Positions 1 through 35,500 of a stretch of 35,500 nt of DNA are shown here, in pieces. The stretch spans positions 1 to 35,500 of the IMG/VR virus record IMGVR_UViG_3300032296_001240; one strand, given 5' to 3'. The notes beneath the pieces are model-generated. The model saw nothing but the letters and a program-made list of their open reading frames with translations, searched no databases and had not been told where the DNA came from. The DNA comes from a virus. Positions within the stretch are counted from its first letter, which is position 1. The number at the start of each line of letters is the position of its first letter. Position numbers and translations under genes: made by a program.

Positions 1-123
1 ATAATTACTCTGCAATACCCACTTTACACTCTCTACATCACCGATGGAACTACCATCTTTTCTGCTTTTACATTCCAGACTCCGGCCTATATCAATCCAT
101 TTATTTATGATGAGGTCTTATTG
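1..123. repeat. Left copy of 123-bp terminal direct repeat
   Basis: Bases 1-123 are identical to 35378-35500. The same reading frame is open through both copies, so the repeat is either the overlap left by assembling a circular molecule or a true terminal redundancy. The unique length is then about 35,377 bp. Confidence 0.95.
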
Positions 124-810
124 TTCTTCAATAGCATCCCTGGAATGACTGCTGTCTATGACTCAGAAAGCACAATCCTTAGTCTGACACTCACTACTAC
201 TACACCATGCGGAGTGAATCTCAACATGATTCTTGCAGGTGCAGATTATGCTTTTGAAGGAACATTGACAACTATTGAAACAAGCACCAATGCAAGTTGT
301 GACTGTCCTGACCCATTTGTGCCTACTGACATAGAAACTGCTCTTTATTCACTCAGCAACATAGTAAACATTGATGCCTCTGATTGCTTCAGCACTATGC
401 TTGAATTCTGGGCAGCATCAGATTCAGTTGCACAAGGATTCGAATACTTTAACAACTGGAAGCAGCGGATAAGGATTGGACTTAACGGTGGAGGGCAAAA
501 ACCAGTCATTGAGGAGAACCTATACAGGCAATCAAATGGCGTTCACAGAAGGCCACAGAACAAGCAGGATTTATCGTTAGATTTGCATACTGATTTCTTC
601 GACTTGGACACACAGCTTGCGATGACCGATGCCACCCGGCATCCGAACTTAGTTTGGGAAGGGAAGTCTATCTTTGTTAAGGGTGATATTGAGGTAGCCA
701 CCACTCAGGATTACACTACACAAAGCTCATTTGAAACTTTATCACAAATGAAGTTTCAGGCACTCATTCAGGGCTTTCAGCCCAGGAACTCAAGTTGCTT
801 AACTTGCTAA
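1..810 (+). CDS. C-terminal part of a 987-aa virion protein (continues from 35377)
   Basis: This is the 3' end of the gene that starts at 33224. Frame 1 is open from base 1 to the TAA at 808-810 and matches the frame running off the right end, so joining 33224-35377 to 1-810 gives 987 residues. The TTG at 121 is not a real start. This part contains an IPGM motif, also found in the other half of the gene, and a Cys pattern (NASCDCPDPF) like Cys pairs upstream, indicating a repeated domain. Its position after the tail fibre genes and before another large virion-like gene suggests a tail-tip or appendage component. Function is inferred from context only. Confidence 0.85.
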   Translation: MITLQYPLYTLYITDGTTIFSAFTFQTPAYINPFIYDEVLLFFNSIPGMTAVYDSESTILSLTLTTTTPCGVNLNMILAGADYAFEGTLTTIETSTNASCDCPDPFVPTDIETALYSLSNIVNIDASDCFSTMLEFWAASDSVAQGFEYFNNWKQRIRIGLNGGGQKPVIEENLYRQSNGVHRRPQNKQDLSLDLHTDFFDLDTQLAMTDATRHPNLVWEGKSIFVKGDIEVATTQDYTTQSSFETLSQMKFQALIQGFQPRNSSCLTC

Positions 811-816
811 AAAACA

Positions 817-1692
817 ATGTCTATATTTTCATTAACATGCCCCGATGTAGGGTGCTATCAGAATTATCTGTGCGATCCTGAATTTCAGAATAAGATCGTG
901 GCGGTGGCTTATGTTCGTAAGTCTGCTGCTTTGACTGCTCAGGAGAAATCAACTGCTGACCTTTGGATAGGTGCGCTCTATGACCGCTACCTTAATGGCG
1001 AGGCTTATCTGGTGTTTAATACTTCCGGTGAAAAGCCAAAGCCTGAGACAGCTACTGTTGCTGGTAGAGGTATGCAGAACACTAAAGCTCTTGCAAAGAC
1101 TCATACACTGACCTATCAGGACATGCAAGTCACTCAGAACAACATTCAGTTCTATAATGACATTCTTGCTTCTGCTCAGAACTTTGATTTCTATTACTTC
1201 ACTCCTGGTCGCATCTGGGATGCTTCTGGATATTATGTGACTGTTATCGGTGATCCTATTATCACTGCTGACTTAAACACTTACCAGATGGCTGAAGTAA
1301 CAGTAAACTGGGTGAGCAAGGTCAATCCTCTGCCTTATGAATTTGATACTGACACTTTCCTTACTGGCTTGTATTACATCATCTCTGCTGCATCACCTTA
1401 TAGTGGATTTGAGTGGAGTAGCTGTGTAGGTGGCAGTGGTGAAACAGCTTATTTGACTGCTGTTCTAAATGTAGGTGCTATCTCAGGTGCGCCTGATTTA
1501 GTTTGGTCAATAGAGGCCACCAGTGAAAGTGATCCATTAAATGATAATAGTATCATTATAGATTCTGAAACTGGTGAGGTTACATGGACACCAAATAGTG
1601 CTGGCACTTATATCTTTGTAGTGACTGTTACCAATGCATACGGATGTGTGTTCGGTCAGCAGACAGTTACATTAACCGTTTCAGATTGCTAA
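817..1692 (+). CDS. Virion protein with C-terminal Ig-like domain (possible tail tube or sheath-type protein)
   Basis: A 291-residue protein starting 6 nt after the preceding stop, so probably co-transcribed. Residues 1-200 form a mixed domain with an early Cys cluster (TCPDVGCYQNYLC) that I cannot assign. Residues from about 205 to the end look like an immunoglobulin-like beta-sandwich: they contain ATSESDP, then SETGEVTWTPNSAGTYIF and a final VTVTNAYGC...TVTLTVSDC strand pattern, typical of bacterial Ig-like/He_PIG repeats. Such domains are often appended to major tail or capsid proteins and bind surface glycans weakly. The gene lies just upstream of the portal gene. A major tail protein is plausible, but nothing in the sequence fixes that. 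Confidence 0.7.
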   Translation: MSIFSLTCPDVGCYQNYLCDPEFQNKIVAVAYVRKSAALTAQEKSTADLWIGALYDRYLNGEAYLVFNTSGEKPKPETATVAGRGMQNTKALAKTHTLTYQDMQVTQNNIQFYNDILASAQNFDFYYFTPGRIWDASGYYVTVIGDPIITADLNTYQMAEVTVNWVSKVNPLPYEFDTDTFLTGLYYIISAASPYSGFEWSSCVGGSGETAYLTAVLNVGAISGAPDLVWSIEATSESDPLNDNSIIIDSETGEVTWTPNSAGTYIFVVTVTNAYGCVFGQQTVTLTVSDC

Positions 1693-1702
1693 TTAAATAA
1701 TT

Positions 1703-3667
1703 ATGGAAGAGTTAATCGGGATGCTCCTATCTAAGTTGCTCGATCGGGAAATCCGGGAAGGCAGGCACGACTATATTAAATATGCTCGTGAAAAAGCCGA
1801 AGAATTGGAGTATCACTTCGAGAACGAGTATCCCGAAAAGCTCTTGCACACTCAGCATCCGAGTGAAGAACCTTGGATGAAGGAGTACAGAAGGCGCAGA
1901 TGGCAAGCACCTACTACCACTGCCACAGGAAGAGTTTATACCTTCCTGCAAAAGATTCAGCAGGCTGATGACTTTAAGATTAGCTTTGAATCAGACTTTC
2001 AAAAGACAGGCATAGCAGAGCGCATAGGCTTGCAGAATAACACTCTAAAGTATTATGTCGAAGATGAGCTTCCAAAGACTGGAAGTCTTGAGACATGGCT
2101 TTTTAATGTGTTTCTCAAGACCTATCTAATGGATGCCAATGCGGTAGTGCTAACACTACCAGACTATGAGGACTTCATTGAAGACCCAGCAAGCACTACT
2201 ACTCTGGATTGGTCAAGACCTTACCCACAGATTATTGAATCAGAGGATTTAATTTGGGAGGATGAGAGTTTTGTCATCACCAAGGCAGAGGAGTATGTAG
2301 ACATGAATCGCAAGAAGTGGGATCAGTTCTTCTGCATCACCACCGAAGGGCTAATGCTATTTAGGCAAGTCAATGAGTACACCTATGACCAGCCTTTCCA
2401 GGTATTTATTCTGCCATATAAATTTGGCTATCTGCCTGCTTGTAAAGTGGGCAACATTATCTACGAAGAAGAAGATGGTAAGTTAGTCTATGATTCGGTG
2501 CTTGCTCCTTGCCTTCCGGCATGGAATGAAGTGCTGTTTAGGACTGATGACCTTAACATACTGTGGGCAATGCATGCCCTGCCTCAGAAGTGGGCATTGA
2601 AGATGTCTCCCTGTAAGACATGCAATGGAACTGGTACAAGGGTCAATAGAAAGGAGGAAAGAGTAAATTGTAATGACTGCTCTGGCTCTGGAAGGGCAAG
2701 CAGCTCGCCATTTGGCTTGATGGAGATTAACATTGACCGGGTAAGTGCTGTCAATCCTACTCCGCTTGTGCCACCAGTGCCTCCAGCTGGCTACATTGAA
2801 AGACCAGTTGATACTGTTAAGTTATTCCAGGAGGACATCATGCAGAAGGAGTTTCAAGGATTTAAGGCCATTGGTCTGGAGTTACTTGGACAGATTCCTG
2901 CTGCTCAGTCAGGCATTGCAAAAGAGTATGATAGAAAGGAGCTAAACACCTTCTGCTTTTCGGTGACTGTTCACTTGGCTCAGATTTATCGCAAGGTGTG
3001 CTTCTACATCATGCTTCAGAGATACAACAGCTTGTTCGCCTCTGCTTTGATGGACAGCGACAAGATACAGGCTGCTCTTCCGCAGATTACTGTGCCTACT
3101 GACTATGATGTGATGACTGCCGACATGGTAGCAGAGCAACTCAAGAAAGCAGTAGATAGTAAATTCAATCCTCTCATCACTTCCGGAATTGAAATGGACT
3201 ATGTGGAAAAGCTATATGGCGAGAACAGCATCCAGAAGACCTACTTGAAGCTCCTAAGCAGCCTTGATCCTTTGCCATTCAAGACCACAGATGAAAAGAC
3301 TGTGCTTCTGGCAAGCAATGGCTGCTCTCAGCTTGATTACATACTTAGTGCTAACCTTGCTGCATTTGTCATGCAGAAAGTAGAGGAGGATGCCACATGG
3401 TATGATAAGCCATTAACAATTCAAAGGGCAGAGGTCTATGCTATGGCAGCAGAGAAGCAAGCACAGATTAGGTCTGGAATTGTTCCTATTATTGATAATG
3501 TAAGTGAGCCTGGTTCAGCAGCAGAGGAAGCAGATAACCTTGGTAAGTTGCCTCTTGCAATTCAGCAGCTATCACTTGCTGCGGAAAGAGCAGGTAAGGC
3601 AGGAAATACTGCACTCTTTAAAACCCTTAATGATAAAATCAATAATCTGCTCGGTGAAATTGAATAA
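1703..3667 (+). CDS. Probable portal protein with DnaJ-like zinc motif
   Basis: A 654-residue, mostly alpha-helical acidic protein directly upstream (2-nt gap) of a MuF-like head protein, the usual portal position. The portal is the dodecameric ring through which DNA is packaged. The N-terminus is charged (LLDREIREGRHDYIKYAREK), and the C-terminal third has long helices ending in repeated Ala-rich stretches, as in other portals. Residues 304-329 carry two CxxCxGxG units (CKTCNGTG and CNDCSGSG), a DnaJ-type zinc-binding motif inside the protein. The length is within the range of long portal proteins. Assignment is by context and general architecture, not by a diagnostic motif. Confidence 0.7.
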   Translation: MEELIGMLLSKLLDREIREGRHDYIKYAREKAEELEYHFENEYPEKLLHTQHPSEEPWMKEYRRRRWQAPTTTATGRVYTFLQKIQQADDFKISFESDFQKTGIAERIGLQNNTLKYYVEDELPKTGSLETWLFNVFLKTYLMDANAVVLTLPDYEDFIEDPASTTTLDWSRPYPQIIESEDLIWEDESFVITKAEEYVDMNRKKWDQFFCITTEGLMLFRQVNEYTYDQPFQVFILPYKFGYLPACKVGNIIYEEEDGKLVYDSVLAPCLPAWNEVLFRTDDLNILWAMHALPQKWALKMSPCKTCNGTGTRVNRKEERVNCNDCSGSGRASSSPFGLMEINIDRVSAVNPTPLVPPVPPAGYIERPVDTVKLFQEDIMQKEFQGFKAIGLELLGQIPAAQSGIAKEYDRKELNTFCFSVTVHLAQIYRKVCFYIMLQRYNSLFASALMDSDKIQAALPQITVPTDYDVMTADMVAEQLKKAVDSKFNPLITSGIEMDYVEKLYGENSIQKTYLKLLSSLDPLPFKTTDEKTVLLASNGCSQLDYILSANLAAFVMQKVEEDATWYDKPLTIQRAEVYAMAAEKQAQIRSGIVPIIDNVSEPGSAAEEADNLGKLPLAIQQLSLAAERAGKAGNTALFKTLNDKINNLLGEIE

Positions 3668-3669
3668 TA

Positions 3670-4533
3670 GTGGCAACACCTACTGAGTTAATAAAGCAGA
3701 TTCAGGAACTTCAACTGGCAATAGAAAGCCGGATGGATGAGGCATTGCCGAGGGTATTCAGCAAGCTATCCGATCAGGTTATTGACCTTGCTTCTGAATT
3801 ATCACTTGACCCAAAGGATAGAGCTAAGACACTTAAGGAGCTAATTAAACTAAAGAAAGATATTGCTGACACTATTGTTACTAATGCTCCTTACCAGATT
3901 CAAGTTGCTGAAGTCATCAAAGGCTTTGAAATGCTTTCGGAGTTAAGCAATGAGTACATCACTTTAGCAATCGGTGACTTTCCAGAGAAGAAAGCACTAT
4001 ATAAGGCTATCCTGGAAAGCAACATTGCCACTACCAAGGATGCACTGCTCGGTGCTGGCATCAGGGAGAACTTTGGCACAGCCATTCAGGAAGTTCTAAA
4101 GGATAATATCTCAGGCATAGGCACAAGGTCTGAGCTTAATAAGACCTTGCGTAAGTTCATTGAAGGCACGGAGCAGGAAGCACCATTCCTTAACCGATAC
4201 ATCAAGCAGACTACCAACGATGCTGTAATGACATTCAATTCAGAGTACATTCAAACCATTGCTGCTGATCTTGATGTGGAGCATTACCTATATGCAGGCA
4301 CATTAATAGCTGATTCAAGACCATTCTGCACAGCCAGAGCAGGCAGATACTTCACTACCGATGAGGTAAAGGCATGGCCTAATCTAAAAGGCTGGCAGGG
4401 TCGCATGGCTGGCACTAACAGCAGCACAATTTTTATTTATCGTGGAGGGTACAATTGCAGGCATCAGTTATGGCCTGTAAGCAAAGAGCAATATGATGCT
4501 GCCCAGGAGAATGGCAGAGCAGGAATTAGATAA
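3670..4533 (+). CDS. MuF-like minor head / head morphogenesis protein
   Basis: 287 residues beginning with GTG at 3670, 2 nt after the portal stop. The C-terminal segment, roughly residues 215-280, has the Phage Mu F-like pattern: DSRPFCTARAG, then a GRMAGTN block, IFIYRGGYNCRH and a final PVS. The Cys and His residues of that signature are present. The N-terminal two thirds are helical. Proteins of this family are minor capsid components made next to the portal and act in head assembly or DNA ejection. Portal followed by MuF is a standard gene pair, supporting both calls. Confidence 0.88.
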   Translation: MATPTELIKQIQELQLAIESRMDEALPRVFSKLSDQVIDLASELSLDPKDRAKTLKELIKLKKDIADTIVTNAPYQIQVAEVIKGFEMLSELSNEYITLAIGDFPEKKALYKAILESNIATTKDALLGAGIRENFGTAIQEVLKDNISGIGTRSELNKTLRKFIEGTEQEAPFLNRYIKQTTNDAVMTFNSEYIQTIAADLDVEHYLYAGTLIADSRPFCTARAGRYFTTDEVKAWPNLKGWQGRMAGTNSSTIFIYRGGYNCRHQLWPVSKEQYDAAQENGRAGIR

Positions 4534-4543
4534 CTGCAAAAGT

Positions 4544-4593
4544 ATTTCTCCGAACTTTTCTCCGAACATCACCCTACTTTTCACCCTACTTTT
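4544..4593. repeat. Two adjacent 12-bp tandem duplications between convergent genes
   Basis: TTTCTCCGAAC occurs at 4545-4555 and 4557-4567 (12-bp spacing). CACCCTACTTTT occurs perfectly at 4570-4581 and 4582-4593. The second pair runs into the last codons of the minus-strand gene ending at 4586. CCCTACTT here can also pair with AAGTAGGG at 4608-4617, so alternative hairpins are possible. Confidence 0.75.
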
Positions 4594-5086
4594 TCTCCCT
4601 ATAAGCAATAAGTAGGGAGATAGGTTTAAGATGCCTTTGCTCAATGACATTACGCATGCCATGCCCCAGGTTCTGTTTGACCATGACTGCATCCATGCTC
4701 TGCCTCCTTATGTAGCCTTGTAGGATGACCTCTGCTGCTTCCTCCATTGCCCAGCATAGTATGTAGACATCAGCATTCAACTCATCATTTAGATTGAATA
4801 CAAGCCTGCCTGTCTTATACTTGGTAGTCTTGACATCAATGTTATATTCATCCATCATTAGGTCTGTGCCTCCATCACCTTCCAAGCCACAGCTCATGTC
4901 CATTGGAATCTTGAGTGCCTTACTGACTGCGTATTCACCCATCACACCGAGCATGTCAGCAGTCTGCTGGTCATTACCCCAGTGCTGCTTATATCGGTTG
5001 GGATTGGCTTGATCCTTTAAGAAGTGTCTGCCCTTGGCAAGCACTCGGAGCAATTCCATTTCTCGTTCTGTAAATGTTATCTTCAA
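4586..5086 (-). CDS. PD-(D/E)XK-like nuclease fold protein
   Basis: 166 residues. The order of motifs suits a restriction-endonuclease-like fold: GVMGEYAV at 47-54 (Glu51), GGTDL at 72-76 (Asp75), then a beta strand with IDVKTT at 83-88 (Asp84, Lys86). These give the E...D...DxK active-site arrangement. It stands alone on the minus strand between MuF and the small-protein cluster and has its own divergent upstream region of 48 nt. Possible roles are resolution of DNA ends or host DNA degradation. The fold call is moderately firm; substrate and role are unknown. Confidence 0.6.
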   Translation of the reverse strand: MKITFTEREMELLRVLAKGRHFLKDQANPNRYKQHWGNDQQTADMLGVMGEYAVSKALKIPMDMSCGLEGDGGTDLMMDEYNIDVKTTKYKTGRLVFNLNDELNADVYILCWAMEEAAEVILQGYIRRQSMDAVMVKQNLGHGMRNVIEQRHLKPISLLIAYREKK

Positions 5087-5134
5087 GGCTCATAAAGGGT
5101 TACAATAATAAGTGATAAAATCCGATATTTGAGC

Positions 5135-5266
5135 ATGAAAAAGGCAAAAACAGGAAGCAGTCCAGCAGCTAAGATTAGCTTTGGTAAGCGCAGAGAAGGC
5201 AAGCACCGTAAGACCAGAAGGCCAAAGGACAGCAGACAAAAGTCTTATAAAGGACAAGGCAGATAG
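5135..5266 (+). CDS. 43-aa highly basic protein
   Basis: ATG at 5135, TAG at 5264-5266. The 43-residue product is extremely rich in Lys and Arg (starts MKKAKTGSSPAAKISFGKRR) and has no Cys. It lies between the divergent start of the nuclease-like gene and a second basic small gene, and an imperfect -7 element (GATATTTG, 5124-5131) lies 3 nt upstream of the start codon. A nucleic-acid-binding or DNA-condensing role fits the charge, but nothing more specific can be seen. Too short for most ORF calls. Confidence 0.5.
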   Translation: MKKAKTGSSPAAKISFGKRREGKHRKTRRPKDSRQKSYKGQGR

Positions 5267-5295
5267 TGTAAAGTAACTACCTAATAAAGTGTAAA

Positions 5296-5529
5296 ATGGC
5301 TGAGAAGAAGTTTAAAACCAAAGTAGGAGGCAAGACTGTTAAGTTCGGTGCTAAAGGCTATTCTATTGCTCCAGGCACACCGAAAGGTGATGCTTACTGC
5401 GCTCGGTCATCAGGGATTAAGAAGTGCAAAGGCCCAGGCCCATGTCCAAATGACCTGAGTCGCAAAGCATGGGGCTGTGTAGGCAAGAAATCGGTGAAGT
5501 CAGCAGCTAAGAAATTTAAAAGAGCATAA
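5296..5529 (+). CDS. 77-aa basic Cys-containing small phage protein
   Basis: Lys-rich protein with four Cys in the middle: YCARSSG, IKKCKGPGPCPND, then SRKAWGC. The spacing could bind zinc. Similar small basic proteins with a GDxYCARS...LSRKxW.C pattern are, as I recall, common in tailed phages, but I know no experimental role. It starts 29 nt after the preceding basic gene and is followed by a promoter and a terminator, so it ends its own transcription unit. Confidence 0.7.
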   Translation: MAEKKFKTKVGGKTVKFGAKGYSIAPGTPKGDAYCARSSGIKKCKGPGPCPNDLSRKAWGCVGKKSVKSAAKKFKRA

Positions 5530-5532
5530 TTA

Positions 5533-5563
5533 TTTGCAAATAAATTTTATTGATTTACATTTG
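5533..5563 (+). promoter_or_regulatory. Bacteroidetes-type promoter (TTTG-N19-TACATTTG)
   Basis: TTTG at 5533-5536 and TACATTTG at 5556-5563 are separated by 19 nt, a full match to the Bacteroidetes -33/-7 consensus TTTG-N19-TAnnTTTG. Predicted start is about 5568. No start codon follows until 5678, and a terminator lies before it. Confidence 0.7.
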
Positions 5564-5567
5564 TATT

Positions 5568-5652
5568 CCCTTGGGGGAGGGAAAATTTAGTTTCATTTTT
5601 TTCATCTTGCTATGTTTTAAAAGGGCCAGCTCATAGTTGGCTCTTTTTTTTT
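5568..5652 (+). ncRNA. Candidate ~85-nt small RNA
   Basis: The interval runs from the predicted start of the consensus promoter to the end of the terminator T-tract. It has no convincing ORF. Near its 5' end CCC and GGG flank a G-rich loop (5568-5581); an AU-rich middle follows, then the terminator hairpin with its long U-tract. A promoter followed 60 nt later by a terminator is the layout of an independent small RNA. Alternatively the promoter could serve the endolysin by readthrough. Confidence 0.45.
5622..5652 (+). terminator. Rho-independent terminator
   Basis: AGGGCCA (5622-5628) pairs with TGGCTCT (5638-5644), with one G-U pair, closed by a 9-nt loop. A run of T follows to 5652. Confidence 0.8.
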
Positions 5653-5660
5653 GCCTCAGT

Positions 5661-5678
5661 TGTTGTAATTTTACAACA
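5661..5678. promoter_or_regulatory. 18-bp perfect palindrome at the endolysin start
   Basis: TGTTGTAATTTTACAACA has perfect 8-bp arms and a 2-bp centre. Its last A is the first base of the endolysin ATG. It also contains TAATTTTA, one mismatch from the -7 consensus, placed as in a leaderless promoter. It may be an operator, or an RNA hairpin that hides the start codon. Confidence 0.5.
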
Positions 5679-6043
5679 TGCAACAGCCACTAAAGCATTT
5701 TAAGTTGTCTGAGTTTGACTCACCGGATGCACCTGGTTCTGGCAGTCAAATGAAGCCTGAATTCCTACAAAGACTGGACAATGCCAGATCATTTGCTGGA
5801 GTGCCTTTTAAGGTTACATCAGGGTTCAGGACTAAAACTCATAATGAAAAAGTTGGTGGCGTTGATGATAGTTCACATTGCCAGGGATGGGCAGCAGACC
5901 TTGCTGCTTCCTCCGGTACTTCAAAGTTTACCATAGTGAATGCCCTGCTTAAAGCTGGCTTCACTCGCATAGGGATAGCAAGCTCATTCGTGCATGTAGA
6001 TTGTGACCCTACTAAGCCTGCCCAGGTGATCTGGACATATTAG
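5678..6043 (+). CDS. Endolysin, peptidase M15 family (VanY/M15A-like)
   Basis: 121 residues, a normal length for a single-domain M15 peptidase. The zinc-binding pattern is visible: SSHCQGWAADL with His67 and Asp74, and FVHVDCD with His106 and Asp108. The TSGFRT segment at 48-53 is also typical. The enzyme would cut peptide cross-links in host peptidoglycan at lysis. No signal peptide is seen, so release depends on the small membrane proteins encoded just downstream. The start overlaps the 18-bp palindrome, suggesting timed control. Confidence 0.9.
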   Translation: MQQPLKHFKLSEFDSPDAPGSGSQMKPEFLQRLDNARSFAGVPFKVTSGFRTKTHNEKVGGVDDSSHCQGWAADLAASSGTSKFTIVNALLKAGFTRIGIASSFVHVDCDPTKPAQVIWTY

Positions 6044-6044
6044 A

Positions 6045-6338
6045 ATGACATACGAATTAAGGGAGGATCTGGTTAAGTTTATTCATGATACTCCTGCCTA
6101 TGGAGCTATCATCCTGACTAAATTGGCTAACCCAACACCTAACTTTTATAATCCACTTGAGGAGTGGCTATACCATCACGGATGGTCAATCATTCTGCTT
6201 TATAGGCTTTGGAGAATGGTTAAGGATGTTCATAAAGGCTACATGGAGAAGGTGCTTTGGTATGATGAATCTGATGAGCTTGTGCCGATGACCAAGTATC
6301 AAAAGTTTATTTTGCAGATTAAAAAGTTTTTCAAATGA
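6045..6338 (+). CDS. 97-aa hypothetical protein of the lysis cluster
   Basis: The start lies 1 nt after the endolysin stop and the end overlaps the next ATG by 4 nt (ATGA), so it is translationally coupled to both. The middle (EEWLYHHGWSIILLYRLWRM) is amphipathic to hydrophobic and could be membrane-associated. The C-terminus is basic. I do not recognise the family; a lysis or membrane role is inferred only from position. Confidence 0.7.
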   Translation: MTYELREDLVKFIHDTPAYGAIILTKLANPTPNFYNPLEEWLYHHGWSIILLYRLWRMVKDVHKGYMEKVLWYDESDELVPMTKYQKFILQIKKFFK

Positions 6339-6655
6339 CTATTTCTAAAGACACTTTTGTACTGTTCTTAGTGTTTCTGCTTTATGTGGGTGGAGACATA
6401 TATACTGCTCGCATTGCTCACCAGAAGTTGGATAACTTAATCAAGCAGAATGAAGAATGGGCAGCAGGGGCTTTGTTCAAGAATGCTGCTACTGAAAGCA
6501 GGATTGATAGCCTAAAGGTAGAGACTCAGGCACTCGCTAAGACTATTGTTTACCTTGACTCATGTCAGAGCAACAAGACAATCAAGCAGGACAGAGCAGA
6601 GAGAAGAGGCAAGTTCGTAGGAGGTCTGCTGAAAGGACTGTTTCCAGGTCTATAA
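6335..6655 (+). CDS. Small membrane-anchored coiled-coil protein (spanin-like?)
   Basis: 106 residues. An N-terminal hydrophobic helix (FVLFLVFLLYVGGDIY, about residues 8-23) is followed by a charged helical region likely to form a coiled coil and a basic C-terminus. This single-anchor plus coiled-coil layout beside an endolysin resembles an Rz-type inner-membrane spanin subunit. No lipoprotein partner is evident. It overlaps the preceding gene by 4 nt. Family identity is not established. Confidence 0.65.
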   Translation: MTISKDTFVLFLVFLLYVGGDIYTARIAHQKLDNLIKQNEEWAAGALFKNAATESRIDSLKVETQALAKTIVYLDSCQSNKTIKQDRAERRGKFVGGLLKGLFPGL

Positions 6656-6678
6656 GTCTGGCAATCTTTTCGAAAAGA

Positions 6679-6882
6679 ATGCAAGTGTATGCCTACACTT
6701 GCTCCTCTGTGGTCATGATTGGCCTGCTCATTGGTATAGGCTACCTGTATAAGATTGAAAAAGCACAGGCATCAGATTCGGTGCTGATGTTTATTTTAGG
6801 GCAAGTGCTATCAGCATGGGTGGCCTTGACTAATAAGATATTTCGCATAACTACACCGAATATCAACAACCCTGATAATTAG
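6679..6882 (+). CDS. Holin-like protein with two membrane segments
   Basis: 67 residues from the ATG at 6679. Two hydrophobic segments, YTCSSVVMIGLLIGIGYLY and SVLMFILGQVLSAWVAL, are separated by a short charged loop, as in small class II-type holins. An in-frame ATG at 6562 would add 39 Arg/Ser/Gln-rich residues lying inside the previous gene (94-nt overlap). These look like out-of-frame coding sequence, so I prefer 6679. Its place after the endolysin and spanin-like gene supports a lysis role. Confidence 0.65.
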   Translation: MQVYAYTCSSVVMIGLLIGIGYLYKIEKAQASDSVLMFILGQVLSAWVALTNKIFRITTPNINNPDN

Positions 6883-6883
6883 T

Positions 6884-6891
6884 TATTTTTG
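6884..6891 (+). promoter_or_regulatory. -7 element TATTTTTG for a near-leaderless transcript
   Basis: A perfect TAnnTTTG match whose last base is 5 nt before the ATG at 6897. Transcription would start at or just before the start codon. I see no clear TTTG -33 element. Confidence 0.5.
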
Positions 6892-6896
6892 TCTCT

Positions 6897-7931
6897 ATGA
6901 ATTGCCTACAAGACTACATCGGCCTGCAAGGATGCTCTACTGCTGCTCCATTGTCTGGCCTATACATCAATGATTATCCGGGCATGAGTTCGGAGCTACT
7001 TGATAAGATTGCCACACCAGAGCAGACCTCTTATGTAGGCATGTGGAATTCAGCGCAAGCTGTTAGCTATGTACGCATCAAGCGAGACATTCAAGCTGCT
7101 TTATTTACTTCAGCAGAGGCACAACTTGATCAGGTTCTATTCCAGACTCGCAGAGAGTTTGTCCAGCAATGGCAGCAAGTGCAGACAGTTCCGGCAGAGG
7201 CAATTCTTAAAGGCACTTTCGTAAGCATTCAGGGCAGCAAGTATCTGTCTATGCGAGTGAAGCAGATATACATCTACAATGCTGGTGCGCCTGTTAGCAG
7301 CATTCCTTGGTACATTTATCAAACTCAGGATGGCAAAGTGTTAGCCTATGGAGTGGCTGACCTGGTTAGTGGAATGAACTATGTGCCAGTCAATAAAGAG
7401 TTCTTCTCTGACTTCGATAAGCTCAACATCATGGTAGCTGTGGATTGCACTAACTTGCCTACCAGTACCGGAATGTTCAGTGACTACGGATGGCAACAGA
7501 TGGACTTAGAATGTGCATCTCGGTTCAGCTACCTGTGGCGCAATGGCTGGAGCATCTTCCCGGTAACTGCGCCATTGGGGTATGGCTTTGGCGATTCATG
7601 GAGTCAGGATAATAGCCAGTCTGGTGTGTACATAGATGCTCAGTTACTCTGCTCACTTGATAGCTTCATCTGCCAACAGAAAGAGTTTCTTCTGGATGCC
7701 TGGGCGAACCTACTGTGCTACCAGATACTTTGGCAGAAAGTAGCCAGTCCAAGATCAAATTACTTCGCACAAGGCAACCGTGAGTTCACTGAGAGAGCAA
7801 TGGCTACTTTCCTTGATGGCTACAATCAATCACTTGCAATCTGGGCAAGGCAACTTAACCTGAGAGGTGAAGGTCTGTGTTTTAATTGCGACAATGCTGG
7901 CCTAATCCAGCAAGGATTTGTGAGGCCATAG
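6897..7931 (+). CDS. 344-aa probable virion protein
   Basis: No family is certain. The N-terminus (CLQDYIGLQGC...SGLYINDYPGM) resembles a theme seen in structural proteins of Bacteroidetes phages, and the 987-aa protein also carries an IPGM motif. Aromatic residues are abundant, and the C-terminus has a Cys pair in CFNCDNAG. There is no signal peptide or membrane helix. It has its own promoter and is followed by a hairpin before the convergent minus-strand operon. A tail or baseplate component is the best guess. Confidence 0.75.
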   Translation: MNCLQDYIGLQGCSTAAPLSGLYINDYPGMSSELLDKIATPEQTSYVGMWNSAQAVSYVRIKRDIQAALFTSAEAQLDQVLFQTRREFVQQWQQVQTVPAEAILKGTFVSIQGSKYLSMRVKQIYIYNAGAPVSSIPWYIYQTQDGKVLAYGVADLVSGMNYVPVNKEFFSDFDKLNIMVAVDCTNLPTSTGMFSDYGWQQMDLECASRFSYLWRNGWSIFPVTAPLGYGFGDSWSQDNSQSGVYIDAQLLCSLDSFICQQKEFLLDAWANLLCYQILWQKVASPRSNYFAQGNREFTERAMATFLDGYNQSLAIWARQLNLRGEGLCFNCDNAGLIQQGFVRP

Positions 7932-7934
7932 ACT

Positions 7935-7960
7935 TACGGCATGTACGGACAATTGCCGTA
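7935..7960. terminator. Hairpin between convergent genes, possible terminator
   Basis: TACGGCA (7935-7941) and TGCCGTA (7954-7960) are perfect inverted repeats with a 12-nt loop. It fills the 32-nt gap between two converging genes. There is no strong T-tract, only AT-rich flanks, so termination is plausible but weak. Confidence 0.45.
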
Positions 7961-7963
7961 TAA

Positions 7964-8215
7964 TTATAGCTTCTCTATCTCCCTATTCAAATACCACTGC
8001 GCCTTCTTCAAGTCCTCCAGCTTGCTGCCCTTCTTGCCTGCCCTGCTGATGTACTTGACCACATTGCCCAGGTTAAAGCCAAGCTCCCAAGCCTCTATCA
8101 CCTTGATTGCCTCATAGGTATTATCTGCTCCACCATAGTGGGCAGGATGATCTACTGCCTGCAATGGGTCTGCATCTGGCAATGTGTCGAAGTAGCTACT
8201 AATTATGTCTCCCAT
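7964..8215 (-). CDS. DUF3310 family protein
   Basis: 83 residues. The family pattern is clear: DHPAHYGG, then YEAIKVIEAWELGFNLGN, VVKYISRAGKKG and a final LKKAQWYLNREI. DUF3310 proteins are widespread in phages and sometimes annotated as nucleotide-kinase-like; their biochemical role is unsettled. It is the last gene of the seven-gene minus-strand operon, and its ATG overlaps the preceding stop by one base (TAATG). Confidence 0.9.
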   Translation of the reverse strand: MGDIISSYFDTLPDADPLQAVDHPAHYGGADNTYEAIKVIEAWELGFNLGNVVKYISRAGKKGSKLEDLKKAQWYLNREIEKL

Positions 8216-8442
8216 TATGGATAATAGTAAAGTGGTTTAGGATTATTGAATTCTGTCATGGTTCTGCCTGTAAGCTCTTCCAGGTCTCGGTAAAGTTTGC
8301 CATTGAAATACCAGCCAGCTTGCCTGGGTTTGCTCCGCATGTTAATAATCTCTGCCTTAATCAGCACATCATTAACATCTATCTCGCCCTCATTGGCAAT
8401 GATAAAATCAATAAGTTCTTCAATTGGTAGTTGCTTATTCAT
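8215..8442 (-). CDS. 75-aa hypothetical protein
   Basis: An acidic N-terminal half (IEELIDFIIANEGEIDVNDV) is followed by a basic, aromatic C-terminus with YNNP-like turns. I recognise no domain. The start overlaps the upstream stop by 4 nt (ATGA) and the stop overlaps the DUF3310 start, so it is translationally coupled in the operon. Confidence 0.7.
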   Translation of the reverse strand: MNKQLPIEELIDFIIANEGEIDVNDVLIKAEIINMRSKPRQAGWYFNGKLYRDLEELTGRTMTEFNNPKPLYYYP

Positions 8443-8612
8443 TTCTGTTCGTTAATCAATCTTTCAATTACATGTTTAATGTATGTGAGTGCTGATAAGC
8501 CACCAGACCAATAGTTCTTGGTAGCCTTATCATTGCCATCATGATTCATGAGAAGTTGCTTAGACTTCATCTCCTTTTTGACAATTATGAGAAGCTGCTC
8601 CAGTACAGTCAT
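8439..8612 (-). CDS. 57-aa hypothetical protein
   Basis: Open from the ATG at 8612-8610 to the TGA at 8441-8439. It starts MTVLEQLLIIVKKEMKSKQL and ends in a helical, charged segment (IERLINEQK). ATGA overlaps at both ends (with genes ending at 8609 and starting at 8442) strongly support it as a real gene, although it is short. No family recognised. Confidence 0.7.
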   Translation of the reverse strand: MTVLEQLLIIVKKEMKSKQLLMNHDGNDKATKNYWSGGLSALTYIKHVIERLINEQK

Positions 8613-8839
8613 ACTATTAATTTATCCAAGTTAATATCATACTCCTCTAAAGCCTCATTAAAAGCAATATGCACAAGCTCATAGTCAATGTGCTTGCCAT
8701 CTTCACAAGTATCTGCGAGTTTAGATAAAGACTCTCTGAAATACCATAGGCACAGTGCCATTTCTTTTGCCTTAATACATTGAAAGTGTGCTAATTCATC
8801 ATCTAAATCATGAATGTCAAAGGTTAATGTTGCTGTCAT
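8609..8839 (-). CDS. 76-aa acidic hypothetical protein
   Basis: An acidic, predicted helical protein (start MTATLTFDIHDLDDELAHFQ) with no visible catalytic motif or membrane helix. It overlaps the upstream glycosyltransferase stop by 4 nt and the downstream ORF by 4 nt. Function unknown. Confidence 0.7.
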   Translation of the reverse strand: MTATLTFDIHDLDDELAHFQCIKAKEMALCLWYFRESLSKLADTCEDGKHIDYELVHIAFNEALEEYDINLDKLIV

Positions 8840-9543
8840 AATTTTCTTTTTTTAATTGAATCTAAGTGACCTATGTGCTTGACAAAGCCTCGGCATAGGG
8901 TTAAACCTATGTAGCCAGCTTCGTAGTACTTTTTATTGTATTGTTTTTCTGAATGGCAATGGTCATTGCTTCTCCATTGGCAGAAGCTGCTAAACTTACC
9001 AATTGCCAGATAATCAGACAATCTACGCAGACCAGGATTCCAAGTGAATCCATGCCAATCTCCTCTATATCTGTGAGCAAGCTGCTGATACCTGACACCT
9101 TGCTTTGTGAGCTTTACTCCGGCAAGCACAGTGTGATTATTGCGATCATTAGGATGCCTCAGCCATACGCAAGCGCACTTAGGCTCTGCCTCAAGCACTG
9201 ACTTGGAATCAGCAATGAATCCACTATTGTAGAATTCCCAGTCATCCTCGCAATGAAAGATGTAAGGAGTCTGCACAAGTGAATAAACAGTATCAATTGC
9301 ATGCACTTGGCCTTGGTACTTGCTGAATGTCCAGTCAGCCATGATCTGCCAATGCCTCATTAGAAAGCGGTCAAGTTCAGCCATGAGTTTTTGGTTCTGC
9401 TCACCAGAGTCATCATGGATGTAGAAAGCAGCAGGAGCAGGGCCATCCCAGTAGGTAACCAGACTGCTAATAGTCTTTTCAAGCAATTCCCACCTTCCGC
9501 AGCTGGTAAGGCAGATAGTTACATCACGATTACCCGATAACAT
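8836..9543 (-). CDS. Glycosyltransferase, GT2-like (GT-A fold)
   Basis: 235 residues from the ATG at 9543. The N-terminus VTICLTSCGRWELLEKTISSL is the usual GT-A nucleotide-binding start, and HCEDDWEF at 97-104 supplies the DxD-type metal and sugar-nucleotide motif. A longer start at 9633 adds 30 residues, but that stretch is the coding region of a separate 39-aa gene in another frame, so 9543 is preferred (14-nt overlap). It may glycosylate virion proteins, host surface or modified DNA bases; the sequence does not say which. Confidence 0.8.
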   Translation of the reverse strand: MLSGNRDVTICLTSCGRWELLEKTISSLVTYWDGPAPAAFYIHDDSGEQNQKLMAELDRFLMRHWQIMADWTFSKYQGQVHAIDTVYSLVQTPYIFHCEDDWEFYNSGFIADSKSVLEAEPKCACVWLRHPNDRNNHTVLAGVKLTKQGVRYQQLAHRYRGDWHGFTWNPGLRRLSDYLAIGKFSSFCQWRSNDHCHSEKQYNKKYYEAGYIGLTLCRGFVKHIGHLDSIKKRKL

Positions 9544-9649
9544 AAGTAACGAACTTAATAATGAGCAATGCGATAAGAATGGAATAGACCAGATAGAATG
9601 AACACTTCCAAAGTGCATCCTTAATAATTTCATTGGTATGTCTGTTCAT
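9530..9649 (-). CDS. 39-aa single-pass membrane protein
   Basis: ATG at 9649-9647 and TAA at 9532-9530. The product begins MNRHTNEIIKDALWKCSFYL and continues as one hydrophobic helix ending in KFVTYVIG. It overlaps the upstream stop by 4 nt (ATGA) and the glycosyltransferase start by 14 nt. These coupled overlaps and the clean membrane helix argue that it is genuine. It could anchor or regulate the neighbouring glycosyltransferase, or act at the host membrane. Confidence 0.65.
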   Translation of the reverse strand: MNRHTNEIIKDALWKCSFYLVYSILIALLIIKFVTYVIG

Positions 9650-9948
9650 AGGAAGTACTGATTATCTAACAATAATAATTCAGTTCCTGGCATAATAGCT
9701 AAAGAATTATTGCCATGCCATAGTGCCTTTTGAGTTTCAAACTCTTCCTTACTTATTTCAATGCCTATGAATTGCATGTTTATGCGACCAGCCTTATAGT
9801 AATAGCTTAACCTATACTCTCCAACATAGTATTCATAAACCGACAATTTTCCTCCCATCAGGCAGGCTCTCTGAATGTCATGGATAGTTGCACCTTTTAC
9901 ATCTATCCACATCTCATTGTTGAGGTCAAAACGGATGCTTGCTTTCAT
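9646..9948 (-). CDS. 100-aa hypothetical protein, first gene of the minus-strand operon
   Basis: Predicted alpha/beta protein (start MKASIRFDLNNEMWIDVKGA) with a Tyr-rich middle (YEYYVGEYRLSYYYKAG). No known domain or membrane helix seen. It opens the seven-gene minus-strand operon; the 81-nt gap to the divergent gene at 10030 must hold both promoters. Confidence 0.7.
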   Translation of the reverse strand: MKASIRFDLNNEMWIDVKGATIHDIQRACLMGGKLSVYEYYVGEYRLSYYYKAGRINMQFIGIEISKEEFETQKALWHGNNSLAIMPGTELLLLDNQYFL

Positions 9949-9968
9949 TTTATTAAGTTTATTTTGGT

Positions 9969-9976
9969 TAGATTTG
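9969..9976 (+). promoter_or_regulatory. -7 element TAGATTTG
   Basis: A perfect TAnnTTTG match 53 nt upstream of the ATG at 10030, in the divergent intergenic region. No clear -33 TTTG is present at the usual spacing, so this is tentative. Confidence 0.35.
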
Positions 9977-10029
9977 AGTGCAATAAAGACAAAGGAAAAA
10001 TAACTGCAAAATTATTTTGAAAAAAAGTT

Positions 10030-10569
10030 ATGCCAGTTTATGATTCAACATCTGCCTTTCTCAAGCAGCAACTCAAGAACTTTAAGGAAGCATCCAAGGC
10101 TGACAAGGTGCTGAGAGCTGCTGCTCTTTATGCTGCTCCTGCTGTGCAATCCAGAGTGCAGCAGGATGGACAAAAGGCTGATGGTTCTGACTTACCTCCT
10201 TATGATTCTGGGCGCACAATAAGCACTGCCAGTCCAATAGGTAAGAAATTCGGAGACATTGCCAACAAGAAACAAGCTAAAGCATTTGGCGATAGAGCAT
10301 CATTCAGTAGTTATAAAGAATACAGGCAAAGATTAGGCAGGCAGACTGCTTACATGGACTTGACATTAACCGGAGACATGTGGGCAAGTTGGAAGCCTGT
10401 TCCAATTAGTGACACAGCTTATGGCATAACCTTTACAACTGGAGAGCAGTCAAAGATTGCAGGCTACCTGGAAGAGCGATTCGGTGCTATTTTTGAATTG
10501 TCAGACAAAGAATTGGAACAATCACTCCAGATCATCAATCGCCTGGCAACACAATTCTTGAGTAAATGA
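10030..10569 (+). CDS. Neck / tail-completion protein (gp10 or gpG-like)
   Basis: 179 residues. The pattern KADGSDLPPYDSGR, then YKEYRQRLGRQT, DLTLTGDMWASW and later YLEERFGAIFELSDKE is typical of small phage virion-morphogenesis or head-tail connector proteins. It acts when heads and tails are joined. The next gene overlaps by 4 nt. Preceding and following gene order (connector genes, scaffold, major capsid) agrees with the assignment. Confidence 0.7.
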   Translation: MPVYDSTSAFLKQQLKNFKEASKADKVLRAAALYAAPAVQSRVQQDGQKADGSDLPPYDSGRTISTASPIGKKFGDIANKKQAKAFGDRASFSSYKEYRQRLGRQTAYMDLTLTGDMWASWKPVPISDTAYGITFTTGEQSKIAGYLEERFGAIFELSDKELEQSLQIINRLATQFLSK

Positions 10570-11051
10570 TAGTTACTAAAGTCACTGTTGAATCTGCTCT
10601 AAAGGCTCTCTGCGAGAACCTGTCAGGCACATTCGTGAATAACATGCTTAACTATGGCGAAGCTGTGGAAAGCATTGTGGAAGGCAGTGCAGGCAACTAT
10701 GTAACTAAGGATGGGCAGACCTATTGTGCTGTCAATGACACCTACCCTTTGGTAGTGTTCTTTGTCCGTGAGTCTGCCTCTGTGGAGGCATTGCCAGCCG
10801 GAGGCAGAGCCAATAGCCTTCTCAGAACAGTCAATTTTAAACTCATAGCCAACAGCAACTTTGAGAATGCTGAGTTCGGCATCACTTCTATAATCAATCG
10901 CACTAAGGGCATCACTTATGCAGGCACAGACTACAACAGCAAAGCAATCGCCAATCAGTACTTCGGACTACCAGAGCGAAACTTTGAGACCAGCTTCTTC
11001 AGCATTGACTTCTCTGTCACGGAGAGGATTAGCTGTGAAGTTGCCTGTTGA
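10566..11051 (+). CDS. Probable tail-terminator / connector-type structural protein
   Basis: 161 residues starting in an ATGA overlap with the preceding gene. It has alternating beta-strand character and no catalytic motif. The size, location after the tail-completion gene and the ending (FFSIDFSVTERISCEVAC) suit a minor structural protein at the head-tail junction. Its last 17 bases overlap the GT25 gene. No family motif is diagnostic. Confidence 0.6.
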   Translation: MIVTKVTVESALKALCENLSGTFVNNMLNYGEAVESIVEGSAGNYVTKDGQTYCAVNDTYPLVVFFVRESASVEALPAGGRANSLLRTVNFKLIANSNFENAEFGITSIINRTKGITYAGTDYNSKAIANQYFGLPERNFETSFFSIDFSVTERISCEVAC

Positions 11052-11697
11052 TGCTATCTACTTTATAAGTCTGCAAAAGGCAAGTCAGCGCAGAAGCAAG
11101 TTACTTCAGCACATTAAAGGCATTACCGACATTCATGGCAATCTCCCTAAGTGGCATCTTGCCAATGATGGCAACAAGCCTGGGCATGTAGTGGATAATA
11201 GTGTCAAGAGGTCTAAAAATAGACCTAACATGTCCATTGGTGAGATAGGATGCTGTGCCTCTCACCGGGAAGTTTGGACAAAAATTGTCCAAAATGGACA
11301 TGAGCGAACTTTGGTTCTGGAGGATGATGCCAGGTTCGACATTGACAAGCTCATGAATCTTGTCACGAATTGGAACAGCTTGCCAGACTTTGACTTCCTG
11401 CACTTAGGATGGAACTATTATGCTGGCTACAAGGAGCAGACAATTGAGAAGGTTGAGATAGCTGAACTGCCTGATCTCTGGAAGGGTGATGGCATGTGGC
11501 TAACTCATGCCTACATCATTACCAATCATTGCGCTTTGAATTGGCTTCAGCAGACTATTGTCCAAGTCAATGGCCTTGATGCCATGACTGCCGACATGCA
11601 GAGTGATTGCAATGCCTATGGGTTCAAGCCACCAATTGCCTACCAGGAGCGAGGCACTTCAGGATTGCTCAGAAGTCAAATACATCATACAGGGTAA
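11035..11697 (+). CDS. Glycosyltransferase family 25 (LPS-type)
   Basis: About 220 residues from a GTG at 11035 (TTG at 11041 is an alternative), preceded by GGAGAGGA at 11021-11028, an unusually good Shine-Dalgarno for this genome. The longer ATG at 10918 lies inside the previous gene and is rejected. Family 25 features: AIYFISLQKASQRR at the start, GEIGCCASHREVW at 69-81 and VLEDDARF at 94-101 carrying the acidic metal-binding motif. GT25 enzymes transfer sugars (often galactose) in lipooligosaccharide synthesis or onto collagen-like proteins. Its place among capsid genes suggests virion glycosylation or host-surface change. Confidence 0.85.
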   Translation: MKLPVDAIYFISLQKASQRRSKLLQHIKGITDIHGNLPKWHLANDGNKPGHVVDNSVKRSKNRPNMSIGEIGCCASHREVWTKIVQNGHERTLVLEDDARFDIDKLMNLVTNWNSLPDFDFLHLGWNYYAGYKEQTIEKVEIAELPDLWKGDGMWLTHAYIITNHCALNWLQQTIVQVNGLDAMTADMQSDCNAYGFKPPIAYQERGTSGLLRSQIHHTG

Positions 11698-11715
11698 CTT
11701 AATTAAATAACTATA

Positions 11716-12189
11716 ATGGATAATTTACAGTACATCCGTGATGCCATCAGGAAGGATGGCAATCGCACCCAAGTCAAAGTAGTACGGTGGGAAATTGACC
11801 CAACCACAGGCGCACAGGACAGACCTTATGAAGTGTCGGTTAATGCTGCTATTGCACTCCGTGAGCTTCAAAAGCCTATCAATAAACGCAGCTATTCCTG
11901 GTCAAGGATTAGACCACTTGGAGAAACTCATGTTGGGGTAAAGCATAATGTAGGAGACCAAAACTCACTATCAGACCCACAATTACTTAGCAAGCTGAAG
12001 GAAGAATTAAAAGCTCAAATCCGTGCTGAAATGGAGGCTGAAATGGCTGCTTCTGCTACCATCACTGAGGAAGTTGAAAAGCCAAAGAGAAAGCGCAAGG
12101 CATTAATTGAGGAAGTGTCCGAGAATGACCTTGATAATCCTGCCAACTTTATTCACCCAGACCAAGACTTAAACGATTTGCCTTTATAA
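11716..12189 (+). CDS. 157-aa hypothetical protein upstream of scaffold
   Basis: The N-terminal half is globular (RTQVKVVRWEIDPTTGAQDR) and the C-terminal half is a charged helix with a Lys/Arg patch (KPKRKRK) and an acidic tail. It starts 18 nt after GT25 and ends 3 nt before the scaffold gene. A role in head assembly is inferred from position only. Confidence 0.7.
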   Translation: MDNLQYIRDAIRKDGNRTQVKVVRWEIDPTTGAQDRPYEVSVNAAIALRELQKPINKRSYSWSRIRPLGETHVGVKHNVGDQNSLSDPQLLSKLKEELKAQIRAEMEAEMAASATITEEVEKPKRKRKALIEEVSENDLDNPANFIHPDQDLNDLPL

Positions 12190-12192
12190 TTT

Positions 12193-13092
12193 ATGAACAT
12201 TAAAGAATTTTTAATCCAGCAGGCTAAGCGAGCTGGGGTATCCGATGATCCAGAGTTCAACCTAATGATTAGTGCTTCTGCGTTGAATGACATTCAAGTG
12301 CCGGAGGCAGTTAGCAATAGGTTCAACACTAATCTATATGACTTCGAACTTGCCAAGACCAGCCTTGACCTTAAAAAACACTTCATCAGTAATTACATGA
12401 TGGGCTATGATGAGGAGATTGTGCGAATGGCAAAGGAGTACGGTCTGGACAGCAATAGCATAGAGGAGCTGAAGGTTACTAAGAACAGCGGAGATAAAAT
12501 TAAGTTGGCTCTTAAAAAGCTAAAGGAGCTTGAAGAGAAAGCCAAGAATGCCACTACAAGCAATCAGTCTGAGGAATTTCTCAAGAAGATGGCAGAGGCT
12601 CAGTCCAAGTATGATGACCTGGTTAGTAAAGCAGAGGCAGAGAAGCAGCTAATTGAGCAGAGGTATGTGTCTAAGATGAAGAATCTTTGGGAGCAGACAC
12701 AGCTCAACGGCATCCAATGGAATGACCAGATTCCAGAGGCAGCCAGAGTACCAGCTTACCAGGCAGTCCTTGAGCGCAAACTTGCTCAATTGGATGGGCA
12801 GATAATTTATGATGCAGAGCGCAATGCTGCCAAGCTGGTCAATGCTAAAGACCCGACTCTGCCACTTGTTCATAATGGTAGGGAATTTAGTTATTCTGAC
12901 CTTTCTGCATTAGTTTTGCAGGAGAATAAGCTGTTAAAGGAGCAGGGATCTGGTGGCTCTAACCCGGCAACTTTTGCAGCAGGCACACCCACAATTCCGA
13001 CTTTGCCTACGGCAAGTCAAGGCACACAACTTCCGCAGAGTGTTAGATCAGCACTTGCTGATATATCTAATGTTGCTGCTAAAATGCGTTAA
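12193..13092 (+). CDS. Probable capsid scaffolding protein
   Basis: 299 residues, strongly helical with long Glu/Lys/Ala-rich coiled-coil stretches (around residues 95-160) and a low-complexity Gly/Ser/Thr/Pro-rich linker near residues 253-285. It lies 15 nt upstream of the major capsid gene. A coiled-coil protein directly before the capsid gene is the usual scaffold position. No maturation protease domain is visible in or near it, so how the scaffold is removed is unclear. Confidence 0.7.
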   Translation: MNIKEFLIQQAKRAGVSDDPEFNLMISASALNDIQVPEAVSNRFNTNLYDFELAKTSLDLKKHFISNYMMGYDEEIVRMAKEYGLDSNSIEELKVTKNSGDKIKLALKKLKELEEKAKNATTSNQSEEFLKKMAEAQSKYDDLVSKAEAEKQLIEQRYVSKMKNLWEQTQLNGIQWNDQIPEAARVPAYQAVLERKLAQLDGQIIYDAERNAAKLVNAKDPTLPLVHNGREFSYSDLSALVLQENKLLKEQGSGGSNPATFAAGTPTIPTLPTASQGTQLPQSVRSALADISNVAAKMR

Positions 13093-13107
13093 ATCTCATT
13101 TACTAAA

Positions 13108-14226
13108 ATGTCATTATCAACAGCTAATGTTTGTCCAGCGATATTAACCTCGCTTTCAGACAACCTTATAAACAATCCTGCCAACGTGCAGATCATGGGT
13201 GGTACTCTTGCTGCCCTGAATGACCCTTCCAACCTTCGTACTGGCCAAATCATTAAGCAGGCCAATGATAATGGAACTGGTCACTCAAAAGAAGTGCGTG
13301 TAGTATTCAAGCAGCGGCAGCTTGCTTCTTCTGCATCTGATACTAAGTCATGTGATCCAGGCGCACAGATGAACTACATTGAGGAAACATTCCAGGTAAA
13401 TAACTATCGTGGTGTGTCCTTCACTTTGTCTGAGGCTCAACTTCGTACTTATTGCGAGGCTTACTCTGAGCTTGTTCAATTGACTGGTTCTACTGACCCT
13501 AATCAGATTGTGCAGAGAGCTAATGCCATCGGTGCTGCTGGTGGTGCGCTTTCAGTTGTTCGTGAGATGTTCGTGGACTTCCAATTGTCAGCCAATGCTC
13601 TTGTGCAGGCAATGAACCAAGACCTTCTTGCTTCAATCTCTGGTGCAGCTGGTAACTGGTATGGTGGTGCAACTAACCCATCTTACACAGTTGAGAATGC
13701 TGATGGCTCTGTTTATGCTGGTGGTCTTTTCCAGATGAAGCAGAACTACATGAACACTGGATTCTCTGGCTCTCCAATCATCATTGGTGGTGCTGGTGCG
13801 CTTCAGCGAGTATGGATGAATGACTCTCGCTACTTCGGTCAGGGTGCTAACGGTATCAACTTTGCTACTGTTCGTGACAATACCGGACTTGCTGAGTTCT
13901 ACTTCGATCCTAATGCTGCTGGTGCATTGACTAACGAAGATTCTGCTATCGTGTTCGCTCCAGGTTCATTGGTTTACACTCCTTACCTTCAGTATGTAGG
14001 TAGCTTCGGTCAGATTGGTGTGATGAATCGCTTTACTATGCCAATCCCAGGATTGCCACAAGTGAAGTGTGATGTTCGCATCCTTCCTGATGAGTGCAAC
14101 GAGACCTATGCAGTATGGATGGAGTGCTACTTCGATGTGTTCACTGCACCTACTACTCTCTTCCCTGCTGGAGACAGCAACGAAGGTGTAAATGGTATCT
14201 TCACTGCTCAGTTTATCACTGACTAA
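13108..14226 (+). CDS. Major capsid protein
   Basis: 372 residues starting MSLSTANVCPAILTSLSDNL. It follows the scaffold gene and ends at a strong terminator. The sequence has a long N-terminal arm, a beta-rich body and a regular abundance of Gly, Ala and Asn. Codon use is more uniform than in neighbours (many GCT, GGT and CTT codons), as expected for a very highly expressed protein. No short fold signature can be cited, so the call relies on position, length and codon use. Confidence 0.75.
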   Translation: MSLSTANVCPAILTSLSDNLINNPANVQIMGGTLAALNDPSNLRTGQIIKQANDNGTGHSKEVRVVFKQRQLASSASDTKSCDPGAQMNYIEETFQVNNYRGVSFTLSEAQLRTYCEAYSELVQLTGSTDPNQIVQRANAIGAAGGALSVVREMFVDFQLSANALVQAMNQDLLASISGAAGNWYGGATNPSYTVENADGSVYAGGLFQMKQNYMNTGFSGSPIIIGGAGALQRVWMNDSRYFGQGANGINFATVRDNTGLAEFYFDPNAAGALTNEDSAIVFAPGSLVYTPYLQYVGSFGQIGVMNRFTMPIPGLPQVKCDVRILPDECNETYAVWMECYFDVFTAPTTLFPAGDSNEGVNGIFTAQFITD

Positions 14227-14248
14227 TTTTAGTCTTGTGCAAAAAAAG

Positions 14249-14277
14249 AGGGAGGCCAAAAACCTCCCTTTTTTTAT
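14249..14277. terminator. Strong bidirectional terminator
   Basis: AGGGAGG (14249-14255) pairs perfectly with CCTCCCT (14263-14269) around a 7-nt loop. A T run follows on the plus strand, and an A run lies on the other side, so the hairpin can stop both the capsid transcript and the convergent minus-strand transcript. Confidence 0.9.
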
Positions 14278-14297
14278 TGTAACATTTACACCAATAA

Positions 14298-14504
14298 TTA
14301 CTGAATGACAAAAGCAGGATCATCAGTTGGTTCTTCCTCATCAACTGAATCAATTGATGCTTTGCGAAGGACTAAAACTCTTCCCTGCTGCTCGAACCAT
14401 TTGCCGAACTTTTTATGCCATTTTTCAGCTTCTTCCAGGTTTTTAAAGATGCCAGTAAATGGCTCTTCGTACTTATTGACTACAAGGTTATACTTGTACT
14501 TCAT
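14298..14504 (-). CDS. 68-aa hypothetical protein
   Basis: Small protein with a Trp/Lys-rich middle (EEAEKWHKKFGKWFEQQ) and an acidic tail (DEEEPTDDPAF). No family recognised. It is the last gene of the minus-strand SSB/Gp157 operon, 2 nt downstream of the Gp157 gene. Confidence 0.65.
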   Translation of the reverse strand: MKYKYNLVVNKYEEPFTGIFKNLEEAEKWHKKFGKWFEQQGRVLVLRKASIDSVDEEEPTDDPAFVIQ

Positions 14505-14506
14505 GA

Positions 14507-15010
14507 CTATCTAATGCTTAGTGATACATTATCCTTTAGCTGCGCTCCTGGTACTTCTGCACCATCCTTAATTGCTTGGCTAATGGTGGACTTGCTAACC
14601 TCCTTCTTGATCACCCAGAATTCAGCCGGTATAGCAGTATCATCCAAAACTTCTACTGACTGACTCTTGCGAGTGCTGAGCTTGGCAAGTGGAGTTTCAT
14701 ACCTCCGGATGCCCTTGCTATCCTCCTCTGTGAAGACCATAAGCGCAGCCAGTAGTGTATCTCTCAGTCTTTGTGCCGTGTTCTCCTTGGCCTTCTTGAG
14801 TGCCTGTATGCGCTTAATCTCAGCAGCAGCTTGCTCGGCCTCTGATTCCAGCTTTAGGATAAACTTAGAGTAAGCCTCTGCCTTATACTGCCAATTCTCT
14901 CTGCGGATGGCAAGCTCCTCCATGATCTCATCATTCACCTCACCTCCGTTCTCCTCCATCAATGCGATGAAGGAGAGTTCTTCTTGTGTTAGTTGCCAGA
15001 GTGTAGCCAT
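14507..15010 (-). CDS. Gp157-family protein (siphovirus Gp157-like)
   Basis: 167 residues with the family layout: an N-terminal start (LWQLTQEELSFIALMEENGG), a long coiled coil at about 33-85, then an ARxTPLxxLSTRKSQSVEV-like segment and IPAEFWVIKKEVSKSTISQAIKDGAEVPGA. Gp157-like proteins occur in the early or recombination modules of many phages and were linked to phage resistance in Streptococcus; their mechanism is unknown. It lies 3 nt downstream of the SSB-like gene. Confidence 0.85.
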   Translation of the reverse strand: MATLWQLTQEELSFIALMEENGGEVNDEIMEELAIRRENWQYKAEAYSKFILKLESEAEQAAAEIKRIQALKKAKENTAQRLRDTLLAALMVFTEEDSKGIRRYETPLAKLSTRKSQSVEVLDDTAIPAEFWVIKKEVSKSTISQAIKDGAEVPGAQLKDNVSLSIR

Positions 15011-15013
15011 GAC

Positions 15014-15724
15014 TTAGAAGGGCAATTCATCCTCAAAACTTTCAACCTGGGCAGCAACTTGAGCTTGGTGCTGTGCGTAGAGCATCTCCTGCTGCTGTGC
15101 TGGAGTGTAAGTTGCCACTGCCGGAGCAGGAGCAACTGGTGCGATTGGTGACTTCATTAAGGCACGGTATTCGGTGCTGCCTGTAATCATCTCCTGAAGG
15201 AAGGTTGGCAAGCTCTCAAACTTAGGCCTGTCAAACTCCAGTACACTAAACTCCATGCTCGGATTGTGCTGCGGAGGGCATGTCATGCCCTTCATCATTG
15301 GCATCACAGCAGCTATGCGCTCATAGACCTTCTCCGGATTGGCTTTGCTTGGCTGATGAATTAGGTTAATCATGCAAGGTGCGCCAATGAGCTTAGCGAG
15401 GTCAAATGCCTTTGCCTCTTCTTCAGTAAGTGCCTTTCCTCTCCAAGCATTGAGCATGGCTCTAAGGTTTGACTTTTCATTCAGGCTAAAGGTCATCTCC
15501 TTGCTGATAGCACATGGCTGCATGCCCTTGTCCTGATTAAAGCACCGAAGCTCTGTGGGTAATTCCCATGTGAAGCGGACTAAGTCCACCACTTTCTCCT
15601 CACCCATGTACTTCTGCGTCACATGACCGAGGTGAACAACACTGTAACATCTGGCTACATAAGTGCCAGCAGGGATCAGCTCTCTCTGAGTAGCTTCTCC
15701 GGTAGACTTTGCGATAATCGCCAT
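15014..15724 (-). CDS. SSB-like replication/recombination protein with acidic C-terminal tail
   Basis: 236 residues from the ATG at 15724; 27 residues preceding this in the frame are non-coding in character. A beta-rich N-terminal domain (about 1-150) is followed by a Pro/Ala/Gln-rich linker and the final SFEDELPF, which imitates the acidic tip of bacterial single-strand binding proteins that recruits partner proteins. Position next to Gp157 fits an SSB or recombination mediator. Sequence identity to classical SSB is not obvious. Confidence 0.65.
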   Translation of the reverse strand: MAIIAKSTGEATQRELIPAGTYVARCYSVVHLGHVTQKYMGEEKVVDLVRFTWELPTELRCFNQDKGMQPCAISKEMTFSLNEKSNLRAMLNAWRGKALTEEEAKAFDLAKLIGAPCMINLIHQPSKANPEKVYERIAAVMPMMKGMTCPPQHNPSMEFSVLEFDRPKFESLPTFLQEMITGSTEYRALMKSPIAPVAPAPAVATYTPAQQQEMLYAQHQAQVAAQVESFEDELPF

Positions 15725-15752
15725 AACTATTGGTTTATAAATTGAACAAAAA

Positions 15753-15851
15753 TTAAAGTGCGTAAATAAGTGAGCATACTGCCCAGACTGCAAAGAGTTT
15801 TGCAAAAAGGATAAGTTGATCCTTGAGTGGCATTTGTGGAAAGTCTTTCAT
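15753..15851 (-). CDS. 32-aa membrane peptide
   Basis: ATG at 15851-15849 and TAA at 15755-15753. After a short polar start (MKDFPQMPLKDQ) nearly the rest is one hydrophobic helix (LILFAKLFAVWAVCSLIYAL). It lies 2 nt after the preceding gene's stop and 28 nt before the SSB start, filling an otherwise empty operon gap. Too short for standard gene callers. Function unknown. Confidence 0.5.
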   Translation of the reverse strand: MKDFPQMPLKDQLILFAKLFAVWAVCSLIYAL

Positions 15852-15853
15852 TA

Positions 15854-16036
15854 TTACTTGTAAGGATTAGGTTCAATCATTGAAAGTACATTGCCGAGTG
15901 CTTCTTGTGCATCCCAGAGTGCTGCTTCTAAAGTACCTTCCTGAACTAATGTGCTATCAGTTTCAACCTGATTTTCGATGATGGCAATTTGATTGCGGAT
16001 AGCCTTAACTGATTCGATGATTTGTGCTGTTGTCAT
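15854..16036 (-). CDS. 60-aa acidic helical hypothetical protein
   Basis: The start is placed at the ATG giving MTTAQIIESVKAIRNQ (16036), because the longer frame from 16108 runs back through the -7 promoter element. The product is a short acidic helical protein, possibly a coiled coil. It is the first gene of the minus-strand operon that includes the SSB- and Gp157-like genes. Confidence 0.6.
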   Translation of the reverse strand: MTTAQIIESVKAIRNQIAIIENQVETDSTLVQEGTLEAALWDAQEALGNVLSMIEPNPYK

Positions 16037-16081
16037 GTCTGTAAGTGTTATTGGTAAATGTTGAGGCAAACATAATAGATG

Positions 16082-16109
16082 CAAATATATCTGCAAAATT
16101 ATTTGCAAA
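16082..16109 (-). promoter_or_regulatory. Minus-strand promoter, TATATTTG with upstream TTTG
   Basis: On the minus strand, TATATTTG (16089-16082) is a perfect -7 element, with TTTG (16109-16106) 16 nt upstream. It points to the gene starting at 16036. Confidence 0.55.
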
Positions 16110-16115
16110 AATAAT

Positions 16116-16478
16116 TCAACTTTTTTTTCGAATCAGCCTTCCATGCTTCAGGAGGGCATAATTATGCTTGCTATCAATGAGCATTAATTGACCATCATGA
16201 TCCTCCAGTTGCATCCGGTGACAGACCTTTTTAAAGTTCTGGTCAGTTAAACCATGCTTTATGCAGAAGGCATCAAGGCTTAGTCTCTGCTTGTGCCTGC
16301 GTGTGCCTGTGTGCTGAAGGATGTCAGCCACCATAGCCAGATTCCATTCATCCACCTTTACCCAGGGATTCTTATAGCCATCCACTTTCTGAGTGTGGAA
16401 CAGTCGCTTGTACCTGGTGAATCTATGTGGTGGCAATTTAAACTTCCGGCAGAAGTCTGATATTTTAAGTAAGTCCAT
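16116..16478 (-). CDS. 120-aa probable DNA-binding protein with duplicated HTH-like unit
   Basis: Two similar segments occur in tandem: SDFCRKFKLPPHRFTRYKRL at 7-26 and LDAFCIKHGLTDQNFKKVCH at 68-87. Each has the spacing of a helix-turn-helix, and each is followed by a short beta strand. The protein is basic. It opens a minus-strand unit facing the plus-strand replication genes, a good place for a regulator, but no target site is known. Confidence 0.55.
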   Translation of the reverse strand: MDLLKISDFCRKFKLPPHRFTRYKRLFHTQKVDGYKNPWVKVDEWNLAMVADILQHTGTRRHKQRLSLDAFCIKHGLTDQNFKKVCHRMQLEDHDGQLMLIDSKHNYALLKHGRLIRKKS

Positions 16479-16496
16479 TCTTTTGGTTTAGGTTTG

Positions 16497-16504
16497 CAAA
16501 AATA
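16497..16504 (-). promoter_or_regulatory. Minus-strand -7 element TATTTTTG
   Basis: Perfect TAnnTTTG on the minus strand, 18 nt before the ATG at 16478. No -33 TTTG at normal spacing was found. Confidence 0.45.
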
Positions 16505-16505
16505 A

Positions 16506-16925
16506 GTGCAAAAGTTTATGCCGGGCTTTTTTTTTGATATGCAACTGCCAGAGGTAATTAAGCCACATCCAGAATTCAAGAAGTATGTCGGCACAGAGGA
16601 TAACTTCCAGAAGGCAGTGGCTCGTTACCTGGACACATTAGGCGCATTCTGGTTTCACTGCCCGAATGGAGGCAGTAGGAATGGCATAGAGGCAGCCAAA
16701 CTAAAGGCAATGGGAGTTAAGGCAGGCATTCCAGATTGCCTTGTCCTGGATCAGCGCAAAGGCTACTCCGGATTGGCAATTGAGCTAAAGGTAGGCTACA
16801 ACAAACCTTCGGAGCATCAGTTGTCAATTTTTGACAAGTTAGTAGCTGCCAATTGGATGGTAGTAGTGTCCTGGTCACTTGATGAAGTAATAACTATAAT
16901 AGATTGGTACTATGATAATAAATGA
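16506..16925 (+). CDS. VRR-NUC domain nuclease
   Basis: 139 residues from the first ATG; starts at 16518 and 16539 (MQLPEVIKPHPEF) are also reasonable. VRR-NUC is a stand-alone PD-(D/E)XK nuclease. Visible motifs: FHCPNGGSRN at 50-59, GVKAGIPDCLVL at 70-81 with the catalytic Asp, and LAIELKVG at 90-97 with Glu and Lys. Such enzymes act on branched DNA such as Holliday junctions. It overlaps the following methyltransferase by 14 nt and lies in the early replication module. Confidence 0.88.
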   Translation: MQKFMPGFFFDMQLPEVIKPHPEFKKYVGTEDNFQKAVARYLDTLGAFWFHCPNGGSRNGIEAAKLKAMGVKAGIPDCLVLDQRKGYSGLAIELKVGYNKPSEHQLSIFDKLVAANWMVVVSWSLDEVITIIDWYYDNK

Positions 16926-17475
16926 AAAGGGATTCTGGGAAAATCCGAATAAGGAAGGCCATGCACATGATAGCAGGCTGGCCGGAGCAATTTTAAAGAT
17001 ACTTAGAGGTTACAAGTGCGACACTCTGGTGGACTTCGGATGTGGCACTGGTGAGTATGCACGATTCTTTCGCAAGCATGGTCTGGTAGTGGAGGCTTAT
17101 GATGGTAACCCATACACAGAGCAGCTTACAGGAGGCATAGGCCAGGTTAAGGATTTGAGCCAGCCATTCGACCTTGGTAAAAAATTCAAATGCGTAATGA
17201 GTCTGGAAGTTGGCGAACACATCCCGGCAGAGTTTGAGCAGGTATTCCTTGACAATCTTGTCAAGCACCGAATTGAGAATGAAGTAGGTCGAATGATCCT
17301 TAGCTGGGCAATCCCTGGGCAGGATGGTGATGGGCATGTCAATTGCCGGAGCAATGACTACATCATGCAGCAGATGCAGAAGAGAGGCTACTACCTTGAT
17401 CATAGTGCTACCAATAAACTACGCAAAGCTGCCAGCCTCTGGTGGTTTAAGAATTCTTTGATGGTTTTCATATAA
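16912..17475 (+). CDS. Class I SAM-dependent methyltransferase
   Basis: 187 residues. The SAM-binding motif I is clear (LVDFGCGTGEYA, 39-50), followed by an acidic residue at the end of strand 2 (VVEAYDGN) and motif EVGEHIP after strand 4. No DPPY/NPPF motif is present, so it does not look like an amino-DNA methylase. It could methylate a small molecule, sugar or protein. It overlaps the nuclease gene by 14 nt. Confidence 0.8.
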   Translation: MIINEKGFWENPNKEGHAHDSRLAGAILKILRGYKCDTLVDFGCGTGEYARFFRKHGLVVEAYDGNPYTEQLTGGIGQVKDLSQPFDLGKKFKCVMSLEVGEHIPAEFEQVFLDNLVKHRIENEVGRMILSWAIPGQDGDGHVNCRSNDYIMQQMQKRGYYLDHSATNKLRKAASLWWFKNSLMVFI

Positions 17476-17541
17476 AAATTTGGTAGTGTCATTCCTTTTG
17501 TAATTTATTTGCAAAAAAATCTTTACTAAAACATTCAAGTC

Positions 17542-17826
17542 ATGGAAGAACTAACTGAATTACAGAAGAAATTGGATGACTGCCGGAGGCACTCTGACAA
17601 TCACAGGCGCAGCAGAGACTACCATAAGGAGCAAGCTGCTGATCTTAGGGAAGAGGTCAAAGAACTGGAAGGAATAATTGAATTCTGGAAAGGACAGCAT
17701 ACTAAGATGGACAATGCTTTTTGTGAAGCTCATCAGCATCACCAGTGGTGGATGAGCATTGCCATTGCCTTGGGCATCTTTAGCATTGGAATGTCAGTTT
17801 TATTTTTTTGGGCAGTAAGAAACTAA
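17542..17826 (+). CDS. Coiled-coil protein with one C-terminal membrane helix
   Basis: 94 residues: a charged coiled coil (about 1-55, with a His-rich end, EAHQHHQWW) and then one hydrophobic helix (MSIAIALGIFSIGMSVLFFW). The anchor is at the C-terminus, so most of the protein would be cytoplasmic. Function unknown. The promoter of the downstream RNA lies within its last codons. Confidence 0.65.
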   Translation: MEELTELQKKLDDCRRHSDNHRRSRDYHKEQAADLREEVKELEGIIEFWKGQHTKMDNAFCEAHQHHQWWMSIAIALGIFSIGMSVLFFWAVRN

Positions 17827-17835
17827 TTATATTTG
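17807..17835 (+). promoter_or_regulatory. Promoter for the 17.84-kb structured RNA (TTTG-N17-TATATTTG)
   Basis: TTTG at 17807-17810 and a perfect TATATTTG at 17828-17835, 17 nt apart. Predicted start is about 17840-17842, exactly at the first hairpin of the RNA. Confidence 0.65.
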
Positions 17836-17839
17836 CCAT

Positions 17840-17968
17840 GCCGAAAGGCCCGGATTGCGAACCCGGTAAATTGGAACTTATGAAAAATATTAAAGCCCCA
17901 TTCGGTCAGTACCTGTCAGCCTATGTTCCGGCTGTTCGCAACAGGGAAAGCCGGATGGGGTTTTTGTT
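17840..17968 (+). ncRNA. Structured RNA with GNRA hairpin, pseudoknot and terminator helix
   Basis: 5' hairpin: GCC-GAAA-GGC at 17840-17849 (GNRA tetraloop). A second hairpin has CCGG arms at 17850-17853 and 17863-17866. The 3' domain is a long helix: 17894-17905 pairs with 17951-17962 (ten Watson-Crick and two G-U pairs), then 17912-17916 with 17941-17945, then 17917-17921 with 17930-17934. The six-base bulge TTCGCA (17935-17940) is perfectly complementary to TGCGAA (17856-17861) in the 5' loop, and the match extends to 8 bp, forming a pseudoknot. The outer helix ends in a T-tract, so it is also a terminator. The overlapping 66-codon ORF reads through this terminator and is rejected. Possible roles include a regulatory or host-targeting RNA. 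Confidence 0.7.
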
Positions 17969-17971
17969 TTT

Positions 17972-18172
17972 ATGTCAAAAAATGAAAAAAAGATTCAGGT
18001 TGTAATTACAATCAAATATCAATCAGGTGCATATCTACATCCTACTGAAGTATCAATTTGGGATGAAGACCAATGTTTAGGAACATCAACTTACGAGGAC
18101 TGGATTGACATAGACCTTGTTGAGCTTTTTGATGACCATCATTTAACTACCATTGAGTACCCTTGTTTATAG
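17972..18172 (+). CDS. 66-aa acidic hypothetical protein
   Basis: Starts right after the terminator of the structured RNA. The sequence is beta-rich, then acidic (YEDWIDIDLVELFDD). No family recognised. Expression would need readthrough of the terminator or a promoter of its own; none is obvious. Confidence 0.6.
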   Translation: MSKNEKKIQVVITIKYQSGAYLHPTEVSIWDEDQCLGTSTYEDWIDIDLVELFDDHHLTTIEYPCL

Positions 18173-18214
18173 TGCCACAAATGTCACTTGTGCCATTAAT
18201 TAATATTTTATTTT

Positions 18215-18817
18215 ATGGAAAAAAGTAGAGATAGCATGATCCTTTACAGAAGCTTTTACGATGCAATTAAGTTGCTCCCAGATGCCATTCAATTGGAGAT
18301 TTTTAAGGCAATTTTTGAGTTCGGTCTTGATGGTATTGAGCCTGAATTGTCACCTATTGCTAAACCATTCTGGTTACTTATTAAGCCTAATCTTCAGGCA
18401 AATAGGACTAAATGGGAAAGCGGATGTAAAGCAAAGCAGAAGCAAAGCATAAGCAAGACTGAAGCAAAGCGGAAGCAAAAGGTAAGCAAACCCGAAGCTA
18501 ATGTAGATGTAGATGTAGATGTAAATGAGGATGAAAATGAAGATGTAGATGTTAAATTAGATATATCAGACCTCTCATCATTTGAGCCAAAATATGATAA
18601 GCAAATGCTTAAAGAGTTTCAAGGCTATTGGATGGAGAAGGATGCAAAAGGCAAGATGAGATATCAGGCTGAGAAGTTCTTTGACATTAGCAGAAGGCTG
18701 GCAACATGGGCAAGAAATCAATCGAATTTCTCTAAAAACAAAAAAAACGAGCAAACACATGATGTTCCGGGCGCACGGTCGCACCGGATGCATGAATCCT
18801 ATACATTTACTCCCTAA
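18215..18817 (+). CDS. Replication initiator-like protein (DUF6291 N-terminus) carrying iterons
   Basis: 200 residues. The N-terminal domain (MEKSRDSMILYRSFYDAIKL to about residue 65, ending IKPNLQAN) matches the DUF6291 type found in Bacteroidetes phages and elements, usually next to a replicative helicase. A low-complexity linker follows (Lys/Gln/Ser, then alternating Asp-Val and Asp-Glu), encoded by DNA repeats. The C-terminal domain (about 120-170) is helical and may be the helicase-loading part. DnaB follows 12 nt later. By analogy with phage O-type initiators, it probably binds the iterons in its own gene. Confidence 0.7.
   Translation: MEKSRDSMILYRSFYDAIKLLPDAIQLEIFKAIFEFGLDGIEPELSPIAKPFWLLIKPNLQANRTKWESGCKAKQKQSISKTEAKRKQKVSKPEANVDVDVDVNEDENEDVDVKLDISDLSSFEPKYDKQMLKEFQGYWMEKDAKGKMRYQAEKFFDISRRLATWARNQSNFSKNKKNEQTHDVPGARSHRMHESYTFTP
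18429..18545. repeat. Iteron array and hexamer repeats, probable replication origin
   Basis: AAGCAA recurs at 18429, 18440, 18451, 18462, 18473 and 18484, with a degenerate copy AAGCTA at 18495: seven copies at an exact 11-bp period. Eleven is not a multiple of three, so the repeat is maintained at DNA level, about one per helical turn. It is followed by GATGTA hexamer repeats (18503-18522, again near 18542) and AT-rich sequence near 18553-18570. Its location inside an initiator gene beside DnaB matches a lambda-O-style origin. Confidence 0.75.
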
Positions 18818-18829
18818 ACCAAAACAAGT

Positions 18830-20161
18830 ATGCAATTCGAAAATTCAGAACTGGAGAGGCAAGTCCTTTCCGCAATGATGCTTTCCCCAGAGGATAGACT
18901 AACAGCTTTCTCTATCCTACCTACACTTGACTGCTTTCAAATAGAGCAGCACAAGATCATAGCCAAGGCAATCCAAGCACTTCAGGATGCCGGAGAACCA
19001 GTAGACTTAGAAACAACAGTTGCCACCATCAAGAAGTCTGGTCTAATAAAAGAAGTTGGAGGCACTAAGGCCATAGCCAACATCTTTGCCTGCCTGAAGT
19101 CACCAGGCCACATTGAAAGCCATAGCCACCTTCTAATCGAACACTTTCTGAAGGCCAAGCTATACACCTTTAGCCTGGAACTACTCCAGAAGTCGCAGTC
19201 AGACTCCGGTGACATCTTCGACCTATTCTCCGAGTATCAGTCCAAGTTTGACAACATCCTTGCCAGTACCATTACTCGCTCGGATGATGACTTTCATAAG
19301 CAGCTGGATATATCAGCCAAGATGTGGCTTAACTCAAAGCCTGGCGAAATCTCTGGCTATCCAACAGGATTGGCTGCCTTGGATAAACTTTGCGGAGGTC
19401 TGGTCAATGGAGAGCTTACCATCATAGGCGCAAGACCAGGACAGGGTAAGACTGCCCTCGCTGTGACCATGATTCGCAACTTAGCCAAGCAAGGAATTGG
19501 CTGTGGTCTGTTCAGCCTTGAGATGACCAAGCACGAGCTGGTGCAGCGATTAGCTTCCCAGGAGAGCAACATTTACGCCTATAAAATCAAACAAGGTGAC
19601 ATGAACCAGTACGATAAGACTGCCCTTTATGAAGCAGTACACCGGATGAAGCAATGGCCCATCAAGATCAGCGATGAAGGTTACCTAAACATGTCAAAAA
19701 TCCGAACCAAGGCCACCATGTGGAAAAATAAGCACAAGATGCAAGTGCTATTTGTGGATTACATAGGCCTAATCAACTCAGTCAATCCAAAGGAGACAAA
19801 CCGAGTAAACATCATAGGCGAGATAAGCAGAGGTCTAAAGCTGCTTGCAAAAGAACTTCAGATTCCGGTAGTAGCCTTATCGCAACTTAGCCGGAGAGTA
19901 GATGAGCGCAGCGACAAGATGCCACTCATGAGTGACCTTCGTGAGTCTGGATCAGTTGAGCAGGATGCTGATGTCATCTGGATGATGATAAGACCAGAGT
20001 ATTACTTTGAGCCATCAGCCACTACCAAAGTAGGCAGTGCTGAATTGCCTAACAAAGACCTTTGTCTGATTGACCAGGTTAAGATGCGCTCTGGAAGCAC
20101 AGGCATAGTACCTTTGCGCTTCGATGGGCCACTAATGCGCCTTAAAGACTATAATGAATAA
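18830..20161 (+). CDS. dnaB: Replicative DNA helicase, DnaB family
   Basis: 443 residues, normal length for DnaB. The N-terminal helical domain (ERQVLSAMMLSPEDR) is followed by the RecA-like ATPase. Walker A is GARPGQGKTAL near residues 200-210, Walker B is VLFVDYIGLI near 306-315, and the later SQLSRRVDERSDKMPLMSDLRESG and DADVIWMM segments are classic DnaB motifs. It unwinds the phage replication fork as a hexamer. It follows the initiator gene and its iterons. Confidence 0.95.
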   Translation: MQFENSELERQVLSAMMLSPEDRLTAFSILPTLDCFQIEQHKIIAKAIQALQDAGEPVDLETTVATIKKSGLIKEVGGTKAIANIFACLKSPGHIESHSHLLIEHFLKAKLYTFSLELLQKSQSDSGDIFDLFSEYQSKFDNILASTITRSDDDFHKQLDISAKMWLNSKPGEISGYPTGLAALDKLCGGLVNGELTIIGARPGQGKTALAVTMIRNLAKQGIGCGLFSLEMTKHELVQRLASQESNIYAYKIKQGDMNQYDKTALYEAVHRMKQWPIKISDEGYLNMSKIRTKATMWKNKHKMQVLFVDYIGLINSVNPKETNRVNIIGEISRGLKLLAKELQIPVVALSQLSRRVDERSDKMPLMSDLRESGSVEQDADVIWMMIRPEYYFEPSATTKVGSAELPNKDLCLIDQVKMRSGSTGIVPLRFDGPLMRLKDYNE

Positions 20162-20411
20162 TCCAATACATGTAAGCCAAGTGCCACAAACATGGCAAGG
20201 AACAGCTACCTATACGAATGATCTTATGTACGAACACATCCCCAACAATTTTAACTTCCTTGAATGCAAGGACTACCTTCAGCGAAAAATTAAGCAGCTT
20301 AATGCTAAAATTGAAGAAGGTGGAGTTACCAGGCACATGAGTCGCTGGCAGAATCAGCGAGACATGTATGAGGCAATCCTTTATTACTTATCTTTGCGAA
20401 AACAATTGTAA
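20154..20411 (+). CDS. 85-aa hypothetical protein
   Basis: Starts 8 nt before the DnaB stop, so translation is coupled. Polar N-terminus, then a basic helical region (YLQRKIKQLNAKIEEGG and SRWQNQRDMYEAIL). No family recognised; a helicase accessory role is possible by position alone. Confidence 0.65.
   Translation: MNNPIHVSQVPQTWQGTATYTNDLMYEHIPNNFNFLECKDYLQRKIKQLNAKIEEGGVTRHMSRWQNQRDMYEAILYYLSLRKQL
20389..20396 (+). promoter_or_regulatory. -7 element TATCTTTG
   Basis: Perfect TAnnTTTG, 19 nt upstream of the ATG at 20416 of the small basic gene. No clear -33 element. It lies inside the preceding gene. Confidence 0.5.
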
Positions 20412-20415
20412 AGCC

Positions 20416-20586
20416 ATGCCACTCAAGAAAGGTTACTCTGCCAAGACAGTTAGCAGCAACATCAAAGCCGAAATGAAGCGAGGCAAGCCTCAGAAGCAGG
20501 CAGTAGCCATTGCTCTGTCTGTGGCTAAGAAGGCTAAGAAGGCAGCAAAACCTAAGATGCCAAGCATGAAGCCAAAAATGAAATAA
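20416..20586 (+). CDS. 56-aa small basic protein (common phage MPLKKGYS family)
   Basis: The ATG at 20416 follows the -7 element; the longer frame from 20368 starts upstream of the promoter and is not used here. The N-terminus MPLKKGYSAKTVSSNIKAEM, then RGKPQKQAVAIALSVAKKAKK, matches a small family seen in very many tailed phages, whose role is unknown. The C-terminus is a Lys/Pro/Met tail. Likely nucleic-acid-associated by charge. Confidence 0.8.
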   Translation: MPLKKGYSAKTVSSNIKAEMKRGKPQKQAVAIALSVAKKAKKAAKPKMPSMKPKMK

Positions 20587-20592
20587 GCCTGC

Positions 20593-21180
20593 ATGCAAGT
20601 AGTTTCAATCGCAGAAATCAAGCCTAATCCAAGCAATCCAAGACTTATCAAGGATGATAAGTTCAAGAAGCTCGTTCAATCGCTCAAGGATTTCCCAGAG
20701 ATGGCTAATGTCAGGCCAATAGTAGTAAATCAGGACATGGTTATCCTGGGAGGCAACATGCGATTCAAGGCCATGAAAGAGGCCAAGTGGAAGCAAGTGC
20801 CTGTGGAGATAGTTGATTGGGATGAGGCCAAGCAGCGAGAGTTCATCATCAAGGATAATGTTGGATTTGGAGAGTGGGATTGGGATGATCTCGCAAACAA
20901 TTGGGATGCAGAAGAACTTGATAAGTGGGGATTAGATGTGCCACAATTTGAAGGCATTGAAATAGGACAGGATGAATTTAGTTTACCAGATGGAGATAAA
21001 CCACCGTTTCAACAAATAACATTTACTTTAGCTGATGAACAAGCTATACAAATTCAAAATGCAATTACAAGCATAAAAACAACAAAAGAATATAAGTATG
21101 TAGAAACAATGGGTAATGAAAACTCTAATGGAAATGCTTTATATTTAATTATTGTGCAATGGGCAGGGCAAAAGATATAA
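20593..21180 (+). CDS. ParB N-terminal-domain protein (partner of Mom-like gene)
   Basis: 195 residues. The ParB/Srx nuclease-like domain is clear: SIAEIKPNPSNPRLI at the start, RPIVVNQDMVILGGNMRFKAM with the GGxxR-type motif, and IVDWDEAKQREFIIKDNVGFGEWDWD. In many phages this domain is joined to a DNA methylase; here it ends with a linker and a short tail (GNENSNGNALYLIIVQWAGQK). Its 3' 200 bases are already AT-rich like the next gene, which it overlaps by 22 nt. It probably provides DNA binding or nucleotide sensing for the modification system; that is inference. Confidence 0.8.
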   Translation: MQVVSIAEIKPNPSNPRLIKDDKFKKLVQSLKDFPEMANVRPIVVNQDMVILGGNMRFKAMKEAKWKQVPVEIVDWDEAKQREFIIKDNVGFGEWDWDDLANNWDAEELDKWGLDVPQFEGIEIGQDEFSLPDGDKPPFQQITFTLADEQAIQIQNAITSIKTTKEYKYVETMGNENSNGNALYLIIVQWAGQKI

Positions 21181-21983
21181 TTGTTAAAGTAATTCCATCT
21201 AAAATTGGAAATGAGTTTATTAAAAAGCATCATTATTCAAAAAAATCAACACTTAGTAAATTATATTTTGGATGTTTCTTAGATAATAAACTTCATGGTG
21301 TGTTATCATTTGGAGATCCAATAATAAAAAAATCACTAATGAATTTGGTAAGTAATTCATCATGGAATAATTTTATTGAGTTAAATAGAATGGCATTTGA
21401 TGACTATTTACCAAAAAACTCAGAAAGTAGGTGTATTTCAATTGCAATTAAACTAATAAAAAAAAATGCTCCACACATTGACTGGATTATAAGTTTTAGT
21501 GATGCAACCCAATGTGGAGACGGTTGTATTTATAGAGCATCAGGTTTTTATTTAACTGATATAAAAAAGAATTTTAATCTTTTTACTAATGGAAAAGAAG
21601 TAATTAGTGTAATTGGTTTTGGAACTTCTAAGGAAATTAGAAAAAGATTAAATCACGATGGAAAAACTGGGCATAGAAAATTTTTAAGACAGATAGGTTA
21701 TTATCCATCTACTGGATATCAATTAAGGTATATTTATTTAATAAATAAAAATTGCGATTTATTATGTAAATCAATTCCCTTTTCAGAAATCGATAAATTA
21801 GATGCAGGAATGTATAAAGGAAAAAAAATAACTTTGCAAGAAAGAAAACAAGCGATGGAAGTGTTAAAGGTAGCACAGGCTGCATCCAGCAGTCAGGAGG
21901 GGTTCGATTCCACCCCATCGCTCAAAGGTACTTTACAGCGAAAAAACACCGATGCCGAAGCCAGAGAATGTCATACCGCATAA
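21159..21983 (+). CDS. mom: Mom-family DNA hypermodification protein
   Basis: The ORF is 274 codons. Residues 1-231 resemble the Mom family (GNAT-like fold): FIKKHHYSKKSTLSKLYFG at the start, HGVLSFGDP, FIELNRMAF, WIISFSDATQCGDGCIYRAS and a C-terminal YKGKKITLQERK, the usual end. In phage Mu, Mom changes adenine to a glycinamide derivative that resists restriction. The last 43 codons (from residue 232) are low-quality sequence because they read through a tRNA-like element at 21852-21922. Base composition is very AT-rich (27 G/C in 120 at 21181-21300) compared with neighbours (31 in 60 at 22081-22140), a sign of transfer. No Com-like activator is seen. Confidence 0.75.
   Translation: MGRAKDIIVKVIPSKIGNEFIKKHHYSKKSTLSKLYFGCFLDNKLHGVLSFGDPIIKKSLMNLVSNSSWNNFIELNRMAFDDYLPKNSESRCISIAIKLIKKNAPHIDWIISFSDATQCGDGCIYRASGFYLTDIKKNFNLFTNGKEVISVIGFGTSKEIRKRLNHDGKTGHRKFLRQIGYYPSTGYQLRYIYLINKNCDLLCKSIPFSEIDKLDAGMYKGKKITLQERKQAMEVLKVAQAASSSQEGFDSTPSLKGTLQRKNTDAEARECHTA
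21852..21922 (+). tRNA. tRNA-Gly(UCC)-like RNA embedded in the 3' end of mom
   Basis: Cloverleaf by eye. Acceptor stem GCGATGG (21852-21858) pairs perfectly with CCATCGC (21915-21921), and the discriminator is T. The D-stem is GTGT/GCAC around an 8-nt loop with GGTA. The anticodon stem GGCTG/CAGTC closes the loop CATCCAG, giving anticodon TCC (Gly). The T-loop is TTCGATT with G53-C61. Bacterial GlyRS determinants G1:C72, C2:G71, G3:C70, C35, C36 and U73 are all there. Oddities: A instead of U at 33; 8-14 is A-U instead of U-A; T-stem mismatches at 49-65 and 51-63; a short 3-nt variable region; no encoded CCA. It may be a non-decoding tRNA, a decayed tRNA or a tRNA mimic. An alternative T-stem GGGGT/ACCCC shortens the acceptor to 5 bp. 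Confidence 0.6.
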
Positions 21984-22272
21984 ATGGAAGAAAGGACAGA
22001 CAGGAAATCCTGCTGGCAGGCCAAAAAAAATCCCTGAGTTAAGGGAATTACTTGCCAATGTCCTTGGCGATGAGAAGGATGGCAAGACAGCAGCAGAGGC
22101 TATTCTGATGGCTCTTAGAGCCAAAGCCACTAAGGGAGATGTCAGGGCAGCAGAGTTGCTTCTTGATCGAGCCTATGGTAAGGCTGCTTTAAACATTGAG
22201 CTTGAGGCCAATGTAAACACAGTTATAATGCCAAAGCCAATCCAGCCAGCATCGGAGCATGGCAACGATTGA
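21952..22272 (+). CDS. Probable small terminase subunit (DUF5681-like N-terminus)
   Basis: 106 residues. KWKKGQTGNPAGRPKKIPEL near the N-terminus is the DUF5681 signature, common in small proteins before large terminases. A helical body follows (AAEAILMALRAKATKGDVRAAELLLDRAYG). It overlaps the mom ORF tail by 32 nt and the large terminase start by 14 nt. Position and size indicate the DNA-recognition subunit of the packaging motor. Confidence 0.75.
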   Translation: MPKPENVIPHKWKKGQTGNPAGRPKKIPELRELLANVLGDEKDGKTAAEAILMALRAKATKGDVRAAELLLDRAYGKAALNIELEANVNTVIMPKPIQPASEHGND

Positions 22273-23593
22273 CCTAAGTAACCAGGCACTCTGGACAGGA
22301 AAGTATCTTCCTGCTATTACTCAGCCTAAAACCTACAACATCCTCTGGGGTGGAGCAGGATCAGGCAAGAGCCAGACCATGATTCAGCTTCTGCTGGCTG
22401 AGATATGCAACCACAAGGCAAACCAGTTCCAGACTTACTTTGTCATCCGAAAGGTAGCCAGCACTCTGCGTAACTCAGTCTTTGCTGACTTTCGGAACAA
22501 GATTAGCCAATGGGGATTTGAGAAGCTGGTAAAGGCTAAGACTGGCTATTTGGAGCTTCAGTCCGGCACTAACAAAATTGTCTTCCTTGGCTGTGATGAT
22601 CCTGAGAAGCTCAAGTCGCTCTCCCAGGCAAAGTACATCTGGATTGAGGAAGCCACCGAACTAAGCCTTGAGGACTTCACCCAGATTACTCTGCGCCTAA
22701 GAGGTAAGTCAGAGCAGCCAAAGCGATTCTTCCTGACCTTTAACCCGGTCTCAGACAGCCACTGGATTAAGAAGCGATTCTTTGATGATGTGCCAGCCAA
22801 GGAGCAGAATCAGATACTCAGGCTACATGGCACTTACCGGGATGCTCTTAACTTCCTTGATGATGAGTATGTCACCAGGATGGAGGCACTCAAGAATGTT
22901 AATCAAACCTATTATGAAGTCTATGCCCTTGGTCAATGGGGAATCTGGGATAGGGAGTCATTGTTTGCCTACACCTTTGACTATTCTAAGCATGTTTATG
23001 GTGGCTACATCAAGGCTAATCCACACCACAATCTTTACCTTGCCTTTGACTTCAATGTGACCAATACCTGCGTAGTGTGTCAATACATCAAGTATGGCTA
23101 TGAGGCTGACTACTATGCCAACATAAACATCATCAAGGTGTACAGGGTAGGCGATCTTAGCACTCTCTGCCAGACTATCAAGCAAGAGTTTCCAGGCATG
23201 ACCTATGTCATCAATGGCGATGCCTCTGGTGCTGCTCGCAATGCGTTCACTCAAGGCAACATCAGCGCATATCTAATGATCAAGAACTACCTAAATGTAG
23301 TGGACATGCAGCTACAAGTGCCAAAGGTTAATCCAAGTCACATTGCAAGCAGGCTAATTACAATTCTTATCCTCCAGAAGGCAAAGATTAAAATAGGTGA
23401 GAAGGAGTGCAGCAACTTAATAACCGACCTAAAGGAGGCCAAGGTAGATCGCCAGGGAAGCCTTGATGCCTGGAAGAACAAGAACCCGGACAAGAGCCAT
23501 GCCCTTGATGCATTCCGCTATTTTATTTTCTCTAACTTTGCCGAAATCACAAGCAACTTTAATCTCGAAAAGTATGGCACTATGCTGCAATAA
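22259..23593 (+). CDS. terL: Terminase large subunit (PBSX/Terminase_3 type)
   Basis: 444 residues, normal length. ATPase: Walker A ILWGGAGSGKSQ near 28-39 and Walker B KYIWIEEATEL at 125-135, followed by a FFLTFNPVSDSHW coupling motif. Nuclease domain: acidic strands LAFDFNVTN near 261-269, VINGDASGA near 317-325 and SHALDAFRYF near 412-421. The protein cuts and pumps DNA into proheads through the portal. It lies far from the portal gene here, which is unusual for many siphophages but not rare in this group. Confidence 0.93.
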   Translation: MATIDLSNQALWTGKYLPAITQPKTYNILWGGAGSGKSQTMIQLLLAEICNHKANQFQTYFVIRKVASTLRNSVFADFRNKISQWGFEKLVKAKTGYLELQSGTNKIVFLGCDDPEKLKSLSQAKYIWIEEATELSLEDFTQITLRLRGKSEQPKRFFLTFNPVSDSHWIKKRFFDDVPAKEQNQILRLHGTYRDALNFLDDEYVTRMEALKNVNQTYYEVYALGQWGIWDRESLFAYTFDYSKHVYGGYIKANPHHNLYLAFDFNVTNTCVVCQYIKYGYEADYYANINIIKVYRVGDLSTLCQTIKQEFPGMTYVINGDASGAARNAFTQGNISAYLMIKNYLNVVDMQLQVPKVNPSHIASRLITILILQKAKIKIGEKECSNLITDLKEAKVDRQGSLDAWKNKNPDKSHALDAFRYFIFSNFAEITSNFNLEKYGTMLQ

Positions 23594-23975
23594 ATGCTAC
23601 CCTATCTGCCAACCAATGGCAAGCTGCCCGGCATCTGTTCTTGTCTATGCTCCTCCAGGTGATTATGGCAGTAGCTTAATCCTTAATGTGCTAAAGCCAG
23701 GAGTCAATGTTCGAGGTGAGCAGTTGCTAAATATTAGGCCAGATGGATTCGTTGAGATTGACCTGGAAGGACTGCCAGAAGGCTTCTTCAATGCTTACGG
23801 AGGTCAGTACACCATCAGCTTTATGAATTACCTTACAAAAAAGCCATTGCCATTTGTAGCAATGGATGGGGAAGAGTATGATAGCATATGCATCACATTC
23901 ATCCAGACTATCAGTAACATTGGCTCATCTTATTTAATTATCAATCCTATCAATAATGACCAACCAACCTTATGA
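23574..23975 (+). CDS. 133-aa Cys-rich N-terminus hypothetical protein
   Basis: Starts MALCCNKCYPICQPMASC, overlapping the terminase stop by 20 nt. The frame from 23463 begins inside terminase and is not used. The Cys cluster may bind metal; the rest is a beta-rich domain (RPDGFVEIDLEGLP) reminiscent of small structural proteins in Bacteroidetes phages. The next gene overlaps by 4 nt. Role unknown, probably a connector or minor tail component. Confidence 0.65.
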   Translation: MALCCNKCYPICQPMASCPASVLVYAPPGDYGSSLILNVLKPGVNVRGEQLLNIRPDGFVEIDLEGLPEGFFNAYGGQYTISFMNYLTKKPLPFVAMDGEEYDSICITFIQTISNIGSSYLIINPINNDQPTL

Positions 23976-24367
23976 TTTTGATGCAAGTTGTGGAGGCAAG
24001 CGCAGAGGCTGTTGCCTTATCGAACTACCACACGATTCCGAGCCTTCTATTGCTCACCTTGGTAGCACTGATCAGTGCAACTTTCTCTTTGTTTATGGAT
24101 TACTTTCTGGAGGATCACCCACTTGGGCAGTGGTATCTGTCTCAGATTCAGAGGCTGCCCATGAACTGGGCGAAGCCACTCGGTGAGTGTCCTTTCTGCT
24201 CTGGAGCATGGCAATTTCTGGCTATCTCCTGGCTTATGTTTGACTATCCATTTTATTTATGTTCAATCTTTTTAGGCGTAAACCACATGCTCCTGCTCCT
24301 GTTCAACAAGTGGCAGAAGAAGGCACTTTTCAAGAACAAAGTAGCAGAATACTTTACCGGGGAGTAG
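23972..24367 (+). CDS. 131-aa membrane protein with CxxC motif
   Basis: Hydrophobic helices at about 22-44 (IPSLLLLTLVALISATFSLF) and in the C-terminal half (WQFLAISWLMF and FLGVNHMLLLLF). Between them LGECPFCSGAW carries a CxxC pair. The C-terminus is basic. The start overlaps the previous stop (ATGA). The final 109 nt overlap the next gene in another frame. Related membrane proteins with a Cys pair occur near tail genes of Bacteroidetes phages, as I recall; role unknown. Confidence 0.6.
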   Translation: MILMQVVEASAEAVALSNYHTIPSLLLLTLVALISATFSLFMDYFLEDHPLGQWYLSQIQRLPMNWAKPLGECPFCSGAWQFLAISWLMFDYPFYLCSIFLGVNHMLLLLFNKWQKKALFKNKVAEYFTGE

Positions 24368-25011
24368 CTCCTCAAGACCGCTGGGATCAAATTGAATATG
24401 CCTTCACTTCTGGAGGCATCAATTACTTTAAATTTAGCGCAGAGGTAAATGTGCCATTCCAGAGGGCAGTCGCTGCCAAGGACATATTCACCGAAGAGCT
24501 TTGGCAAATCAACCCAGACTTCCTTAGAAGCTGGAATAATGGACTGATTAACCTGCTCATGGACAAGAAGAAGAAGGATGATAAGAAGCTCTATGAGATT
24601 GGCATTCTGGCTTCCAGGCTAAAGGAGCAGATGGATATGTCTGTGAGCTTAGTCAGGCAGCTAAAGCTGGCTACTGTCATCTACTTCGATGAGCAAGAGA
24701 ATCCGCTCGACTACCAGTATCCATACAACAAGCAGAAGCTGGAGCATTGGATGAAGCATAATGATGTCCAAGGTTTTTTTTTGAATCTGCCGGAGTACGC
24801 CTATCTGCCCTCTTTGACAGAATACAGCACGAATTTTCCGACCTATTTGCAGGCCGAAACTCTCCAAAGCCTAAACAACCTGAAGCACATTATTGGACTA
24901 CAATTACCAGACAGCACAGACTTCGCTTTGATGAGCAGTTTAGAGTCTCAGGTGGAGATGCTCAGCGAATTAAGTTCTTGGTCGAAAGGCCAATCTACGA
25001 GTATTATTTAA
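24259..25011 (+). CDS. 250-aa hypothetical protein upstream of tape measure
   Basis: Starts MFNLFRRKPHAPAPVQQVAE. The basic, then Pro-rich N-terminus leads into a helical protein with Lys-rich (MDKKKKDDKK) and Leu-rich stretches and an acidic C-terminus. The start lies 109 nt inside the membrane protein gene; the next Met in frame would delete the whole conserved-looking N-terminal half, so I keep it. Position before the tape measure suggests a tail-assembly role, but no frameshift chaperone pair is evident. Confidence 0.65.
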   Translation: MFNLFRRKPHAPAPVQQVAEEGTFQEQSSRILYRGVAPQDRWDQIEYAFTSGGINYFKFSAEVNVPFQRAVAAKDIFTEELWQINPDFLRSWNNGLINLLMDKKKKDDKKLYEIGILASRLKEQMDMSVSLVRQLKLATVIYFDEQENPLDYQYPYNKQKLEHWMKHNDVQGFFLNLPEYAYLPSLTEYSTNFPTYLQAETLQSLNNLKHIIGLQLPDSTDFALMSSLESQVEMLSELSSWSKGQSTSII

Positions 25012-25107
25012 TCGTTAGTAGCTATATTGCCGACCAGAAAAAAGTAAAGAGGTAGAACATACTTGAATAATTATGAGTGTTTTGGTTTAGATTGAACACT
25101 GGAAAGG

Positions 25108-25132
25108 GCCACTGATATTCGGTGGCTTTTTT
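25108..25132 (+). terminator. Rho-independent terminator before the tail operon
   Basis: GCCACTGA (25108-25115) pairs with TCGGTGGC (25119-25126), with one G-U pair and a 3-nt loop, followed by six T. It separates the terminase-region transcript from the tail genes. Confidence 0.8.
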
Positions 25133-25138
25133 ATTTCA

Positions 25139-25146
25139 TATCTTTG
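25139..25146 (+). promoter_or_regulatory. -7 element TATCTTTG, leaderless tape-measure promoter
   Basis: Perfect TAnnTTTG ending 4 nt before the ATG at 25151 and directly after the terminator. The transcript would start at or beside the start codon. Confidence 0.6.
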
Positions 25147-25150
25147 AGGC

Positions 25151-27559
25151 ATGGCAACATTATCAACCAATGACATCAAAATCAGGTATGACATTGACCT
25201 GAGTAAGCTACAACAAGCTACAAGTGAGTTTGATAAAATCACAGCAGAGGAGAGAGCCTTATTGAAAGAATTAGGCAAACTAAAAAAGGAATTTGATGAT
25301 GTAGGCGATAAGGCTAAAAAAGCTGGCAAAGATGCAGGCGATTCAATGGGTGGCCTGGCGCAAGTTGCCACCAAGGTAGGCCCAATTATAGCAGGCATTT
25401 TTGCTGCCGATAAGATAATGGGCTTTGCCAAAGAAGTTATTGCAGTAACTGCTGAATTTCAAAAGCTCGGTGCTGTCCTAAAGAATACACTTGGCAGTAA
25501 TAGTGCAGCACTTGGAGCATTAACCAGGATTCAGGAGTTTGCTTCAAAAACTCCTTTTAGTGTTCAAGAACTGACTCAATCCTTTGTCAAATTAGCCAAT
25601 CAAGGATTCACACCTACAAATGAGCAACTGCGAAAACTTGGTGACCTTGCAAGCTCAACAGGAAAGAGCTTTGACCAACTTACTGAGGCCATCATTGATG
25701 CACAGACCGGAGAGTTTGAAAGACTAAAGGAGTTTGGCATCCGGGCAAGTAAGGCTGGGGATAATGTAACATTTACATTTAAGGGTGTTCAAACGCAGAC
25801 CAAGTTCACCAATACTGCCATTAGGGAGTATATAACTTCCCTTGGAGACTTGCAAGGTGTAAGTGGGTCAATGGCTGCTATCTCTGGGACTTTGGGAGGT
25901 CAAATAAGTAACCTTGGAGATGCCTGGGATTCGCTGCTAAATACGATTGGAACTAACCTTGCTCCAATATTTAGTAAGGCACTTTCACTTACTGCCAACT
26001 TTTTATCGGCACTTAATAACTTATTTAAGGGTGATCAGCAAATACTAAAAGAATTTGAGGGAAAACAATATACTGCCTACTCTGAATTTTTTGTCAAGAC
26101 ATCGGATAATGCCCTAAAAAATATTGTTGCCAATTCAACAAAACGCATTAAGGTAGTCTCTGAAGAATCTAAAAAGCTAAAAGAAGAATATGACAAGCAA
26201 GCACTTGCATATAGTATAGCTCAGAGCAAGCAGATGGATGAAAAAGGTAGTGGCTTCACCTTTAGGCAGAAACAGGAAATGGAAGCTGCCAAAGCCAGAC
26301 TTGAGCAAAGCACAAAACTTGAAAAGGCATTAATCGCTCAGAATCAAGCAGCGATTGATGAGATTGAAAAGCGTAGAAAGGCAACTGAAGCAGCCACAGA
26401 ATCAACTGAAAAACAAGATAAGGCAGCTTATGATGCGAAACTTAAACTTCTGGAGCTTGAGAAGCAACAGCAAATTCTTATGGCTCAAATTAGAAATGAT
26501 AAGTTAGGTGAAGTTGGAGCTGAAAAAGTATTTGCCGAAAAGGTTTATAACCTTAAAAAAGATTACTTAGCTAAAAATATAGGCTTATCACAGGAAGAGG
26601 TAAGGGTAGCAGAACTAACTGCTGATTTGAAGGCAAAGGCATACGAAGATGCTGCCAGGAGAGAGTTACTTGCAACCAAGGAAGCCAAGGTGCAAATTGT
26701 TGCAGAGGACAAAAACATTTATGATAAGCGACTGGCTCAAATGAAGGAGTGGCAGAAGCAATATCAAGCAGGATTAGATGAGGAAGTTAAGAAAAAGAAG
26801 GAGGCAGAGGAAAGAAAGCAAGCAATTGAAGCAAAGGTTAGTGAAATTACTCAAACTCTTGTACAAGGTGGATTCGATTTATACCAGGCTAATCTTAGCA
26901 ATGAGATGACATCATTGCAAAAACGATATGATCAAGAAATTAGGTTAGCAGATGGCAACCAGCAGAAGATTGACCAATTGAATGAAGAAAAGGCAGCAAA
27001 AGAAAAAGAAATAAAGATTAAGCAATTCCGGGCAGAACAATTAGCGGCAACGGCCAGGGTTATCTTTTCCACTGCGGAGCAATTGATGTCATCGGCCTTG
27101 AAACCGGCCTTGATTCCATACATCATTAGCCTATCAGCTGCTCAGATTGGCCTTATTGCTGCCCAGCCTGTGCCTGAATTTGCAGAGGGAACTAAAGGCA
27201 AGCCATTCAAAGGAGGTAAGGCCATTGTCGGTGAGCGAGGAGTTGAAAAGGTAGTGACTGAATCTGGCAAGGTGTATTTCACTCCACCAACTGCTACTCT
27301 GGTTGATCTTCCTAAAGGCTCTCAGGTTATTCCTAATCATTCATTGAGCAGGCAGGAGCTATTCCTGGCTAATCATTACGCAAGCAGAGGTAGCAGTTCA
27401 TCCTCTCCAGTTGTGGGCAAGTTGGATGAGTTAAGCAATGTATTAAAGTCTTTGCCAATCACTCAGCTCAACATGGATGAGAGAGGTTTTGAGAAATTCA
27501 TAAGGACACCAAGGCGCACAACTAAAATCCTAAACAATCGCTTCGGCATTAATAATTAA
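25151..27559 (+). CDS. Tail tape measure protein
   Basis: 802 residues. An N-terminal coiled coil with many Lys/Ala/Gly (KKAGKDAGDSMGGLAQVATK), hydrophobic segments (VGPIIAGIFAADKIMGF, residues about 76-92), then TP901-type tape-measure features (FASKTPFSVQELTQSFVKLA and FDQLTEAIIDAQTGEFERL). A long coiled-coil middle is followed near 660-680 by a hydrophobic stretch (IPYIISLSAAQIGLIAAQP). It sets tail length; by the usual rule of about 1.5 angstrom per residue the tail would be near 120 nm. Leaderless start after the TATCTTTG element. Confidence 0.9.
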   Translation: MATLSTNDIKIRYDIDLSKLQQATSEFDKITAEERALLKELGKLKKEFDDVGDKAKKAGKDAGDSMGGLAQVATKVGPIIAGIFAADKIMGFAKEVIAVTAEFQKLGAVLKNTLGSNSAALGALTRIQEFASKTPFSVQELTQSFVKLANQGFTPTNEQLRKLGDLASSTGKSFDQLTEAIIDAQTGEFERLKEFGIRASKAGDNVTFTFKGVQTQTKFTNTAIREYITSLGDLQGVSGSMAAISGTLGGQISNLGDAWDSLLNTIGTNLAPIFSKALSLTANFLSALNNLFKGDQQILKEFEGKQYTAYSEFFVKTSDNALKNIVANSTKRIKVVSEESKKLKEEYDKQALAYSIAQSKQMDEKGSGFTFRQKQEMEAAKARLEQSTKLEKALIAQNQAAIDEIEKRRKATEAATESTEKQDKAAYDAKLKLLELEKQQQILMAQIRNDKLGEVGAEKVFAEKVYNLKKDYLAKNIGLSQEEVRVAELTADLKAKAYEDAARRELLATKEAKVQIVAEDKNIYDKRLAQMKEWQKQYQAGLDEEVKKKKEAEERKQAIEAKVSEITQTLVQGGFDLYQANLSNEMTSLQKRYDQEIRLADGNQQKIDQLNEEKAAKEKEIKIKQFRAEQLAATARVIFSTAEQLMSSALKPALIPYIISLSAAQIGLIAAQPVPEFAEGTKGKPFKGGKAIVGERGVEKVVTESGKVYFTPPTATLVDLPKGSQVIPNHSLSRQELFLANHYASRGSSSSSPVVGKLDELSNVLKSLPITQLNMDERGFEKFIRTPRRTTKILNNRFGINN

Positions 27560-27561
27560 TT

Positions 27562-29940
27562 ATGTCAAACTGGAGATTCTATTTAGATGGCAATGAGGTT
27601 GAAGAGCCTATTGGCTGGGATGCTATTGAGTTTACTGCTGTTCGGATGGAAAGTCATGGAATTGACCAACCATTCAGCACCGAAGTAAAGTTCTATGCTG
27701 AAGGCGCAAAGTATATTAAGTCAATTTATGACCAGTATTTCATCAACCAACCCATCGCTATAACAATCACTTCAGATGTTGGATATAATAATGCTCCATA
27801 TCAATTTGATGGATTCCTGAATTTAGCCATTTATCAGGAGCATAATGTGTGCGACACTGACACCTGGGAGATCACAGTAGGAATTATTGATGATCAGTTC
27901 AGGGAGAAGTTTAAATCAAGAGGGGATGTTCAGATTAATATTTTAGAAAATAAAGATTTAGATGGCAATACTATTCCAGATGCTGATTGGGAAAACATAA
28001 GACTTCATCGGAGTGATTTATACATAGTTGGGTCAGGAAGAAACTTAGCAGAAGTCTCTCTTTTGCCAGAATATAATTCTTCTGATATTCTGCCTCCATA
28101 TGATTGGCTTTACCCAGACTATATTCAGACCTTTCCAGTTTATTGGAGCAGTAGTGACTTTGCCAATCCAGTTGGCTCAACATCTGACACACAAGGCATT
28201 ACTTATGGAGATAGCAATGTCATTTTTAAAAACAATACTGCCTATGCCAGAACAATCAAATTTGCTGGCAATGTAAATGGACAATGGAGGCCATTTGACA
28301 GAAACTGTGGAGGCACTGCTAACTGGGAGGCAGTATTTAGAGTGCATGAAGGTTCTGGAGGAATTAATACCTTTTACACTGTTTACACTTCTCCAGCCTA
28401 CGGCAATGGTACTCCATTACAGCCTTATAGTTTTAATTTTTCACTCGATATTTATGTCCCACCTGGTTATGTAGTCGCATTCTTATGCTACTGGGGAACT
28501 GGGGGGACTATCCAGAGAGAAGTACCGACAACTACTTTTCCATTCCTATGCGAATCTACTCTTGAAGTTAATGTTGAAAATCTATGCATTGTTGCATCGG
28601 AGCTAAACAGCGGTGAGTATGCCTCATTCTGTGATGTTTTGAGGGTTGAAAACTTCTTTAAACGAATTATTCAAAAACTAACTGGAAGCAATAACAAACT
28701 GCTATCAGATACATTTAGCAAAACTGGAGATGGGTGCTATTGGAATAATGCTTTAACCAATGGTTTGAGAATTAGAAATGCCATCACGATTCAAGAAGCT
28801 GAAACTGGATGCGGAGACACTCCAGCAGCAAATCAGAACCAAAGCATATTTAACACTTCATGGGATAAGGCATTTGATTCGCTGGATAAAATCTTTTGCT
28901 TGGGATGGGCATTTGAATGGACTGGAAGCGAATGGAAGATCAGGGTAGAATCAAGAGAATACTTTTACCAGAACATTGTTTCTCAAACATTTGAAAATGT
29001 AGGTGAACTTAATCAGATAGCCTTATCTGATAAGTTAATTAACCACATTAAAATTGGCTATACTGACAACTGGAAAAATAGAAATACTGGTGGAGCTTGG
29101 GCAATAATGACTGAGAGGGATTATTTCATTGATAATAGAGCAATGAGCAATAATTCATCAAATCTTCTGGATTTAAGATCAGAGATTGTTGCTGAAGGCT
29201 ATGCAATTGAATTCAGTAGAAGGTTACAATTTTATGAAAGTGGAGCAATCAGTAGTGATAGGCCCAATGACTATGATACATTCATCATTTGGATGAATCG
29301 CATAACTTATTCTGGAAGTGACATTGCTGATACACCTTTTCAAATTCAGACTGAAACAGGAGCTTATTCATTTGCTCCAGGAACAGTAAGCATGCCATCT
29401 AATTATATTAGTTACTCAGGTAGTCCAATGCAAGGCTTGTACAACATTTATCACACTCCTGCTCGGATTGCTTGTAGGTGGTGGAAGGTGCTTGGCATGC
29501 ACACATTTGGAATGGTTAATCCTATTTTAAGATTTCAAACTGGAGAGTATCAGGTTACCTATTCATCAACAATAAACTATCCTGAAGAAAAAGAGTCATG
29601 TATTGAGCCATTCAATGGTGGAATAATTGAGAATTGGAATATTTCTCCCTCTATTTTAAAGCCAGAATATCAAGACTACCTATTCAAACCTATTCAGGTA
29701 GAATTTGAATATCCACAAAGTCTGTGCGATTTCTTAACTTTGTCTCAGGATGAGCAGTACCGGAAAGTTAAGCTCACTTCTGGAAGTTTAGCAATTGAAG
29801 GCTTTATCCTCAATGCTACTAATCAACCAGAGAATGCTTCCGGAGGTACAACTAAATTCACATTGTTAGTCTCCAATCAGCAGTCTGAACCTGGTGGAGC
29901 ATTTGATGAAGGTTATGACACTGGCTATGTAGTCGAATAA
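27562..29940 (+). CDS. Large tail-tip protein (Tal/baseplate-like)
   Basis: 792 residues, 2 nt after the tape measure. The N-terminus (FYLDGNEVEEPIGWDAIEFT) is beta-rich and recalls tail-hub proteins of Bacteroidetes phages. Beta-sandwich-like domains with many aromatic residues fill the rest, and the end is acidic and Gly/Tyr-rich. The gene directly after a tape measure normally encodes a distal tail or hub protein that joins tube and fibres. No enzymatic motif seen. Confidence 0.65.
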   Translation: MSNWRFYLDGNEVEEPIGWDAIEFTAVRMESHGIDQPFSTEVKFYAEGAKYIKSIYDQYFINQPIAITITSDVGYNNAPYQFDGFLNLAIYQEHNVCDTDTWEITVGIIDDQFREKFKSRGDVQINILENKDLDGNTIPDADWENIRLHRSDLYIVGSGRNLAEVSLLPEYNSSDILPPYDWLYPDYIQTFPVYWSSSDFANPVGSTSDTQGITYGDSNVIFKNNTAYARTIKFAGNVNGQWRPFDRNCGGTANWEAVFRVHEGSGGINTFYTVYTSPAYGNGTPLQPYSFNFSLDIYVPPGYVVAFLCYWGTGGTIQREVPTTTFPFLCESTLEVNVENLCIVASELNSGEYASFCDVLRVENFFKRIIQKLTGSNNKLLSDTFSKTGDGCYWNNALTNGLRIRNAITIQEAETGCGDTPAANQNQSIFNTSWDKAFDSLDKIFCLGWAFEWTGSEWKIRVESREYFYQNIVSQTFENVGELNQIALSDKLINHIKIGYTDNWKNRNTGGAWAIMTERDYFIDNRAMSNNSSNLLDLRSEIVAEGYAIEFSRRLQFYESGAISSDRPNDYDTFIIWMNRITYSGSDIADTPFQIQTETGAYSFAPGTVSMPSNYISYSGSPMQGLYNIYHTPARIACRWWKVLGMHTFGMVNPILRFQTGEYQVTYSSTINYPEEKESCIEPFNGGIIENWNISPSILKPEYQDYLFKPIQVEFEYPQSLCDFLTLSQDEQYRKVKLTSGSLAIEGFILNATNQPENASGGTTKFTLLVSNQQSEPGGAFDEGYDTGYVVE

Positions 29941-29942
29941 AT

Positions 29943-32501
29943 ATGTCTAATGTAAACAGGAGCGCACTAAGTGCTTTAAGTAGTACCAACTTTCCAGATA
30001 ATACCACCCAGGAGATTTCCCCTGCTGACTTAAGAGCATGGCTAAGTGATGCCATTGATAGCTTTGTGACCCAGAAGGACAAAAGCACTCTTGAGAATGC
30101 CTTGTATGAGGCAGAAGGAGGAGCATTAGCGGCCTCTGCTACCGTAAACCTGGCAAGTGCGACTGGCAACTTCTTGCACATCACTGGCTCTGCTACCATT
30201 AACTCATTTGGCATTTGTCCAGCAGGAGCAAGATTTGTCCTTGTCTTTGATGGTGCTTGCACATTAACCTATAATGCAGTCTCTCTGATTATTCCAGGCT
30301 CAACAGACCTTACCACTGCTACCAATGACACGGCAATGATAATTAGTGAGGGTGGAGGTAATTGGCGAATAGTAAACTACTACAAGTCATCTGGAGTAGG
30401 TCTTGGAACAGTTACTCAAGTAGATACAGGCACTGGTCTGACCGGAGGCCCAATCACTACCACAGGCACAATAAGCATTGCAAGCATTAGTCCTGATCCA
30501 TCTGGAAGCTATACCAATGCTAATATCACAGTCAATGCTCAAGGTCAGGTAACTGTTGCTTCTAATGGTTCTCCTGGTGGAGTAACATCAGTAACTGCTA
30601 CCACTCCTTTGGCCTCCTCTGGTGGAAGCACTCCAGACATAAGCATTCAAAAAGCAGATGCCACACAGGATGGCTATTTGGATAGTCTTGATTTTATCAC
30701 ATTTAGCGCAAAACAGGATGCCTTAGTTAGTGGCACTAACATAAAGACTGTAAATTCTAATTCATTACTTGGTTCTGGCAATGTTTCTGTGGGAACTATT
30801 ACTGGAGTAACTGCCGGAACTGGATTGAGTGGTGGAGGAACAAGTGGAGCAGTAACAGTTGATTTAGCTAATACTGCTGTCACACCGGGTGCTTATACCA
30901 ATGCTAACATTACCGTTGATGCTCAAGGTAGAATTACTTTGGCAAGCAATGGTACTGGAGGAGGAGGCACTCCTGGTGGTTCTAACACAGAACTTCAATT
31001 CAATAACTCTGGTGTATTCGGTGGAGTACCTAATGCCACATGGGATGGCACGAACTTAACCTTTAACACTCCCAGATTTGGACAGTCTTTAGGTAATGGG
31101 CATTTTAGCTTTCACAAATCTAATAGTACTCCAACAGGAGCAACTGATTACTTAACTGTCTTCTGGAATCAAACCAATAAAGACCTTGGTTTTAGGTTTG
31201 AAACAGATGCCTTTGAGAGTTATTTTAGATTTGCTGCTACTACATCAGATAAGACCTATACATTCCCAGACTTATCTGGAACAGTTGCATTGCTTGCTAA
31301 TCCTGCTTCTTTTAGTTCACTTGCATCAACCTCTTCAATTACCCTTGGAGTGCCAGGGCCAAGTGGAACTTCTGGAACAATAGTATTTAATAATTCTGCA
31401 AATGTTAATCAACTGACCTTGCAATCTGGTTCAACATCTGCATCTTATTCAATTACATTGCCTACTGCTGCTCCAACAGGCGCACAGTATTTACAATCTA
31501 CTGGATCAGGTGGAGTTCTTCAATGGACATCAGGAACTACTACTGGTGTAAGTACAGTTGGTGCATTTAGTGCAACATCTCAAACCAATGGAGCAAGCAT
31601 AACAGGATCAGTAATAACCTTTGGCCCTGCTGATACAACTAATCCAGGTATGGTAAGCACAGGAAATCAGACATGGGCAGGTTATAAGACTTTAAGTACT
31701 GCCGGAAGTTTCTCTGCTGCACAATTGTCTATTGCAGGAACAACTATAAGATGGATAAATTGTGGTGGTGGATTTTTTAATACACCAACTGTTGGGGCAA
31801 GAAGCGCAGGAACTAAGATAGTATTATCACCTCTTGTAACAACTGGAAATACGGAGTGTGCTTTGGGTACATCTGGTAATGTTGGTGCGACAGAAAGCCT
31901 TTGGATAAGCGCACAAAATCAAATTGATTTTTATCCAGGAAATACAACATCTGCTGTAGGTTCATTTAATGCCAATGGACTTTCTTTACCATTGGCTTTT
32001 AATGCAATAAATGCAACATTAGGTATTTCATTTGGGTATCAAGCATGGGGTAATGCACCAACAAATATTACTGGTCCAAGTTTGGTTTCTCGCTCAAATA
32101 CAACAAGGATTGTTTTATCTCCTACATTGACTCAAAGCTCAAATATAGTATATGATTGTGGATTTGGAGCTTATAATACTGCTACTATCGCAACAACTGT
32201 TGGAATGTGGATTTCAAGCCCAACAAATGTAGATTTTTGGTTTGGAGGTAATGCTGCTTTATCTGTTCGATTAAGTACTTCGGGGATAACACTTGCTGGC
32301 GGAGCAAATATTAATTTGTCTACAACAACTGGAACTAAAATAGGAACAGCAACAAACCAATTGCTTGGATTTTTTAATGCCACTCCAGTAGCGCAACAAA
32401 CAGGAGGCGCACTTACTGCTGCTGCAACATATGGAAGTAATGAACAAACAATGCTTAATAGAGCTTATTCTGCGTTAAGAAATTTAGGTCTAATATCATA
32501 A
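29943..32501 (+). CDS. Tail fibre / receptor-binding protein
   Basis: 852 residues, 2 nt after the hub gene. Gly/Thr/Ser-rich repeats typical of fibres occur at about 150-350: two copies of the YTNANITVxAQGxxTxASNG unit and several GTGLTGG / GTGLSGG and TTTGTISI stretches. The C-terminal half contains two similar blocks of about 90 residues (first with TKIVLSPLVTT and ESLWISAQNQIDFYPGN, second with TRIVLSPTLTQ and GMWISSPTNVDFWFGGN). The DNA becomes more AT-rich there. The end (EQTMLNRAYSALRNLGLIS) may be the trimer cap. Role: host receptor binding. Confidence 0.8.
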   Translation: MSNVNRSALSALSSTNFPDNTTQEISPADLRAWLSDAIDSFVTQKDKSTLENALYEAEGGALAASATVNLASATGNFLHITGSATINSFGICPAGARFVLVFDGACTLTYNAVSLIIPGSTDLTTATNDTAMIISEGGGNWRIVNYYKSSGVGLGTVTQVDTGTGLTGGPITTTGTISIASISPDPSGSYTNANITVNAQGQVTVASNGSPGGVTSVTATTPLASSGGSTPDISIQKADATQDGYLDSLDFITFSAKQDALVSGTNIKTVNSNSLLGSGNVSVGTITGVTAGTGLSGGGTSGAVTVDLANTAVTPGAYTNANITVDAQGRITLASNGTGGGGTPGGSNTELQFNNSGVFGGVPNATWDGTNLTFNTPRFGQSLGNGHFSFHKSNSTPTGATDYLTVFWNQTNKDLGFRFETDAFESYFRFAATTSDKTYTFPDLSGTVALLANPASFSSLASTSSITLGVPGPSGTSGTIVFNNSANVNQLTLQSGSTSASYSITLPTAAPTGAQYLQSTGSGGVLQWTSGTTTGVSTVGAFSATSQTNGASITGSVITFGPADTTNPGMVSTGNQTWAGYKTLSTAGSFSAAQLSIAGTTIRWINCGGGFFNTPTVGARSAGTKIVLSPLVTTGNTECALGTSGNVGATESLWISAQNQIDFYPGNTTSAVGSFNANGLSLPLAFNAINATLGISFGYQAWGNAPTNITGPSLVSRSNTTRIVLSPTLTQSSNIVYDCGFGAYNTATIATTVGMWISSPTNVDFWFGGNAALSVRLSTSGITLAGGANINLSTTTGTKIGTATNQLLGFFNATPVAQQTGGALTAAATYGSNEQTMLNRAYSALRNLGLIS

Positions 32502-32505
32502 TAAC

Positions 32506-32820
32506 ATGAGTAATTATAACATAATCGTCCCCATCAGCAACGAGCCTGTGTATGGCTTCAAAAGGACAGCAACAATGGCATCCTTACAAATTAATGCAGT
32601 GCCATTTACTGGAGAGTGCATCAATTTATTGGTTCAAGTAGATTACTTTGATCAAATAACAGATGCTCCTATTACAATTATCCCTTCAAAATCTGTTAGT
32701 TTAATTGCAGAAGGAGCAGAGTTTGATTACTATATGAGTCTACTTGATCAAACTGTAATTATTAAAGATTTAGTTGTGGCTAAGATTGAGGAAGCAGATC
32801 AGCAAGGCAAATTCAATTAA
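32506..32820 (+). CDS. 104-aa small tail-region protein
   Basis: Beta-rich small protein starting MSNYNIIVPISNEPVYGF, 4 nt after the fibre stop, ending in an acidic helix (AKIEEADQQGKFN). Might be a fibre chaperone or a minor tail subunit by position; no family recognised. Confidence 0.65.
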   Translation: MSNYNIIVPISNEPVYGFKRTATMASLQINAVPFTGECINLLVQVDYFDQITDAPITIIPSKSVSLIAEGAEFDYYMSLLDQTVIIKDLVVAKIEEADQQGKFN

Positions 32821-32823
32821 TTT

Positions 32824-33231
32824 ATGATTCAGTATAAAAAGGCGATTTTTTTAAAAAACTTCCATGATGGCATCAAGTCAATTCCTGACATAACTGATTA
32901 TGCTCCTGTTATTCAATTAGGTAAACTTGTCAAAAAATTGCAATCCGTTTATGAGCAATTGAATGATGAGATTGATGATTTAAGAATTGAGCATTGCCAC
33001 AAGGATAATAATAAAATCACCAGAGATGCCCAGGGTAATTATGAATTCACGGCAGAAGGTGAAAGGGCATTCAAAAAGGCACATAAGGAATTGCTTAACA
33101 AAGAAGTGAGTTTTGACTTTACTCCATTAAGTTATTCAGAATTGTGCCAGGTACTTCCTGTTGAGTTCGCAAAACAAAATCTCTGGGAGAATGTAGCAGA
33201 GGTTTTAGAACCATTCTATTTCAATGTCTAA
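32824..33231 (+). CDS. 135-aa hypothetical protein, possible fibre assembly protein
   Basis: Helical, charged protein (LGKLVKKLQSVYEQLNDEID) with an aromatic C-terminal part. It starts 3 nt after the previous gene and overlaps the next by 8 nt. Small helical proteins next to fibres often assist fibre folding; this is a positional guess. Confidence 0.65.
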   Translation: MIQYKKAIFLKNFHDGIKSIPDITDYAPVIQLGKLVKKLQSVYEQLNDEIDDLRIEHCHKDNNKITRDAQGNYEFTAEGERAFKKAHKELLNKEVSFDFTPLSYSELCQVLPVEFAKQNLWENVAEVLEPFYFNV

Positions 33232-35500
33232 TCCTAATCCATTTTACCGATTCAAACAGGCATGGAATGCCGGGTTTTATCCAGATAATCAGATTGTCTC
33301 TGACCTTCTCAATGAGTTAAGTCAGGACATTACTACGGCATTACCTACCCTATTTACGGCAGGGGTAACTCACTTGTCGCAATTGGTAAATGAGATTAAG
33401 CTAATGGTGGAGGCATTCAATGCCTATCCATACTATGGTAACTTTTCGGTGAGTTTAGATTTAGTTTCTGCTCTACCTAATTACAACTTTACCATTACCA
33501 TTAAGGATCAAGACCTATTTAACATTGATAGCACTCAGGAATTCCAAATTACCGGAGTAGCAAGCAATCCTGCTAAGATTGTTAGTTCTGCAACAGCAGG
33601 CACATTCATTCCAGGTGCTTACATAGGCTCTTTTGATGCTCCGGCAATAGCAGAGGAGGATAAGGTTAAGGAGGCACTTTATTGCGTTAAATTGAATGGG
33701 AGTGCCATATTCCCAATCACTTATAGGTTTGACCCACTAACCAATGTCGCTACTTCAGGATTAGCCAGAGGTAAGAACTGGAAACTGGATGACCAAGTAA
33801 TTAGCCGATTCCCTGCTGCGACCTTGCCACTGGAAAACCAAAGGACATTTGAACTGCCTCAATTGAGTGGAGATGATAGTTACATCATCAGCATCATGGA
33901 GCGCATCATACAGGCATCGTTTGTGGATAGTGACTACACTAACTCAATCATTGCGACCTATGATAGCTTTACATTGCCAGATGGATGGGTAGCCTACATC
34001 AATCACCCGGTATTCACCACCTATGAGCGAGTCCAGTTTGACTTTGTTGATGCTACCAGAAGGAAGTTAATTTTAGTTGGTAGGAGAGTAGGCGGTGCAT
34101 GGCTCTGGCAGAGGTTTGTAAGTGATGCATACATGAGTTCATCCTTTGACTTCTTAGCCACTTACAGCGAATCTACGGCTCTTCCTTATGAGCCTAACCA
34201 GGCAGGAAGGTGGCTTTATAATTCGGACACCTATGATCTGGAGTTTGTAGAGTTTACATCAGGATGCTATATATCCAATGAATTCTACCCAATGCCTGCA
34301 AAGCCAGGAGACCAGTTTCAGTTCAATATAGTAGATGCTAACCTAACCGGGATTGAGCAAGCCAACATTGGCCTATTCACGGAGTCAGGCTCATTTATCC
34401 AGAAGATTGGAGAGTCTAACCTGATTACTACTGATTGCATTGAGCCTCTTTACACTCCCTATCAATACACAGGACAGGTAACTATTCCGGCACTCAATGG
34501 ATGCTATCGGATGGGCCTATACAATGTAATCACTCCAGAAGGGCCAACCACTGATTGCCAGATTACCTTCACTAAGTTATTAACAGACTTTCAAGGAGAG
34601 GATTATACCAACTTTTTAATCTACATCCATACCATAGCAGCCGGGCCTAATCCGTACATAACCTTTCAGCTATCTGGTGGCAATCCTTATGTTCATCAGG
34701 TAACAGAAACAGAAACTATTGAGGAGATTGTTGCTTGGTGTAATCTTAATATCCCAGGCATGATAGCCTCTTCAGCATCAGATTCAAACATGGTGCTGTG
34801 GAAGTGGACTAAGACCTATCCATGCAGCAGTGAAGGCTATACAATGTCATGCTTCAACTCTGATTCTGCTGGAGGCTTTTTAAATGGCATCTGGGAGACT
34901 CCAGAGTACGCATGTAGTTGTGAGCCTAAGTGTACTATTTGGCAAACAGCATATTATGATGGGCAATGTGGTGCATGGTTTGAAAGTGTAAGCGATAATC
35001 CTACTGAATATTTAGGTCTATTTATTATTGACCCAATTACACTGGAGAGGACAATACTTCACAAGATTGAATGCTCAACAATACTTGCACCTGGTCAATT
35101 CTATACTTGGATAAACTCAATCCCTGGCATGTACTTCTATCAGTCACCTGATATTGAGGGCAATTGTCAAGTTTTTGCATCCTACGAAGTTGAAGTGCCT
35201 TGCGGTACTGAATACTATTGGGATTTTGGAATTTTTGATATAGATGACAATTACATTACCAGTGCTATCATTGGAGCAAATCCACTTGATGCTACTTCAT
35301 GTGAGTGTGATTCCAATTGTGAATCCACCTTTGTCATTGAGCTTGAGGGCGAAAATGCATGGGGATGGCTTGATAATATAATTACTCTGCAATACCCACT
35401 TTACACTCTCTACATCACCGATGGAACTACCATCTTTTCTGCTTTTACATTCCAGACTCCGGCCTATATCAATCCATTTATTTATGATGAGGTCTTATTG
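33224..35500 (+). CDS. N-terminal part of 987-aa virion protein (continues at base 1)
   Basis: ATG at 33224 overlaps the preceding gene by 8 nt. The frame is open to base 35500 (759 codons, including the repeated 123 bp) and continues in frame from base 124 to the TAA at 808-810. A beta-rich N-terminal region (MSNPNPFYRFKQAWNAGFYP) is followed by several domains with Cys pairs (SCEPKC, SCECDSNC). Two tandem related blocks of roughly 120-150 residues occur near the C-terminus, each with an IPGM motif; one lies before and one spans the junction. Likely a tail appendage or baseplate protein with possible surface-binding domains. Confidence 0.8.
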   Translation, partial: MSNPNPFYRFKQAWNAGFYPDNQIVSDLLNELSQDITTALPTLFTAGVTHLSQLVNEIKLMVEAFNAYPYYGNFSVSLDLVSALPNYNFTITIKDQDLFNIDSTQEFQITGVASNPAKIVSSATAGTFIPGAYIGSFDAPAIAEEDKVKEALYCVKLNGSAIFPITYRFDPLTNVATSGLARGKNWKLDDQVISRFPAATLPLENQRTFELPQLSGDDSYIISIMERIIQASFVDSDYTNSIIATYDSFTLPDGWVAYINHPVFTTYERVQFDFVDATRRKLILVGRRVGGAWLWQRFVSDAYMSSSFDFLATYSESTALPYEPNQAGRWLYNSDTYDLEFVEFTSGCYISNEFYPMPAKPGDQFQFNIVDANLTGIEQANIGLFTESGSFIQKIGESNLITTDCIEPLYTPYQYTGQVTIPALNGCYRMGLYNVITPEGPTTDCQITFTKLLTDFQGEDYTNFLIYIHTIAAGPNPYITFQLSGGNPYVHQVTETETIEEIVAWCNLNIPGMIASSASDSNMVLWKWTKTYPCSSEGYTMSCFNSDSAGGFLNGIWETPEYACSCEPKCTIWQTAYYDGQCGAWFESVSDNPTEYLGLFIIDPITLERTILHKIECSTILAPGQFYTWINSIPGMYFYQSPDIEGNCQVFASYEVEVPCGTEYYWDFGIFDIDDNYITSAIIGANPLDATSCECDSNCESTFVIELEGENAWGWLDNIITLQYPLYTLYITDGTTIFSAFTFQTPAYINPFIYDEVLL
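35378..35500. repeat. Right copy of the 123-bp terminal direct repeat
   Basis: Identical to bases 1-123. The base before this copy (35377) continues the same gene, showing that the left copy is a re-entry point, not a gene start. Confidence 0.95.

Follow-up and report, generated by a model that had tools for sequence, protein, structure and literature searches.

The window, that is, the whole stretch of DNA analysed here, is the 35,500-base virus record IMGVR_UViG_3300032296_001240. Both of its ends carry a 123-nt direct repeat (positions 1–123 and 35378–35500), which makes it likely that the genome is complete. Its products include portal, terminase, tape-measure, and tail proteins, and some of its genes are preceded by Bacteroidota-type boxes; no DNA similarity was found among named phages. 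A tRNA-Gly (TCC) at 21852–21923 lies inside the frame 21159–21983, a Mom-like modification gene. The locus under study spans the gap between a small basic protein gene, ORF77, and the endolysin gene:

5296–5529, plus strand: ORF77, a 77-aa small basic protein; the candidate unit lies just 3′ of it
5533–5563, plus strand: promoter P1, TTTG-N19-TACATTTG, Bacteroidota primary-sigma type, exact consensus match
5567–5582, plus strand: 5′ hairpin of five pairs at the predicted RNA start, from the fold
5568–5652, plus strand: predicted small RNA of about 85 nt, its start placed by taking the box as −12 to −5
5583–5618, plus strand: AU-rich linker, mostly unpaired in the fold; putative pairing region
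5619–5652, plus strand: intrinsic terminator, stem 5619–5647 and T-run to 5652
5666–5673, plus strand: P2, endolysin promoter-like box TAATTTTA; predicted start at the A of the ATG
5678–6043, plus strand: endolysin, M15-type peptidase (phrog_894, PF08291)

Neither PHROGs nor Pfam gave a match to ORF77 at E 0.01; the protein was strongly conserved, with 41 of its 77 positions invariant among 12 chosen relatives; partial matches to it came from two Vibrio phages and seven contigs binned to several phyla. Relatives of the endolysin were looked for among genome contigs and none were found.

P1 exactly matches the Bacteroidota primary promoter consensus TTTG/TAnnTTTG, as quoted in PMC7366714: TTTG at 5533–5536 is separated by a 19-nt spacer from TACATTTG at 5556–5563. 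With spacers of 18–20 nt on both strands, the window contained two full promoter matches versus a mean of 0.68 in its shuffles, and since 14 of 100 shuffles also reached two, the consensus of P1 alone is near chance and not significant. P1 had been proposed as the best promoter match in the window; the match is indeed exact, but it is tied with the second one, on the minus strand at 16067–16097, and is thus not the single best. That second match is part of a run of four tandem TAnnTTTG boxes spaced 12–15 nt apart on the minus strand (16067–16113). The position of P1 adds weight to it, as its first base lies 4 nt beyond the end of ORF77 and a strong terminator follows about 85 nt on. In F. psychrophilum, the promoter box lies at −12 to −5 (PMC9723704); P1 placed in this way gives +1 at 5568 and a predicted RNA of about 85 nt.

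The terminator stem has 13 pairs and a loop of three, and the segment 5615–5652 folded at −16.5 kcal/mol (z −6.7), which none of 200 shuffles equalled; the fold of 5566–5655 was at z −2.7, with 1 of 200 shuffles as good. The only frames of at least 20 aa overlapping the unit were a 28-aa TTG frame on the plus strand (5550–5636) and a 42-aa TTG frame on the minus strand (5555–5683). Both were set aside as short, as was a 16-aa ATG frame seen by eye inside the latter, and no minus-strand TAnnTTTG box was found near any of the three. Thus, the expectation of about 85 nt without a gene followed by a strong terminator held, with short TTG frames only and a terminator ending at 5652, and no plausible protein gene appears to lie between P1 and the terminator. 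No Rfam family matched the unit at its gathering score; matches obtained at a relaxed threshold were far below that score and not credible. Another stretch of the window, 17828–17975, has TATATTTG two nt ahead of a 55-aa frame (17838–18005), whose first 135 nt fold unusually well (z −4.3) and finish with a long stem whose T-rich tail reaches into the start of the next gene; this stretch had no Rfam match at the gathering score and no PHROG match.

We compared the slot 3′ of ORF77 in relatives of the window. Among 95 distinct ORF77 contexts, the endolysin was the next gene in 71 and something else followed in 24. The gap between ORF77 and the endolysin was at most 40 nt in 67 of the 71, and the other four, namely the window and the relatives L001, L114, and L095, had a spacer with a promoter-like box and a terminator. 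All four spacers contained a terminator; the box was an exact TAnnTTTG in three and TTCATTTG (7 of 8 positions) in L001, and the ends of the four looked alike. The clearest case came from L095 and L093, which could be aligned gap-free over 882 nt (93% identity) and 529 nt (95% identity) save for one 134-bp insert in L095. This insert comprises the entire unit, with promoter, RNA, and terminator, and is bounded by copies of a 7-bp direct repeat; the 134-bp difference could represent either a gain or a loss. The contig names of L095 and L093 carry the same metagenome dataset number, making them a natural with/without pair. No near twin of the window differing by the unit was found, so that the clean pair is L095/L093. 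A box and a terminator were also detected 3′ of ORF77 where the next gene is ParB-like, as judged by eye from resemblance to the family at 20593 in the window: TAnnTTTG in L098, L100, L101, and L110, and TAnnTTTA in L116 and L123. On this distribution, the unit is associated with the 3′ flank of ORF77 rather than with lysis, and the relatives suggest that it is an extra cassette between otherwise near-touching genes.

Next to these presence/absence data, we examined covariation in the terminator stem using ten terminators from ORF77 gaps, aligned as 29-mers that were registered by hand around the loop, a procedure that favours the stem. Eight of the 13 pairs changed on both sides, 97.7% of cells in the alignment were paired, and none of 500 shuffles reached the observed values. 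As judged from covariation in this hand-set register, the terminator is more than a chance structure. By comparison, a comparable 5′ hairpin followed 9 of 386 background TAnnTTTG sites and arose in 196 of 3000 shuffles, and because, by the criterion used, the window was the only one of six units tested to have such a hairpin at the RNA start, it was dropped as a family-wide feature. Hence, of the conserved helices for which a comparison of this gap had been proposed, the terminator stem was found to covary, whereas the 5′ hairpin was confined to the window among the six. A TAnnTTTG box was present within 120 nt upstream in 6 of the 10 ORF77-gap terminators and in none of 17 other viral-locus terminators (p 0.0007, a flattering value given the relatedness of the loci and the mostly coding DNA ahead of the other terminators). 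When either G or A was accepted at the last box position, the counts were 8 of 10 and 1 of 17. A looser first count had placed the box upstream of 7 of 28 terminators, one of them an indexing artefact; since reversed letters occurred upstream of 4 of the 28 and the box downstream of 8, TAnnTTTG is evidently common in this DNA. The pairing of promoter and terminator in the ORF77 gaps is probably beyond chance.

The RNA bodies, the stretches between these signals, gave a divided picture. Overall identity between L114 and L095 is about 75%, and their bodies matched at 47 of 50 positions in the best window, compared with a mean of 37 of 50 over the 2.2 kb compared, where 47 of 50 ties the best windows elsewhere; none of 1000 shuffles aligned as well. 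Conversely, when the window body was aligned to those of L001, L114, and L095, shuffles did as well in 82, 161, and 32 cases of 1000, respectively, and two pattern scans of viral contigs detected no relative of it, so it has no clear relationship to any of them. The window matched a covariance model built from the RNA of L114 and L095 at E 5e-5, but the match consisted of the terminator and T-run and skipped the 5′ hairpin, and for this reason the window body is not called homologous to those two. L001, the closest spacer-bearing relative of the window (about 80% identical over 2.5 kb), has a body of only about 23 nt; with its imperfect box, this unit may be decaying. The window and L001 are thus similar in sequence yet have bodies without a clear relationship, meaning that the signals persist while the body differs. 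In these four sequences, either bodies have been exchanged, or those of the window and L001 are drifting and no longer matter.

The endolysin itself has a promoter-like box close to its start codon. We scored the 63 of the 95 contexts that passed a filter for a lysin-like start with its ATG no more than 40 nt away, and found TAnnTTTR-N4-ATG (TAnnTTTA or TAnnTTTG) in all 63, in 32 distinct strings. The box also stood 4 nt before the ATG in all four spacer contexts. In most contexts its TA overlaps the ORF77 stop codon, and in the 4 of 63 where the stop lies elsewhere the box was kept. Reading 34 of 80 fetched loci, many of which share contigs, we found the box 4 nt before the endolysin ATG in 33, including five loci in which ORF77 is not just upstream (L280–L284, TATATTTA); the exception, L331, has TACATTTG 7 nt before the ATG. 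The published box position would put the transcription start on the A of the ATG, and the endolysin mRNA is thus predicted to be leaderless. This is a notable prediction, since only 5.5% of F. psychrophilum mRNAs are leaderless (PMC9723704), and the box could also have another role. At 25102–25153, a strong terminator precedes TATCTTTG, which stands 4 nt before the tape-measure ATG and again predicts a leaderless mRNA; this start region shares the operon-boundary layout of the endolysin start.

These observations bear on what the unit might be. One alternative is that the locus is an operon boundary only, at which the structural operon stops at the terminator, transcription of the endolysin begins at P2, and P1 is a chance match or a remnant that makes no important RNA. 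In keeping with such a boundary, the tape-measure gene at 25151 likewise has a terminator and then a TAnnTTTG box ahead of its ATG, the consensus of P1 is near chance, P1 is imperfect in L001, and the window body has no clear relatives. The box upstream of the terminator in 6 of 10 ORF77 gaps versus 0 of 17 other terminators, and an L114/L095 body conserved well above the surrounding average, speak against it, and we consider this explanation unlikely. An attenuator of the lysis genes, in which P1 fires constantly, transcription stops at the terminator, and an antiterminator permits read-through into the endolysin, would be in keeping with the order of promoter, terminator, and endolysin on one strand. 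There is a precedent in AlpA, which is reported to let polymerase run past an intrinsic terminator located 3′ of its promoter (PMC9371919). Against it, the endolysin has its own box in every filtered context and in L280–L284, the spacer is absent from 67 of 71 contexts, and similar units follow ORF77 ahead of ParB-like genes. In addition, no antiterminator family was found among 45 window proteins searched (PHROGs, E 0.01), although these proteins diverge fast and divergent ones could be missed. Because the P2 box is conserved with or without the unit, the endolysin has no apparent need of P1 and does not seem to depend on it. The original prediction had left the choice between a stand-alone small RNA and an attenuator controlling lysis genes. 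The former is favoured by discrete units that differ between relatives and by the conserved L114/L095 body; the latter we regard as improbable, given the endolysin's own box, the many contexts without a spacer, and the units before non-endolysin genes.

We also looked for candidate targets and genome matches of the RNA. When the linker was paired with 46 phage start regions, the best pairing was equalled by 23 of 300 shuffled linkers and was not significant. The unit matched 49 of 395 genomes at E 0.01, and its reversed letters matched 21 of 395. Among the matches listed, the linker accounted for 29 of 59 forward ones and its mirrored part for 12 of 22 reversed ones, so the forward excess is not special to the linker. 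Thirteen of 19 linker matches read in context contained, on the strand antisense to the RNA, an ATG that opens a frame of at least 43 aa, a figure without a control and from matches selected for linker coverage. An antisense linker pattern, which by nature favours gene starts, gave 7 matches versus 2 for a backwards control, too few to claim. The antisense of the window linker resembles a Bacteroidota start region with ATG AAA AAA. Because the controls fell only slightly below the linker counts and none of the phage targets reached significance, anti-start pairing is a lead only. The L114 body may resemble some CRISPR repeats. An anti-CRISPR RNA (Racr) that mimics a host CRISPR repeat is very improbable. 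Racrs are solitary viral repeat units that often lie just 3′ of a predicted promoter (PMC10651486), and a counter-defence element might well be present in some relatives, absent in others, and variable in its body, but the 21 of 59 listed matches in the 395 genomes that were read in context lay at gene starts, within genes, or at terminators, with no repeat array by eye at those 21.

Together, the promoter and terminator signals, the lack of a plausible gene, the presence/absence pair, the covarying terminator, and the L114/L095 body point to an independent, non-coding transcription unit in a Bacteroidota-type phage, an optional cassette that would constitute an RNA-only "moron"; we give this sequence-based interpretation a probability of roughly 0.6. 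The unit would be lodged between two genes that are almost contiguous in most relatives, and its own promoter would yield an RNA of about 85 nt in which an AU-rich linker joins a 5′ hairpin to the terminator hairpin. The terminator would also insulate the endolysin, started from its own promoter-like box at the ATG. We infer that the window RNA is made from P1 and that the 5′ hairpin may stabilise it. The linker might pair with a host or phage mRNA at its start region; that it acts in this way is a guess, to which we give clearly less than even odds. More speculatively, and rather unlikely in our estimation, the ORF77 3′ slot could house a family of RNA-only cassettes with a common chassis (similar ends, promoter, and covarying terminator) and exchangeable bodies, each matched to a host or rival. 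Blocks would be gained and lost at short direct repeats, and bodies might, for instance, mask the start regions of host envelope-protein mRNAs. The defined slot and the L095/L093 pair make the function of such RNAs directly testable, and the leaderless lysis mRNAs predicted from the endolysin box are likewise testable. Among the open-licence papers surveyed, none was seen to describe a small RNA from a phage of Bacteroidota.

Several known systems resemble parts of this arrangement. In phage lambda, pR′–tR′ forms the 6S RNA unit, a promoter and early terminator upstream of the lysis genes that work with Q. The window unit shares with it and with the AlpA cassette (PMC9371919) a promoter and an early terminator upstream of lysis genes. 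Unlike them, it is followed by a gene with a conserved promoter-like box of its own, it has counterparts ahead of non-lysis genes, and the 45 window proteins searched gave no antiterminator family. Like Racr (PMC10651486), it would be a solitary promoter-driven RNA in a phage, here a predicted one, whereas none of the 21 genome matches read in context, of 59 listed, was seen in a CRISPR repeat array. With phage-encoded regulatory small RNAs, as reviewed in PMC12197685, it has in common a short predicted RNA that would be driven by a promoter, ended by a terminator, and placed between phage genes. The differences are a Bacteroidota-type promoter and the absence of an Rfam family match. Morons are extra DNA between genes that are adjacent in relatives, with their own promoter and terminator. 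The unit is similarly placed, a unit of this kind being present in L095 and absent from L093, and it has its own promoter and terminator as sequence signals, P1 being imperfect in L001; in contrast to morons, a term used for phage loci in PMC7067206, the window unit would carry only an RNA and no protein gene. Phage small RNAs and morons are already known kinds, to which the window unit is a candidate addition.
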